From Saccharothrix obliqua (GTDB taxonomy: Bacteria; Actinomycetota; Actinomycetes; Mycobacteriales; Pseudonocardiaceae), in NCBI RefSeq assembly GCF_019375475.1, contig NZ_JAHXGQ010000001.1:1054001-1118000 (forward strand): DNA of 64,000 nt. Direction: 5' to 3'. The position numbers and the translations under genes are program-made. Position 1 is the first letter of the stretch, and every line of letters begins with the position of its first letter. Under the pieces are notes generated by a model that saw nothing but the letters and a program-made list of their open reading frames with translations, searched no databases and was not told the origin of the DNA. Below are positions 1-64,000 of this stretch, piece by piece.

Positions 1-1
1 A

Positions 2-443
2 ATCCTCGACACGGCGAACGACGAGCTGCGCAAGTCGATCGAGGACATCCCGCTGTTCGTGGCCGGGGAGCGTTACCGCGCCCCGGACCTGAACTTCTGG
101 GGCGTCACGTTCACCGCCGACGACACCCGGTTCTACGCCACCGCGGCGAGCCGGGGCCGCACGCACCTGGTCGAGGCCGACTACCGGTCGTGGGAGGCGC
201 GTGCGCTGCGGGACAACGTGGAGTGCCCGTCGCTGTCCCCGGACGGCACGCGGCTGGTGTTCAAGAAGCGGGTGTCGCCCGGACCGTGGCGGCTGCACGT
301 GCTGGACCTGCGAACCATGGCCGAGACCGCGCTGGCCGAGGAACGCAGCGTCGACGACCAGGCGGTGTGGCCGGACGACCGCACCGTGGCGTACCGGCAC
401 GACGGCCGCACCTGGCGGGCGCCCGCCGACGGTTCCGGGGAGG

Positions 444-457
<14 letters not shown>
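2..457 (+). CDS. TolB/PD40-type beta-propeller protein, C-terminal part
   Basis: The reading frame is open from base 2, so the gene starts outside the window; 151 residues are visible. The sequence shows repeated blade-like segments: [19 protein letters not shown], then [15 protein letters not shown], then a segment ending in WRAPADGSG. The S-x-DG-x-x-(L/I)-x-(F/Y) pattern is typical of WD40-like PD40/TolB beta propellers, which bind peptides, sugars or partner proteins. No catalytic residue can be assigned and the N-terminus (signal peptide or not) cannot be seen. It ends convergently with glgB; the two overlap by 14 bases. Fold call fairly sure, function unknown. Confidence 0.65.
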
Positions 458-2587
<2,130 letters not shown>

Positions 2588-2591
<4 letters not shown>

Positions 2592-3924
2592 CGCACTCCC
2601 TCTCCAGTGATCCGGGCGATCGACGACAGCGGCACCGTCAACCACTCCGGCCGGTTCGCGTACTCGTAGGACACCTCGTACACCGCCTTGTCCAGCTCGA
2701 ACGCCCGCAGCAGGTAGCCGCGCCCGCGCGGGTCGCCCACCGACTCGGCCGCCGCCTCCGCGTAGCCCTCGGTGAACGCCGCGCGGTTGCGCCGCGACCA
2801 CTCCAGCGCCCGCACCGCGAGCTGGTGGTCCTCCGGCTGACCGACGAGGAGCTGGTGCGCCGCGTAGTCGAAGGATCGCAGCATCCCGGCCACGTCGCGC
2901 AGCGGGGAGCGCAACGCGGTGCGCTCGGCGATCGGCGCGCCCGGCTCGCCCTCGAAGTCGATCAGCAGCCAGCCCTGCACGGTGCGCAGCACCTGGCCCA
3001 GGTGCAGGTCGCCGTGGATGTGCTGGATGGCGACCGCGCCGGGCGTGTCGCGCGCCCGGTCGAACGCCTCGCGCAACGCGGGCACGTACGGCCGCAGCTC
3101 CGGCACCGCCGCGACCACCGAGTCCAGCCGCGCCACCATGTTGCGCACCGTCCGGTCGATGTCGCCCGCGTCCGCGCGCTGCGTGCCGAGCGCGCGCTCC
3201 AGGTCGGCGTGGACGGTCGCCACGGCCTGCCCGAGGCGTTGCGCCTCGCCCGCGAAGTCGCCGCCCACCTCGTCGGCGTGCAGGTCGCCCTCCGCCATCA
3301 GGTCCCGCACGCTGGTGGTGGCCATCGCCCAGCCGTCCACGGCGTCGGGCAGGAACTGCTGGAGCATCCCGACCGTGGTCGGCTCGCCGTCCAGCTCGCC
3401 GGTGATCGAGCCCAGCGGCTGCGCGATGTGCTCGCAGCCGACGCGGTGCAGCGCGCGGTGCAGCACCAGGTCCGGGTTCTCCCCGGTGGTCAGCTTGCGG
3501 AACAGCTTCAGGATGTACTGGCTGCCGAACACCAGCGACGTGTTGCTCTGCTCGGAGGTGATCGGCCGACCACGCAGGCCCGCCTCCAGCTCCACGCCCG
3601 GTTCGTGCGCGAACCGCAACCCGTCCACCTCGGCGCCCTCGGCCACCAGGTCCAGCAGCCTGCCCGCCAGCTCGGGGTCGGCCGTCGCGTCGTAGTCCTC
3701 CGCCAGGTCGGTCACCAGGAGCTGGTACGGCGCCCGCCGGTCGGGCTGCGCCACCTCCACCACCAGGTGCACCAGCAGCGGGTCCTCGCCGAGCACGGTG
3801 GTGCGCAGCGGGCGGACCGACGTCACCGGCCGGTCCTTGCCGCCGAACCACCGCTGCGCGGGCAGCCGCTCGGGCAGTTCGGCCACCACCTTGTCGACCA
3901 GGTCGTGGGGATCGGTCACCGCGC

Positions 3925-3928
<4 letters not shown>
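2588..3928 (-). CDS. mak: maltokinase (Mak/Pep2)
   Basis: A 446-residue maltokinase that phosphorylates maltose at C1 with ATP to give maltose-1-phosphate, the GlgE donor. The C-terminal lobe has the aminoglycoside-phosphotransferase-like motifs [12 protein letters not shown] (catalytic Asp near 303) and LIDFEGEPG (metal-binding Asp near 324). The N-terminus [12 protein letters not shown] matches the start of the maltokinase N-cap domain. The chosen GTG at 3928 overlaps the treS stop (GTGA); a second in-frame GTG at 3919 would shorten it by three residues. In many actinobacteria mak is fused to treS; here they are separate but coupled. Confidence 0.93.
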
Positions 3929-5736
<1,808 letters not shown>

Positions 5737-5828
5737 CTGCTCCACCTCGTCCCACCTCGTCGGGGGTACGGTCGACCGTCCCTCGCGCCGCGGTGCGCGG
5801 GGACTGCGCGTCGAGAGTTTTCGCTGTG

Positions 5829-7808
<1,980 letters not shown>

Positions 7809-8445
7809 CGGCAGCGCCCCTCTCCTGGTGTGACGCTTGCACGGTCAAGTTTGCCCGCAGCGGTCGCACATCGCGTCACCGGGGACTCCGTACTCGCTGT
7901 TCCTACCCCGTACGGATGGTTCGCACACCAAGTCCCGCCATCAGGAACCGGATTCCCAGTCCCCGGAGTGGTTGTCACACGTACGGGCGAGCGTTGCGGC
8001 GTCCCGCCGGGTGATGATCACCTGGTGCCGCCGCGCGGGCGTGGACCATGCTGGGCGAGGCGCTTTTCGCGGTGCGGGCGCGGCGGGAACGGCGGTGTGA
8101 ACGGGGGATCAACAACACCGACCGGTCCCGGCGGACCACAGAGGAGCGTGCGTGCCGACACCACGTCGAGGGTGATCGACCCGTGCACCGGTCGGGGCGC
8201 GGCCCGCGGTGGTGCACCGCGGGCCGGCCGCCCGGGACGATCCACCGCTGTCGGGGTGCGGCGGCGCACCGCCGCCCCGGGGTCGATTCCGCCCGGGGCC
8301 GCAGCGGTGCGTTGCGGTGGGACCCGCCGACTGGGTACGAAGGAACACCCGGGCGCGGTCCGCGCAGGTCGAGCCGGATCGGTCCCGGCGTTGATTCGGG
8401 TGACCGTTGCTCCGCACCGCTGGATGGGGGATAAGGTCCGACGCC
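7809..8445. other. 637-bp divergent intergenic region between glgE and glgP
   Basis: No convincing gene: every short reading frame here is Arg/Gly/Pro-rich and lacks a ribosome site. Visible structure: a perfect 11-bp inverted repeat with a 3-base loop (arms 8201-8211 and 8215-8225, GGCCCGCGGTG), a second GC hairpin around 8256-8280, the palindrome CCGTACGG at 7908-7915, and one TGATCACC near 8016. The glgP promoter lies at the right end. Any glucan-responsive operators for the two divergent units should be here, but I cannot name one. Confidence 0.6.
8407..8437 (+). promoter_or_regulatory. candidate glgP promoter, leaderless type
   Basis: TTGCTC at 8407-8412 and TAAGGT at 8432-8437 are 19 bases apart. 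The second fits the actinobacterial -10 pattern TA-N3-T and ends 8 bases before the glgP ATG, so the transcript would begin at or next to the start codon. Inferred from pattern only. Confidence 0.45.
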
Positions 8446-11016
8446 ATGCGAGCACTCCGCCGGTTCACCGTCCGGGCCAGCCTGCCAGAGCCGCTGTCCG
8501 CACTGGGCACGCTCGCCACGAACCTGCGCTGGACGTGGCACCAGCCGACCCAGGACCTGTTCGCCTCCATCGAACCCGCGCTCTGGTCGCGGGACGCCGA
8601 CCCGCTGCGGCTGCTGTCCACGGTCGCGCCGGAGCGGCTGGAGGCGTTGGCGCGCGACGAGCAGTTCCTCGCCCACACCCGCGCCCTCGCCGACGACCTC
8701 ACCCGCTACACCAGCGGCCCGCGCTGGTTCCAGCGCCGCCAGGACGAGGTGCGGCAGCGGCGCGAGCGCGGCGACCACGCGCTGAGCCCGCTGCCGACGG
8801 CCGTCGCCTACTTCTCCATGGAGTTCGGCGTCACCGAGGCCCTGCCGAACTACTCGGGCGGCCTGGGCGTGCTGGCGGGCGACCACCTCAAGGCCGCGTC
8901 CGACCTCGGCGTGCCGCTGATCGCCGTGGGCCTGCTCTACCGGTCCGGCTACTTCCGCCAGGCGTTGTCCCTGGACGGCTGGCAGATCGAGCACTACCCG
9001 GTGCTCGACCCGCGCGGCCTGCCGCTGGAGCTGCTGACCGAGCCGTCCGGCGCGCCGATCCTGGTGCACGTGGCCATGCCCGGCGACCGCGTGCTGCGCG
9101 CGAAGGTCTGGAAGGCGCAGGTCGGCCGCATCCCGCTGCTGCTGCTCGACTCCGACGTCGAGGAGAACGACGAGGACCTGCGCGGCGTCACGGACCGCCT
9201 GTACGGCGGCGACCAGGACCACCGCATCCGGCAGGAGATCCTGGCCGGCGTGGGCGGCGTGCGCGCCGTGCGCACGTTCTGCGAGCTGACCGGCCACCCG
9301 AGCCCCGAGGTGTTCCACACCAACGAGGGCCACGCGGGCTTCCTCGGCCTGGAGCGCATCCGCGAGCTGGTCACCGGCGCGGGGCTCGACTTCGACCAGG
9401 CGCTGGCGGCGGTGCGGGCGGGCACCGTGTTCACCACGCACACCCCCGTGCCCGCGGGCATCGACCGGTTCCCGGTGGACCTCGTGCAGCACTACTTCGG
9501 CGCGGAGACGCTGCTGCCGGGCGTGAGCACGCAGCGCATCCTCGCGCTGGGCGCGGAGGAGAACCCGGGCCTGTTCAACATGGCCCACATGGGCCTGCGG
9601 CTGGCGCAGCGGGCGAACGGCGTGTCGAAGCTGCACGGCGAGGTCAGCCGGGAGATGTTCCGCGGCCTGTGGCCGGGTTTCGACGTGACCGAGGTGCCGA
9701 TCGGGTCGGTGACCAACGGCGTGCACGGCCCGACCTGGGCGGCGGGTGAGATGAGCCGCCTGCTCGGGGAGTCCGACGACGCGGGTGTCGGGCTGCGCGG
9801 TTTCGAGCCGGTCACCGACCAGCGGCTGTGGGAGCTGCGCAACGACCTGCGCCGCAAGCTGGTGGACGAGGTGCGCCGCCGCACCCGGCTGTCGTGGCTC
9901 CAGCGCGGCGCGTCCGCCCTGGAGCTGGGGTGGACCGACGCGGTGTTCGACCCCGACGTGCTGACCGTCGGCTTCGCCCGGCGCGTGCCCACGTACAAGC
10001 GGCTCACGCTGATGCTGCGCGACCCGGAGCGGCTGCGTGCGCTCCTGCTGCACCCGGAGCGGCCGGTGCAGCTGGTGGTGGCGGGCAAGTCGCACCCGGC
10101 CGACGACGGCGGCAAGGCGTTGATCCAGCAGATCGTGCGGTTCGCGGACGACGCGGGCGTGCGCCACCGGATCGTGTTCCTGCCGGACTACGACATGTCG
10201 ATGGCCCGCTACCTGTACTGGGGCTGCGACGTGTGGCTGAACAACCCGATGCGACCGCTGGAGGCGTGCGGCACGTCGGGCATGAAGTCGGCGCTCAACG
10301 GCGGACTGAACCTGTCCATCCGCGACGGCTGGTGGGACGAGCTGTACGACGGCAGCAACGGCTGGGCCATCCCCACCGCGGACGGCGTCACCGACCCGAC
10401 CCGCCGCGACGACCTGGAGGCGGCGGCCCTCTACGACCTGCTGGGCAGCCAGGTCGCGCCGCTGTTCTACGACCGCGGCGACAACGGCGTGCCCACCCGC
10501 TGGCTGGCCATGGTGCGGCACACCCTGGCCTCGCTGGGCCCGGCGGTGCAGGCGTCGCGCATGGTGCGCGAGTACGTGGAGAACCTGTACGCACCGGCCG
10601 CCGCGTCGGCGGGTTCGGTGGTGGGTGACGGCTTCCGCGGCGCGAAGGAGCTGGCGGCGTACCGGCACCGGTTGCGCGCGGCGTGGCCGCGGGTCCGCGT
10701 GCTGGAATCCGAGATGTCGTTGAACGGCTCCACCGCGCCGCTGCTCGGCACGCCGGTCGAGGTGCGGGCGCGGGTCGAGCTGGCCGGGCTGGAACCGTCC
10801 GAGGTGGACGTGCAGGTCGTGCTCGGCAAGGTCGGCGACTCGGACGAGCTGTACGACGTGGTCACCCGGACCATGCGGTACGCGGGCAACGGCAACTACG
10901 AGATCGAGGTGCCGCTGCCGCACGCGGGCGCGGTGGGCTACACGGTGCGCGTGCTGCCGCACCACGACCTGCTCGCGTCACCGGCCGAACTCGGTCGGGT
11001 CGTGCTGGCCGGTTAA
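8446..11016 (+). CDS. glgP: alpha-glucan phosphorylase GlgP (long actinobacterial form)
   Basis: An 856-residue phosphorylase releasing glucose-1-phosphate from alpha-1,4-glucans. The N-terminus SLPEPLSALGTLATNLRWTW is the DUF3417 domain typical of this subfamily. PYFSMEFG-like AYFSMEFGVTEALPNYSGGLG follows, then VFHTNEGHAGFLGLER and, near residue 612, GTSGMKSALNGGLN, which carries the lysine expected to bind pyridoxal phosphate. The ATG at 8446 starts at the conserved domain boundary; the frame extends 13 codons upstream but those residues are not conserved-looking. Divergent from glgE. Confidence 0.93.
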   Translation: MRALRRFTVRASLPEPLSALGTLATNLRWTWHQPTQDLFASIEPALWSRDADPLRLLSTVAPERLEALARDEQFLAHTRALADDLTRYTSGPRWFQRRQDEVRQRRERGDHALSPLPTAVAYFSMEFGVTEALPNYSGGLGVLAGDHLKAASDLGVPLIAVGLLYRSGYFRQALSLDGWQIEHYPVLDPRGLPLELLTEPSGAPILVHVAMPGDRVLRAKVWKAQVGRIPLLLLDSDVEENDEDLRGVTDRLYGGDQDHRIRQEILAGVGGVRAVRTFCELTGHPSPEVFHTNEGHAGFLGLERIRELVTGAGLDFDQALAAVRAGTVFTTHTPVPAGIDRFPVDLVQHYFGAETLLPGVSTQRILALGAEENPGLFNMAHMGLRLAQRANGVSKLHGEVSREMFRGLWPGFDVTEVPIGSVTNGVHGPTWAAGEMSRLLGESDDAGVGLRGFEPVTDQRLWELRNDLRRKLVDEVRRRTRLSWLQRGASALELGWTDAVFDPDVLTVGFARRVPTYKRLTLMLRDPERLRALLLHPERPVQLVVAGKSHPADDGGKALIQQIVRFADDAGVRHRIVFLPDYDMSMARYLYWGCDVWLNNPMRPLEACGTSGMKSALNGGLNLSIRDGWWDELYDGSNGWAIPTADGVTDPTRRDDLEAAALYDLLGSQVAPLFYDRGDNGVPTRWLAMVRHTLASLGPAVQASRMVREYVENLYAPAAASAGSVVGDGFRGAKELAAYRHRLRAAWPRVRVLESEMSLNGSTAPLLGTPVEVRARVELAGLEPSEVDVQVVLGKVGDSDELYDVVTRTMRYAGNGNYEIEVPLPHAGAVGYTVRVLPHHDLLASPAELGRVVLAG

Positions 11017-11030
11017 ACACCGGATGTGCC

Positions 11031-11058
11031 CCCGTGGTCCGGTCCGCCGGGCCACGGG
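11031..11058 (+). terminator. hairpin after glgP
   Basis: Arms CCCGTGGTCCGG (11031-11042) and CCGGGCCACGGG (11047-11058) pair over 12 bases with one T-G wobble and a 4-base loop, 14 bases past the glgP stop. No T-run follows, as is common for actinomycete terminators. Confidence 0.6.
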
Positions 11059-11519
11059 CGCGCGGAGGCCGCGTCACGTCGGGTGCGCGGCACTTCGCCG
11101 ACCTGCCGTTGTCACGGGTCGTGACAAGCGAACGGGGGCCGTTCGTCAGCGCAACCGGTGAACTCTCGACCGGCCCTTGTCGCCGGTCCGTCCGGTGTGG
11201 ACCGTCGTCGGCGGGTTGATCACCGAACGTCACGCCGTTCACGCGTGATCACGAGTGCTGGGCCGGCGGGGTGGAGCGGCTGGACGCGGGTGATCACCCT
11301 CCGCTGCCCGCAGTGCGGCGGTATTCCGCTGTGCCCGCCCGTTCACCTCCGCCATCACGCTTCCGGTGGGCACTCCGCGTCGTTCCGTGATCACCTGGAA
11401 GTGCGATCCGATCACCGCGTTCCCGCATTCGTGAGTAACGTCGGTGCCGCCGGGAGAGCGCGGCGGGGGAATACCGCCGGGCCGCCGGGATTGTTGCGCA
11501 TCCCTAGGGAGAATAACGC
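11059..11519. promoter_or_regulatory. 461-bp gene-free stretch with four TGATCAC palindrome sites
   Basis: No gene is supported here. It contains TTGATCAC at 11217-11224, CGTGATCACG at 11244-11253 (perfect), GGGTGATCACCC at 11288-11299 (perfect 12 bp) and GTGATCAC at 11387-11394, all upstream of the secreted Gly/Asn-rich protein. A further CCGATCACCG lies near 11409. Four copies of an 8-bp palindrome in 180 bases is far above chance and suggests an operator cluster. The regulator is unknown. Confidence 0.45.
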
Positions 11520-11858
11520 ATGATCAAGAAGGCGTTCCTCGTCGCCGTCGCGGCGCTCGGGGTCGGTTTGCTCGGGTCGCCCGCGCACGCGGATTCCGCG
11601 CCGAACAAGGACCTGCTGGACACCCAGCTGTTCGCGGTGACCGTGAAGACGCTGGCCGACAACACGTGGAACGAAGGCAACGGCAACATCTCCGGCGCGG
11701 GCAACATCGGCGGCAACGGCAACAACGTGGGCAACAACAACAACGGCGGCAACGGCAACAGCAACGGCGGCGCGGGCAACATCATCGGCCCCGGCAACCA
11801 CGGCGGGAACGGCAGCGGCAACTCCGTGACGCCACCGTGGGTCAACCTGGTCGGCTGA
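11520..11858 (+). CDS. small secreted Gly/Asn-rich protein
   Basis: A 112-residue protein with a clear signal peptide: Lys-Lys at 3-4, a hydrophobic core AFLVAVAALGVGLLG, and a cleavage site after Ala-His-Ala at residue 24. The mature part has a short region (DLLDTQLFAVTVKTLAD) and then about 50 residues of GN repeats such as GNGNISGAGNIGGNGNN and GNNNNGGNGNSNGG, ending PPWVNLVG. AGGGAGAA lies 7 bases before the ATG. I do not recognise a family. The repeat region would be extended or amyloid-like, so a cell-surface structural role is possible but unproven. It stands alone between two terminator-like hairpins. Confidence 0.75.
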   Translation: MIKKAFLVAVAALGVGLLGSPAHADSAPNKDLLDTQLFAVTVKTLADNTWNEGNGNISGAGNIGGNGNNVGNNNNGGNGNSNGGAGNIIGPGNHGGNGSGNSVTPPWVNLVG

Positions 11859-11937
11859 CCGGCACGCGGTACCCGGCGGACTCTCCGCCGCCGGGCACCA
11901 CGCCGCCTCCCGGGTTTCCCGGGAATTCACGGACCGC

Positions 11938-11966
11938 GGCACCGCACCCGCCCTCGGTGCGGTGCC
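11938..11966. terminator. bidirectional terminator hairpin
   Basis: Perfect 11-bp stem: GGCACCGCACC (11938-11948) and GGTGCGGTGCC (11956-11966), loop of 7, between the convergent ends of the secreted protein gene and the TPR gene. A smaller stem TCCCGGG/CCCGGGA sits at 11908-11924. Confidence 0.65.
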
Positions 11967-11980
11967 GCCCCCTTTTCCGG

Positions 11981-13189
11981 TCAGCTGATCGAAAGGCGGG
12001 CCGCGGTTTCCGCGACGCGGGGCAGCCATTCGGCCAGTGCGCGTGCTTCGGTGAGCGTGCGGCGCGCCGCCGCGTTGTCACCGGCGGCCATCTGCGCGCG
12101 GGCGATGGTGGCGAGCGCGTCCGCCCGGCCGAGCGCGCTCTCACTCGTGTGCTTCGCCTGGGTGGCGAGTTCGATCGCGCGGTCCGGTTCCTGTTCCAGC
12201 AGGGCGAGCTGCGCCAACGTGCCGGTGCACCGGTACTTCGGGTAACCGAGCTGGACGGCGCCGTCCGCCGCCCGCCGCGCCGCGCCCATCCCGACCTCCA
12301 CCGGCAACTGGCCCGCTTCCATGGCGTTGGCCGTGGAACTGGCCATTTCCGCCATCACGAACGCCATGTCCCGCTGGTCCAGGTCGGTGCGGCCGACGAG
12401 CTTGCTCACCAGGTGCAGGGCCTCGGCGTAGCGGGTGCGCATGGTGAGCACCGCGACCTGCGAGCCGATGGCCACCAGCAGGGTCGGGTGCGTGGCGACC
12501 AGCTCGGCGGCGACCCGTTCGGCCCGGTCCAGGTCGCCCACCGCGAGCGCGTCGGACACCTCGTTCACCATCGGCGTGGCCTCGTACTCCTCGACCACCC
12601 GGCCGGTGAGGCGCGGCAGCCGGAACAGGAACCAGCCCGCCGACGTGCCGCCCGCGCCCCGCCGCGGCAGCAGGCCGTGCAGCAGCACGGCCGAGGAGGC
12701 GAGCGCGACACCCCGGCCGAGCGGTGATCCCGCGAGCAGCACCCACGTCGCCGCCACGGCGAGCCCGGTGATCAGGACCGAGGTGAGGGAGGTCAGCCAC
12801 AGGCGGCGGCGCACCGGCGCGCGCACCGACGTGAGACCGACCGACAGGATGAGCGGCACGTTCCGCAACACCACCCGCCGCCGCGGCGAGTTCCAGGTGC
12901 GCACCTCGCCACCGACGCCGATGACGAGCGACGAAACCCGAACCCGCCACACCGCCGCGCCCGCCAGCAGGCCGAGCTGCAACAACGCCATGCCGGCGAG
13001 CAGCCCGCACGCGGCCCCGACGAGACTCGCCGCCCACGCGCCCGGCTCCCGGACGACCAGCCCGATGACGACCAGCGCCGCCAGCACCTTCCACACAAGC
13101 GTGCTGACGCGGGCGGCGCGGCCCCGGTTCCCCGCACCGGCGGCTGGGTCGAGCCGTGCGCGTACGCGGGACCACGACGGGGACGTCAT
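11981..13189 (-). CDS. membrane protein with C-terminal TPR-like domain
   Basis: About 402 residues from the ATG at 13189 (other possible starts: ATG at 13225 and GTG at 13108; none has a good ribosome site). The first half has four or five hydrophobic segments, for example WKVLAALVVIGLVV, AASLVGAACGLLAGMALLQ and SLTSVLITGLAVAATWVLL. From about residue 215 the protein becomes soluble and alpha-helical, with alternating Ala/Leu/Glu patterns like tetratricopeptide repeats. The layout resembles actinobacterial M50-like membrane proteins with TPR tails, but no HExxH is visible, so a protease role is not supported. Isolated gene; function unknown. Confidence 0.6.
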   Translation of the reverse strand: MTSPSWSRVRARLDPAAGAGNRGRAARVSTLVWKVLAALVVIGLVVREPGAWAASLVGAACGLLAGMALLQLGLLAGAAVWRVRVSSLVIGVGGEVRTWNSPRRRVVLRNVPLILSVGLTSVRAPVRRRLWLTSLTSVLITGLAVAATWVLLAGSPLGRGVALASSAVLLHGLLPRRGAGGTSAGWFLFRLPRLTGRVVEEYEATPMVNEVSDALAVGDLDRAERVAAELVATHPTLLVAIGSQVAVLTMRTRYAEALHLVSKLVGRTDLDQRDMAFVMAEMASSTANAMEAGQLPVEVGMGAARRAADGAVQLGYPKYRCTGTLAQLALLEQEPDRAIELATQAKHTSESALGRADALATIARAQMAAGDNAAARRTLTEARALAEWLPRVAETAARLSIS

Positions 13190-13335
13190 CCCGGGCGGCG
13201 TGGCGTACCCCGACTTCCTGCGCATGAATCGCGCCGCGGCAGTGAAGGCGGCCGGACTCCCGCCGCCGCCGGAGCCCGGCGGCGGGCATCCGCGTGCCCG
13301 CGAACAGTCGCCGGCCGGGGGCAGCGGCCGAGCGG

Positions 13336-13722
13336 TCAGGTGATGGCGGGGGTGGCGCCCGGGCGCACCGGCAGGCCGGCCGCCGCGTACGCGCGGAAGC
13401 CGCCGACCAGGTCGGTGGCGTTCGGGAGGCCGACCCGTTGCAGGTCGCGTGCGGCGAGGCTGGAGGCGTACCCCTCGTTGCACAGGACGACCACGGTGGT
13501 GCCCGCGTCGAAACCCGGGATCCGGTGGTCGCCGCCCGGGTCGAGCCGCCACTCCAGCACGATCCGCTCCACCGGCACGGAACCCGGCACCTCGCCCTCG
13601 GCGAGCCGGTTGTGGTGTGGTCGGATGTCCACGACCAGGGCGTCGGCGAGCCCGGCCAGCTCCTCCGGCGCGACCCGGCGCAAGCCGGCCCGCGCCTCCG
13701 CCAACAACGTCTCCGCGCTCAC
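13336..13722 (-). CDS. rhodanese-like sulfurtransferase domain protein
   Basis: A 128-residue single-domain rhodanese. DALVVDIRPHHNRLAEGEVPGSVPV is the N-terminal CH2A-like motif, and VVLCNEGYASSLAARDL holds the active-site loop with Cys near 88 (C-N-E-G-Y-A-S). The GTG start at 13722 has AGGAGGGG six bases upstream and overlaps the preceding stop (GTGA), so it is translationally coupled to the cysteine dioxygenase. The pairing suggests handling of persulfide or sulfite sulfur released during cysteine breakdown (inference from context). Confidence 0.87.
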   Translation of the reverse strand: MSAETLLAEARAGLRRVAPEELAGLADALVVDIRPHHNRLAEGEVPGSVPVERIVLEWRLDPGGDHRIPGFDAGTTVVVLCNEGYASSLAARDLQRVGLPNATDLVGGFRAYAAAGLPVRPGATPAIT

Positions 13723-14297
13723 GGCCCCTCCTGGTCGGCGAGCACCCGGAGCTGCTCCAGCGGCAGGCGCTGGGCGGGCAGCGGCGGGATCTCGGCCGGG
13801 ATGTCGAGCAGACTCGGGTACTCCCGGGTCGGCACCAGCGGTGGCGAGTAGGCGTGCACGCTCGACGCGCCCACCACGCCCTTGTTGATCACTTGGTGGG
13901 CCCGGCCGGCACCGAACCCGATCGCGGAGCCCACGCCCCGCGCGGCGGACCGGACGGGACCGCCCGGGTAACGGTAGTCCTCGGCCAGCTCGCCGGTGAG
14001 GACGGTGAACGAGCCCGCCGCGCCGCCGTGGTCGTGCGGCTCGGTGCCCTGACCGGGCAGCCAGGACAGCAGCCACAGCTCGACGCCCTCGGTGAGGCCG
14101 AGCCGGGCCCACCACCGGCGTTCCGGGTCGAATTCGAGGATCGACAGCAGTCGGGTGGTCAATTCGCTCGCCACGAACGACGTGAGATCGCGGAGTTCCC
14201 GCGGGGTCCACAATTCACGGGTCGGCTGAATGAGGTCGCGCAACAGCGGGACGTCCAACGCGGGGTGGAGGTCGGCGTGCGGGAGAACGGTGGTCAA
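13719..14297 (-). CDS. cysteine dioxygenase family protein
   Basis: A 192-residue cupin of the type I cysteine dioxygenase family, which oxidises cysteine to cysteinesulfinate with Fe(II) and O2. The metal-ligand pattern EPHDHGGAAGSFTVLTGEL supplies two His, and GRAHQVIN the third. The start is a TTG at 14297 with AGGAG six bases upstream; no ATG/GTG fits. It overlaps the rhodanese gene by 4 bases. A cysteine-containing leader peptide lies 79 bases upstream on the same strand, so cysteine-dependent control is likely. Confidence 0.87.
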   Translation of the reverse strand: MTTVLPHADLHPALDVPLLRDLIQPTRELWTPRELRDLTSFVASELTTRLLSILEFDPERRWWARLGLTEGVELWLLSWLPGQGTEPHDHGGAAGSFTVLTGELAEDYRYPGGPVRSAARGVGSAIGFGAGRAHQVINKGVVGASSVHAYSPPLVPTREYPSLLDIPAEIPPLPAQRLPLEQLRVLADQEGP

Positions 14298-14376
14298 AAC
14301 GCGCTCCTGATGGCTACGAAATCGTGCGGGGTAGCGATCGAGACGCGACGGGGCAGTGCGGGACCGGACCGGCCGG

Positions 14377-14475
14377 TCAGGTGCCGCTGCCGCGCCGCGT
14401 CCGGCTACACCCGCACGACGCCACGAGGAGGAGGTCGATCGTGCGGTCACGCCAAGTGAGCAACGGACGGGCCAC
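14377..14475 (-). CDS. leader peptide (cysteine-type attenuator) upstream of cysteine dioxygenase
   Basis: A 32-codon frame starting GTG at 14475 and ending TGA at 14377-14379. Its core reads WRDRTIDLLLVASCGCSR, matching the R-x-x-(I/V)-D-L-x-x-V-A-S-x-x-C pattern of short leader peptides found before sulfur and cysteine genes in actinobacteria. Two Cys codons (TGC, TGT) are separated by one Gly. CACTAT at 14482-14487 ends 6 bases before the GTG, suggesting a leaderless transcript. The palindrome GACCGGCCGGTC at 14367-14378 overlaps the stop codon. A TTG at 14463 is an alternative start (28 residues). Known members act by ribosome stalling at Cys codons; action here is inferred. Confidence 0.6.
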   Translation of the reverse strand: MARPLLTWRDRTIDLLLVASCGCSRTRRGSGT

Positions 14476-14558
14476 GACGGCATAGTGCCACGCGGTCCGC
14501 CCCCCGCGCACCCGCTCTCACCAGCCAAGATTGCGTCGGGAACCGAGCAAACCGACGG

Positions 14559-16676
<2,118 letters not shown>

Positions 16677-16792
16677 ACCCCCGATCCTCCCAGGATCGGG
16701 CCCGCCGTTGGGGACGACGGCCCTGCCGCCCCCGCGCGTCGGGCGTTGCACGAGAATGGCGGCGGCGACGCATCGACGGGGCGAGGACAGGC

Positions 16793-17596
16793 GTGGAAAA
16801 CGAAGATCTGGTCATCCACATGCAGGGTGTTTCGGTTCGACGGGGCAAGACCACGCTGGTGGGGGACGTCGACTGGGGCGTGGAGCTGGACGAGCGCTGG
16901 GTGGTGCTCGGGCCCAACGGCGCGGGCAAGACGACGCTGCTGCGGCTCGCCGCGGCCGAGCTGCACCCCACCAAGGGGAAGCTGGACCTGCTGGGCGAGC
17001 GGGTGGGCCGGACGGACGTGTTCGAGCTGCGGCCCCGGATCGGGCTGTGCTCGGCGGCGCTGGGCAGCCGCGTCCCGGCCGAGGAGAAGGTGCTCGACCT
17101 GGTGGTGAGCGCGGGTTACGCCGTGCTCGGCCGGTGGCGCGAGGAGTACGACCGGCTGGACACCGGGCGCGCGGCGGCGCTGCTCGACCAGCTCGGCATC
17201 CGGCACCTGGCCGACCGCACCTTCGGGACGCTGTCGGAGGGCGAGCGCAAGCGGACGCTGATCGCGCGTGCCCTGATGACCGACCCGGAGCTGCTGCTCA
17301 TGGACGAGCCCGCCGCCGGGCTGGACCTGGGCGGGCGCGAGGACCTGGTGGCGCGGCTGTCGGAGCTGGCGATGGACCCGGACGCGCCGGCGACCGTCCT
17401 GGTCACGCACCACGTGGAGGAGATCCCGCCGGGCTTCACCCACGGCCTGCTGCTGCGCCGGGGCGCGGTCGTCGCGCAGGGCCTGCTCGACGACGTGCTG
17501 ACCGAGGAGAACCTGGCGAAGACGTTCGACCAGCCGCTGGAGCTGCAGAAGTCGGGGGACCGGTACTTCGCGCGCCGCAAAGCTACCCAGGGGTAA
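16793..17596 (+). CDS. ABC transporter ATP-binding protein
   Basis: A 267-residue stand-alone ATPase subunit. Walker A GPNGAGKTTLL (near 40), signature LSEGERKR (near 147, Glu in place of the usual second Gly), Walker B LLLMDEPAAG (near 166) and a switch His in VLVTHHVEE (near 203). No membrane subunit is adjacent. A homologous solitary ATPase sits next to enoyl-CoA hydratase and a methyltransferase in mycobacteria (Rv3041c neighbourhood), so the partner permease is probably elsewhere or absent. GTG start at 16793 preceded by GAGGACAG. Likely cotranscribed with the downstream genes. Confidence 0.88.
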   Translation: MENEDLVIHMQGVSVRRGKTTLVGDVDWGVELDERWVVLGPNGAGKTTLLRLAAAELHPTKGKLDLLGERVGRTDVFELRPRIGLCSAALGSRVPAEEKVLDLVVSAGYAVLGRWREEYDRLDTGRAAALLDQLGIRHLADRTFGTLSEGERKRTLIARALMTDPELLLMDEPAAGLDLGGREDLVARLSELAMDPDAPATVLVTHHVEEIPPGFTHGLLLRRGAVVAQGLLDDVLTEENLAKTFDQPLELQKSGDRYFARRKATQG

Positions 17597-17635
17597 CGTG
17601 CGGGGCGCTTACCGACGGAGGGTCGAGGAGGACCT

Positions 17636-18415
17636 GTGGCTGAGTTCGTGAAGCTCGAAGTCGAGGACGGCATCGGCACCATCCGGCTGGACCGCCCGCC
17701 GATGAACGCGCTGAACAGGCAGGTCCAGGAGGAGATCCGGAGCGCGGCGCTGGAGGCGGCGACCCGCGACGACGTGTACTCGGTGGTCCTGCACGGCGGC
17801 CCGAAGGTGTTCGCCGCCGGCGCGGACATCAAGGAGATGGCCGACCTGACCTACGCCGAGATGGCGGCCCGCGCCGGGTCGTTCCAGTCGGCGCTGCGGT
17901 CCGTCGAGGAGATCCCGAAGCCCACCGTCGCGGCGATCACCGGCTACGCGCTGGGCGGCGGCTTCGAGCTGGCGTTGTGCGCGGACCGGCGGATCGCGGG
18001 CGACAACGCCAAGGTCGGCCAGCCGGAGGTCCTGCTCGGGGTCATCCCCGGCATGGGCGGCACGCAGCGCCTGCCGCGCCTGATCGGCCCGTCCCGCGCG
18101 AAGGACCTCATCTACACCGGCCGGTTCGTCGGCGCCGAGGAGGCGCTGCGGATCGGCATGGTGGACGAGGTCGTCGCGCCGGACGACGTGCTCGCGGCGG
18201 CCCGCCGCTGGGCGGGTCAGTTCGTCAACGGCCCGGTCCGGGCGTACGCGGCGGCCAAGGCCGCCATCGACGGCGGGTTGGACACCGACCTCGGCAGCGG
18301 CCTGAAGCTGGAGAGCCAGCTGTTCGCCGCGTTGTTCGCGACCGAGGACCAGAAGACCGGCATGGCGTCGTTCATCGAGAACGGCCCCGGGAAGGCGAAG
18401 TTCAGTGGCCGCTGA
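17636..18415 (+). CDS. enoyl-CoA hydratase/isomerase family protein
   Basis: A 259-residue crotonase-fold protein that hydrates trans-2-enoyl-CoA thioesters. Oxyanion-hole segments are VFAAGADIKEM (near 60) and ITGYALGGGFELALCAD (near 103). The catalytic Glu region is GQPEVLLGVIPGMGGTQRLPRLIG, with Glu in the first catalytic position (PEV). Closest context match is mycobacterial echA17 (Rv3039c), which has the same neighbours. GTG start at 17636 after GGAGGA; the 3' end overlaps the methyltransferase by 11 bases, so the two are translationally linked. Confidence 0.9.
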   Translation: MAEFVKLEVEDGIGTIRLDRPPMNALNRQVQEEIRSAALEAATRDDVYSVVLHGGPKVFAAGADIKEMADLTYAEMAARAGSFQSALRSVEEIPKPTVAAITGYALGGGFELALCADRRIAGDNAKVGQPEVLLGVIPGMGGTQRLPRLIGPSRAKDLIYTGRFVGAEEALRIGMVDEVVAPDDVLAAARRWAGQFVNGPVRAYAAAKAAIDGGLDTDLGSGLKLESQLFAALFATEDQKTGMASFIENGPGKAKFSGR

Positions 18416-19379
18416 GACCGTGCCCCCGGTGGACCCCAAGCCCAACCCGCACGCCACCGAGGAAGAGGTGCGTGCGGCCTACCGGGACCCGAAGCTCGCC
18501 AACGTCCTCTACCACGACTGGGAAGCGGGCACGTACGACGAGAAGTGGTCCATCTCGTACGACGAGCGCTGCATCACCTACGCCAAGGACCGCTTCCGCG
18601 CGGTGGCGGGCGACGTCGGCCCGTACGGGCACGCGCTGGAACTGGGTTCCGGCACCGGTTTCTTCCTGCTGAACCTGATGCAGGGCGGCGTGATCGAGCG
18701 CGGCTCGGTGACCGACCTGTCGCCGGGCATGGTGGAGGTGGCGTTGCGCAACGCCGAGAACCTCGGCCTGCCGGTGGACGGCCGGGTCGCCGACGCCGAG
18801 CGCATCCCGTACGACGACAACACGTTCGACCTGGTGGTCGGGCACGCGGTGCTGCACCACATCCCGGACGTGGAGGCCGCGATGCGCGAGGTGCTGCGCG
18901 TGCTCAAGCCGGGCGGCCGGTTCGTGTTCGCGGGCGACCCCACCGACATCGGCAACTTCTACGCGCGCAAGCTCGGCCAGTTGACGTGGTGGCTGACCAC
19001 GAACGTCACCCGCCTCGGCCCGCTGAACGACTGGCGGCGACCGCAGGAGGAGCTGGACGAGTCGTCGCGGGCGGCGGCCCTGGAAGCCGTCGTGGACCTG
19101 CACACGTTCGACCCGTCGGACCTGGAGCGCACGGCCCGGTCGGCGGGCGCGGCGGAGGTGCGCGCGGTCACCGAGGAGCTGTCGGCGGCCCTGTTCGGCT
19201 GGCCGGTGCGCACGTTCGAGGCGGCCGTGCCGAAGGGCAAGCTGGGCTTCGGGTGGGCGATGTTCGCCTACCGCACGTGGCAGCGGCTGTCCTGGGTGGA
19301 CGAGAACGTCCTCGCGAAGGTGTTGCCGCGCGAGGTGTTCTACAACGTGTCGGTGACCGGCCGGAAACCCGCGGCCTGA
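18405..19379 (+). CDS. class I SAM-dependent methyltransferase
   Basis: A 324-residue methyltransferase with the Rossmann motif I ALELGSGTGFFLLNLM (near 81), motif II-like SVTDLSPGMVEVALRNAE and FDLVVGHAVLHHIPDVE (motif IV, near 143). The C-terminal third (REVFYNVSVTGRK) is conserved-looking but gives no substrate. Matches the position of mycobacterial Rv3038c, which follows an enoyl-CoA hydratase. Starts GTG at 18405 inside the end of that gene. Substrate unknown; a lipid or quinone-like substrate would suit the neighbours, but this is only inference. Confidence 0.83.
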   Translation: MAAETVPPVDPKPNPHATEEEVRAAYRDPKLANVLYHDWEAGTYDEKWSISYDERCITYAKDRFRAVAGDVGPYGHALELGSGTGFFLLNLMQGGVIERGSVTDLSPGMVEVALRNAENLGLPVDGRVADAERIPYDDNTFDLVVGHAVLHHIPDVEAAMREVLRVLKPGGRFVFAGDPTDIGNFYARKLGQLTWWLTTNVTRLGPLNDWRRPQEELDESSRAAALEAVVDLHTFDPSDLERTARSAGAAEVRAVTEELSAALFGWPVRTFEAAVPKGKLGFGWAMFAYRTWQRLSWVDENVLAKVLPREVFYNVSVTGRKPAA

Positions 19380-19382
19380 CCG

Positions 19383-20537
19383 GTGGGTTACCGGTTCGGG
19401 CTCGACGACGTCGAGTACCTGCGCTCCGCGGCCGGCGCCGAGGCGCTGGCCGCGGTGGGCGCGTTGCCGCTCGCCGACGGCGACCGGATCGCGGACGTGG
19501 CGTTCGCGAAGCGGTTGTCGCCCGACCACCACGCCGCCGTGCTGGAAACCGTGCTGCTGCGGCGGCGGGCGGCGGGGAAGGTGCCGTTCGCGGACGGGTT
19601 GTTCACCGCCGACGCCGTGCAGCAGGCGACCGCGTGGCCGGTCGCCGCGCACCGCGCCGAGCGGTTCGCGGGTCGGGTCGCGCACGACGTGACCTGCTCG
19701 GTCGGCGCGGACCTCGCGGCGCTGCCCGCCGGTTCGGTCGGGTCGGACCTGGACCCGGTGCGGTTGGCCATGGCCCGGCACAACCTGGGCGACGACGTGC
19801 CGCTGGTGCGGGCCGACGCGTTGCGGCCCGTGACGCGGGACGTGCCGGTGCTCGCCGACCCGGCCCGGCGTGACGCCACCGGCCGCCGCACGTGGCGACC
19901 CGCCGACTTCGCGCCGCCGCTGGACGAGCTGGCCGCCGCCTGCGCGGGTCGCGACCTGGCCGTGAAGTGCGCGCCGGGCGTGGACTTCGCCGTCGCGCCG
20001 TGGGCCGACGAGGTGGAGCTGGTGTCCCTGGACGGCCAGGTGCGGGAGGCGTGCCTGTGGACCCGCGGCCTGGCCACGCCCGGCGTGACCAGGCGGGCCA
20101 CCGTCCTGCGCACGGGCGGTCCGAAGTGGACGATCACGGACGCCGAGCCGGACGACTGCCCGGTCACCCCGCCCGCGGAGTGGCTGGTAGACCCCGACGG
20201 CGCGGTGGTGCGCGCGGGCCTGGTCCGCCACTACGCCGCCCGCCACGGCCTCGCGCAGCTCGACGAGCGCATCGCGTACCTCACCGGACCGCAGCCGCCG
20301 CCCGGCATCCGCGCGTTCCGGGTCGTGGCGCACGGCCACTACGCGGAGAAGTCGCTGCGGGCCGTGCTGCGCGCCCACGACGTCGGCAGGCTGGAGATCC
20401 TGGTCCGCGGCCTCGACGTGGACCCGAACGCGTTGCGCCGCAGGCTCAAGCCGAGCGGTGCGGCGGAGGCGACCGTCGTGCTGACCCGGATCGGCCGCAC
20501 GCCCACCTACCTACTGGCGCACGCCGAGCGCACTTAG
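19383..20537 (+). CDS. class I methyltransferase-like protein with THUMP-like C-terminal domain
   Basis: A 384-residue protein starting GTG three bases after the previous stop. The middle (about 95-190) looks like a methyltransferase fold: VTCSVGADLAALP, VGSDLDPVRLAMARHN, then VLADPARRD in place of the usual DPPR motif. The C-terminal part (KSLRAVLRAHDVGRLEILVRGLDVDPNALRRRLK) is the THUMP-like domain seen in the Rv3037c family. THUMP proteins act on RNA, so an RNA methyltransferase role is reasonable but unproven. Its 3' end overlaps the convergent nucleoside hydrolase by 27 bases. Confidence 0.75.
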   Translation: MGYRFGLDDVEYLRSAAGAEALAAVGALPLADGDRIADVAFAKRLSPDHHAAVLETVLLRRRAAGKVPFADGLFTADAVQQATAWPVAAHRAERFAGRVAHDVTCSVGADLAALPAGSVGSDLDPVRLAMARHNLGDDVPLVRADALRPVTRDVPVLADPARRDATGRRTWRPADFAPPLDELAAACAGRDLAVKCAPGVDFAVAPWADEVELVSLDGQVREACLWTRGLATPGVTRRATVLRTGGPKWTITDAEPDDCPVTPPAEWLVDPDGAVVRAGLVRHYAARHGLAQLDERIAYLTGPQPPPGIRAFRVVAHGHYAEKSLRAVLRAHDVGRLEILVRGLDVDPNALRRRLKPSGAAEATVVLTRIGRTPTYLLAHAERT

Positions 20538-21455
20538 CCGGTCGAGGATGAAGGCGCGCAACCCGTCGAGGTCCGCGTCCACGGCGATGTCGACCCCGCT
20601 GCCCTGGTGCTCCAACCGCTCGTCGACCAGCAGCCCGCCGCGGCCCGGTCCGAACGCGCACTCCACGTCCACCGGGTGCCGCCGCACCTCCAGCAGGCCG
20701 GGCCGCACCGCCTCCGCCACGGCCACCGCGTCGTGCAGCGCCATGCCGTCCCAGCCGAGGAACCGGCGGTAGGTGGCCAGGTAGTCCGGCGTGAGGCCGA
20801 CCAGCTTCGCGCCCACCGCGGACGTGCCCGCCAGCTCGGCGAGCCAGGCGGCGCTCACCGCGCACCGCCGGGTCAGGTCCATCGGCACCAGCGTGACCGG
20901 GACGTCCTCCTCCACCAGCACGCGGCGCGCGGCCTCGGGGTCGCTCCACAGGTTGAACTCCGCGACCGCCGTGATGTTGCCGCCGCGCACGCCGCCGCCC
21001 ATGATCACCAGCCGCGCGATCCGCTCCTTCAGGTGCGGGTGCGCGGCGAGCAGCAGGGCGATGTTGGTCAGCGGGCCGATCGGCACCACCGTGACCGGGG
21101 AGTCGGCCGCCTCCAGCAGGTCCTTGAGCAGCGTGACGGCGTCCCGGTCGTCCGGTCCGCGGGTCGGCTCGGGCAGGGTGTCCGCGTGGCCGGAGAGCCC
21201 GTCGCCGCCGTGTGCCCGCGACACGTGCGGTTGGGGGTGGACCAGGGGCCGCGCCGCGCCCGCCGCGACCGGCACGTCCTCGCGGCCGAGCAACGCCAGC
21301 AGCCGCAGGGCGTTGCGGGTGGTCAGTTCCGGTGAGACGTTGCCGAAGACCGTGGTCACGCCGATCAGGTCGACCTCGGGCGAGGCCACCGCGAGGGCCA
21401 GCGCGAACGCGTCGTCCACACCGGGGTCGGTGTCGATGATGAGAGGGGTGGTCAC
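20511..21455 (-). CDS. inosine/uridine-preferring nucleoside hydrolase
   Basis: A 314-residue nucleoside N-ribohydrolase, splitting nucleosides into ribose and base. The N-terminal calcium-binding signature LIIDTDPGVDDAFALALA is intact, with Asp residues near 8, 12 and 13. VTVVPIGPLTNIALLL and AEFNLWSDPEAARRVL form the ribose-binding site, and WDGMALHDAVAVAEAV the distal Asp. The GTG at 21455 is the start just before the conserved motif. Purine/pyrimidine preference cannot be read. Single gene; upstream lies the triplicated 92-bp repeat. Confidence 0.9.
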   Translation of the reverse strand: MTTPLIIDTDPGVDDAFALALAVASPEVDLIGVTTVFGNVSPELTTRNALRLLALLGREDVPVAAGAARPLVHPQPHVSRAHGGDGLSGHADTLPEPTRGPDDRDAVTLLKDLLEAADSPVTVVPIGPLTNIALLLAAHPHLKERIARLVIMGGGVRGGNITAVAEFNLWSDPEAARRVLVEEDVPVTLVPMDLTRRCAVSAAWLAELAGTSAVGAKLVGLTPDYLATYRRFLGWDGMALHDAVAVAEAVRPGLLEVRRHPVDVECAFGPGRGGLLVDERLEHQGSGVDIAVDADLDGLRAFILDRLSALGVRQ

Positions 21456-21560
21456 GTGCGCCCATCCTGCCTTAGGGCGTGTCTTTGAAGGTGTCGTGGT
21501 TGGTCTGCTGTGGTCTCGGGTTGGTGGTGCGGGCGTGGGTTGACCGACGAGCAGTGGCAC

Positions 21561-21775
21561 GAAACTTTCAGGGAGCCTGCCTGATAGTTAGCGCTCCGCC
21601 GTGATCTCCGCCCTCGCGCGCCAGCGGGGGGTGCCGGGAGCTGTCGCCTCGCGAAACTTTCAGGAAGCCTGCCTGATAATTAGCGCCCTGCCCTGACCGC
21701 CGCTCTCGCGCGCTAGCGGGGGTGCTGGGAGCTGTCGCCTCGTGAAACTTTCAGGAAGCCTGCCTGATAATTAGC
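21561..21775. repeat. three tandem copies of a ~92-bp unit with a 32-bp core
   Basis: The core (GAAACTTTCAGG, then AAG or GAG, then CCTGCCTGATA, then TTAGC) occurs at 21561-21592, 21653-21684 and 21744-21775. Copies 2 and 3 are identical; copy 1 differs at two bases. The 59-60 bp between cores are also similar to each other (CTCGCGCGC-AGCGGGGG, then GGGAGCTGTCGCCTCG). No reading frame runs through. It fills most of the 432-bp gap between the divergent nucleoside hydrolase and acyltransferase genes. The core contains the short inverted repeat CAGG-AAG-CCTG. Confidence 0.8.
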
Positions 21776-21875
21776 TTCCCTCCCCATCACCGCCTTCCCG
21801 CGCCGGGGGAGAGGTCCGTGCCGCGCTCCGACTTGGCGGACAGGACCTACCAGCCGTTCGCCGAGGTCCGCCGGC

Positions 21876-21881
21876 TAGAGT
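21876..21881 (+). promoter_or_regulatory. -10 element for the acyltransferase gene
   Basis: TAGAGT (TA-N3-T) ends 6 bases before the GTG at 21888, so the transcript is probably leaderless. No good -35 is visible. Confidence 0.4.
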
Positions 21882-21887
21882 GCCCGC

Positions 21888-22634
21888 GTGACGAGCATGT
21901 GGGGCGCGCCGGTGTGGGCCAGGTGGCGCGGGTCGCGCCGCGATCCGGCGCAGGCCCGCTTCCTCACCCTGGCGTCGCTGAAGTGGGTGCTGCGGCACCG
22001 CGCCTACACCCCGTGGTACCTCGTGCGGTACTGGCGGCTGCTGCGGTTCCGCCTGGCGAACCCCCACGTGGTGCTGCGCGGCATGGTGTTCCTCGGCAAG
22101 AACGTCGAACTGCACTGCCGACCCGGCTACGGCCGCCTGGAGATCGGCCGCTGGGTGCACATCGGCGACGGCAACGCCATCCGCTGCCACGAGGGCTCGC
22201 TGCGGATCGGCGACAAAGCCGTGTTCGGCAAGGACAACACCGTCAACTGCTACCTGGACGTGGAGATCGGCGCCGCCACGCTGATCGCGGACTGGGTGTA
22301 CATCTGCGACTTCGACCACGTGACGGCGGACATCAACCTGCCGATCAAGGACCAGGGCATCGTGAAGTCACCGGTCCGCATCGGACCGGACTGCTGGCTG
22401 GGCACGAAGGTCACGGTCACCCGGGGCACGCGGGTGGGCCGGGGCTGCGTGCTGGGCGCGCACGCCGTGGTGCGTGGCGACGTGCCCGACTTCCAGGTCG
22501 CGGTCGGCATCCCGGCACGCGTGGTGAAGGACCGCCGCGCGGACTACGAGGCGGACGCCACCCGGCGCGCCGCCGTGGCCGACATGGCGCGCAAGGCCCG
22601 AGAGGCGTTGGAGCAGGCGCGCCGCGACTCCTGA
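21888..22634 (+). CDS. left-handed beta-helix (hexapeptide) acyltransferase
   Basis: A 248-residue protein whose centre (about 75-205) has hexapeptide turns, for example VVLRGMVFLGKNVELHC, LRIGDKAVFGKDNTVNC, VRIGPDCWLGTKVTVTRGTRVGRGCVLGAHAVVRG, and ends VAVGIPARVVKDRR. This is the architecture of O-acetyl/acyltransferases of the LbetaH fold. It faces the GT4 gene tail to tail, 6 bases apart, the same arrangement as mycobacterial Rv3034c beside Rv3032. Hence a sugar O-acylation role in methylglucose polysaccharide synthesis is a reasonable inference. Starts GTG at 21888 directly after a -10 element. Confidence 0.8.
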   Translation: MTSMWGAPVWARWRGSRRDPAQARFLTLASLKWVLRHRAYTPWYLVRYWRLLRFRLANPHVVLRGMVFLGKNVELHCRPGYGRLEIGRWVHIGDGNAIRCHEGSLRIGDKAVFGKDNTVNCYLDVEIGAATLIADWVYICDFDHVTADINLPIKDQGIVKSPVRIGPDCWLGTKVTVTRGTRVGRGCVLGAHAVVRGDVPDFQVAVGIPARVVKDRRADYEADATRRAAVADMARKAREALEQARRDS

Positions 22635-22640
22635 GGAGCG

Positions 22641-23891
22641 CTACAGGAACGCGTTGCCCGTGGGGATCTTCGGCCGGCCGAGCGGCCGGTGCTCGCCCGC
22701 GACCGCCGACCGGTACACCGCCGCGGTGCCGGACGCGATCCGCGACCAGTCGAAGTCCGTCGCCAGGCGTGCCTTGGCGGCCTTCGCGCGCCGGGCCGCC
22801 GCCGGCCGGTCGTCCAGCACGGACCGCACCGCGCGGGCGAGGCCGTCGACGTCACCGGGTGCGAACGACAACCCGGTCTCCCCGTCCAGCACCACCTCGC
22901 CGAGACCACCCGCGGTCGACGCCACGAGGGGCGTGCCCGCCGCGGCGGCCTCCAGCGCCACGATCCCGAACGGCTCGTAGCGGCTGGGCAGCACGACGGC
23001 GTCCGCCGCCGCCAGCACCGCCACGAGCGACCGGTCCGGCAGGTGCCCGGCGAAGTCCACCGCACGCCGCACCCGGTGCTTGCGCGCCTGCTCCACCAAC
23101 CAGTCCCGGTGCGTGCCACCACCCGCGACGACCAGCCGCGCGCCCCGGTGCGCCCGCCGGACGCGGGGCAGCGCGGCGATCAGGTCCTGCACGCCCTTCT
23201 CCCACTCCAGCCGCCCGAAGAACAGCAGCAGCGGCGCGCCGTCGGCGGCGTACCGGGCCCGCGCCGCCGCCACGTCCGCCGGCCGCACCCGCCACCGGCG
23301 CGGCTCGATCCCGTTGTGCAGCACCGTGATCCCGCCCGGGTCGACCTCGAACAGGTGCGCCACCTCGGCCCGCATCGCGGCCGAGCAGGTGATCAGCGCG
23401 TCGGCCCGGTTCGCGAGCCACCACTCCACCGAGTGCACCTGCTGGTTGAGCGCCTGCGACAGCCAGCCGCTGTGCCGCCCGGCCTCGGTCGCGTGCACGG
23501 TCGCCACCAGCGGCACGCCCGCCGCCTCGGCCAGCGCGATCGCCGGGTGCGTCACCAGCCAGTCGTGGGCGTGCACGACGTCCGGCCGCCAGTCGCGCAG
23601 CAACGCCAGCCCGGCCCGGGTCATCGCGTGGCCCATGGCGAGCGTCCACGCCACCAGGTCGCGCTCGAACACCAGGTGCGCCGGGTCCTCGGCGACGCGC
23701 ACCAGCCGCACGCCCTCCACCGCGGTGTCCGCCGTGGGGTGGGTGGCGGCGTCGGTGCCCGCGGGTTGCCGGCACAGCACCACCACGTCGTGACCCTGCG
23801 CGGCCAGTTGCGTCGCCAGCGCGTGCACGTGCCTGCCCAGCCCGCCCACGACGACCGGCGGGTACTCCCACGACAACATCAGCACGCGCAT
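22641..23891 (-). CDS. GT4 glucosyltransferase, Rv3032-like
   Basis: A 416-residue GT-B glycosyltransferase. N-domain WEYPPVVVGGLGRHVHALA is the glycogen-synthase-like acceptor loop. The C-domain has LFFGRLEWEKGVQDLIAALP and SRYEPFGIVALEAAAAGTP (E-x7-E motif) followed by TAGGLGEVV. Length is close to mycobacterial Rv3032 (about 414), an alpha-1,4-glucosyltransferase that elongates methylglucose lipopolysaccharide and glycogen. It lies 37 bases downstream of the GH57 gene, in the same order as in mycobacteria. ATG at 23891 chosen over an upstream start that adds five residues. Confidence 0.88.
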   Translation of the reverse strand: MRVLMLSWEYPPVVVGGLGRHVHALATQLAAQGHDVVVLCRQPAGTDAATHPTADTAVEGVRLVRVAEDPAHLVFERDLVAWTLAMGHAMTRAGLALLRDWRPDVVHAHDWLVTHPAIALAEAAGVPLVATVHATEAGRHSGWLSQALNQQVHSVEWWLANRADALITCSAAMRAEVAHLFEVDPGGITVLHNGIEPRRWRVRPADVAAARARYAADGAPLLLFFGRLEWEKGVQDLIAALPRVRRAHRGARLVVAGGGTHRDWLVEQARKHRVRRAVDFAGHLPDRSLVAVLAAADAVVLPSRYEPFGIVALEAAAAGTPLVASTAGGLGEVVLDGETGLSFAPGDVDGLARAVRSVLDDRPAAARRAKAAKARLATDFDWSRIASGTAAVYRSAVAGEHRPLGRPKIPTGNAFL

Positions 23892-23928
23892 GGCGCATCC
23901 TCGCATTCCGTCGGGTGGAGCGGTGCCA

Positions 23929-25398
23929 TCAACGCAGCCCGCGCGCGTCGAGGTGGCCGAACGGCCCGTCCGCGGCCCGCAGCTCGGCGGCCCGCGCGTG
24001 CCCGCCGCCGTGCCGCCGCAGCGCGACGAGTTCGGCGAACCGGTCCGCGTGCTCCTTCGCGCGGTAGCGGGCGTAGTCGGCGGCGGTGTCCTTGGTGACC
24101 ATGAACGCCCAGTCGCTGGACAGCGCGAGCAACGCCTCCCGCACCGCCTGGTCGGCGACCGGGTCGCGGGTCGCGCCGGGCAGGTCGAGGTCCAGCAGCT
24201 CGCGCTGCACGCCCGCGTTGAGGTCCACGATGTCCGCGACCTGCGGGCCGTGCCACGTGTGCCACTCCTTGCCCGCGCCCCACGACGACGGCGGGATCTC
24301 CACCGGCGGTCCCACGTGCCCGGCCTCGACCGCGCCGCGCAGCGTCGTCACCCGGACACCCGCCTCGGGCAGGGCGCGCAGCACGGCCTCCAGCCACGCC
24401 GGACCCTCGTGCCACCAGTGCCCGTACAGCTCGGTGTCGTACGCGGCGACCACCAGCGACGGCCGGCCGTGCCGCTCCCTCAGCTCCCGCAGCCGGCGCA
24501 CGACGGCGGCGACGAAGTCGGCCGCGTCCCGCCGCACCACCGCCGCGGCGGCCTCCGGGTCGTAGGGGAGCTTGTCCCCGGGTGCCACGCCGCGCCCCGT
24601 GACGCGTGCCGGCTTCAGGCCGCTCGGGTGGTCGTAGGTGTGGAAGTCCCGGTACGCCGGGTCGCCGGGGTAGCCGCGGTCGGGCGACCACACCCGGTAG
24701 GAGACCTCCAGGTCCCGGCCGAAGCAGAGCACGTCGGACGTGCCCACCGGGCGGGCGGCGGCCGTGTCGCCGCGCAACGACGGCCCGTCCACCAGGAAGC
24801 GCCGCACGCCGGCCGCCGCGTAGCCGTCCTCCATGCCGGGCGCGTAGGCGCACTCGGGCGCCCAGATGCCGTCCGGCGCGTGCCCGATCCGGCGTGCGGT
24901 GTCGGCGCGGCCGAGGTCGAGCGAGAAGGCACGCAGCCTCGGGTCCAGCAGCGGTTGGAACGGGTGCGCGGCCGGTCCGCCGAGCAGTTCCACCACGCCG
25001 CCGTCCACGAGGGGCCGCAGCACCGGCGAGAAACCGTGCCGCCACCGGGTTTCGAACGCTTCCAGCGCCCACGCCGCCGCGCGGTGCTCGCGGGCGGCCA
25101 GGTCGGGCAGCCGCGGCGCCGCGCCGTGGGCGCGCAACTGCCAGTCGCCCAGCCACGCGTGCACGCCGCGCAGGCAGTACGGGTCGTCGAGCTGGGCGGC
25201 GAGGACGGGGGTGACGCCGAGCGTCAGCACGTCCGAGCGCCCCTCGGCGGCGAACCGCTCCAGCAGGTCCACCACCGGCAGGTACGAGTGCGCCCACGCC
25301 TGGTACAGCCACTCCTCGCCGACCGGCCAGGCCCCGTGGTGCGCGAGCCACGGCAGGTGGCTGTGCAGCACCAGGCAGAACGTGCCCTCGGCGGTCAC
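23929..25398 (-). CDS. GH57 alpha-glucan branching enzyme, Rv3031-like
   Basis: A 489-residue GH57 enzyme. N-terminal CLVLHSHLPWL matches the first conserved region. DGIWAPECAYAPGMED carries the nucleophile Glu (near 180), and VVAAYDTELYGHWWHEGPAW the acid Asp (near 322). A C-terminal helical domain with SSWGAGKEWHTWHGP follows, as in GH57 branching enzymes. The GTG at 25398 overlaps the methyltransferase stop (GTGA). With the GT4 and methyltransferase genes it forms the set that makes methylglucose lipopolysaccharide in mycobacteria. It is a second branching enzyme in this window, unrelated to GH13 GlgB. Confidence 0.88.
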   Translation of the reverse strand: MTAEGTFCLVLHSHLPWLAHHGAWPVGEEWLYQAWAHSYLPVVDLLERFAAEGRSDVLTLGVTPVLAAQLDDPYCLRGVHAWLGDWQLRAHGAAPRLPDLAAREHRAAAWALEAFETRWRHGFSPVLRPLVDGGVVELLGGPAAHPFQPLLDPRLRAFSLDLGRADTARRIGHAPDGIWAPECAYAPGMEDGYAAAGVRRFLVDGPSLRGDTAAARPVGTSDVLCFGRDLEVSYRVWSPDRGYPGDPAYRDFHTYDHPSGLKPARVTGRGVAPGDKLPYDPEAAAAVVRRDAADFVAAVVRRLRELRERHGRPSLVVAAYDTELYGHWWHEGPAWLEAVLRALPEAGVRVTTLRGAVEAGHVGPPVEIPPSSWGAGKEWHTWHGPQVADIVDLNAGVQRELLDLDLPGATRDPVADQAVREALLALSSDWAFMVTKDTAADYARYRAKEHADRFAELVALRRHGGGHARAAELRAADGPFGHLDARGLR

Positions 25399-26141
25399 CG
25401 CCGGACCGCCACGGCGACCAGGTCGAGGCTCGCGTCCACGTCGTCGTCGGCGATCTCGAAGTCCGCGCTGCGCACCGACGTCACGGCGGCCAGCAGGTCG
25501 GCGGGCCACGTGCCGCCGCCCACCGCGACCGCCACCTGCGCGTCGATCAGCGAGCCGCCGAACCGGGCGTCCCACGCGCGCAGCGCGGGGCCGTGCCGCA
25601 ACCCGGCCACGCGTTCGACGGTGAAACCCGCGTCCCGCAACAACTCCACGAGTTCGGCGGCGTTCAGCTCGCGGGTGTGGAAGGGGTTGAGCGGCGTGTC
25701 GCGGCCGGGGGAGAAGGTGATCCGGTTGGGCGTGGTGACCAGCAGCCGGCCGCCGGGGCGCAGCACCCGCGCGCACTCGGCGAGGAAACCGGCCTGGTCC
25801 CACAGGTGTTCGATGACCTGGAGGTTGGCCACCACGTCGATGCTCGCGGTGCGCACCGGCAGCGACGCCAGGTTGCCGCGCACCACGGCCGGTCCGGGGT
25901 GGGCGCGTGCGGCGTGGGCGGCGGTCTGCTCGTCGTAGTCGAGGGCGATGACGCGCGTGGCGTGCCGGGCGATCAACGCCGCGCCGTAGCCCTCGCCGCA
26001 GCCCGCCTCCAGCACCACCGCGTCCGCGCAGTGGCGCACGAGGTGGAGGTAGGCGGCTTCGTGCCGGCGGAACCAGTAGTTCTCCACCGGGATACCGGGC
26101 ACGGTGCGCTCGCCGGTCAGGGGCAGCGGCTCGACGGTCAC
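25395..26141 (-). CDS. SAM-dependent methyltransferase, Rv3030-like
   Basis: A 248-residue class I methyltransferase. It begins LPLTGERTVPGIPVENYWFRRHEAAY, then motif I VVLEAGCGEGYGAAL (near 54), VIALDYDEQTAAHAA, and VVANLQVIEHLWDQAGFLAEC (motif IV). The GTG at 26141 is preceded by TACCCT at 26148-26153, a leaderless-type -10. First of three coupled genes with GH57 and GT4. In mycobacteria the neighbouring Rv3030 is proposed to O-methylate glucose units of the polymethylated polysaccharide; the same role is inferred here. Confidence 0.82.
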   Translation of the reverse strand: MTVEPLPLTGERTVPGIPVENYWFRRHEAAYLHLVRHCADAVVLEAGCGEGYGAALIARHATRVIALDYDEQTAAHAARAHPGPAVVRGNLASLPVRTASIDVVANLQVIEHLWDQAGFLAECARVLRPGGRLLVTTPNRITFSPGRDTPLNPFHTRELNAAELVELLRDAGFTVERVAGLRHGPALRAWDARFGGSLIDAQVAVAVGGGTWPADLLAAVTSVRSADFEIADDDVDASLDLVAVAVRR

Positions 26142-26458
26142 CCGACCAGGGTAGTCGTGCGTTACTCGTCGGTAGGCAGCGGCGTGCTGATCGGGTGTCA
26201 CGGATTCGTGCGACCTTCCCGGTGGAAATTACCGAGGGTCAGCGCACATGCGTATTGCCTGCCGGTTCGACCGATTCTCCGAAATGACACCATCGTGTGA
26301 CTCAACCTCCTTGACGGTTGATCTTCCACGGTGATGTTTCTCCTGTAAAACGACCGCACCGCGGTGGATCGGCGAACCGGCTGCCGAAAGGTCACGCGGT
26401 GGAGGGGCGTGCCGGCCCTCGGTACGCTCGATCAATCTGCGAACGATGTGGAGCGGCC
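26142..26458. other. 317-bp intergenic region, relatively AT-rich
   Basis: No gene is supported. It holds a -10-like TACCCT for the minus-strand methyltransferase (26148-26153) and an inverted repeat TCAACC (26302-26307) / GGTTGA (26316-26321) overlapping TTGACG (26311-26316), which could be a -35 for rightward transcription with ATGTTT 17 bases on. TACGCT at 26422-26427 is another possible -10 ahead of the small ORF at 26459. All are weak sequence matches. Confidence 0.4.
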
Positions 26459-26539
26459 ATGAGTGCGAAGATCGTTCCGGGGGGTTTCGACGTCGTACCG
26501 CGAGTGCGCCGGGGTGACGCCGAGAAGGCGGCGGCGTGA
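26459..26539 (+). CDS. 26-residue small ORF
   Basis: A short frame with ATG at 26459, GGAG five bases upstream, and a stop that overlaps the next GTG by 4 bases (GTGA). The product begins MSAKIVPGGFDVVPRVRRGD. Coupling and ribosome site suggest it is translated, either as a tiny protein or to carry ribosomes to the next gene. No family recognised. Confidence 0.4.
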   Translation: MSAKIVPGGFDVVPRVRRGDAEKAAA

Positions 26540-27003
26540 TGCGGCTGGGGCCGCTCCTCCTGTCGGCCTGCCTCGCGTCGGCGCCCGGGTTCCCCGCGTC
26601 CGGTGGTCCCGCACCGCCGCCCGCGGTGACGCAGACCCCGCCGCGTCCCGGCGAACCCGCCGAGCCGGAGCCGCCCGGCCACGTCCGGCCGACGCAGGAG
26701 CCGCTGGCGGGCCTCCGCGCGGCGCAGCCGATCCGGTGGCGTGCGGGGACGGGCGCGTGCGGTGGTTCGGCCGGGGTGACCGGGCGGCGAGGGGCGGTCG
26801 AGCGGGGCGGGGTCGGTTGCGCCGCTTCGGTTTCGCGCAGCGCGGCGGTGCGGCGCGGGGCGCACCGGGTGGGAGGGGCGGTCGCGCGGGTGCCGATCGC
26901 CGGAGGGGTGCTGGAAGAGGCCATCAGCACGCGGGCCGCGGTCGGTCCGGTCCGGGTTTCGCCGCACGGCGGCGGGCCGCGGGTGGACGTGCTCAGCGGG
27001 TAG
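26536..27003 (+). CDS. hypothetical protein, possible lipoprotein
   Basis: A 155-residue frame from GTG at 26536. Residues 4-12 (LGPLLLSAC) end in a good lipobox L-S-A-C, although the hydrophobic stretch is short. A Pro-rich linker (about 22-55) follows, then a Gly/Arg/Val-rich domain with a possible Cys pair in WRAGTGACGG and GGVGCAAS. Third codon positions are strongly G/C, supporting coding. The stop abuts the ribosome site of the next gene, so an operon is likely. No family recognised. Confidence 0.45.
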   Translation: MMRLGPLLLSACLASAPGFPASGGPAPPPAVTQTPPRPGEPAEPEPPGHVRPTQEPLAGLRAAQPIRWRAGTGACGGSAGVTGRRGAVERGGVGCAASVSRSAAVRRGAHRVGGAVARVPIAGGVLEEAISTRAAVGPVRVSPHGGGPRVDVLSG

Positions 27004-27010
27004 GAGCGTT

Positions 27011-27286
27011 ATGCCTGGCGCGATCGCCTTCGTCTTCGGGTTGTGCGCACTGTCGTTCGCGGCCGGGTGCGTGCTCACCGCGTACATGCTCCGGCGCGAG
27101 CTGGAAGAGCCGGACGACTGCGCCACCCGGCCCATCCACGAACCGGTGCCGGGCCGGTGGCCGCCCGGTCGGGAATCCGTCGCGCCGCGCGGTGATCCGC
27201 CCACCCTCCCGGTCGAGCGGCTGACGGGCTCACTGGACGTGCCCCGCCGCGCGTTCCAAGGTGCGCGGCGGGGCACGTCCCGGTGA
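27011..27286 (+). CDS. small single-pass membrane protein
   Basis: A 91-residue protein: one N-terminal transmembrane segment (IAFVFGLCALSFAAGCVLTAY, split here into residues 5-25), then RREL and a Pro/Arg-rich cytoplasmic tail. AGGAG lies four bases before the ATG. The last 17 codons lie inside a long perfect hairpin (27235-27280) that looks like a terminator, so the 3' end of the gene doubles as terminator DNA. No family recognised. Confidence 0.5.
   Translation: MPGAIAFVFGLCALSFAAGCVLTAYMLRRELEEPDDCATRPIHEPVPGRWPPGRESVAPRGDPPTLPVERLTGSLDVPRRAFQGARRGTSR
27235..27280. terminator. 18-bp perfect hairpin, bidirectional terminator
   Basis: Arms GGACGTGCCCCGCCGCGC (27235-27252) and GCGCGGCGGGGCACGTCC (27263-27280) with a 10-base loop. 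It lies between convergent transcripts: the 91-residue ORF (+) and the 47-residue gene (-). It overlaps the end of the former. Confidence 0.75.
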
Positions 27287-27430
27287 TCAGCGCTTGCGCA
27301 GGCGGTTCAACGCCTGCTGGATCTTTGCCTTGGTGCGCGGGTCCCGGGCGGCGTGCTTGAGCTGCTCGGTGACCCGCCGGCCCTGCGGGCTGCGGGCGAA
27401 CGCGGAAATCCTGCTGAACAGCGAAGCCAT
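27287..27430 (-). CDS. 47-residue basic helical protein downstream of degV
   Basis: A 48-codon gene with ATG at 27430 and a strong GGAAAGGAA site 6-7 bases upstream. The product starts MASLFSRISAFARSPQGRRV and ends with KIQQALNRLRKR. The core F-A-R-S-P-Q-G-R-R, then A-R-D-P-x-T-x-x-K-I, then R-L-x-K-R is a pattern I recall from short conserved actinobacterial hypothetical proteins. It starts 22 bases after the degV stop and its stop abuts the 91-residue ORF. Probably an amphipathic basic helix; function unknown. Confidence 0.7.
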   Translation of the reverse strand: MASLFSRISAFARSPQGRRVTEQLKHAARDPRTKAKIQQALNRLRKR

Positions 27431-27452
27431 GCACATTCCTTTCCCCACCGCG

Positions 27453-28349
27453 TCAACGGGCAAACCCCGCGGCCGGTTCCCACACCGGCGACACGGTCAC
27501 CCCGAGCGCGCCCGGCCCGATGTGCGCGCCGATCGCGGAGCTGACCTGGGTGAGCAGGAACCGCCTGACCTTCGGCAGCTTGGCGCGCAACTGCTCCAGC
27601 ACGGACTGCGCCCGCTCCGGGGCGTCGAAGTGCTCCACCGCGATGTCCACCTCGGCGTCGCCCGCGCGGTCGACGGCGATGTCGACCATCTTCCGCACCG
27701 CCCGGTCCGCGCCGAGCACGCGGTCCAGCGGCGCGATGCGCCCGTCGGCCATGGTCAGCAACGGTTTCACCGACAACGCCGACCCGAGCAGCGCCGCCGC
27801 CGCGCCGATCCGCCCGCCGCGCCGCAGGTACTCCAGCGTGTCCACGTACATCAGCTCCGAACTGCGCCGGAAGCTCTGCTGCGCGACCGAGAGCACGGCC
27901 CGCGCGTCACCGCCCGCCGCCGCCGCGGTGGCCGCCGCGACGGCCGCGTAGCCGAGGCTCATCCCGCACGTCCGCGTGTCCACGACGTGCACCGGCACCT
28001 GCACCTGCGCCGCCGCCTCCCGCGCCGCCTCGGCGGTCCGGGACAGGTCGGTCGACACGTGCAGCGACACGACCGCCTCGACACCCGCCGCCGCCGCGTC
28101 GGCGTAGGTCCAGAAGAACGCGCCGGGATCGGGTGGCGCGGTCGCGACGTCCTGCTGGTCGCGCATGGCGTCGACCAGTTTCGTCAGCGGCACGCGTGCC
28201 TCGTCGTCCACGAGGTCGCCGATGCGGACCTGGATCTGCGCCACGGTGATGCCGAGCTTCTCCGCGAGCTGCTCCGGCAGGCACGCGGTGGAGTCGGTCA
28301 CGACGGCTACGCGTTGATGCGACTTTCCGTGCTGCATCTTTGCGGGCAT
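27453..28349 (-). CDS. DegV family fatty-acid-binding protein
   Basis: A 298-residue DegV (FakB-like) protein. The N-terminus VAVVTDSTACLPEQLAEKLGI and the segment HVSTDLSRTAEAAREAA form the lipid-binding motifs; VDTRTCGMSLGYAA and LEYLRRGGRIG are further DegV hallmarks. Members bind a fatty acid and, with FakA, feed it to phosphorylation. The chosen ATG is at 28349; an ATG four codons downstream (28337) is equally possible since neither has a good ribosome site. Divergent from etfB, cotranscribed with the 47-residue gene. Confidence 0.87.
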   Translation of the reverse strand: MPAKMQHGKSHQRVAVVTDSTACLPEQLAEKLGITVAQIQVRIGDLVDDEARVPLTKLVDAMRDQQDVATAPPDPGAFFWTYADAAAAGVEAVVSLHVSTDLSRTAEAAREAAAQVQVPVHVVDTRTCGMSLGYAAVAAATAAAAGGDARAVLSVAQQSFRRSSELMYVDTLEYLRRGGRIGAAAALLGSALSVKPLLTMADGRIAPLDRVLGADRAVRKMVDIAVDRAGDAEVDIAVEHFDAPERAQSVLEQLRAKLPKVRRFLLTQVSSAIGAHIGPGALGVTVSPVWEPAAGFAR

Positions 28350-28472
28350 GTGTTCGGACCCTAGCCGAGCACAGGCGTTGTCTGTAACGCTGCCGTCGGC
28401 ACGCACGATGTCCCTCGAATGGCCCTATATTCCTTGTGGGCATCGTCACGCGCTATGGGTGCGTACCGTCAT

Positions 28473-28500
28473 TTGCACCCCTGCTACTCATGGGTAACAT
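28473..28500 (+). promoter_or_regulatory. candidate etfBA promoter with overlapping operator
   Basis: TTGCAC (28473-28478) and TAACAT (28495-28500) are 16 bases apart. The imperfect dyad GCTACTCA-TGGGTAAC (28483-28498) covers the -10, a position expected for a repressor such as a TetR-family fatty-acid regulator. Assignment to a regulator is not possible from sequence alone. Confidence 0.45.
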
Positions 28501-28639
28501 TCGGGTGGCAGACACCACCATGCCAACGCGGTGATGACATGGCAGGGTCACGAACACACCACGAACGCCCGGCGACCGGACGATCCCGACCGGACGCCCG
28601 GTACGTCGCCGCCCGTCCGCAGGAGGTCGAAGAGGACCC

Positions 28640-29422
28640 ATGAACATTGTCGTCCTGGTCAAGCAGGTGCCCGACACCTGGTCCGAGCGCAAGCTCACCG
28701 ACGCCGACCACACCCTCGACCGCGAATCCGCGGACGCCGTGCTCGACGAGATCAACGAGCGCGCGGTGGAAGAAGCGCTGCTGCTCCAGGAGGCGCACGG
28801 CGGCGAGGTGACCGTCGTCGCGATGGGTCCCGACCGCGCCACCGACGCGATCCGCAAGGCGCTCTCCATGGGCGCGGACAAGGCGATCCACGTCTCCGAC
28901 GAATCCCTGCACGGCTCCGACGTGCTGACCACCGCCAGGGTCCTGGCGAAGGCGATCGGCACGGTCGAGGGCGTCGACCTCGTCATCGCGGGCAACGAGG
29001 CCACCGACGGCCGCGCGGGCGCCGTGCCCGCGATCCTGGCCGAGCTGCTGGGCCTGCCCCAGGTCACCCAGGTCCGCAAGGTCACCGTCGAGGGCGGCGT
29101 GATCAAGGCCGAGCGGGAGACCGACGAGGGCGTCGCCTTCCTGGAGGCGAACCTGCCCGCCGTGGTCAGCGTGACCGAGAAGATCAACGAGCCGCGCTAC
29201 CCCTCGTTCAAGGGCATCATGGCGGCCAAGAAGAAGCCCGTCTCGACGCTCACCGTCGCGGACCTCGGGCTGGACGCGGGCGAGGTCGGCCTGGGCGCGG
29301 CGTGGTCGCGGGTGCTGGAGGCGGCCCCGAAGCCGCCGCGCGGCGCCGGTCAGCGCGTCGAGGACGCCGGTGACGGTGGTCGGCAGATCGCCGAGTACCT
29401 GGTCGGCCAGAAGCTCATCTGA
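28640..29422 (+). CDS. etfB: electron transfer flavoprotein beta subunit
   Basis: A 260-residue ETF beta subunit. MNIVVLVKQVPDTWSERKL is the standard N-terminus, ADAVLDEINERAVEEALLL and VIAGNEATDGRAGAVPAILAELLGLPQVTQ carry the AMP-binding family signature. With EtfA it accepts electrons from acyl-CoA dehydrogenases and passes them to the quinone pool. AGGAGGTCGAAGAGGA precedes the ATG. Separated from etfA by 17 bases. Equivalent to mycobacterial fixA (Rv3029c), with the same flanking genes. Confidence 0.95.
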   Translation: MNIVVLVKQVPDTWSERKLTDADHTLDRESADAVLDEINERAVEEALLLQEAHGGEVTVVAMGPDRATDAIRKALSMGADKAIHVSDESLHGSDVLTTARVLAKAIGTVEGVDLVIAGNEATDGRAGAVPAILAELLGLPQVTQVRKVTVEGGVIKAERETDEGVAFLEANLPAVVSVTEKINEPRYPSFKGIMAAKKKPVSTLTVADLGLDAGEVGLGAAWSRVLEAAPKPPRGAGQRVEDAGDGGRQIAEYLVGQKLI

Positions 29423-29439
29423 AGGCGAGGAGGGAACAA

Positions 29440-30399
29440 ATGTCTGAGGTCCTGGTCCTCGTCGACCACGTCGACGGCGAGGTCAAGAAGGTCACCCATG
29501 AGCTGCTATCCGCCGCGCGCCGTCTCGGCGAGCCGGCCGCGGTGGTGGTCGGATCGCCCGGCACGACGGGCAAGGTGAAGGAGTCCCTGGCCCGCTACGG
29601 CGCGGCCAAGGTGTACGTGGCGGAGTCCGACGACGCGGTCAACCACCTGGTGACCCCGAAGGTCGACGCGCTGGCCGCGGTCGCGGGCGCCGGTTCGCCC
29701 GCCGCCGTGCTGGTCGCCGCCACCATCGAGGGCCGCGAGGTGGCCGGTCGGCTCGCCGCGCGCCTCGGCTCCGGCCTGCTGGTGGACGTCGTGGACGTCG
29801 ACGCCGACGGCGTGGGCACCCAGTCGATCTTCGGTGGCGCGTTCATCGTGAAGTCGAAGGTGATCACCGGCGTACCGGTGATCACCGTCCGCCCCGGCGG
29901 CGTGGAGGCCGAGGAAGCGCCCGGCGAGGCCGTCGAGGAGGTCGTGGCGCTGCCCGCCGCGGACGCCGCGAAGGTGACCCGCGTGACCGGCCGCGAACCC
30001 GTGGTCGGCGGCGACCGCCCCGAGCTGACCGAGGCGTCCGTGGTCGTGTCCGGCGGGCGCGGCGTCGGGTCGGCGGAGAGCTTCGCCGTCGTGGAGAAGC
30101 TCGCCGACAGCCTGGGCGCGGCGGTGGGCGCGTCCCGCGCGGCCGTCGACTCCGGCTACTACCCGCACCAGTTCCAGGTGGGCCAGACCGGCAAGACGGT
30201 CTCGCCGCAGCTCTACATCGCGCTGGGCATCTCGGGCGCGATCCAGCACCGCGCGGGTATGCAGACGTCGAAGACGATCGTCGCGGTGAACAAGGACGCC
30301 GAAGCGCCCATCTTCGAGATCGCGGACTACGGCGTCGTGGGCGACCTGTTCAACGTCGCGCCGCAGCTCACCGAAGAGGTCGACAAGCGCCGCGGCTGA
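29440..30399 (+). CDS. etfA: electron transfer flavoprotein alpha subunit
   Basis: A 319-residue ETF alpha subunit. The C-terminal FAD domain is clear: [59 protein letters not shown] and [14 protein letters not shown]. The FAD-contacting Arg, Ser and His positions of the family are present. AGGCGAGGAGGGA lies before the ATG. Second gene of etfBA, followed by a strong terminator. Matches fixB (Rv3028c) in mycobacteria. Confidence 0.95.
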
Positions 30400-30423
30400 T
30401 TTCGATCAAGGTTTCGCGATAAC

Positions 30424-30459
30424 GAGGGCCGTTCCGGTTTTCCCACCGGAACGGCCCTC
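30424..30459 (+). terminator. terminator after etfA
   Basis: Perfect 15-bp stem: GAGGGCCGTTCCGGT (30424-30438) and ACCGGAACGGCCCTC (30445-30459), loop TTTCCC. It sits 24 bases past the etfA stop. Confidence 0.85.
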
Positions 30460-30554
30460 CCGCATTCCAGCACACCAGGGTTTAACCGGCCTGCCACTAA
30501 TGCGTCATCGGAACGACCTGCTGTCGGTCGCCAACGGGTCGGTACACCAGTTCC

Positions 30555-31325
30555 ATGACGCAGCCTCAACTGCTTGTCAGCACCGGGGACGCCGCCGCCG
30601 ACGCGCCGCGCTACTCCCTGCTCGTCGCCCGGGACGGCGCCGAGGTGGTGGCCGCGCAGCGACTGCGCCACCAGGTCTTCGCCGGCGAGATGGGCGCCAC
30701 CCTGCGCTCCCCGGTGGCGGGCCACGACGTCGACCCGTTCGACGAGCACTGCGACCACCTGGTGGTGCGTGACGACCGGACCGGCGAGATCGTCGGCACC
30801 TACCGGATGCTGCCGCCCGAGCGGGCCGCCGAGGCGGGCGGGCTGTACTCGGACACCGAGTTCGACCTGACTCGGCTCGCCGCGCTGCGGCCCGGCGTGG
30901 TCGAGACCGGCCGCTCCTGCGTCCACCCCGACCACCGCAACGGCGCCGTCGTGTCGCTGGTGTGGGCCGGGATCGCCCGCTACATGCTGTTGTCGGGCCA
31001 CTCGTGGCTGGTGGGTTGCGCCTCCGTGCCGCTGCACGACGGCGGTTCCTACGCGGCGGGTGTGTGGGACGTGGTGCGTGCCAAGCACTACGCGCCCGAG
31101 GAGCACCGCGTGACGCCACGCAAGCCGTGGGACGTGGACGCCGTGCCGCGTCCCGCGAAGGTCGTCCTCCCGCCGCTGCTGAAGGGTTACCTGCGGCTCG
31201 GCGCGCGGGTCTGCGGCCGGCCCGCGCTGGACAAGGACTTCGGCGTCGCCGACCTGCTGGTGCTGCTCGGCATGGAGCACGTCGACCAGCGCTACCTGAA
31301 GTTCTTCCTCGGGGAGACGGCGTGA
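30555..31325 (+). CDS. OlsB-like N-acyltransferase (GNAT, hemolysin-type)
   Basis: A 256-residue GNAT-fold protein of the Acetyltransf_5 type: VAAQRLRHQVFAGEMG, DEHCDHLVVRDDRTGEIVGTYRML and SCVHPDHRNGAVVSLVWAGIARYM are the hallmark segments. OlsB acylates ornithine with a 3-hydroxy fatty acid, the first step of ornithine lipid synthesis. The coupled next gene is a PlsC/OlsA-type acyltransferase, the second step. The pair therefore suggests ornithine-lipid synthesis, though the homologous mycobacterial pair Rv3027c-Rv3026c has no settled product. GTGA overlap with the next gene. Confidence 0.78.
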   Translation: MTQPQLLVSTGDAAADAPRYSLLVARDGAEVVAAQRLRHQVFAGEMGATLRSPVAGHDVDPFDEHCDHLVVRDDRTGEIVGTYRMLPPERAAEAGGLYSDTEFDLTRLAALRPGVVETGRSCVHPDHRNGAVVSLVWAGIARYMLLSGHSWLVGCASVPLHDGGSYAAGVWDVVRAKHYAPEEHRVTPRKPWDVDAVPRPAKVVLPPLLKGYLRLGARVCGRPALDKDFGVADLLVLLGMEHVDQRYLKFFLGETA

Positions 31326-32200
31326 CCACCGCGCACGCCTGGATGCCGACGTCACCGTGCGGCGACGGGTGCGTGGAGCACCCGGCGCCCGCGGTGGGCG
31401 CGTTCCGCCTGGCGTGGCGGGTGTGCGCGGCGGTGACCGTGCTGCTGTGCGGGGTGCTCGTGGCGCTTGGCGTCCCGGTCACCCGCGGCCGGGCCCGGGA
31501 AGCCCTGCTGCGCCGGTGGTTCCGCGCCCTGGTGCGGGCGTTCGGCGCGGAGCTGTCGGTGGTCGGCGGTCCCGTGTTCCAGGCGACACCCGGCCGCGGC
31601 GTGCTCGTCGTGTCCAACCACGTGTCCTGGCTGGACGAACTGGCCATCGACGCCGTGCAGCCGATCCGCCTGGTGGCCAAGCGGGAGATCCGGGACTGGC
31701 CCGTGCTCGGCCGCCTGATCACCGCCGCCCGCACCGTCTACCTGGACCGGGAACGCCTGTCCCGGCTGCCGGCCGCCGTCGCGGAGCTGGCCGGCGCGTT
31801 GCGGGAGGGCGCCGCGGTCGGCATCCACGCCGAGGGCACCACGTGGTGCGGCCTCGCCTCCGGCCGCTACCGGCCCGCGTTGTTCCAGGCGGCGCTGGAC
31901 GCGGGCGTGCCCGTCCGCCCGGTGGTGCTCCGGTACCTCGTGGACGGACGGCCGACGTCGCGGGCGGCGTTCGTCGGGTCCGACACCCTCGTCGGCTCCC
32001 TGCTGCGGGTGCTGCGGCTGCGCGGGCTGGTCGTGGAGGTGCACGTGCTGGACGAGGTCGCGCCCGGCCGCGCGTCGACCAGGCGCGAGCTGGCCGCCCT
32101 GGTGCAGCGGGAGTCGGAACGCGTGCTGTACGGCGACGACCTGCGCGTGCCGGTGCAACGCGTGCACGGGAGCGCACGGCGGTCCGCGGTCGCCGGTTGA
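31322..32200 (+). CDS. 1-acyl-glycerol-3-phosphate/lyso-ornithine-lipid acyltransferase (PlsC/OlsA-like)
   Basis: A 292-residue acyltransferase. One N-terminal membrane segment (CAAVTVLLCGVLVALGV), then the catalytic HX4D motif VSNHVSWLDELAID (near 98) and the block HAEGTTWCGLASGRYRPALF in place of FPEGTRS (near 167). Cytoplasmic face of the membrane. GTG at 31322 overlaps the OlsB-like stop, so both are made together. Could act on lyso-phosphatidate or lyso-ornithine lipid; the pairing favours the latter. Confidence 0.83.
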   Translation: MTTAHAWMPTSPCGDGCVEHPAPAVGAFRLAWRVCAAVTVLLCGVLVALGVPVTRGRAREALLRRWFRALVRAFGAELSVVGGPVFQATPGRGVLVVSNHVSWLDELAIDAVQPIRLVAKREIRDWPVLGRLITAARTVYLDRERLSRLPAAVAELAGALREGAAVGIHAEGTTWCGLASGRYRPALFQAALDAGVPVRPVVLRYLVDGRPTSRAAFVGSDTLVGSLLRVLRLRGLVVEVHVLDEVAPGRASTRRELAALVQRESERVLYGDDLRVPVQRVHGSARRSAVAG

Positions 32201-32204
32201 GCCC

Positions 32205-32238
32205 GGGTGGGGGCGCGGTCGCCTACGCGCCCCCACCC
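32205..32238 (+). terminator. terminator after the acyltransferase pair
   Basis: Perfect 13-bp stem GGGTGGGGGCGCG (32205-32217) / CGCGCCCCCACCC (32226-32238), loop of 8, five bases after the stop. Confidence 0.8.
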
Positions 32239-32254
32239 TGCCTTGTCGGGCGCC

Positions 32255-32288
32255 ACCTTGACCTACACCCTGGTCGAGGTTGAAACAT
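32255..32288 (+). promoter_or_regulatory. MerR-type promoter of the MFS gene
   Basis: -35 TTGACC (32258-32263) and -10 AAACAT (32283-32288) are 19 bases apart, the elongated spacing that MerR-family activators correct. The spacer holds an almost perfect dyad, ACCTTGACC (32255-32263) / GGTCGAGGT (32272-32280). The -10 ends 6 bases before the GTG, so the mRNA is probably leaderless. No merR gene is adjacent. Confidence 0.65.
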
Positions 32289-32294
32289 GAGGCC

Positions 32295-33674
32295 GTGACC
32301 ACGACCGACGCGGGACGAGAGTCCACGCACAAGAGCAGGCTGTGGGCCCCGGAACGCCGGGGACCCACGGCCGGGATCATCCTCCTCGTCACGTTGCTGG
32401 CCTTCGAGAACATGGGCGTCAGCACGGCGATGCCGCGCATGGTCGCCGAACTCGACGGCGCGCGGCTCTACGCCTGGCCGTTCCTCGCGTTCCTCGCCGC
32501 GAGCGTGATCGCCACGGTCCTCTCCGGGCGCTTCAGCGACCTGCGCGGTCCCCGGCCCAGCCTGCTCGTCGGACCCGCCACGTTCCTGGTCGGCCTGGTC
32601 GTGGCGGGGCTCGCGCAGGACATGCCCGTCCTCCTGCTCGGCCGCGTCCTCCAGGGACTCGGCGGCGGCGCGCAGGTGGTCGCCGTCTACGTCCTCATCG
32701 GTCTGGTCTACCCGGAGCGCGACCGGCCCGCGGTGTTCGGCCTGCTGGCGAGCGCGTGGGTGGTGCCGTCGCTGGTCGGCCCGGCGGTCGCCGGCTGGTT
32801 GACCGAGGCGTTCTCGTGGCGGTGGGTGTTCCTCGGGCTCGCCCCGTTCGTGCTGCTCGGCGTGCTGCTGCTGGTGCCCGTGCTGCGGCACCTGCCGGCG
32901 CACCGGCCCGCGTCCGACCAGCGGCGCGGGTTGCCGCTCGCCGCGCTCGCGGCCGGTGCCGGCGTGGTCGGCCTGAGCTGGGCGGCGCAGCACCCGACCG
33001 GCGTGCACCTGCTGATCGGCCTGGCCGGGCTGGCGGTGCTCGTGCCCGCGCTGACCGTGCTGCTGCCCAGGGGCACGCTGAAGGCCGCCGCCGGGCTGCC
33101 CGCGACCATCCTGGCCCGCGGCCTGCTCGCCGGGTCGTTCTTCGCGGTCGAGGCGTTCATCCCGCTCACCCTGGCGTCCGTGCACGGGTACTCGGCGATC
33201 GCCGCCGGCATCCCGCTGACGCTCAGCGCGCTCGGCTGGTCCGGCGCGGCCTGGTGGCAGGCGCGGAAGCCGAACACCCCTCGCGCCACGTTCGTCCGGT
33301 GGGGTTTCCTGCTCAACGCCGTGGGCATCGGCGGCGTGACGCTCGTCGCACCCCATTGGGGCCCGGCGTGGATCACGCCCGTCCTGTGGGGGTTGGCCGG
33401 GGCGGGCATGGGGCTCGCCATGGCCAGCCTCAGCGTGCTCACGCTGGCCTCGTCCAGCGAGGTCGACCGGGGTTTCAACTCGGCCGCCCTCCAGATCAGC
33501 GACATGCTGGGGTCCGCCCTGCTCGTCGGGCTCGGTGGGGTGTTCATCACCACGTTCGCGTCCACCGACGCGCCCACGTCCGCCGTGGTGCCGTTCGACC
33601 TGCTGATGGCGGCCGTCTCGCTCCTTGGTGCCGTGCTCACGAGGAGGCTGGGCCGGGCTACCCTGGAGGACTGA
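32295..33674 (+). CDS. MFS multidrug-type exporter
   Basis: A 459-residue major facilitator protein with 12-14 hydrophobic segments. Helix 1 [22 protein letters not shown], the loop motif [18 protein letters not shown] (D-x-R-G), and motif C-like [23 protein letters not shown] (G-P-x-x-G) indicate a drug/proton antiporter of the DHA2-like type. A TTG at 32280 would add five residues, but the MerR-type -10 supports GTG at 32295. Its stop overlaps the cysteine desulfurase ATG by one base (TGATG), so the desulfurase may be cotranscribed. Substrate unknown; MerR control suggests it responds to a toxic compound. Confidence 0.85.
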
Positions 33675-34849
33675 TGGCCTACTTCGACCATGCCGCCACG
33701 ACCCCGATGCTCCCCGAGGCGATCGAGGCGATGACCAAGGCGTTGTCCACCACGGGCAACGCCTCGTCGCTGCACACCTCCGGGCGGCGGGCGCGGCGCG
33801 CGGTCGAGGAGGCCCGCGAGGACATCGCCGACGCGCTCGGCGCGCGGCCGTCCGAGATCATCTTCACCAGCGGCGGCACGGAGAGCGACAACCTCGCCGT
33901 GAAGGGCGTGTACTGGTCGCGGCGGACCGACCGGCGGCGGCGGGTCGTGGCGTCCGGCGTCGAGCACCACGCCGTGCTGGACACCGTGCAGTGGCTGGTC
34001 GAGCACGAGGGCGCGGAAGTCACGTGGCTGGAGCCCGACCGGCACGGGCGGATCACCCCCGAGGCGCTGGCGGACGCGCTGGGCGACGACGTCGCCCTGG
34101 TGACGGCCATGTGGGCGAACAACGAGGTCGGCACCGTCAACCCGGTGCGCGAGCTGGCGGCGCTGGCGGCCGGTCGCGGCATCCCGTTCCACACCGACGC
34201 CGTGCAGGCCGTCGGCGCGGTGCCGGTGGACTTCACGGAGTCCGGCGCGAGCGCGTTGACGCTCACCGGCCACAAGCTCGGCGGACCCTACGGTGTGGGC
34301 GTGCTGCTGCTGGGCCGGGACGTGGCGACGACACCGCTGCTGCACGGCGGTGGCCAGGAGCGGGACGTGCGGTCCGGCACGCTGGACGTGCCGGCGGTCG
34401 TCGCCCTGGCCGCGGCGGTGCGGCACGCGACGACCGAGCAGCTCGCGCGGGTCGACGAGCTGGCCGCGCTGCGCGACGAGCTGGTGGCGTCCGTGCGGCG
34501 GGTCGTGCCGGACGTCGTGCTGAACGGCGACCCGGTGCACCGGCTGCCCGGCAACGCGCACCTGACGTTCCCCGGCTGCGAGGGCGACAGCCTGCTGATG
34601 CTGCTGGACGCCAAGGGGATCGAGTGCTCCACCGGCTCGGCGTGCACGGCCGGTGTGGCGCAGCCCAGCCACGTGCTGCTGGCGATGGGCGTGGACCCGG
34701 TGGCCGCACGCGGCTCGCTGCGGTTCTCGCTCGGGCACACGTCGACCGCGGCCGAGGTCCGGGAACTGGCCGAGGCGATCGGCCCGGTGGTGGAACGCGC
34801 CCGCACGGCGGGCATCGCGGGGATGAAGCGACTCAAGGCGGAGGTGTGA
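33674..34849 (+). CDS. cysteine desulfurase (IscS/NifS family)
   Basis: A 391-residue PLP enzyme taking sulfur from cysteine as an enzyme-bound persulfide. [10 protein letters not shown] at the N-terminus, [41 protein letters not shown] (PLP Lys near 200) and [21 protein letters not shown] (active Cys near 325) are all intact. mnmA follows within 6 bases, so its persulfide probably feeds tRNA 2-thiouridine as well as Fe-S clusters. Same pair as Rv3025c-Rv3024c in mycobacteria. Confidence 0.93.
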
Positions 34850-34854
34850 GCGGG

Positions 34855-35937
34855 ATGCGGGTGCTGGCGGCGATGAGCGGCGGGGTGGACTCCGCCGTAG
34901 CCGCGGCGCGGGCGGTCGAGGCCGGGCACGACGTGACCGGCGTGCACCTCGCGTTGTCGGCCAAGCCGGGCACGTTGCGCACCGGCGCGCGGGGCTGCTG
35001 CACCGTCGAGGACGCGCGGGACGCCCGCCGTGCCGCCGACGTGCTGGGGATCCCGTTCTACGTCTGGGACTTCGCCGAGCGGTTCACCGAGGACGTGGTG
35101 GAGGACTTCGTCGCCGAGTACGCGGCGGGTCGGACGCCCAACCCGTGCCTGCGCTGCAACGAGCGGATCAAGTTCGAGGCGTTGCTGGACAAGGCGATCG
35201 GGCTCGGCTTCGACGCCGTGTGCACCGGGCACTACGCCCGGCTGTCCACCGCGAGCGGTCGGGTGGAGCTGCGGCGCAGCGCCGACGACGGCAAGGACCA
35301 GTCGTACGTGCTGGCGTCGTTGACGCACGAGCAGCTTTCGCACGCCATGTTCCCGCTGGGTGGTTCGACCAAGCCGGAGGTGCGTGCCGAGGCCGCCGCC
35401 CGTGGCCTCCAGGTCGCCGAGAAGCCCGACAGCCACGACATCTGCTTCATCCCCGACGGCGACACCCGCGGGTTCCTCACCAAGCGGCTGGGCGAGCAGC
35501 CCGGCCTGCTGGTGGACGACGAGACCGGCGCCGTGCTCGGCAAGCACGTCGGGGTGCACGAGTTCACCATCGGTCAGCGCAAGGGCCTGGGCATCGACGC
35601 GCCCGCGCCGGACGGCCGCCCCCGGTACGTGTTGTCGCTGGAGCCGGTGAGCGGCACCGTCCGCGTGGGCGCCGCCGAGAAGCTGGCGGTGACCGAGATC
35701 GTCGCCGCCCGGCCCGTGACGCGGATCGACTTCGACGGCCCCGTGGAGTGCGTCGCCCAGGTGCGTGCGCACGGCGGGCTCGCGCCGGCGGTGGCCGAGG
35801 TCGTCGGCGGTGAGCTGCTGGTGCACCTGCGGGAGCCGTTGAGCGGTGTCGCGCCGGGGCAGGCCGTGGCGGTGTACCGGCCCGACGCGGCCGGTGACCT
35901 GGTGCTGGCCAGCGCCACCATCAGCTCGGCAGGCTGA
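34855..35937 (+). CDS. mnmA: tRNA-specific 2-thiouridylase MnmA
   Basis: A 360-residue enzyme that thiolates U34 of Lys/Glu/Gln tRNAs. The ATP-binding loop [14 protein letters not shown] is at residue 5, [14 protein letters not shown] holds the first catalytic Cys (near 98), and [12 protein letters not shown] the second (near 195). GGAGG lies ten bases before the ATG at 34855; an overlapping GTG at 34846 is possible but has the site only one base away. Receives sulfur from the upstream desulfurase. Ends convergently with a membrane gene, overlapping 17 bases. Confidence 0.94.
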
Positions 35938-36595
35938 TCGCGTTGAACACCGCCGCGCCGGCGAGCAGGAGGGCGTAGGCGGCGCAAGCCGCGACCACGA
36001 CCCGGGTGCGGCGGCCCTCCGGCCACGGGGTGAAGGTCAGCAGCCAGGCCAGCAGGGGCAGCACCAGCACCCCGTGCATGGCCACGCCGTGGCTCAGCTT
36101 CCACGAACCACCGCGCTCGGCGATCATCAGCCCGCCGAACGCCATGGCCACCGCGAGGCTCGCCGCGCCGACCCGCACGGCCCACCGCGTGCTCGGCGGC
36201 AGGTGCGCCGCCCGGAACGCCGTCACCACCAACGCGACCACCGCCGCGATCAACGACACCCCGCCGAACGCCAACACCCGCGTGACCGCCGTGTCGAACG
36301 CGGTCGCCTCGTTGAAGTGGGACGGCACCCCGCGCCACGCCTGGAGGCTGATCAACGACACCTCCAGCACCGACGCACCGGTGAACACCGCCACCCACAC
36401 CGGCCGCAGCCGCAGGAGCCCGCCGACCCACGTGTACGTGGCCAGCGTCAACCCGAACGACAGCCCGAACGTCACGGGCTTGCGCCAGGACACCGGCCCC
36501 TCCCACGGGCCGCCCGCCACGAAGAACACCGCGAGGTGGCACAACCCGGCCAGGAACAGGACCGCCGCCACCCGGTACGCGACACGTGAAGTCAT
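35921..36595 (-). CDS. hypothetical integral membrane protein
   Basis: A 224-residue protein with about seven transmembrane helices ([77 protein letters not shown] and others). Polar motifs inside the helices include H20, WRKPVTFG and [15 protein letters not shown], where His pairs might bind a cofactor. No family recognised. It overlaps the mnmA 3' end and lies 78 bases upstream of the dehydratase gene on the same strand. Confidence 0.7.
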
Positions 36596-36673
36596 GTCAC
36601 CGAATGGTGCTCATCCGCGTTCCTCGCGCCGTCGGTCCGGGAGCGGCTTCGCGTCCTACGTCGGCACGCGTAC

Positions 36674-37540
36674 TCAGGGCGTCCAGTCGGTGTTCGCGCC
36701 GCACAGCACGACGCACGCCAACCCCGGCACGCGCCCGTGCAGCCACGCCGCGAACGGCACGGCGGCGGCCGGTTCCACGGCCAACCGGAACTCCTCCCAC
36801 AGGCGGTCCCGGGCGGCCAGCAGTTCGGCGTCGCTCACGAGCACCGACGACACCGACGCCGACCGCAGCACGTCGAACGGCACGCGACCGACGCGCGTCG
36901 CGCCCAGCGCCGACGCCGCCACGGAGTCCACCGCCGAGTCCACCGGCTCGCCGGCCGCCAACGCGTCGTGCAGCGCACGGCAGTTCTCCGGTTCCACGGC
37001 CGCCACGTGCCGCCCGGCCAGCGCCGTGCCCGCGGCCAGCCCGCCACCGCCCACGGCGACCGCGATGACCTCCACGTCCGGCGCGTCCGCCACGACCTCC
37101 GCCGCCACCGTCCCCTGGCCGGCGATCACGTCCGGGTGGTCGTACGCCTCCACGTAGAACCCGGGCACCTCCCGCGCCGCCGCCACCGCTTCCGCGTACG
37201 TCGCACCGACGCGCACCAGCTCCGCGCCCGTCGCCTCGATCCGGCGCACCTTGCCCTCGGGCGCGCCGACCGGCACGTGCACGGTCGCCCGCGCGCCGAG
37301 CAGCCGGGCCGCCATCGCCACGCCCAGGCCGTGGTTGCCGCCGGACGCGGTGACCACCCGGTCCGGCACACCCGCCGCGAGCAACGCGTTCACCGCGCCG
37401 CGCAGCTTGAACGAACCGGTGAGCTGGAGGTGCTCCAGCTTGAGCAGGACGGGTCGGCCGTCGACCTCCGTCCGCCACAGCGGCGTGCGGCGGACGTGCG
37501 GGCGGGTGCGTTCGGCGGCAGCGGCGACGTCGGGGATCAC
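36674..37540 (-). CDS. PLP-dependent threonine/serine dehydratase family protein
   Basis: A 288-residue fold-type II PLP enzyme. GSFKLRGAVNALL holds the PLP Lys (near 45), TASGGNHGLGVAMAA the phosphate-binding loop (near 68), and VAVGGGGLAAGTA the glycine loop (near 168). No C-terminal ACT domain, so it is the short catabolic type or a racemase-like relative. The Ser/Thr-binding end SVSSVLVSDAELL is present. GTG at 37540 with no strong ribosome site. Product of its reaction would be a 2-oxo acid plus ammonia. Confidence 0.83.
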   Translation of the reverse strand: MIPDVAAAAERTRPHVRRTPLWRTEVDGRPVLLKLEHLQLTGSFKLRGAVNALLAAGVPDRVVTASGGNHGLGVAMAARLLGARATVHVPVGAPEGKVRRIEATGAELVRVGATYAEAVAAAREVPGFYVEAYDHPDVIAGQGTVAAEVVADAPDVEVIAVAVGGGGLAAGTALAGRHVAAVEPENCRALHDALAAGEPVDSAVDSVAASALGATRVGRVPFDVLRSASVSSVLVSDAELLAARDRLWEEFRLAVEPAAAVPFAAWLHGRVPGLACVVLCGANTDWTP

Positions 37541-37555
37541 CGCCCCAGGATGCGC

Positions 37556-38086
37556 CTAGCCGGCGACCCACCTGTAGACCCACATGACCAGCGTCACGGC
37601 GCCCACCACGAAGCACAGCAGGACCACGACCAGGCCGAGCAGCACGAGGATGTTGGTGGGCCACGACGAGTCCCGGTCGTCGGCCCGCGCCAGCTCCGCG
37701 CGCAGCTGCTCGGACACCGCGCCGCGCAACGCGGCCAACCGGATGCGCGCCGTCTCGGTGGTGGCCTCGCCGCTGACCCAGTTGAGCGCGGCGAGCCGTG
37801 CCTCCGGCGTGCGGTAGGCGCGTTCGAACGCCGCCGTCTCCGCCTCGTCGCGCTCGTCGGCGAGGTAGGCCCACCGCCCGGCCTGCGCGGGTTCGCCCAG
37901 CACCCGGTACACGTCGGCGAGCCGGTCACGCAGGTCCAACCGGTCCGGGAAGCTGGTGACCAGGCCCACCAGCCGCTGCCGGGCGCGCAGCACGCTCGCC
38001 AGGTCGCCGCGCTCGACCTCTGCCGCGACCTTGCGCAGCGTCAGCTCGACAGGCATGAGCCACATGGTCCCAGTCCGCGCAACCAT
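37556..38086 (-). CDS. tail-anchored hypothetical protein
   Basis: A 176-residue protein: a soluble helical part (about 20-140) with TPR-like heptads, then one C-terminal membrane segment (NILVLLGLVVVLLCFVVGAV...) ending in YRWVAG. ATG at 38086 has GGAGG five bases upstream; ATGs at 38065 and 38056 are alternatives. Its start lies 11 bases from the divergent gene's GTG, so their promoters must overlap the opposite coding sequence. No family recognised. Confidence 0.65.
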   Translation of the reverse strand: MVARTGTMWLMPVELTLRKVAAEVERGDLASVLRARQRLVGLVTSFPDRLDLRDRLADVYRVLGEPAQAGRWAYLADERDEAETAAFERAYRTPEARLAALNWVSGEATTETARIRLAALRGAVSEQLRAELARADDRDSSWPTNILVLLGLVVVLLCFVVGAVTLVMWVYRWVAG

Positions 38087-38097
38087 AGGATCCTCCG

Positions 38098-39282
38098 GTG
38101 ACCGGGGTGTCTGTGGTGGCGTTCGGCCTGGCCTGGTGGCTCGGTCTGTACCTGGTGGCGCGGAATCCGCGGCGTCCGCTGCTGCGGCGCGCGGCCGTCG
38201 GGCTGCTGGCCTACGCGGTGGCGCTCGCCCTGCCGGTGCCACCGGTCGTGTCGGCGGTGCCCGCGGTGGCGTGGACCGGCGCGATCACCTGTTGGCTGCC
38301 CGAGCGGTACGACCGGTGGTGGCGGTGGAGCGCGTTGCCGCTGCTGGCGGTGGCCTGGTTCGCGCCGCCCGCGGTGCTGGCGCCCCTGGGGCTCGTGCTG
38401 CTGCGGCACGTGCGGGAGAAGCGGGTGCTGCTGAGCGCGGCGACGCTGATGTTCCTGCTCGGTTCGGGGCTGGTGCTCGCCGGGTACGCGCCGTCGGTCT
38501 GGTTGACCGCGGCGATCGGCGTGGACCTGCTGGTGCTCGGCCTGCTGGTGGCGGTGCGCGACGCGTTGGACGAGGGCGAGGCGATCCGCGCGGACGTGCT
38601 GCGGTCGCTGCTCGCGTCGGCGGGCATGGCGGCCGTGTTCGGCGGACAGGTGGCGTTGTTCCTGGACGACCGCCTGACGCCGCTGCTGTACGGCACGGTC
38701 GCCGCCGCCATCGCGTTGCAGGTGCTGGCGAACCCGCTGGCGGCGCTCGTGGACCGGGTGGCCGTGCCCGACGTGGCGCAGGACCGCGCCGAACTGCGGG
38801 CCGCCGCCGAGGCCCTGCCGAAGCTCGACCGGCGGACCGCGTTGGGCGACATCGACTTCGTGAAGTCCACCCGGGCCGCGTTGAGCGCTTACGGCGACCT
38901 CGGGAAACTCGTCGCCAACCCGTTGACGCGGTTGCCCGAGATCGATTCCCGGCTCGCCGCGCGTGGTGCTCCGGACCAGCCGCTGGAACGGGCGGCGGAG
39001 TTGAAGGCGTTGCTCGCGGAAGGCATCCAACGGCTCAAACCGCGGGACGGCGAATTCGGCACCAGTGACGAGTGGCGGCACTACAACGCGCTGTACTTCT
39101 ACTACGTGGTGGGTGTTCGCCCGTATTCCCGGCGCACCAAGCGGGAAGACCTCGACGCGACCGCCCGGAAGGCGTTGGCGTGGTTCGTCAACCAGGTGCC
39201 GGAGCGGACCCTGCACAACTGGCAGAACGCGGGTGCGAAACTCGTCGCCGCCGACCTCGCGCGGGGCGTCCCGGTGGATTAG
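38098..39282 (+). CDS. hypothetical protein: membrane domain plus soluble C-terminal domain
   Basis: A 394-residue protein. The first 210 residues hold seven or eight hydrophobic segments (for example VSVVAFGLAWWLGLYLVA, VLLSAATLMFLLGSGLVLAGY). After ANPLAALVDRVAVPDVAQD comes a soluble helical domain of about 170 residues with LTRLPEIDSRLAARGAP and DEWRHYNALYFYYVVGVRPYS. The layout recalls a membrane sensor joined to a cytoplasmic signalling or DNA-binding region, but no known motif is visible. Divergent by 11 bases from the preceding gene. Confidence 0.65.
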   Translation: MTGVSVVAFGLAWWLGLYLVARNPRRPLLRRAAVGLLAYAVALALPVPPVVSAVPAVAWTGAITCWLPERYDRWWRWSALPLLAVAWFAPPAVLAPLGLVLLRHVREKRVLLSAATLMFLLGSGLVLAGYAPSVWLTAAIGVDLLVLGLLVAVRDALDEGEAIRADVLRSLLASAGMAAVFGGQVALFLDDRLTPLLYGTVAAAIALQVLANPLAALVDRVAVPDVAQDRAELRAAAEALPKLDRRTALGDIDFVKSTRAALSAYGDLGKLVANPLTRLPEIDSRLAARGAPDQPLERAAELKALLAEGIQRLKPRDGEFGTSDEWRHYNALYFYYVVGVRPYSRRTKREDLDATARKALAWFVNQVPERTLHNWQNAGAKLVAADLARGVPVD

Positions 39283-39365
39283 CCCAGGTCGACGTGCTGG
39301 AACCGGCAGTGGTTGGCAGCGTTTGACGTCGTGCCGGCAGCGTTCCCGGGCCTAGCTTCGGTGCC

Positions 39366-39740
39366 ATGACGACAGTTCAGGTTCGCAATGGTGGTCTGCT
39401 CCGGTTCGCCCTCAAGCTCGACGGCGTCGCGTCGGGCGGACTGGGTGTGCTGGCGCTGCTGGTTGATTTGCCGCTGGGTTTGCCCCGTGGTCTCGTGGTC
39501 GGTCTCGGCGCGTTCCTCGTGGCTTACGGCGTGGGCGTTTTCCTGCTCGGCGTGAAACCGGTCCGGCCGTTGGTCGGCGTGGTGGTCGTGGGCAACCTGG
39601 TGTGGGTTTCGGACAGTTTCCTGACGGCGTTCGCGGGCTGGTTCCCGGTGACCGGGCTCGGTGTTCTGCTGATCGTCGCGCAAGCGGTGGCGGTGCTGGG
39701 TTTCGTGGTGCTCCAGGTGCTCGGCCTGCGGCGCGCCTAG
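39366..39740 (+). CDS. small four-helix membrane protein
   Basis: A 124-residue protein with four predicted membrane helices (GGLGVLALLVDLPLGLP, LVVGLGAFLVAYGVGVFLLG, VGVVVVGNLVWVSDSFLTAF, VLLIVAQAVAVLGFVVLQ). TAGCTT at 39353-39358 ends 7 bases before the ATG, so the transcript is probably leaderless. Resembles uncharacterised integral membrane proteins of actinomycetes. It overlaps the convergent thioesterase end by 4 bases. Confidence 0.7.
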   Translation: MTTVQVRNGGLLRFALKLDGVASGGLGVLALLVDLPLGLPRGLVVGLGAFLVAYGVGVFLLGVKPVRPLVGVVVVGNLVWVSDSFLTAFAGWFPVTGLGVLLIVAQAVAVLGFVVLQVLGLRRA

Positions 39741-40129
39741 GGCTGTCCGCGCAGGGTCCGGCTCCGGCCGCGGAACTCCGCCACCACCTCGTCACCCCGG
39801 CGCACGGTGATGTCGTAGATCCCGCTCCGCCCGAACCGGACCCGCTCCGCGGCCGTGGCCACCAGTTCGTCCCCCACGTGCACGGGCAGCAGGAAGTCGA
39901 TCTCCGCCTGCGCCGCGACCGTCACCGACCCGGGGCGGTTGCAGGCGCAGGCGAAGGCCGTGTCGGCAAGCAGGAACACGTAGCCGCCGTGCGCGATGCC
40001 GTGCCCGTTGATCATCCGGTCGGTGATCGTCATGGTGAGCGTGGCGGAGCCGTCCGCCAGGTCGAGCGCCTTGATGCCCAGAGCGGTCGACGCGGCGTCG
40101 TTGGCGAGCATCTGCGCGGGTCCGTCCAT
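39737..40129 (-). CDS. hotdog-fold thioesterase, PaaI type
   Basis: A 130-residue acyl-CoA thioesterase. The conserved block MINGHGIAHGGYVFLLADTAFACACN has the N-G-x-G-x-x-H-G-G active-site pattern with Asp/Ala downstream, as in PaaI hydroxyphenylacetyl-CoA thioesterase. ATG at 40129 is chosen; the frame extends 17 codons upstream to a GTG but those residues are not family-like. Single gene; its upstream side is closed by the chitinase terminator. Confidence 0.87.
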   Translation of the reverse strand: MDGPAQMLANDAASTALGIKALDLADGSATLTMTITDRMINGHGIAHGGYVFLLADTAFACACNRPGSVTVAAQAEIDFLLPVHVGDELVATAAERVRFGRSGIYDITVRRGDEVVAEFRGRSRTLRGQP

Positions 40130-40183
40130 GATTCGCACCCTAGGCGACAGGGGGAGCCGGTGTCCCGGACTGCCTGCCACGCG

Positions 40184-40233
40184 CCGCGGCCGGGTGCGGG
40201 CTACCGGGATCGGCAGCCCGCACCCGGCCGCGG
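40184..40233 (-). terminator. long hairpin after the chitinase gene
   Basis: A perfect 19-bp stem: CCGCGGCCGGGTGCGGGCT (40184-40202) pairs with AGCCCGCACCCGGCCGCGG (40215-40233), loop of 12, starting 27 bases past the chitinase stop on the minus strand. Confidence 0.85.
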
Positions 40234-40259
40234 CGGGCAGGGGAACTCCGGGTGGCCCG

Positions 40260-41612
40260 TCAGGCGGTGAAGCCCTTGAAGATGTTGGTGAACTCGTACT
40301 GCGACTGGGCGATGCTGCTGCACGTGGGGGAGATGCCGCCGCCCGGGCAGGAGCCGTTGTCGCGGCCCACCGACCAGAAGCCCAGCAGGCCGATGCGGTT
40401 GCTGTTGGCCCACGAGACGAGCTTGTTGGCGTGTGCCTGGGTGAAGATCTTGCCGTTGAAGTTGCGGCCGATCATGGGGGTCACGCCGAGCAGCCGCTTG
40501 AGTTCGGCGTCGGACTTGCCGGGCCAGATCTGCTTCATCTGCCGCAGCGACGCCTCGGCCGCGGCGATCACCGCGTCGCCCCAGTCGGCACGCGAGGAAC
40601 CGAACTCCATGGTCATCGGGTTCACCAGCACGGTGAGGCCCTTGGCCGCCGCGTTCTGGAGGATCTGCACCGAGTACGGGTCCATGCCGTAGTCGTCGCC
40701 CTGCACGCGCATCGTGTAGCTGATGGCCGTGCCGCGCTCGGTCTGCAACTTCTTCAACGCCGTGTTGACGAGGTCGTGCGGGATGGACGCTTCGACGTCC
40801 ACGTCCAAGTGGTTGCTGCCCACGGCGTCCAGGACCTTCTTGTACGCCCCGACCAGAGCGTCCGCAGTGGAGCAGGTGTACTCCAGGTACGGACCCGCGG
40901 CACCGCCGGTGGCGACGATGACGTCACCGCCGAGCGCCTTCAACGCCTTGACGTCGTTGATGATCCGGCTGTCGTTCAACGGGATGGTGCCACCCCACGC
41001 GGGGTTGCAGCCGGAGCTGTCCGCCAGCGCGAACGCCAGCGTGAAGACCTTCTGCCCGGTCGCCCTGGCCACCGACTCCAACGACGGCGTCGGCATCGTG
41101 ATGTCCACGTACGGCGCGGACTTGATGCTGCCCGTGGGCGGGTTGTCCGTCGTGGTCGTGGTGGTGGTCGAAGTAGTGGTGGTGGTCGTGGTGGTGGTCG
41201 TCGTCTGCCCACCACCCGCGCACGGCTGCCCGTTGAGCTTGCAGTTGCTCGGCAGGCCGGTCCCGTTCACCAGGAACCCGAACGACGTCGACGCGCCCGC
41301 TGCCACGGAGCCGTTGTACTCGCGGCTGCTGAACGTGTGGTGGTCGCCGGAACTGGTCAGCGTCGCGTCCCAGTAGGACCCGGGCTTGCTGCCCGCCGGC
41401 AGGTCGAACTCCAACTTCCACGAGGTCAGCGCGCTGCTGCCCGCGGTGATCGTGTACTTGCCCTGGTACCCGGAGCCCCACGTGGCCTCCTGGGTGAAGG
41501 CGGCGGTCGGGCTCGCCGCGGCGCCCGCCGGGGCGGTGAGGACGAGACCGGTGGCCAGCACGGCGGTCACGCCGGCCGCCAGGGCCGCCAGTCCTTTGCG
41601 CTTGTTCGACAT
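40260..41612 (-). CDS. secreted chitinase: CBM2-type module plus GH18-like domain
   Basis: A 450-residue secreted protein. Signal peptide KRKGLAALAAGVTAVLATG ends near Ala-Gly-Ala-Ala (about 32). Residues 35-135 resemble a CBM2/CBM12-like cellulose/chitin-binding module with conserved Trp. A linker of some 20 Thr residues follows, then a GH18-like barrel: TFTLAFAL-like VFTLAFALADSSGC, VIVATGGAAGP, and the catalytic region LDVDVEAS (D-x-x-D-x-E-like; here D-V-D-V-E, acid Glu near 265) followed by YTMRVQGDDYGMD. It hydrolyses chitin outside the cell. The promoter carries two DasR-like sites, supporting N-acetylglucosamine control. ATG at 41612; the longer frame upstream lacks a signal peptide. 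Confidence 0.88.
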   Translation of the reverse strand: MSNKRKGLAALAAGVTAVLATGLVLTAPAGAAASPTAAFTQEATWGSGYQGKYTITAGSSALTSWKLEFDLPAGSKPGSYWDATLTSSGDHHTFSSREYNGSVAAGASTSFGFLVNGTGLPSNCKLNGQPCAGGGQTTTTTTTTTTTSTTTTTTTDNPPTGSIKSAPYVDITMPTPSLESVARATGQKVFTLAFALADSSGCNPAWGGTIPLNDSRIINDVKALKALGGDVIVATGGAAGPYLEYTCSTADALVGAYKKVLDAVGSNHLDVDVEASIPHDLVNTALKKLQTERGTAISYTMRVQGDDYGMDPYSVQILQNAAAKGLTVLVNPMTMEFGSSRADWGDAVIAAAEASLRQMKQIWPGKSDAELKRLLGVTPMIGRNFNGKIFTQAHANKLVSWANSNRIGLLGFWSVGRDNGSCPGGGISPTCSSIAQSQYEFTNIFKGFTA

Positions 41613-41730
41613 CGCACTTGCTCCCGTGGCAGGGGGACGGGGGTTGGAAGTGGTGCGGGAGCGCGGGGCGCGGCACGCCCCCACACCACGTCGCGTGCGG
41701 TGCGTCGCAACTGTCGGCACCGACACAGTG

Positions 41731-41774
41731 ACGGTAGGTGGCCTAGACCACCTCGTCAATGGGTCTAGACCTTT
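41731..41774 (-). promoter_or_regulatory. chitinase promoter with two DasR (dre) sites
   Basis: On the minus strand -35 TTGACG (41754-41759) and -10 TACCGT (41731-41736) are 17 bases apart. GGTGGCCTAGACCACC (41737-41752) fills the spacer and matches the dre consensus at 13 of 16 positions. A second site with the perfect core GGTCTAGACC (41762-41771 within 41759-41774) abuts the -35. Site centres are 22 bp apart, two helix turns. Pairs of such 12-bp elements are known in Streptomyces chitinase promoters; DasR binding here is inferred. Confidence 0.75.
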
Positions 41775-41819
41775 TCTCTCGAACGGGGCCGGCGCGGCCG
41801 GGGTGGGAGACTGTGCGCC

Positions 41820-42830
41820 GTGGATGCCTCACCCTGGCCCGCCGGCGCCGCGACCGGTATCGGATCGCTGCCCGGAGTCGACCCGCTGGAAGCCGCGCGG
41901 ATCGTGCTCGGCGAACTCCCCGACCTGCCCCACCTGCCCGAACTGCCCGCGCGCGGTGTCGGCGCGGACGTCATCGGCCGCACCGCCGGCCTGCTGGTCG
42001 ACCTGCCGGTGGAGGTGGTGGCGTCCGGCTACCGGACCGCCGCGCACCCCGGGCGCGACCACCGGCGCGCGGTGGACCTGCTCCGCCACGACCTCGACGC
42101 GTTCGAGGAGGCGGCCGACGGCCTCGCGCCGGCAACGGTGAAAATCCAGGCGGCCGGGCCGTGGACGCTCACCGCCAACGTGGAGCTGGCACGCGGGCAC
42201 CGCGTGCTGACCGACCGGGGCGCGTTGCGGGAGTTCGCCGAATCGCTCACCGAGGGCCTCAACCGGCACGTGGCGGAGGTGGCGAAGCGGACCGGCGCGC
42301 GGGTGCTCGTCCAGCTCGACGAACCCTCGCTGCCCGCCGTGCTGCGCGGCCTGCTGCCCACGCCGTCGAAGCTCGGCACGGTGCCCGCCGTGCCCGAGCC
42401 GGAGGCACGCGCGGTGCTGGAGTCCGTGATCGAGGGCGTCGCGGCGGACGTGGTCGTGCACTGCTGCGCGCCCCGGCCGCCGATCTCGCTGCTGCGCGGC
42501 GCGGGCGCGCGTGCCGTCGCGTTCGACGTGTCGGTGCTCGACCCGGCGTTGTGGGACGAGGTCGGCGAGGCGTGGGAGGAGCGCGCGACGTTGTTCCTCG
42601 GCCTCACGCCGAGCACCGACCCGGGCCGCCCGGCGGACCTGCGCGGCGTCGCCCGGCCGGCGCTGGAGCTGGTGGACCGCCTCGGTTTCCCGCGCGCCAT
42701 CCTCGGCACGCACGCCGTGCCGACGCCCTCCTGCGGGCTGGCCGGCGCGAGCGCCGCGTGGGTGCGCCGCGCGTTGTCGCTCACCCGCGACCTGGGCAAG
42801 GCGTTCGTGGAACCGCCCGAGGGCTGGTGA
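41820..42830 (+). CDS. MetE C-terminal-like (cobalamin-independent methionine synthase family) protein
   Basis: A 336-residue protein similar to the catalytic barrel of methionine synthase. TGIGSLPGVDPLEAARIV at the start, VLVQLDEPSLPAVLRG in the middle, VVVHCCAPRPPISLL (zinc-ligand His-x-Cys pattern near 216) and GTHAVPTPSCGLAGAS near the C-terminus (second Cys). Zinc ligands are thus partly kept, but the family lacks the N-terminal half of MetE, so true methionine synthase activity is uncertain. The same gene lies by ligA in mycobacteria (Rv3015c). GTG start at 41820, divergent from the chitinase. Confidence 0.8.
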   Translation: MDASPWPAGAATGIGSLPGVDPLEAARIVLGELPDLPHLPELPARGVGADVIGRTAGLLVDLPVEVVASGYRTAAHPGRDHRRAVDLLRHDLDAFEEAADGLAPATVKIQAAGPWTLTANVELARGHRVLTDRGALREFAESLTEGLNRHVAEVAKRTGARVLVQLDEPSLPAVLRGLLPTPSKLGTVPAVPEPEARAVLESVIEGVAADVVVHCCAPRPPISLLRGAGARAVAFDVSVLDPALWDEVGEAWEERATLFLGLTPSTDPGRPADLRGVARPALELVDRLGFPRAILGTHAVPTPSCGLAGASAAWVRRALSLTRDLGKAFVEPPEGW

Positions 42831-42861
42831 CCGCACCGGCCGGCGGCTAGTCTTCCCGCAA

Positions 42862-42882
42862 TTAGGCAAGTCTCTTAACTTG
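42862..42882 (+). promoter_or_regulatory. dyad and -10 in front of the GH9 gene
   Basis: TTAGGCAAGTCTCTTAAC (42862-42879) is an imperfect palindrome, and CAAGT-N6-ACTTG (42867-42882) a perfect one inside it. TAACTT (42876-42881) fits a -10 and overlaps it. From memory, similar TTAGG-AAAGTTTC-type elements occur before secreted glycoside hydrolase genes of actinomycetes; the binding protein is unknown to me. Confidence 0.4.
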
Positions 42883-42915
42883 AGGCCACCGCCGCCGGCC
42901 GGAGTGGAGGTTCCG

Positions 42916-44754
42916 TTGCGGTTCCCACGTTGGCTGCCGGTGCTCACCCTGATCGGTTCCGTCGCGGTGGCGGCGCCCGCGCAGGCCGCGCCGACCGGTG
43001 CGCAGCTTCGGCTCGACCAGGTCGGCTACGGCACGGCCGAGGCGAAGCGGGCGTACCTGATGTCGCCCGCGGCGGTGTCCGGGCAGTTCTCCGTCATCGA
43101 CGAGCGCGGGCGCACCGCGTGGTCCGGCCGCGTCGGCGGGTCGCTCGGCGCGTGGAGCGCGAAGTACCGCGCCGTGCAGCCGATCGACTTCACCGGCCTG
43201 GAGCGGGCGGGCACGTACCGGGTGCGGGCGGCGGGCACGACGTCGCCGCCGTTCCGCGTCGGCCGCGACCTGTTCGGCCCGGTCGCCGACCGCACCGTCG
43301 AGTTCTTCCAGGCGCAGCGGGACGGCGCGGACGTCGTGCCCGGACGGCTCGGTCGCGAGCCCGCCCACCTCGCCGACCGCTCCGCGACCGTGTACGCCAC
43401 ACCCGTGTTCCGCGGCGACGGCGGTGACGAACTGGCCGAACCGCTGCGGCCGACGGACGTCCGGGTCGACGTCGAGGGCGGCTGGTTCGACGCGGGCGAC
43501 TTCGTGAAGTTCACCCACGCCTCGGCGTACGCGACGGCGTCCCTGCTGTTCGCGCGGCGCGAGCGGGCCAACCCGGCGCTGGACGCCGAGTCCCGGTTCG
43601 GCCTGCGCTGGCTGGACAAGGTGTGGGACGCCGACGCGAAGGTCCTCTACGCGCAGGTCGGCATCGGCACCGGCAGCCCCGAGCACGGTTTCGTGGGCGA
43701 CCACGACGTGTGGCGGCTGCCCGAGGCCGACGACGCGTTGGACGTGCGGCCGGGCGACGAGAAGTTCTTCATCAAGCACCGCCCCGTGTTCCGGGCCAAC
43801 GAGCCGGGCGAGCGGATCAGCCCCAACCTGGTCGGCCGGGTGACCGCGGCGTTCGCGTTGTCCGCCCAGCTGGAGGCGCGCCACGACCCGCGCCTGGCCC
43901 GCGCCCACCTGGAGCGGGCGGCGTCGTTGTTCGCGTTGGCCAAGACCGAGGGCGTGGGCGAGCTGGTGACGGCGTTCCCGCACGCCTACTACCCCGAGGA
44001 CTCGTGGGCCGACGACATGGAGTTCGGGGCGACGCAGCTCGCGCTGGCCGGTCGGGCGCTGCACGACCCGCGTGCCGCGGGCTGGGCGCGGGCCGCGACC
44101 CATTGGGCCGCCGTCTACCTCAAGAGCGGTGACACCGACACGCTCAACGTCTACAACACCAGCGCGCTCGGCCACTACGACCTGGTCCGCCTGCTGCGCG
44201 CGGGCGTGCCGGGCGCGGAGGTGACCGAGGCGCAGGTGCTCGGCGACCTGCGGCGGCAGCTCCGGTCCGGGGTGGACGCGGCGGCACGCAGCCCCTTCCG
44301 CACGGCGGCCGACGTGGCGGCGTTCGACGTGGCGACGCGGAGCTTCGGCTTCGCCGCCACGGCCCGGCTGCACCGGGAGCTGACCGGTGACCGGAGCTAC
44401 GACGCGTTCGGCGTGGGGCAGCGCAACTTCGCGCTCGGCGCGAACGCGTGGGGCACCACCCTCGTCGTCGGCGTCGGCAGCCGGTTCCCGGAGTGCCCGC
44501 ACCACCAGGCGGCGAACCTCGCGGGTGGCGGTCACCGGGTGCTGGTGGGCGCGGTGATCAACGGGCCGAACGCGGCGGCGTTGTTCGACGGGCTCGGTGA
44601 GCTGCCCGACGGCGCGGTGCCGTGCGCGCGGTCGTACCCGGCGGAGTTCGACTCGGCCACGTCCCGGTTCCTGGACGAGCTGCGCTCGTGGCCGAGTTCG
44701 GAGCCGGCGATCGACTTCACGGCGACTGCGGCGGTGGCGTTCACCCTGTCCTGA
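42916..44754 (+). CDS. secreted GH9 glycoside hydrolase (endoglucanase family)
   Basis: A 612-residue secreted GH9 enzyme. Start is TTG at 42916 with GGAGG five bases upstream (GTG at 42904 is possible). Signal peptide WLPVLTLIGSVAVAAPAQAA, cleavage near 28. An Ig-like CelD_N domain (about 30-115) starts LRLDQVGYGTAEAKRAYL. The (alpha/alpha)6 barrel contains GGWFDAGDFVKFTHASAYA with the catalytic-base Asp pair (near 192), SRFPECPHHQAANLAGG and AEFDSATSRFLDELRS near the end, where Glu of the GH9 acid motif would be expected. It would cleave cellulose or related beta-glucans outside the cell. Exact specificity cannot be read. Confidence 0.87.
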   Translation: MRFPRWLPVLTLIGSVAVAAPAQAAPTGAQLRLDQVGYGTAEAKRAYLMSPAAVSGQFSVIDERGRTAWSGRVGGSLGAWSAKYRAVQPIDFTGLERAGTYRVRAAGTTSPPFRVGRDLFGPVADRTVEFFQAQRDGADVVPGRLGREPAHLADRSATVYATPVFRGDGGDELAEPLRPTDVRVDVEGGWFDAGDFVKFTHASAYATASLLFARRERANPALDAESRFGLRWLDKVWDADAKVLYAQVGIGTGSPEHGFVGDHDVWRLPEADDALDVRPGDEKFFIKHRPVFRANEPGERISPNLVGRVTAAFALSAQLEARHDPRLARAHLERAASLFALAKTEGVGELVTAFPHAYYPEDSWADDMEFGATQLALAGRALHDPRAAGWARAATHWAAVYLKSGDTDTLNVYNTSALGHYDLVRLLRAGVPGAEVTEAQVLGDLRRQLRSGVDAAARSPFRTAADVAAFDVATRSFGFAATARLHRELTGDRSYDAFGVGQRNFALGANAWGTTLVVGVGSRFPECPHHQAANLAGGGHRVLVGAVINGPNAAALFDGLGELPDGAVPCARSYPAEFDSATSRFLDELRSWPSSEPAIDFTATAAVAFTLS

Positions 44755-44757
44755 GGC

Positions 44758-44795
44758 GTGTCCCCCCGGCGCGGCGAGACGCGCCGGGGGGACAC
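44758..44795 (+). terminator. terminator after the GH9 gene
   Basis: Perfect 16-bp stem GTGTCCCCCCGGCGCG (44758-44773) / CGCGCCGGGGGGACAC (44780-44795), loop GCGAGA, three bases after the stop. Confidence 0.88.
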
Positions 44796-44807
44796 GATCG
44801 CTTTCGG

Positions 44808-45322
44808 GGCGGGAGAACCCGCTGGCGGGGAAGACGAAGCGGACCACCAGCGGCTCTACCCCGAAGAGGAACCACTCCCGCTCGCGCGGGAAAGGCCGCA
44901 CGTTGGTGTTCCGGGCGAACTGGAAGACCGGGGCACCCCCGCTCGTGCGGGGAAGACATCCAGGCCGCCACTCAGGGCCAGAGCATCGTGGGAGCACCCC
45001 CGCCCGCGCGGGGAAGACCGGAGGTCGACCAGGCGGACCCAGTCTGCGGACGGAGCACCCCCGCTCGCGCGGGGAAGACCATCTTCCGGTGCGGCGACGC
45101 CCCGGAGTGAAGGGAGCACCCCCGCTCGCGCGGGGAAGACGGTGGTGCCGTCCAAGGGCGGGCGGCGACGAGGGAACACCCCCGCTCGCGCGGAGAAGAC
45201 CTGCGGTCCGGCTCCGCCAACTCGCCCATCAGCGGAGCACCCCCGCTCGCGCGGGGAAGACAGCAGGGGCGTGCCGGGCGGGGTGGCGTCGGTCGGAGCA
45301 CCCCCGCTCGCGCAGGGAAGAC
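44808..45322 (-). CRISPR. orphan type I-E-like CRISPR array, nine repeats
   Basis: A 28-bp repeat (plus strand begins GGAGCACCCCC, stem CCCCGCTCGCGCGGGG, ends GAAGAC) recurs at 44930, 44991, 45052, 45113, 45173, 45234 and 45295. Two decayed copies lie in register at 44808-44835 and 44868-44896. Spacers are 32-33 bp, all different. Repeat sequence and 61-bp period are those of type I-E systems. Decay at the left end and an AT-richer flank at the right place the leader on the right, so crRNA would be read from the minus strand. Repeats 45173 and 45295 carry substitutions. No cas gene occurs in the window. Confidence 0.93.
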
Positions 45323-45420
45323 ACTTGTTGACCTGTGGTTTTTCAGTGAGATGGGGCGGTTTTCATTCGGTTCCTCATCGTCTCGTTATGGCCTGTGAGG
45401 GCCGTTGCACGGCGGAGCGC
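45323..45420 (-). promoter_or_regulatory. probable CRISPR leader
   Basis: About 100 bases next to the last intact-length repeat, notably AT-richer than the surroundings (for example GTGGTTTTTCAGTGAGAT and GGTTTTCATTCGG). This is the expected leader position for a minus-strand array. No promoter motif is convincing. Confidence 0.45.
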
Positions 45421-45445
45421 GCGCCCCGTTGCCGGTGTTGAGGGC

Positions 45446-45949
45446 TTAGAGGCGTTCGAACGGCTCCGCGTACCGGAACGGTCCGCGCTGTCCCCGGTAG
45501 GAGTGCAGGGTCCGCACCTGGAAGTACGGCCCCCACTCCGCCACCGGCGGTGTCACGGCGAGGGTCTCGGCGGGCCGGAAGCCGAACCTCCCGTAGTAGG
45601 CGGGCTCGCCGAGCAAAGCCACCAGCGGCTCGTTCAGGGCGTCGGCCGCGCCGAGCACGGCGTGCACCAGCGCCGACCCGACACCACGCCGCTGGTGGTC
45701 CGGGTGGACGCCGAGCGGTCCGAGGCCGAGGGCCGGTTCGCCTGCCACGGTCGCCCGTGTGCACACCACGTGCCCCACGATCTCGCCGGTCGGCGCTTCG
45801 GCCACCAGCGACAGGGCCGGCAACCAGCCCGCGTCGGCACGCAGCTCGGTCACCAGCCACGCCTCGCCACCGGGCCGGGCCGCGAACGCGGCGTCGGTCA
45901 CGGCGGTGATCGCCGCGACGTCGTCGGGTGTCTCACGTCTGATCAGCAC
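45446..45949 (-). CDS. GNAT family N-acetyltransferase
   Basis: A 167-residue GNAT protein: LIRRETPDDVAAITAV at the start, LGPLGVHPDHQRRGVGSALVHAVL (acetyl-CoA loop R-x-x-G-x-G, near 88) and PLVALLGEPAYYGRFGFRPAE at the C-terminal end. This matches the YhbS-like branch with the YYxRFGF motif. Acceptor unknown. GTG at 45949; ends toward the CRISPR leader and starts 9 bases after the LysR stop on the same strand, so both may share a transcript. Confidence 0.88.
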   Translation of the reverse strand: MLIRRETPDDVAAITAVTDAAFAARPGGEAWLVTELRADAGWLPALSLVAEAPTGEIVGHVVCTRATVAGEPALGLGPLGVHPDHQRRGVGSALVHAVLGAADALNEPLVALLGEPAYYGRFGFRPAETLAVTPPVAEWGPYFQVRTLHSYRGQRGPFRYAEPFERL

Positions 45950-45958
45950 CGCGCGAGC

Positions 45959-46864
45959 CTACGGCGTGGCCAGGTGCACGCCCGCGGGCATCTCCGCACC
46001 ACGCAGGAAACCCAGCAGGACGCTCTGGAACGCGCGCGCGGCCGAGGTGGGCGCCACGTCCGTCCGGTGCGCCAGGCCCACCGTCCGGGTGCTGCTCGGC
46101 GCGAGCGGCGTGCCGTGCAGCGACCGGGTGGCGAGCACCGTGCTCGGCACGATCGCCACGCCCAGCCCGACCTCCACGAACCGCAGCACGGCGTCCATCT
46201 CGCCGCCCTCCACGGCGAACTGCGGCTCGAAACCCGCGCCGCGGCACGCGGCGAGCGTCGTGTCGCGCAGGTCGTAGCCGGGGCGGAACATCACCAGCGG
46301 GTGGTCGGCCAGTTCCGTTATGCGCAGCCGCGGCACGCCGAGCGGGCGCGCGGAGGCGACGACCAGCTCCTCCCGCAGCACCGGCACGACGGTGAGCGCG
46401 CGGTTCGCGTCCGCCGGCGACACGATCACCAGCGCCAGGTCCAGGTCGCCCGCCTCCAGCGCGCTCACCAGATCCCGCGACCCGCCCTCGGTGACGGTGA
46501 CGCGGATGCCCGGGTGCGCGTCGTGGTAACGCTTGATGACGTCGGCGAACAGGCTCCCGCACAGGCTGGGCGTCGCGCCGACCCGCACCCGGCCGCGCTT
46601 GAGCCCGACGAGTTCGGCGACCTCCAGGCGCGCGGTGTCCACATCGGACAGGATGCGGCTCGCCACCGGCAGCAGCGCCTCGCCCGCGGGCGTCAGCGCG
46701 ATGTTGCCGCGGGCCCGGCTGAACAGCTCGGCGCCGAGTTCCCGCTCCAGCGCGTGGATCTGCTTGGACAGTGAGGGCTGCGCCACACGCACCTCCTCGG
46801 CGGCCTTGGTGAAGTGCCGCGTCCGAGCCACTGCCAGGAAGTATGCGAGCTGCTGGAGCGTCAT
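45959..46864 (-). CDS. LysR-type regulator, divergent from the sdh operon
   Basis: A 301-residue LysR regulator. Winged helix MTLQQLAYFLAVARTRHFTKAAEEV then AQPSLSKQIHALERELGAELF (recognition helix, 28-48), and a periplasmic-binding-like effector domain from about 90. It lies head to head with sdhC, 72 bases apart, and a T-N11-A palindrome covers its start codon. It therefore probably controls itself and succinate dehydrogenase, perhaps in response to a carboxylic acid. Confidence 0.88.
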   Translation of the reverse strand: MTLQQLAYFLAVARTRHFTKAAEEVRVAQPSLSKQIHALERELGAELFSRARGNIALTPAGEALLPVASRILSDVDTARLEVAELVGLKRGRVRVGATPSLCGSLFADVIKRYHDAHPGIRVTVTEGGSRDLVSALEAGDLDLALVIVSPADANRALTVVPVLREELVVASARPLGVPRLRITELADHPLVMFRPGYDLRDTTLAACRGAGFEPQFAVEGGEMDAVLRFVEVGLGVAIVPSTVLATRSLHGTPLAPSSTRTVGLAHRTDVAPTSAARAFQSVLLGFLRGAEMPAGVHLATP

Positions 46865-46877
46865 AGCCCCAGGCTAT
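46863..46877. promoter_or_regulatory. LysR box between lysR and sdhC
   Basis: ATAGCC-CCA-GGCTAT, a perfect dyad containing the LysR T-N11-A pattern (T at 46864, A at 46876). It overlaps the regulator's ATG, so binding would block its own expression, and lies 60 bases upstream of the sdhC start. Confidence 0.6.
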
Positions 46878-46898
46878 CGTCCGGAAGCTCACGATGTA

Positions 46899-46929
46899 TT
46901 GGACGACTCGTCACCCCGGTTCCTAGCGT
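46899..46929 (+). promoter_or_regulatory. sdhC promoter, leaderless type
   Basis: TTGGAC (46899-46904) and TAGCGT (46924-46929) are 19 bases apart; the -10 ends 7 bases before the GTG of sdhC. Confidence 0.5.
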
Positions 46930-46936
46930 CGGTCGC

Positions 46937-47566
46937 GTGGACACGATCCGGCTTTACCGCAGCACGATCGGCAAGAAGGCCGTCATGGCGGTCACCGGGG
47001 CCGCGTTGTTCCTCTACGTCGTCGCGCACATGGTCGGGAACCTGTCGATCTTCGCCGGACCGGGCGCGCTCGACGCGTACGGGCGGTGGCTGCGTGACAT
47101 CGGGGTGGTCTGGCCGGTACGGGTCGGACTGCTCGCCTGCGTCGTGCTGCACTTCGTCGCCGCGTACCAACTGACCGCACGGGCCCGCAAGGCACGTGGC
47201 CGCTACGAGCACCGGCGCGTCGTGCAGGGTTCCTACGCGGCGCGCACGATGCGCTGGGGCGGCGTGGTCATCGCGTTGTTCGTGGTCTACCACCTGCTCG
47301 ACCTCACCGTCGGGGTGCTGAACCCGAACGGTGTGCCGGGCGAGATCCACGCCAACGTCGTCGCCGACTTCCAGCACTGGTACGTGGTGCTGGCCTACAC
47401 CGCCGCCGTGCTGGCCCTGGGCTTCCACCTCCGGCACGGCGTGTGGAGCGCCACGCAGACGCTGGGCGTGACCACGTCCCGCGCGCTCGGCCTGGGCGTG
47501 GCAATCGTGATCTGCGCCGGATTCCTCTCCGTTCCCTTCGCCGTCTTCACCGGATTGGTGAGCTGA
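46937..47566 (+). CDS. sdhC: succinate dehydrogenase cytochrome b subunit (SdhC)
   Basis: A 209-residue membrane anchor with five hydrophobic helices, the single-subunit diheme b558 type. His residues expected to bind heme are visible in VVAHMVGN (near 36), VVLHFVAAY (near 75), VVYHLLDL (near 120) and LGFHLRHG (near 165). N-terminal [20 protein letters not shown] is typical. It carries electrons from SdhB to menaquinone. GTG start fixed by the -10 element. One base separates its stop from the sdhA ATG. Similar to the mycobacterial Sdh1 anchor. Confidence 0.9.
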
Positions 47567-47567
47567 C

Positions 47568-49474
<1,907 letters not shown>

Positions 49475-49478
<4 letters not shown>

Positions 49479-50221
49479 AACTCACCCTGCGGATCTGGCG
49501 GCAGAGCGGCGCGACCGGCCGGCTCGTGGAGTACCCGGTCGACGACCTGTCGGAGGACATGTCGTTCCTGGAGGCGTTGGACGTCCTGAACGAACGGCTC
49601 ATCCTGGCCGGCGAGGAACCCGTGGCGTTCGACCACGACTGCCGCGAGGGCATCTGCGGCATGTGCGGCGTGATGATCAACGGCGTCGCGCACGGCCCGC
49701 AGAAGGCGACCACGGCGTGCCAACTGCACCTGCGGCACTTCAAGGACGGCGACGTGCTGACCGTGGAGCCGTGGCGCGCCGACCCGTTCCCGGTGGTGCG
49801 CGACCTGGTGGTGGACCGGGGTGCGTTCGACCGGATCGTGGCCGCCGGCGGGTACATCAGCGTGCCGACGGGCAGCGCGCCCGAAGCCCACGCCACGCCC
49901 GTGCCGAAGCCCGACGCGGACACGGCGTTCGAGGCGGCGGCGTGCATCGGGTGCGGCGCGTGCGTCGCGGCGTGCCCGAACGGCTCGGCGATGTTGTTCA
50001 CCGCGGCGAAGGCCACCCACCTCGGCGTGCTGCCGCAGGGTCAGCCGGAGCGGTACTCGCGGGCGCGGGACATGGTGGCGGAGCACGACGCCCTCGGCTT
50101 CGGCGGCTGCACCAACACCGGCGAGTGCACGACGGTGTGCCCCAAGGGCATCCCGCTGACCACCATCGCCCGCCTGAACGCCGACCTGCTGCGTGCTCAC
50201 ACCACCCGCAGCGACAGGTAG
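49475..50221 (+). CDS. sdhB: succinate dehydrogenase iron-sulfur subunit
   Basis: A 248-residue iron-sulfur protein. [16 protein letters not shown] supplies the plant-type [2Fe-2S] cysteines, with a fourth Cys in [24 protein letters not shown] and [17 protein letters not shown] bind the [4Fe-4S] and [3Fe-4S] centres. GTG at 49475 overlaps the sdhA stop (GTGA). The 3' end overlaps the convergent yeiH-type gene by 25 bases, so no separate terminator is present between them. Confidence 0.95.
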
Positions 50222-50985
50222 GACACCGAGCACACCAGCAGCGTCGCCGCCAAGCCCAGCAGCAGGGCACGGGGTCCGGTCGCGAGCAGGCTCCGCGGCC
50301 GGACCGCCGTGCCCAGCCCGAACATCGCCAACGCGAACAGCACGGTGGCGGAGGTCTTGGCGAACTCCAGCGCGCCGCCCGGCAGCACGTCCAGCGAGCG
50401 CACCGCCACCATCGCCAGGAAACCCACCAGGAACAACGGCACCACCGGCCCGCGCCGCCGGTTCACGCCCGCCGCGATCGGCGCGAGCAGCACCACCCGG
50501 CTCAGCTTCACCGCCATCGCCGTGGCCAGGCCGCCGGCGGGCGCGGCGGCGGCGACCTGCGCCACCTCGTGCACGCTCAACCCGATCCACTCCGGTGACG
50601 CGCCGAGCAGCGGCAGCACCAGCATGGTGGCCGTGCCGAACAACGTGACCAGGGCGACCCCGGTGGCCACGTGCTCCTCGTCCCGCTCGGACGACACGGC
50701 CGCGATCGCCGACGCGCCGCAGATCGCGAACCCGCTCGCCACCAGCAGGGTCAACCCGCGCGGCAACCGCAGCCGCGCACCCAGCCACAGCGTGCCGAAG
50801 AACGTCGCGCCCACCGTCACCACGGCGGCCACCAGCACACCCGGCCCGAGCGCGACGAGCTGCGGCAGCGACAACTGCAACCCGAGCAGCACCACCCCCG
50901 CGCGCAGCAGCCGGCGGGTGGGGGACGAGAGGTCCGGCACCCGCCCTCCGACCAGGACACCCAGGACGAGCGCGGCGATGAGCAC
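50197..50985 (-). CDS. YeiH/PSE family putative sulfate exporter
   Basis: A 262-residue membrane protein with about nine helices. [56 protein letters not shown] and [12 protein letters not shown] are signatures of the YeiH (conserved hypothetical 698) family. The usual length is about 320-350, so the GTG at 50985 gives a protein lacking the first helix. No better in-frame start exists before the divergent LysR gene. Either the N-terminus is truly short or a start was lost. Confidence 0.75.
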
Positions 50986-51042
50986 TGGTCCAGGCTCTGC
51001 CCCGCGGCGTGCCGCCGGTAGGCGGACATCGGCGATGAAGTC

Positions 51043-51057
51043 ATACCCTCGGGCTAT
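51043..51057. promoter_or_regulatory. LysR box over the start of the second lysR gene
   Basis: ATACCC-TCG-GGCTAT, T-N11-A with T at 51044 and A at 51056. TACCCT inside it (51044-51049) is also the -10 and ends 6 bases before the ATG. It resembles the box at 46863-46877. Confidence 0.5.
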
Positions 51058-51949
51058 GACCCAACCACCCGACCTGGCGTCGTTGCGCCTGCTCGTGCTG
51101 GTCGGCGAGCTGGGCAGCCTCGGGCGTGCCGCGCAGGAACTCGGGGTGGCGCAGCCGTCGGCCAGCAAGCGGCTGTCCACCCTGGAGCGCCGGCTCGGCC
51201 TGGTCCTGGTGGACCGGGGCAAGCGCGGCTCGGCGCTCACCCCGGCGGGTGTCGTCGTGTCCGAACGGGCGCGACGCGTGCTGGACGAGGTCTCCGGGCT
51301 GCTCGCGGGCGCGGAGGCGCTGCGCCGGGAGCACGCGGCGCAGCTGCGGGTCGCGGCCAGCATGACCGTCGCCGAGCACCTGGCGCCCACGTGGATCGGC
51401 GAACTGCGCCGCGACCGCCCCGACCTGCACGTCGGCCTGCGCGTCACCAACTCGGAGACCGTGCTGGTGCTGCTCCGCGAAGGGGCGGTCGACCTCGGGT
51501 TCGTGGAGGCGCCCGGACCGCTGCGCGGGCTCTCGTCACGCGTGGTCGCCACCGACCGGCTCGCCGTGGTCGTGCCGCCGGGGCACCGCTGGGCCAGGCG
51601 CCCGGTGACCGCCGCCGAACTCGCCGCCACCCCGCTCGTGGTGCGTGAACGCGGCTCCGGCACCCGCGACACCCTGGACCGGGCGCTGCCCGGCGCGTGC
51701 CCGCCCGCCCTCGAACTCGGCTCCACGACGGCCGTGCGCGGCGCGGTCGTCGCGGGTGTCGCGCCCGCCGTGCTCAGCGTGCTCGCCGCGGCCGCCGACC
51801 TGGCCGACGGCCGCCTGGTCGAGGTGCCGGTGGCCGGGCTGGACCTGCGCCGCGTGCTGCGTGCCGTGTGGCCCGGCGGGCGGCGGCTGGTGGGACCTGC
51901 CGCGGAACTCCTCGCGGTGGCCGTCCGCCGTAGTTCAATGGGCCCATGA
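51056..51949 (+). CDS. LysR-type regulator, divergent from the YeiH gene
   Basis: A 297-residue LysR regulator. Helix-turn-helix DLASLRLLVLVGELGSLGRAAQELGV then AQPSASKRLSTLERRLGL, and an effector-binding domain from about 90 (RVAASMTVAEHLAPTWIGEL). Regulators of this CysL/YeiE branch usually sit beside yeiH and respond to sulfur compounds; that pairing is kept here. ATG at 51056; the stop overlaps the next ATG by 4 bases (ATGA). Confidence 0.87.
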   Translation: MTQPPDLASLRLLVLVGELGSLGRAAQELGVAQPSASKRLSTLERRLGLVLVDRGKRGSALTPAGVVVSERARRVLDEVSGLLAGAEALRREHAAQLRVAASMTVAEHLAPTWIGELRRDRPDLHVGLRVTNSETVLVLLREGAVDLGFVEAPGPLRGLSSRVVATDRLAVVVPPGHRWARRPVTAAELAATPLVVRERGSGTRDTLDRALPGACPPALELGSTTAVRGAVVAGVAPAVLSVLAAAADLADGRLVEVPVAGLDLRRVLRAVWPGGRRLVGPAAELLAVAVRRSSMGP

Positions 51950-52590
51950 GCTGGTTCCGCCGCCGCACCGAGCCGTCACCCGTGCACCTGCCCAACCCGG
52001 TCGAGGCGGCGGAGGCGTTCTGGCGGCGGTGGTCCGAGCTGCTGCCGGTGGTGAGCGCGGCGCTCGGCGACAACGAGCCGCACCGCGTGGAGAACGAGCT
52101 GTGCGACCTCGTCGCCGCGGTGCACCCCGACCTGCACTTCACCCTGGAGCGCGGCCAACGCGCCATCTACGCCCTGGTCGTCAGCGGGCAGGAGGACCCG
52201 CGGCTGCGCCCCTACACCGACGCCTGGCGGGCCGCCGCGCCGCCGGAGGACATGATCTGGGAGTACCACGACTCGGTGCCGCCCGTGCCGGACCCGACCG
52301 GCGTCACGGTCAACCTGGGTCCGCGCCGCATCCGGCTCGCCGACGTGCGCGTGGCCGCCCTGGTGGACGACGGCCTGGTGGACGTGGCGGTGTTCCACCC
52401 GCTGCTCGCCGAACTGGACGAGGCGCAACGCCGCACCATGACGTTCCTCCCGCTGGACGTCACGCTCGGTGAGAGGCTGGCGGCGGAGCGCCTGGGCCGC
52501 GTGGAGACCGCGCCCGCCGAGCCGGTGGGCGCGATCGGCCTGCTGGAGTTCCGCGACCTCGTGCGCGGGCTGGGCGCGGAGCCCGCCTGA
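51946..52590 (+). CDS. conserved hypothetical protein
   Basis: A 214-residue soluble protein coupled to the LysR gene (ATGA). Features: an aromatic N-terminal helix PVEAAEAFWRRWSELLPVVSAAL, then a domain with VHPDLHFTLERGQRAIYALVVSG and IWEYHDSVPP, and AQRRTMTFLPLDVTLGERLAAER near the end. No catalytic motif is visible and I do not recognise the family beyond actinomycete hypotheticals. ligA follows 31 bases later with its own promoter. Confidence 0.75.
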   Translation: MSWFRRRTEPSPVHLPNPVEAAEAFWRRWSELLPVVSAALGDNEPHRVENELCDLVAAVHPDLHFTLERGQRAIYALVVSGQEDPRLRPYTDAWRAAAPPEDMIWEYHDSVPPVPDPTGVTVNLGPRRIRLADVRVAALVDDGLVDVAVFHPLLAELDEAQRRTMTFLPLDVTLGERLAAERLGRVETAPAEPVGAIGLLEFRDLVRGLGAEPA

Positions 52591-52609
52591 AAATGTCGTA
52601 CCCCCTGGT

Positions 52610-54856
<2,247 letters not shown>

Positions 54857-55131
54857 GCCAGGTGCGGGTGGCCCCGCCCGCCCCGGCCGGGCTGCCGAAC
54901 TCGCAGCGGACCGTGAGCCGGGGCATCGGCGTGGTCGGGCTGAGTGCGGGTCGTCGAGCCGGGAGGTCGGTGGTGGGGCCGAGTGGCGGGCTGCCGAGGC
55001 GGCCGTCGGGGGTGTCGGGTGGGCCGTCGCGCGGTGTTCGGCGGGCGGCTCGACCGAGTTGGTCGAAGTGCCTTGATCGAACCCCCCGGTGGCGTTTGGC
55101 TGGACCGGTTACCGGCGGGAGGGGCGGGGTG

Positions 55132-55638
55132 ATGGGCGAGGTCGTGGTGAGGGCGGCGCGTGCGGATGAGTGGGTGGAGGCCGGGGTGCTCACCGTGGCC
55201 GCCTACCACGCCGACCGGTACGTCGACAGCCACACCGGCGGGTACGCCGACGAGCTGGCCGACGCGACCGCGCGGGCGCGGGAGGCGGAGCTGCTGGTCG
55301 CCGTGGACGTGGCGGACACCCTGCTCGGCACGGTCACCATCGCCCGACCCGGCTCCCCGTACGCCGAGGTCAGCCGGGACGGGGAACTGGAGTTCCGGAT
55401 GCTCGCGGTGCGCCCCGAAGCCCGCGGTCGGGGTGTGGGGGAGGCGTTGGTGCGTGCCGTCGTCGCGCGTGCCAGGGAGGCGGGCGCGCGTCGGGTGGTG
55501 ATGAGCAGCGCCGAGACCATGACCACGGCGCACCGCCTGTACCGGCGGCTCGGGTTCCGGCGGTTCCCGGAGCGCGACTGGAACCCCGTGCCGGAACTGC
55601 GACTCGTCGCCTACGCGTTCGCCCTCGAACTGGACTGA
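55132..55638 (+). CDS. GNAT family N-acetyltransferase
   Basis: A 168-residue GNAT protein. VVVRAARADEWVEAGVLTVAAY at the start, EFRMLAVRPEARGRGVGEALVRA (acetyl-CoA loop R-G-R-G-V-G, near 95), and TAHRLYRRLGFRRFPERDW at the end. ATG at 55132 lies behind GGGAGGGGCGGGG. Substrate unknown. It stands alone between ligA and a BKACE gene; the 275-bp gap before it and the 281-bp gap after it hold no gene. The latter is a low-complexity CCGACC-rich stretch. Confidence 0.86.
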   Translation: MGEVVVRAARADEWVEAGVLTVAAYHADRYVDSHTGGYADELADATARAREAELLVAVDVADTLLGTVTIARPGSPYAEVSRDGELEFRMLAVRPEARGRGVGEALVRAVVARAREAGARRVVMSSAETMTTAHRLYRRLGFRRFPERDWNPVPELRLVAYAFALELD

Positions 55639-55919
55639 GCCGACGCCCGGCCACCGGTCGCCCCGATCCGGCCCGACCGACCCGCCCCCGGTCGACCGCG
55701 CACCGACCCCGGCCGACCACCGCCGGCCCCGACCGCCGCCGGTCACCCCGGCTGTCTTCCGCCGCCGCCGACCCGCCGACTCCTGCCCGCCGCCCCCGAC
55801 CACCGCCGACCGGCCCCGACCTCCCACAACTGGCCACCCCTGACCGAGCCGCCGCCAGGTGGGCGTCCCACCCCCGACCGGGCTCGCCCCGGGCAGTCGA
55901 CCATGCCAGGCTGAGCGGC

Positions 55920-56621
55920 GTGCTCCAGGTCTGCCTGAACGGTTCCCGCCCACCCGGCGCCCACCCGGCGCTGCCCGTCACGCCCCAGCAGCTCGCCGCC
56001 GACGTGGCCGCCCTCGCCGAACTGGGCATCCGCCACTTCCACCTGCACCCGCGCGACGCGGTCGGCCTGGAGGTGCTGGCCGGCCCGGAGGTGGCGACCG
56101 CGGTGGCGGTGGTGCGGGCCGCCGTGCCGACCGCCGAGCTGGGCGTGACGACCGGCGCGTGGATCGTCCCCGACGCGGTGCGGCGGGCGGAGCTGGTGGC
56201 CGGCTGGGCGGGCCTCGCGGCGGGCCGCCCGGACGTCGCCTCGGTCAACGTCCACGAGGACGGCTGGCAGCACACGGCCCACGCCCTGCACGAGGCGGGC
56301 ATCGGGATCGAACTGGGCGTCTTCCACGCCCGCGCCGCGCGGGACCTGGTCGCCGCGGGCCTGCCCGCGGGCACCCGGCGCGTCCTCGCCGAAGCACGAC
56401 CCGACGACGGCCCGGCCGAGGTCGAGACCCTGCTGAACGTCCTGGAACCGCTCGACGTGCCGATCCTGCTGCACGGCGAGGACGACAGCGCCTGGCCCGT
56501 GCTGGCCCACGCGGCCCGCCTGGGCCTGGACACCCGCATCGGCCTGGAGGACACCCTCCGCAACCCGGACGGCTCACCGGCCCGCGACAACGCCGAACTG
56601 GTCGCCCACGCCACCCGCTGA
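55920..56621 (+). CDS. BKACE family (3-keto-5-aminohexanoate cleavage-type) protein
   Basis: A 233-residue zinc-dependent barrel. Near the start IRHFHLHPRDAVG has the His-x-His zinc pair, VTTGAWIVPD and ASVNVHEDGWQH follow, and LLHGEDDSAWPV and RIGLEDTLRNPDGSPARDNAELV carry the conserved Glu. Family members cleave beta-keto acids with acetyl-CoA. This one is about 40 residues shorter than the typical 270-300. Substrate unknown. GTG at 55920 with CAGGCT (55907-55912) 7 bases upstream. Its stop directly abuts the stop of the convergent ACT gene. Confidence 0.8.
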   Translation: MLQVCLNGSRPPGAHPALPVTPQQLAADVAALAELGIRHFHLHPRDAVGLEVLAGPEVATAVAVVRAAVPTAELGVTTGAWIVPDAVRRAELVAGWAGLAAGRPDVASVNVHEDGWQHTAHALHEAGIGIELGVFHARAARDLVAAGLPAGTRRVLAEARPDDGPAEVETLLNVLEPLDVPILLHGEDDSAWPVLAHAARLGLDTRIGLEDTLRNPDGSPARDNAELVAHATR

Positions 56622-57275
56622 TCAGTCGGGCAGGACCACCGACACGATGCCCGCCAGGTGCGCCAGCCGCGCCACCTCGGCGGCGCGGAACATGGGTCCG
56701 CCGGGCCGACCGACCAGCAGCACCCGGTCGGGCTTGCCGAGCGGCGTGGCGGCCAGCTCGGTGCCCAGCTCGCGCCACGTCTCCGGCACCCACGACTCCT
56801 CGCCGTCGAGCACCGTGGCCCGCGCCAGCGGCATCCACGGCGGGTCGTCCATGCGGGTCTCCGGCGCCGCCGTGGACGAGGTCAGCCGGTGCACGCCCGA
56901 GCTGCCCGACGTCAGGACCACCGCCCACCCGGCGCGGATGATCTTCGGGACGCCCTCGGTGAACACCTCCAGGCCCCGCGCCGGCTCCTCCGCGACCTCC
57001 TCCACCAGCTCCAGCTCCCGGTGGGTGTCCAGCACGCCCGCGTACGGCCGGACGGCGTCCACCTCGACACCCTCGATGGACTCCGCCGCGGTGATCAGCA
57101 CGTCCGGCAGCCGGCCGGACGGCAACTCCACCACCAGGTCGTCGATGGCCAGGCCGGGCCCGCGCTCCACCACGTCCACGCTGAGGATGTCGGCCCCGAT
57201 CTCGCCGAGCGCGGAAGCGACCGCGCCCAGGGTGCCGGGACGGTCCGGGAGCTGGACCCGGATCAGGAAGGACAC
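56622..57275 (-). CDS. ACT domain protein, Rv3013-like
   Basis: A 217-residue protein. N-terminal ACT domain FLIRVQLPDRPGTLGAVASALGEIG (3-27; quoted in part) with the usual P-G-x-L. A second domain with PMFRAAEVARLAHLAGIVSVVLPD closes the protein. Length equals mycobacterial Rv3013, which also lies between ligA and gatC. ACT domains bind amino acids, so a regulatory role is likely; no enzyme domain is visible. GTG at 57275 with GGAGG nine bases upstream. Confidence 0.85.
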   Translation of the reverse strand: MSFLIRVQLPDRPGTLGAVASALGEIGADILSVDVVERGPGLAIDDLVVELPSGRLPDVLITAAESIEGVEVDAVRPYAGVLDTHRELELVEEVAEEPARGLEVFTEGVPKIIRAGWAVVLTSGSSGVHRLTSSTAAPETRMDDPPWMPLARATVLDGEESWVPETWRELGTELAATPLGKPDRVLLVGRPGGPMFRAAEVARLAHLAGIVSVVLPD

Positions 57276-57432
57276 GGCGCAACGCCTCCAAGGTATCGCG
57301 GACATACCGGCCGCTGATTCTCGCAGACGCGGCTTCGCTTTCCGACCCACCGGGCGCGTGGCGGAGCGGTAAAATCCCGCCCTCACGCGCGCGGGCGCGA
57401 CAACCCGGTCAGACCCGACGCTGACCTGCCCA

Positions 57433-57438
57433 TAGACT
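57433..57438 (+). promoter_or_regulatory. -10 element of the gat operon
   Basis: TAGACT lies 46 bases before the gatC GTG, which has its own GGGGG ribosome site. TCAGAC (57409-57414) is 18 bases upstream and could be the -35. Unlike most promoters here, this one is leadered. Confidence 0.4.
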
Positions 57439-57484
57439 CGTCGGGTCCCAATCCGAGCTAAAACGACCCACGGGGGTTGACGAG

Positions 57485-57784
57485 GTGCCCAGCATCTCCC
57501 GCGACGAGGTCGCGCATCTGGCCCGCCTGGCCAGGCTCGCCGTCACCGAGGACGAGCTTGACCTGTTCGCCGGCCAGTTGGACGTGATCCTCCAGTCGGT
57601 GGCCACGGTGGGCGACATCGCCACCGCGGACATCCCGCCCACTTCGCACGCCGTTCCGCTGACCAACGTGTTCCGCGAGGACGTGGTGCGTCCCAGCCTC
57701 GGTCAGCAGCAGGCGCTCGCGGGTGCCCCCGCCGCCGAGGACGGCCGCTTCCGCGTTCCGCGCATCCTGGGTGAGGAAGCATGA
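57485..57784 (+). CDS. gatC: Asp-tRNA(Asn)/Glu-tRNA(Gln) amidotransferase subunit C
   Basis: A 99-residue Gat[24 protein letters not shown] is the standard N-terminus and the tail [13 protein letters not shown] matches the family. It stabilises GatA in the GatCAB complex that amidates mischarged Glu-tRNA(Gln) or Asp-tRNA(Asn). GTG start behind GGGGGTTGACGAG. Overlaps gatA by 4 bases. Confidence 0.94.
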
Positions 57785-59280
57785 GCGACTTGATCCGCAG
57801 CACCGCCGCCGAACTGGCGGCCAAGATCGCGGCCCGTGAGGTGTCCGCGGTGGAGGTCGCGCAGGCCCACCTCGACCGGATCGCCGAGGTCGACGGCTCG
57901 GTCCACGCGTTCCTGCACGTCGACGCCGAGGGCGCGCTGGCCGCCGCCCGGCGGGTCGACGACGACGTCGCCGCCGGCCGCGAGGTCGGCCCGCTGGCGG
58001 GCGTCCCGCTGGCCCTCAAGGACGTGTTCGCCACCGAGGGCATCCCGACCACGTGCGGGTCGAAGATGCTCGAAGGCTGGGTCCCGCCCTACGACGCCAC
58101 GGTCACCCGCCGCCTCCGGGAGGCGGGCGTGGTGATCCTCGGCAAGACCAACATGGACGAGTTCGCGATGGGCTCCTCCACCGAGAACTCCGCCTACGGC
58201 CCGACCCGCAACCCGTGGGACCTGGACCGCATCCCCGGCGGGTCGGGCGGCGGCTCGTCGGCGAGCCTCGCCGCGTTCGAGGCGCCGCTCGCGATCGGCA
58301 CCGACACCGGCGGCTCGATCCGCCAGCCCGGCGCGGTCACCGGCACGGTCGGCGTGAAGCCCACCTACGGCGGCGTGTCCCGCTACGGCCTGGTGGCGTT
58401 CTCGTCGTCCCTCGACCAGGGCGGCCCGTGCGCCCGCACGGTGCTGGACGCCGCGCTGCTGCACGAGGTCATCGGCGGCTACGACCCGATGGACTCCACG
58501 TCCATCAACGCGCCCGTCCCGCCGGTCGTGGCGGCGGTGCGCGAGGGCGTGACCGGCGACCTGTCCGGTGTGCGGGTCGGCGTCGTCACCCAGTTCTCCG
58601 GCGACGGCTACCAGCCGGGCGTGCTGCGGTCGTTCGAGGCGGCCGTGGCGCAGCTCAAGCAGCTGGGCGCGGAGGTCGTCGAGGTGTCGTGCCCGAGCTT
58701 CGACTACGCGCTGCCCGCCTACTACCTGATCGCGCCCAGCGAGGCGTCGTCCAACCTCGCCCGGTTCGACGCCATGCGGTACGGCGCGCGGCACGGCGAC
58801 GACGGCACCCGCAGCGCCGAGGAGGTCATGGCGATCACCCGCGACCGCGGTTTCGGCGCGGAGGTCAAGCGGCGCATCATGATCGGCACCTACGCGTTGT
58901 CGTCGGGCTACTACGACGCCTACTACGGCTCGGCGCAGAAGGTGCGGACGCTGATCACGCGCGACTTCGAGCAGGCGTTCGGCCGGGTCGACGTGCTGGT
59001 GTCGCCGACGACGCCCACCACGGCGTTCAAGATCGGCGAGCGCGCCGACGACCCGATGGCGATGTACAAGGCGGACCTCTGCACGATCCCGGCGAACCTG
59101 GCCGGCACGCCCGCGATGAGCGTGCCCAGCGGACTGTCCGACGAGGACGGTCTGCCGGTGGGTCTCCAGATCATGGCGCCCGCCTTGCAGGAGCACCGGA
59201 TGTACCGGGTGGCGGCGGCTTACGAGGCGGCTCGCGGCACCGTGCTCGCGAGCGTGCCGGAACTGGCGGGTGCGCGATGA
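57781..59280 (+). CDS. gatA: Asp-tRNA(Asn)/Glu-tRNA(Gln) amidotransferase subunit A
   Basis: A 499-residue amidase-signature enzyme. Catalytic triad: Lys in [11 protein letters not shown] (near 80), cis-Ser in [17 protein letters not shown] (near 155) and nucleophile Ser in [11 protein letters not shown] (near 179). It releases ammonia from glutamine for GatB. Overlaps gatC upstream and the 63-residue gene downstream by 4 bases each. Confidence 0.96.
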
Positions 59281-59468
59281 AGAAGGCACGCGGGATCTTC
59301 GCGCTGGCGGGCGCGGTGGGCGCGGCGACGAGCGCGTTCTCCACGCTGAAGGCGGCGCGCGGCAAGAACGACAAGCTGGCGCTGGCCAACGCCGTCGCGA
59401 GCATCCTGGTGGCGATCACCGGTGCGGCGCTGGCCGTCCGGAGCCTGCGGAAGGACGGCAAGGCATGA
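59277..59468 (+). CDS. 63-residue membrane protein within the gat operon
   Basis: A short protein with basic N-terminus [21 protein letters not shown] and a second hydrophobic segment [16 protein letters not shown], so one or two membrane helices with Lys/Arg-rich ends. ATGA overlaps on both sides lock it between gatA and gatB, so it is translated at similar levels. In mycobacteria pfkA occupies the gatA-gatB gap. No function known to me; the coupling could merely reflect operon compaction. Confidence 0.75.
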
Positions 59469-60967
59469 CGTCGGTGGACGAGCTGATGGACTACGCCGAG
59501 GTCGTCGAGCGGTTCGACCCGGTGCTGGGCCTGGAGGTGCACGTCGAGCTGCACACCGCCACCAAGATGTTCTGCGGCTGCGCCAACAGGTTCGGCGGCG
59601 AGCCCAACACGCACGTCTGCCCGACGTGCCTGGGCCTGCCGGGCGCGCTGCCGGTCGTCAACGGCAAGGCGGTGGAGTCGGCGATCCGCATCGGGCTGGC
59701 GTTGAACTGCTCCATCGCGGAGTGGTGCCGGTTCGCGCGGAAGAACTACTTCTACCCGGACATGCCGAAGAACTTCCAGACGTCCCAGTACGACGAGCCG
59801 ATCGCGTTCGACGGCTGGCTCGACGTGACGCTGGACGACGGCGAGGTGGTGCGGGTCGAGATCGAGCGCGCGCACATGGAGGAGGACACCGGCAAGTCCC
59901 TCCACGTCGGTGGCGCGACGGGCCGCATCCACGGCGCGGACCACTCGCTGCTGGACTACAACCGCGCGGGCGTGCCGCTGATCGAGATCGTCACCAAGCC
60001 GATCCCCGGCACCGGCGCGCGCGCGCCCGAGGTGGCCCGCGCCTACGTGACCGCGCTGCGCGACCTGCTCAAGGCGCTGGACGTCTCGGACGTGCGGATG
60101 GACCAGGGCTCGCTGCGTTGCGACGCCAACGTGTCGTTGATGGCCAAGGGCGCCGAGGTGTTCGGCACCCGCACCGAGACCAAGAACGTCAACTCGCTGC
60201 GCAGCGTGGAGCGCGCCGTGCGCTTCGAGATGACGCGGCAGGCGGCGGTGCTGGCCTCCGGCGGCTCGGTCGTCCAGGAGACGCGGCACTTCGACGAGTC
60301 GACCGGCGGCACGTCGTCCGGCCGCACCAAGGAGACCGCCGAGGACTACCGGTACTTCCCGGAACCCGACCTGGTGCCGATCGCCCCGTCCCGCGACTGG
60401 GTCGAGGAGCTGCGCGGCACCCTGCCGGAGCTGCCGTGGGAGCGCCGCCGGCGGGTGCAGCAGGAGTGGTCGCTGACCGACGCCGAGCTGCGGGACCTGG
60501 TGAACGCGGGCGCGGTGGACCTCGTCGCGGCCACCGTGGCGGCGGGCGCGACACCCGCCGAGGCCCGCTCGTGGTGGGTGGCCTACCTGACCAAGGAGGC
60601 CAACGCGCGTGGTGTCGAGCTGGGCGAGCTGGGCATCAGCCCGGAGCAGATCGCGCGGGTCGTGGCGCTGGTCAACGCGGGTGAGCTGACCAACAAGCTC
60701 GCGCGCGAGGTGGTGACCGGCGTGCTGGCGGGCGAGGGCGAGCCGGAAGCGGTGGTCGAGGCACGCGGCCTGAAGGTCGTGTCGGACGACTCGGCGCTGG
60801 AGCGGGCCGTGGACGAGGCGCTGGCGGCGCAGCCGGACGTGGCGGCGAAGATCCGCGACGGCAAGGTGGCGGCGGCGGGCGCGATCGTCGGCGCGGTCAT
60901 GAAGGCCACCAAGGGCCAGGCGGACGCCAAGAAGGTCCGCGACCTGGTCATCGCGCGCTGCTCCTGA
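59465..60967 (+). CDS. gatB: Asp-tRNA(Asn)/Glu-tRNA(Gln) amidotransferase subunit B
   Basis: A 500-residue Gat[22 protein letters not shown] starts the kinase-like domain (quoted in part), [13 protein letters not shown] follows (zinc-type Cys), then IEIVTKPI and [12 protein letters not shown]. The C-terminal YqeY-like tail [27 protein letters not shown] (quoted by ends) binds tRNA. It activates the mischarged tRNA for transamidation. Last gene of the gatC-gatA-63aa-gatB operon; no simple hairpin terminator follows. Confidence 0.96.
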
Positions 60968-60986
60968 CCGAGCCGCGGCGGGCGGT

Positions 60987-61285
60987 GCGTTGCTCCGAGC
61001 AGCGTGCCGCCCGTTGCTCCGAACGTCGTGCCACGCGCGGTGCCCTGCCTCGACGGCCTGTGCTCCTGACGGCGCTCCGTCGACACGGCCGCCTCGGGCA
61101 GCGCGTTGCCCTGAACGGCGTGCCTCCGGCGCGGGCTCCCGCACCCGGCGCTTTGCTCCGGATGGCGGGCCACCGATGCGGATTGCCCGTGGGTGGCGTG
61201 TTGCTCCGAACGGTGAGCCGTCGACACGGCCACCGCGTTCGGCGCGTTGCCCCGAACGGCGCACGAGCCGGTGGTTCCGAGGCGG
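60987..61285. repeat. degenerate tandem array, ~47-bp period
   Basis: The motif GCGTTGCTCCGAACGGCG recurs with changes at 60987, 61011, 61056, 61101, 61147, 61195, 61241 and, weakly, 61271. From the second to the seventh copy the spacing is 46-48 bp. Copies 4 and 7 are also preceded by similar CCGTCGACACGGCC blocks at about 61077 and 61219. The period is not a multiple of three and no frame has a start site, so it is not coding. It follows gatB directly. Confidence 0.7.
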
Positions 61286-61581
61286 TGCGCCGCCGTCGAC
61301 CCGGTCCGCAAGTGAGCGGTCCACATGCGCATCCACCGCGGGGCGGGCTCACGGGCCCGCTCCGCGGTCGTGTGCCAGGGCTTGGAAATCCGTCGAAGTG
61401 ACCGTCCACACGGCACTCGCCGGTATCTGACGATCTCCCGCCCGGTCTTTCACCACGAAGCCGCCGCCTACCCCGTGACCGGGGGTGGCGAACAGTGACC
61501 GAGGGGGTGCCGACGGTGGTGATTCCACATGACCGGTCGTTCGGTGCACCCCCTTATTGCGGACCGAGAGTCGCCTTCTCT

Positions 61582-61613
61582 GTGTTAACACGTTCCTCCG
61601 TTCGAGTGATAAA
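61582..61613 (+). promoter_or_regulatory. candidate promoter and operator upstream of the GGPYQxH peptide gene
   Basis: TTAACA (61585-61590) and GATAAA (61608-61613) are 17 bases apart. The perfect palindrome GTGTTAACAC (61582-61591) covers the -35. The resulting 5' leader of about 195 bases contains another palindrome, GGCTTAAGCC (61717-61726). The 530-bp stretch 61286-61815 is otherwise AT-richer and gene-free. Confidence 0.4.
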
Positions 61614-61774
61614 GGCATCCTCGAAAGAGCGCTTAGCCCAGGTCAGGGCCGTCAGAAGTACGTGTTCTGGTCGCTCTCGGTGAATTAGCCCCGCAAAGAT
61701 GCGTCCATCTGTGTCAGGCTTAAGCCGTTCGGTCGGGCCGGGGGGCCACCGAATGATCAAAGATCACAGCCGGC

Positions 61775-61793
61775 ACTCCGGGATCACCGGAGT
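61775..61793. promoter_or_regulatory. inverted repeat just upstream of the peptide gene
   Basis: ACTCCGG-GATCA-CCGGAGT, perfect 7-bp arms, 9 bases before the GGGGAGGA ribosome site at 61802. It could be an operator or a hairpin limiting translation. Confidence 0.4.
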
Positions 61794-61815
61794 CCGTTGT
61801 AGGGGAGGACAACGC

Positions 61816-62124
61816 ATGTCAGCTGAAACCGATCCCAGGCTGGTCGAGGAGATCGACTCGATCGCCACCGACATCGACACCGGCGTCGAGCCGGACGCCG
61901 TGGCGCTGACCGCGGCGAGGGCGGGCGTCCAGACCGTGGGCACCGACGGCGTCACCCCGCAGGGCGGCCCGTACCAGACCCACAGCGAGCCGGCGGGCGG
62001 TGACGACCCCGACGGTGGTCCGTACCAGCCGCACGAGCCGGAGCCCGCGAAGACCGGTCCGGTCCGCCCCGCGGGCGGCCCGTACCAGACGCACAAGACG
62101 GAACCGGTCACCGCGCAGAACTGA
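61816..62124 (+). CDS. 102-residue peptide with three GGPYQxH repeats
   Basis: ATG at 61816 with GGGGAGGAC ten bases upstream. Residues 1-48 look like a leader domain: acidic helix DPRLVEEIDSIATDIDTG, then VALTAARAGVQTVGTDG. Then GGPYQTH (50-56), GGPYQPH (67-73) and GGPYQTH (87-93), each followed by a Glu-Pro containing linker. There is no signal peptide or membrane segment. The repeat-with-leader layout resembles a multi-core precursor peptide or a protease substrate; I recognise no family. A TPR-CHAT protein gene follows 67 bases later on the same strand. Confidence 0.78.
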   Translation: MSAETDPRLVEEIDSIATDIDTGVEPDAVALTAARAGVQTVGTDGVTPQGGPYQTHSEPAGGDDPDGGPYQPHEPEPAKTGPVRPAGGPYQTHKTEPVTAQN

Positions 62125-62184
62125 ACAACCGGCGGACCGCACTGCCGAACCCGGACGGGTGGCAGTGCGGTTCGCCTGCTTGTG

Positions 62185-62198
62185 CTCTCATATGAGAG
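62185..62198. promoter_or_regulatory. palindrome over the CHAT gene start codon
   Basis: CTCTCAT-ATGAGAG is a perfect 14-bp palindrome and contains the ATG (62192-62194). A repressor bound here would block both transcription and start-codon access. Regulator unknown. Confidence 0.45.
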
Positions 62199-64000
62199 TG
62201 CCTCTGGCCGCCGATCCCGTGGGGGATGCCCGTGAACTGCACCGCAAGGGCAAGGCGAACGCATCCGCGAACCGCTACCTGACCGCGACCCGCATCCTCC
62301 GCCGGGGCCTGGCGGTGCTGGAACGGGCGGACGCGGACCCGGTCGGCCGGCTGGAGGTCCGCATCCGGCTGCTGATCACGCTGTCCTTCTGCCTCGCCGA
62401 GACCAACGGCCTGGAGGACGGGTTGCGCCAGTTGGCCGCCGCACGCGCCGAACTGACCGGCCTGCCCGAGGGGCCGCTGCGTGACGAGCTGACCAGCCTC
62501 GTCAACGGCGTCCAGGGCTTCCTGCTGTTCCGCGTGGGCCGCATCGAAGAGGGCATCGTCTACGTCGACCTCGACGTCGCCCACCACGAACGCCTCCTGG
62601 AGCGCACCAAAGCCGACGGCGGCGACCCGGGCCAGGTCGTGCAGTCCCTCGTCACCACGCTCACCAACCGCGGCAACGCCTACGGCGAGATCCACCGCAT
62701 CGACGACGCCGTGCGCGACCTCAACCGCGCCGTCCACCTCGCCGCCGAGCACGACCTGCCGCTGCGTGCCGCCATCTGCACCCACGCGCTGGGCAACGTG
62801 CTGCGCCTGGCGGGCGACATCCCGCAGGCGCTGCGCCGCTACCAGGAGGCGAACCGGGCGTTCCGCGACCTCGAACCCGGCCTGCTGCTGCGCCTGAACA
62901 TCGACCAGGCCGAGGCGATGATCAGCGTCGGCCTCGCCGACGAGGCGGGCCGCCTGCTGGACGAGGTCCTGCCCGAGCTGCGCAGGCAGCGCATCGGGCA
63001 GGACGTCGCCGAAGCCGAGCTGTACCGGGGCGCCGCCGCCCTCGCCGACGGCGACCTGGTGCTGGCCCGCCGCATGGCGCGCTCCGCGCAACGCCGCCTG
63101 GTGCGGCGCGGCAGCCCCGCGTGGGCGGCCGTCGCCGGCCTCATCGAACTGCGCGTCGACAGCACCCGCGCCGTCGAGTCACGCCGCTCCTCGCCGTCCG
63201 TGCTCGCCCGCGCCCTCGAACTCGCCGCCCGGCTCAGCGCGCTCAAGCTGCACGACCAGGCCAAGCTCGCCACCGTGCTCGCCGCGCGGGTCGAGGTGCG
63301 GCACGGCAACGTCGACCGCGCCGCCGACCTCCTGCGCGGTGTCGCCAACACCCGCCGGTTCGCGCCCATCGACCACCGGATGCTGCTGCGCCTGTGCCGC
63401 GCCGAACTCGCGCTCGCCCGCGGCAACAAGCGCGTCGCGCTCGCCCAGGCCAAGGCGGGCCTCGCCGAACTCGGCCGGATGCGCGACCGCATGGGCGGCC
63501 TGGAACTCGTCTCCGGCACCGCCCTCCACGGCCGCGAACTCGGCGAACTCGCCGTCCGCCTGGTGCTGGAGGACGGCGACTCGCCCACCGTCGCCAAACG
63601 CCTGTTCACCTGGCTGGAACGCACCCGCGCCCAGCTCTACCGCTACGACCCCGTCGAGTCCACAACGGACACCGCGCTCCGCGAGAAGATCGCCGAGGTG
63701 CGGCAGCTCAGCCGCGCCCTGCTGCGCGCCCGCCTCGACGGACTGCCCACCGCCAAGCTGGAGGAACGCCTCGCCGCCAGCCAGCGCGACGCCATGCGCC
63801 TGGGCTGGAGCGAGAGCCCGTGGGGCAGGCCCCGCCCCGTCGCCACCGCCGACGAGGTGATGGCCCGCCTCGGCGACCGCGCCATGGTCAGCTTCGCCGC
63901 GTCCGGCGAAGAACTCGTCGCCGTCGTCCTGGCCGGCGGGCGGGTCCGCATGAAGCGGCTCGGCTCCGCCGACGAGGCCACCGAACGCGCCCGCCGCCTG
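62192..64000 (+). CDS. TPR protein with CHAT (caspase-like) domain, N-terminal part
   Basis: The frame is open for 603 residues and runs off the window. Residues 10-520 are helical repeats of TPR type, for example AICTHALGNVLRLAGDIPQA, RMARSAQRRLVRRGSPAWA and LLRLCRAELALARGNKRVAL. From about 560, DEVMARLGDRAMVSFAASGEELVAVVLAGGRV resembles the opening strands of a CHAT domain, so the His-Cys dyad should lie beyond the window and cannot be checked. CHAT proteins are caspase/separase-related proteases. ATG at 62192 has no good ribosome site; a GTG at 62219 is an alternative. Its upstream neighbour may be its substrate. Confidence 0.8.
   Translation, partial: MRVPLAADPVGDARELHRKGKANASANRYLTATRILRRGLAVLERADADPVGRLEVRIRLLITLSFCLAETNGLEDGLRQLAAARAELTGLPEGPLRDELTSLVNGVQGFLLFRVGRIEEGIVYVDLDVAHHERLLERTKADGGDPGQVVQSLVTTLTNRGNAYGEIHRIDDAVRDLNRAVHLAAEHDLPLRAAICTHALGNVLRLAGDIPQALRRYQEANRAFRDLEPGLLLRLNIDQAEAMISVGLADEAGRLLDEVLPELRRQRIGQDVAEAELYRGAAALADGDLVLARRMARSAQRRLVRRGSPAWAAVAGLIELRVDSTRAVESRRSSPSVLARALELAARLSALKLHDQAKLATVLAARVEVRHGNVDRAADLLRGVANTRRFAPIDHRMLLRLCRAELALARGNKRVALAQAKAGLAELGRMRDRMGGLELVSGTALHGRELGELAVRLVLEDGDSPTVAKRLFTWLERTRAQLYRYDPVESTTDTALREKIAEVRQLSRALLRARLDGLPTAKLEERLAASQRDAMRLGWSESPWGRPRPVATADEVMARLGDRAMVSFAASGEELVAVVLAGGRVRMKRLGSADEATERARRL

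Follow-up and report, generated by a model that had tools for sequence, protein, structure and literature searches.

A short, acidic repeat peptide of Saccharothrix obliqua is very probably the dedicated partner of the TPR-CHAT protease whose gene adjoins its own. The two genes lie at the right end of the DNA stretch that we analysed (64,000 nucleotides; hereafter the window), and what was computed for them is the gene pair itself, an intact catalytic dyad, a conserved pairing, a motif inherited together with the protease, and repeats that are under purifying selection and alike within a peptide. In the reading that we prefer, which draws on the analogy with Csx29-Csx30 and separase, the heptads of the peptide would dock on the TPR part of the protease and the peptide would be its dedicated substrate; we give this full reading a probability of about 0.5. 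Taken separately, docking via the heptad motif appears rather probable, and cleavage of the peptide by TPR-CHAT, argued by analogy, has slightly less than an even chance. The peptides apparently form a partner family, undescribed so far, of a known protease type.

The peptide gene (61816..62124, forward strand) has an ATG start, is preceded by the Shine-Dalgarno-like GGAGG and encodes 102 residues, with a net charge of -12, 14 Pro, 13 Gly and no Cys, Trp or Phe; the chain is probably disordered. It belongs to class A of the motif classes described below, with the motif GGPYQxH in three copies on the forward strand: GGPYQTH at 61963..61983, GGPYQPH at 62014..62034 and GGPYQTH at 62074..62094. 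A 7-mer occurring three times with at most one mismatch was seen in 0 of 5000 composition shuffles of the peptide, and one occurring twice in 30 of 5000. The open reading frame, its coordinates and the shuffle test agree with the preliminary description of an acidic 102-residue protein carrying three near-identical heptads. The codons of the heptad copies vary in their wobble bases (GGC/GGT, ACC/ACG), so the copies do not stem from a fresh DNA duplication. When a coding pattern for GGPYQ[STAP]H was run across the entire 8.04-Mb genome of S. obliqua, the three heptads were the sole matches, and the reversed control pattern gave 0 matches across the same genome. The first 16 residues (MSAETDPRLVEEIDSI; 61816..61863, forward strand) form a further module, conserved by dN/dS, which is possibly a short amphipathic helix.

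The TPR-CHAT gene occupies 62192..64000 on the forward strand and continues past the window edge to 64807 (L004:1693-4308), so that the window covers the first 603 of its 871 codons. Its ATG at 62192 lies 67 nt past the peptide stop; GTG 62198 is an alternative and may be the true start, because a GTG stands at a like distance after the conserved element in many of the loci compared. The product of 871 residues matches the Pfam CHAT domain (PF12770) at residues 629-855 with E = 1.1e-30 and 107.5 bits, against a cut-off of 24, and the claim that the next gene, 67 bases on, encodes a TPR protein with a CHAT domain therefore holds for the full-length protein. Its TPR matches fall under the Pfam cut-offs, and the N-terminal solenoid is predicted from the model of an orthologue. 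Extension of the gene past the window also recovered the expected His-Cys dyad: His751 (near 64442) and Cys791 (near 64562), to the right of the window edge like the Pfam match, are both intact, and neither varies in any of the 81 aligned rows. The CHAT half holds 61 of the 84 invariant columns of the protease.

A protein search with the protease detected TPR-CHAT in 25 of 25 genomes of the genus sample, that of S. obliqua included (E < 1e-200); the loci that this sample has in common with the named records are those of Saccharothrix and Actinosynnema. A peptide with the GPY motif precedes the protease in all 25 genomes, with at least two motif copies in 24 of them. Motif clusters, defined as at least two matches of GGP[YF][KQ][STPA] within 300 nt, were found 23 times in these genomes and sit directly 5' of TPR-CHAT in 22 cases. 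Of the two results that the preliminary description had named as refuting the pair, repeats lying mostly away from CHAT genes and a CHAT domain stripped of its catalytic residues, neither was obtained. Three genomes are free of clusters because their motif words differ from the search pattern, the peptide before the protease carrying GGPYSTH twice (G454), GGPYTSY twice (G457) or GPYKPH once (G458). The one cluster away from TPR-CHAT is found on contig 55 of G451, in the linker (GGPYQPHGGSYQPGGGPYLPGGGPYQPDG) of a Caspase (Peptidase_C14)-Trypsin_2 fusion encoded on the minus strand (L175:3193-6339). We considered this linker as a second motif protein and rejected it: the homologue in G457 is without the motif at that place, the G446 linker is unaligned, and the peptide next to the TPR-CHAT of G451 itself has a different word, GGPYKPT. 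The cluster in the fusion linker is taken as low-complexity chance, a shared motif being the less likely alternative. A search of 200 family genomes with the single peptide gave 7 matches, including its own, of which 5 adjoin the protease; the other 2 have internal stop codons and are likewise taken as chance.

The pair is hosted by the Pseudonocardiaceae, a family of soil bacteria. Relatives of the protease at E <= 1e-60 occur in 111 of 200 sampled family genomes, own included, and a short motif peptide fills the slot before the protease in 30 of the 30 best loci among those 111 (the peptide of L025 being assigned by hand). We also scanned named genomes with a 15-row alignment and, of the 136 relatives confirmed, kept the best 80, in which the slot holds a short peptide (74 loci), a subtilase (4) or a protein of ~160 aa (2). 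Because the 30-locus and 80-locus sets, which overlap in genomes, were both picked by likeness to the protease of the window, 74 of 80 describes its near kin. With the 25 genus genomes, these pairs substantiate the two-gene link, which had at first been drawn from adjacency and orientation.

GGPYQxH is one among several lineage-specific motifs that occupy the same slot. Using regular expressions on heuristic gene calls (L053 and L107 by hand), we divided the 74 peptide loci into class A (GGP[YF]; 15 loci), class B (5 loci, with the words GPVHHQ, GPVSHQ, GPVHHE, GPVHHT and GTYPFD), class C1 (CCG; 20 loci, nearly all from Lentzea) and class C2 (a two-Cys motif; 34 loci). In class C, a Cys motif, seen once in each peptide, takes the place of the GGPY word. 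In some C2 and C1 peptides (for example L064, L111, L117) a His-rich stretch is followed by the Cys motif (HEHDHEHD..CCGG, HHHHTDENGELSPLCVGGGC), a feature also known from metal-binding peptides. A single motif shared by every class, GP[VYFIT], was tried and discarded as unsupported: it occurs in all 14 distinct class A peptides that were scored, which is true by class definition, and in 4 of 5 class B peptides (shuffles: mean 1.5, maximum 4), but in no more than 6 of 20 C1 peptides (mean 3.5, maximum 8) and 7 of 34 C2 peptides (mean 4.3, maximum 12). Among the 80 loci, two labelled Rhodococcus (L077 and L121, Rhodococcus rhodnii NRRL B-16535) and one labelled Nocardia (L079, Nocardia sp. NRRL S-836) nest within Kibdelosporangium and Lentzea on the tree of the proteases, a sign that their assemblies may be mislabelled or mixed; the peptide form thus looks confined to the Pseudonocardiaceae, as far as sampled.

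The surroundings of the pair bear on the part of descent in the adjacency. Next to the pair, gatB (59465..60967, forward strand; named by reading the sequence) is the upstream neighbour, which marks the position of the locus and does not belong to the pair, and a GSDH-type gene follows downstream on the other strand; the gene calls read at this locus reach from 1.8 kb before the peptide stop to 17.7 kb past it. A gatB homologue also stands upstream in 14 of 15 class A and 20 of 20 class C1 loci, indicating that the content of the slot was rewritten at seemingly one orthologous locus, the whole word being GGPY in Saccharothrix and CCG in Lentzea. This conserved order explains part of the adjacency, and the two genes might be functionally unlinked neighbours held together by the stable gene order of the gat locus. 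We regard that as improbable: pairs of classes B and C2 occupy neighbourhoods other than gat, and the class A pair of Actinokineospora fastidiosa stands behind a ClpB-type gene, yet peptide and TPR-CHAT stay paired.

Recurrent neighbour clusters, counted within 4 kb on each side and present in at least 4 of the 80 loci, comprise for class A the gat genes, a Peptidase_M14 protein (9/15) and a GSDH-type protein (10/15), and include for C1, C2 and B glyoxalase-like, aldo/keto reductase, ABC ATPase and short-chain dehydrogenase genes. The Peptidase_M14-type gene follows TPR-CHAT on the same strand in 9 of 15 class A and 19 of 20 C1 loci (for example L043:6673-9159). Such a carboxypeptidase-like gene after class A pairs, together with a conserved N-terminus followed by repeated C-terminal units, would suit a RiPP precursor with several cores, for which TPR-CHAT would be the leader or core protease. 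This is very unlikely, as no known RiPP-modifying enzyme was found among those recurrent-cluster representatives that were run against Pfam and the Peptidase_M14 gene is absent next to the pair of the window. Of the earlier proposal of a substrate-protease or peptide system, a real, conserved and dedicated pair is retained, and the use of the repeats as peptide cores is left with little support.

The motif follows the protease. Mapped onto a tree of 83 proteases, the labels of the slot, seven in number, require 6 changes, which is the minimum, against a shuffle mean of 43.2. Kinship alone groups labels, and paralogue-specific classes are therefore the stronger evidence: in Saccharothrix species the two protease paralogues are paired with class A and class C2, respectively, and class B and class C2 are both present in Kibdelosporangium. 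The variable residues of the motif are QTH, KPT, KTT, STH, TSY or KPL in class A and VHHQ, VQQD and others in class B, and the number of motif copies per peptide ranges from 1 to 6. Among 23 distinct class A peptides, 21 of them with at least two copies, the identity at the three variable positions is 96% among the copies of one peptide and 45% across different peptides, a result reached in 0 of 5000 permutations; codon comparisons within peptides gave 409 same, 170 synonymous and 9 non-synonymous pairs. We also compared the window with G110 and S. algeriensis. The repeats, only 21 codons, have dN of 0 and 0.02 and dS of 0.15 and 0.73, respectively, the N-terminal 16 codons have dN of 0.06 and dS of 0.35 against both, the remainder of the peptide reaches dN of 0.40 and 0.58, and the dN of the protease is 0.08. 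The repeats are under strong purifying selection, and the peptide consists, segment by segment, of two conserved modules within fast-changing linkers.

An AF2 model of the S. algeriensis orthologue (mean pLDDT 83.6, with the loops right after the catalytic His and Cys below 50) contains a long TPR-like solenoid. The predicted CHAT half resembles the separase protease domain, with separase-securin complexes among the top fold matches, and the match to Csx29 has a large rmsd across the whole chain. The TPR half of the model matches peptide-binding TPR proteins, including the Rap-pheromone and NprR-NprX structures; TPR solenoids resemble many peptide binders by shape, and shape alone is no proof of function. 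In RRNPP systems such as Rap and NprR, the pheromone gene lies beside the gene of its TPR receptor, and a TPR solenoid beside a small-peptide gene is the feature in common with our pair. By this logic the short repeated motifs could mark a peptide that leaves the cell, is cut down to the heptad and is taken up again to bind in the TPR groove and control CHAT. We consider such signalling quite improbable: a reading of the 102-residue sequence, with its acidic start MSAETDPRLVEEIDSI, revealed no hydrophobic signal segment, and an ABC-transporter ATPase is found near 10 C2 and 2 subtilase-type loci with none clustered near class A. The pair differs from RRNPP systems in its protease output domain and tandem motif copies.

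The best explanation that we can offer is a module of two parts, a TPR-CHAT protease with an alpha-solenoid and a caspase/separase-like domain, and a multivalent partner peptide, presumably disordered. The TPR solenoid would bind the heptads as short linear motifs, the flexible Glu/Pro linkers would offer the chain to the CHAT active site, and the peptide would be cut, in the linkers, once the protease is switched on. The heptad varies widely and the CHAT core is far more invariant, so the bond that is cut is less likely to lie in the heptad than in the linkers. Counting against docking and the substrate role, the class-specific protease columns (33 with two residues, 4 with at least three) show no excess in the TPR part, which holds 24 of these 37 columns and 540 of the 871 residues. 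As a marker of the recognition site they were rejected; being no commoner than the length share of the TPR part, they do not locate it.

Both genes are accompanied by conserved DNA signals. The element GCGTCCATCTGTGTCAGGCTT (61701..61721, forward strand), about 112 nt 5' of the peptide gene, is a putative promoter or regulator site; in the 15 class A loci examined its sixteen-base core lies 110-120 nt 5' of the start and shows 0-2 mismatches, as against 3-5 in the remaining listed loci outside class A, and the 21-mer occurs once in the genome of S. obliqua when up to 3 mismatches are allowed. Between the genes lies a strong hairpin with a 16-bp outer stem (62131..62176, forward strand). The 67-nt intergenic fold has -43.1 kcal/mol and a z-score of -5.8 against mononucleotide shuffles, a mild control that also applies to the z-scores below -2 in 66 of 73 folded loci (14/15 A, 4/5 B, 19/20 C1, 29/33 C2). 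Since the hairpin is without a T-run, it is no canonical intrinsic terminator, and a scan of 61500-62400 yielded no canonical terminator or sigma-70 promoter; an Rfam scan of 61000-62400 gave no match at E 0.1. A second putative promoter or regulator site, TGTGNTNTCATA (62181..62192, forward strand), abuts the TPR-CHAT start and is present at no more than one mismatch before the protease start in 52 of 73 loci and 2 of 730 shuffles, its consensus being derived partly from the same, related loci. The two upstream elements and the hairpin may mean that the peptide and protease genes are controlled separately.

Separate control, by which the peptide could be produced in excess, also suits the main rival of the substrate reading, a securin-like inhibitor or chaperone. 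Here the acidic, disordered chain would restrain TPR-CHAT by repeated pseudo-substrate motifs, and its removal would free the activity. The peptide is small and acidic, with two conserved modules (the N-terminus and the repeats), the modelled CHAT half recalls separase, and an inhibitor would give the same conservation as a substrate, so that this reading fits the sequence data almost as well. The copy number of 1 to 6 and the single Cys motif of class C, without any GGPY word, speak against it, and we judge it rather unlikely. Compared with the separase-securin-SCC1 system, the preferred substrate reading shares a solenoid joined to a CHAT-like protease, as in the modelled orthologue, and separase recognizes its substrates by docking motifs as well as cleavage motifs. 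The protease of the window differs in being bacterial and smaller and in having a small repeat partner, and the likeness is one of modelled fold.

Another close comparison is Craspase (type III-E CRISPR; Csx29, Csx30, CASP-sigma), which has in common with our pair a TPR-CHAT protein and a partner encoded next to it. Csx30 is reported to be cleaved within one loop, and deletion of M427 to block cleavage (PMC10028731). The NCBIfam model of Csx29 (NF041237) scores the protease of the window at 25.3 bits, against a cut-off of 300, and Csx30 is a sigma-factor inhibitor, whereas the partner here is a 102-residue repeat peptide and no sigma gene adjoins the pair. In relatives of our protease, a sigma factor likewise shares the locus with TPR-CHAT. 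In Actinobacteria, ECF54 sigma factors occur with a subtilase, a carboxypeptidase and CHAT proteins, and proteolytic control of ECF54 has been proposed (PMC8999054). ECF54 loci contain a homologous TPR-CHAT, and two loci that are probably of this type, judged by gene content, are present in the genome of S. obliqua itself; at the window the slot holds a short repeat peptide instead, and its locus contains no ECF sigma factor, subtilase or ~150-aa protein, which sets it apart from ECF54.

TPR-CHAT proteases are widespread and, to our knowledge, few have a known partner. No paper with GGPYQ, GGPYKP or GPVHHQ was found, nor any naming 'CHAT domain' and 'Pseudonocardiaceae' together, in literature searches whose scope excluded bioRxiv preprints and most subscription papers; wider searches gave none on a peptide/TPR-CHAT pairing among the papers listed, and the accessible part of PMC7159879 does not mention CHAT. 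The family provides dozens of natural protease-peptide pairs in which a short motif was rewritten many times (GGPYQTH, GGPYKPT, GGPFKTT, GPVHHQ, GGYHHD, CCGG and others in different lineages). With them, recognition, specificity and activation of caspase/separase-like enzymes become directly testable in bacteria; they may yield orthogonal protease-tag pairs, and they suggest a way in which a locus for sigma-factor proteolysis can be reorganized to serve a new partner.

The two ECF54-like loci of S. obliqua (L153:977-6144 and L154:3406-8424) combine TPR-CHAT with a subtilase, a Sigma70_r2 sigma factor and a ~150-aa protein, the protease gene of L154 lying divergently on the opposite strand. In 15 further family loci of distant paralogues, a ~150-aa protein precedes the protease in 12 and a motif peptide in 0. 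In the class-level sample, 57 of 246 genomes, own included, had a match; of the 29 loci fetched and read, 8 have a ~150-aa protein, 5 have a subtilase immediately 5' of the protease, one has just a sigma factor, 15 gave no clear picture, and none has a motif peptide. Origin from a plasmid or mobile element was considered and rejected, since the plasmid collection gave 1 match only, at 38% identity, to an 11.85-Mb Nonomuraea record. In the protease tree, which the method leaves unrooted, the subtilase-type and ~160-aa-type rows fall outside the 75-row peptide clade (SH-aLRT 100), and the simplest reading is thus that the peptide form arose once, by replacement. We infer that the pair descends from an ECF54-like locus in which the sigma factor and its ~150-aa neighbour were replaced. 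A broader proposal, which we advance tentatively and think somewhat unlikely as a whole, is a separase-like logic with a rewritable code, in which a lineage-specific docking word, constant within each peptide, changes with a family-wide protease and which would have come about through loss of the sigma factor and acquisition of the peptide at a locus for sigma-factor proteolysis. Four C2 loci have, 5' of the peptide, a gene that clusters with a Sigma70_r2 protein. Short Pro-rich ORFs also lie 5' of the sigma factor in the two ~160-aa-type loci (L102:2228-2407 and L105:2134-2373), and these are possibly an older relative of the repeat peptides.
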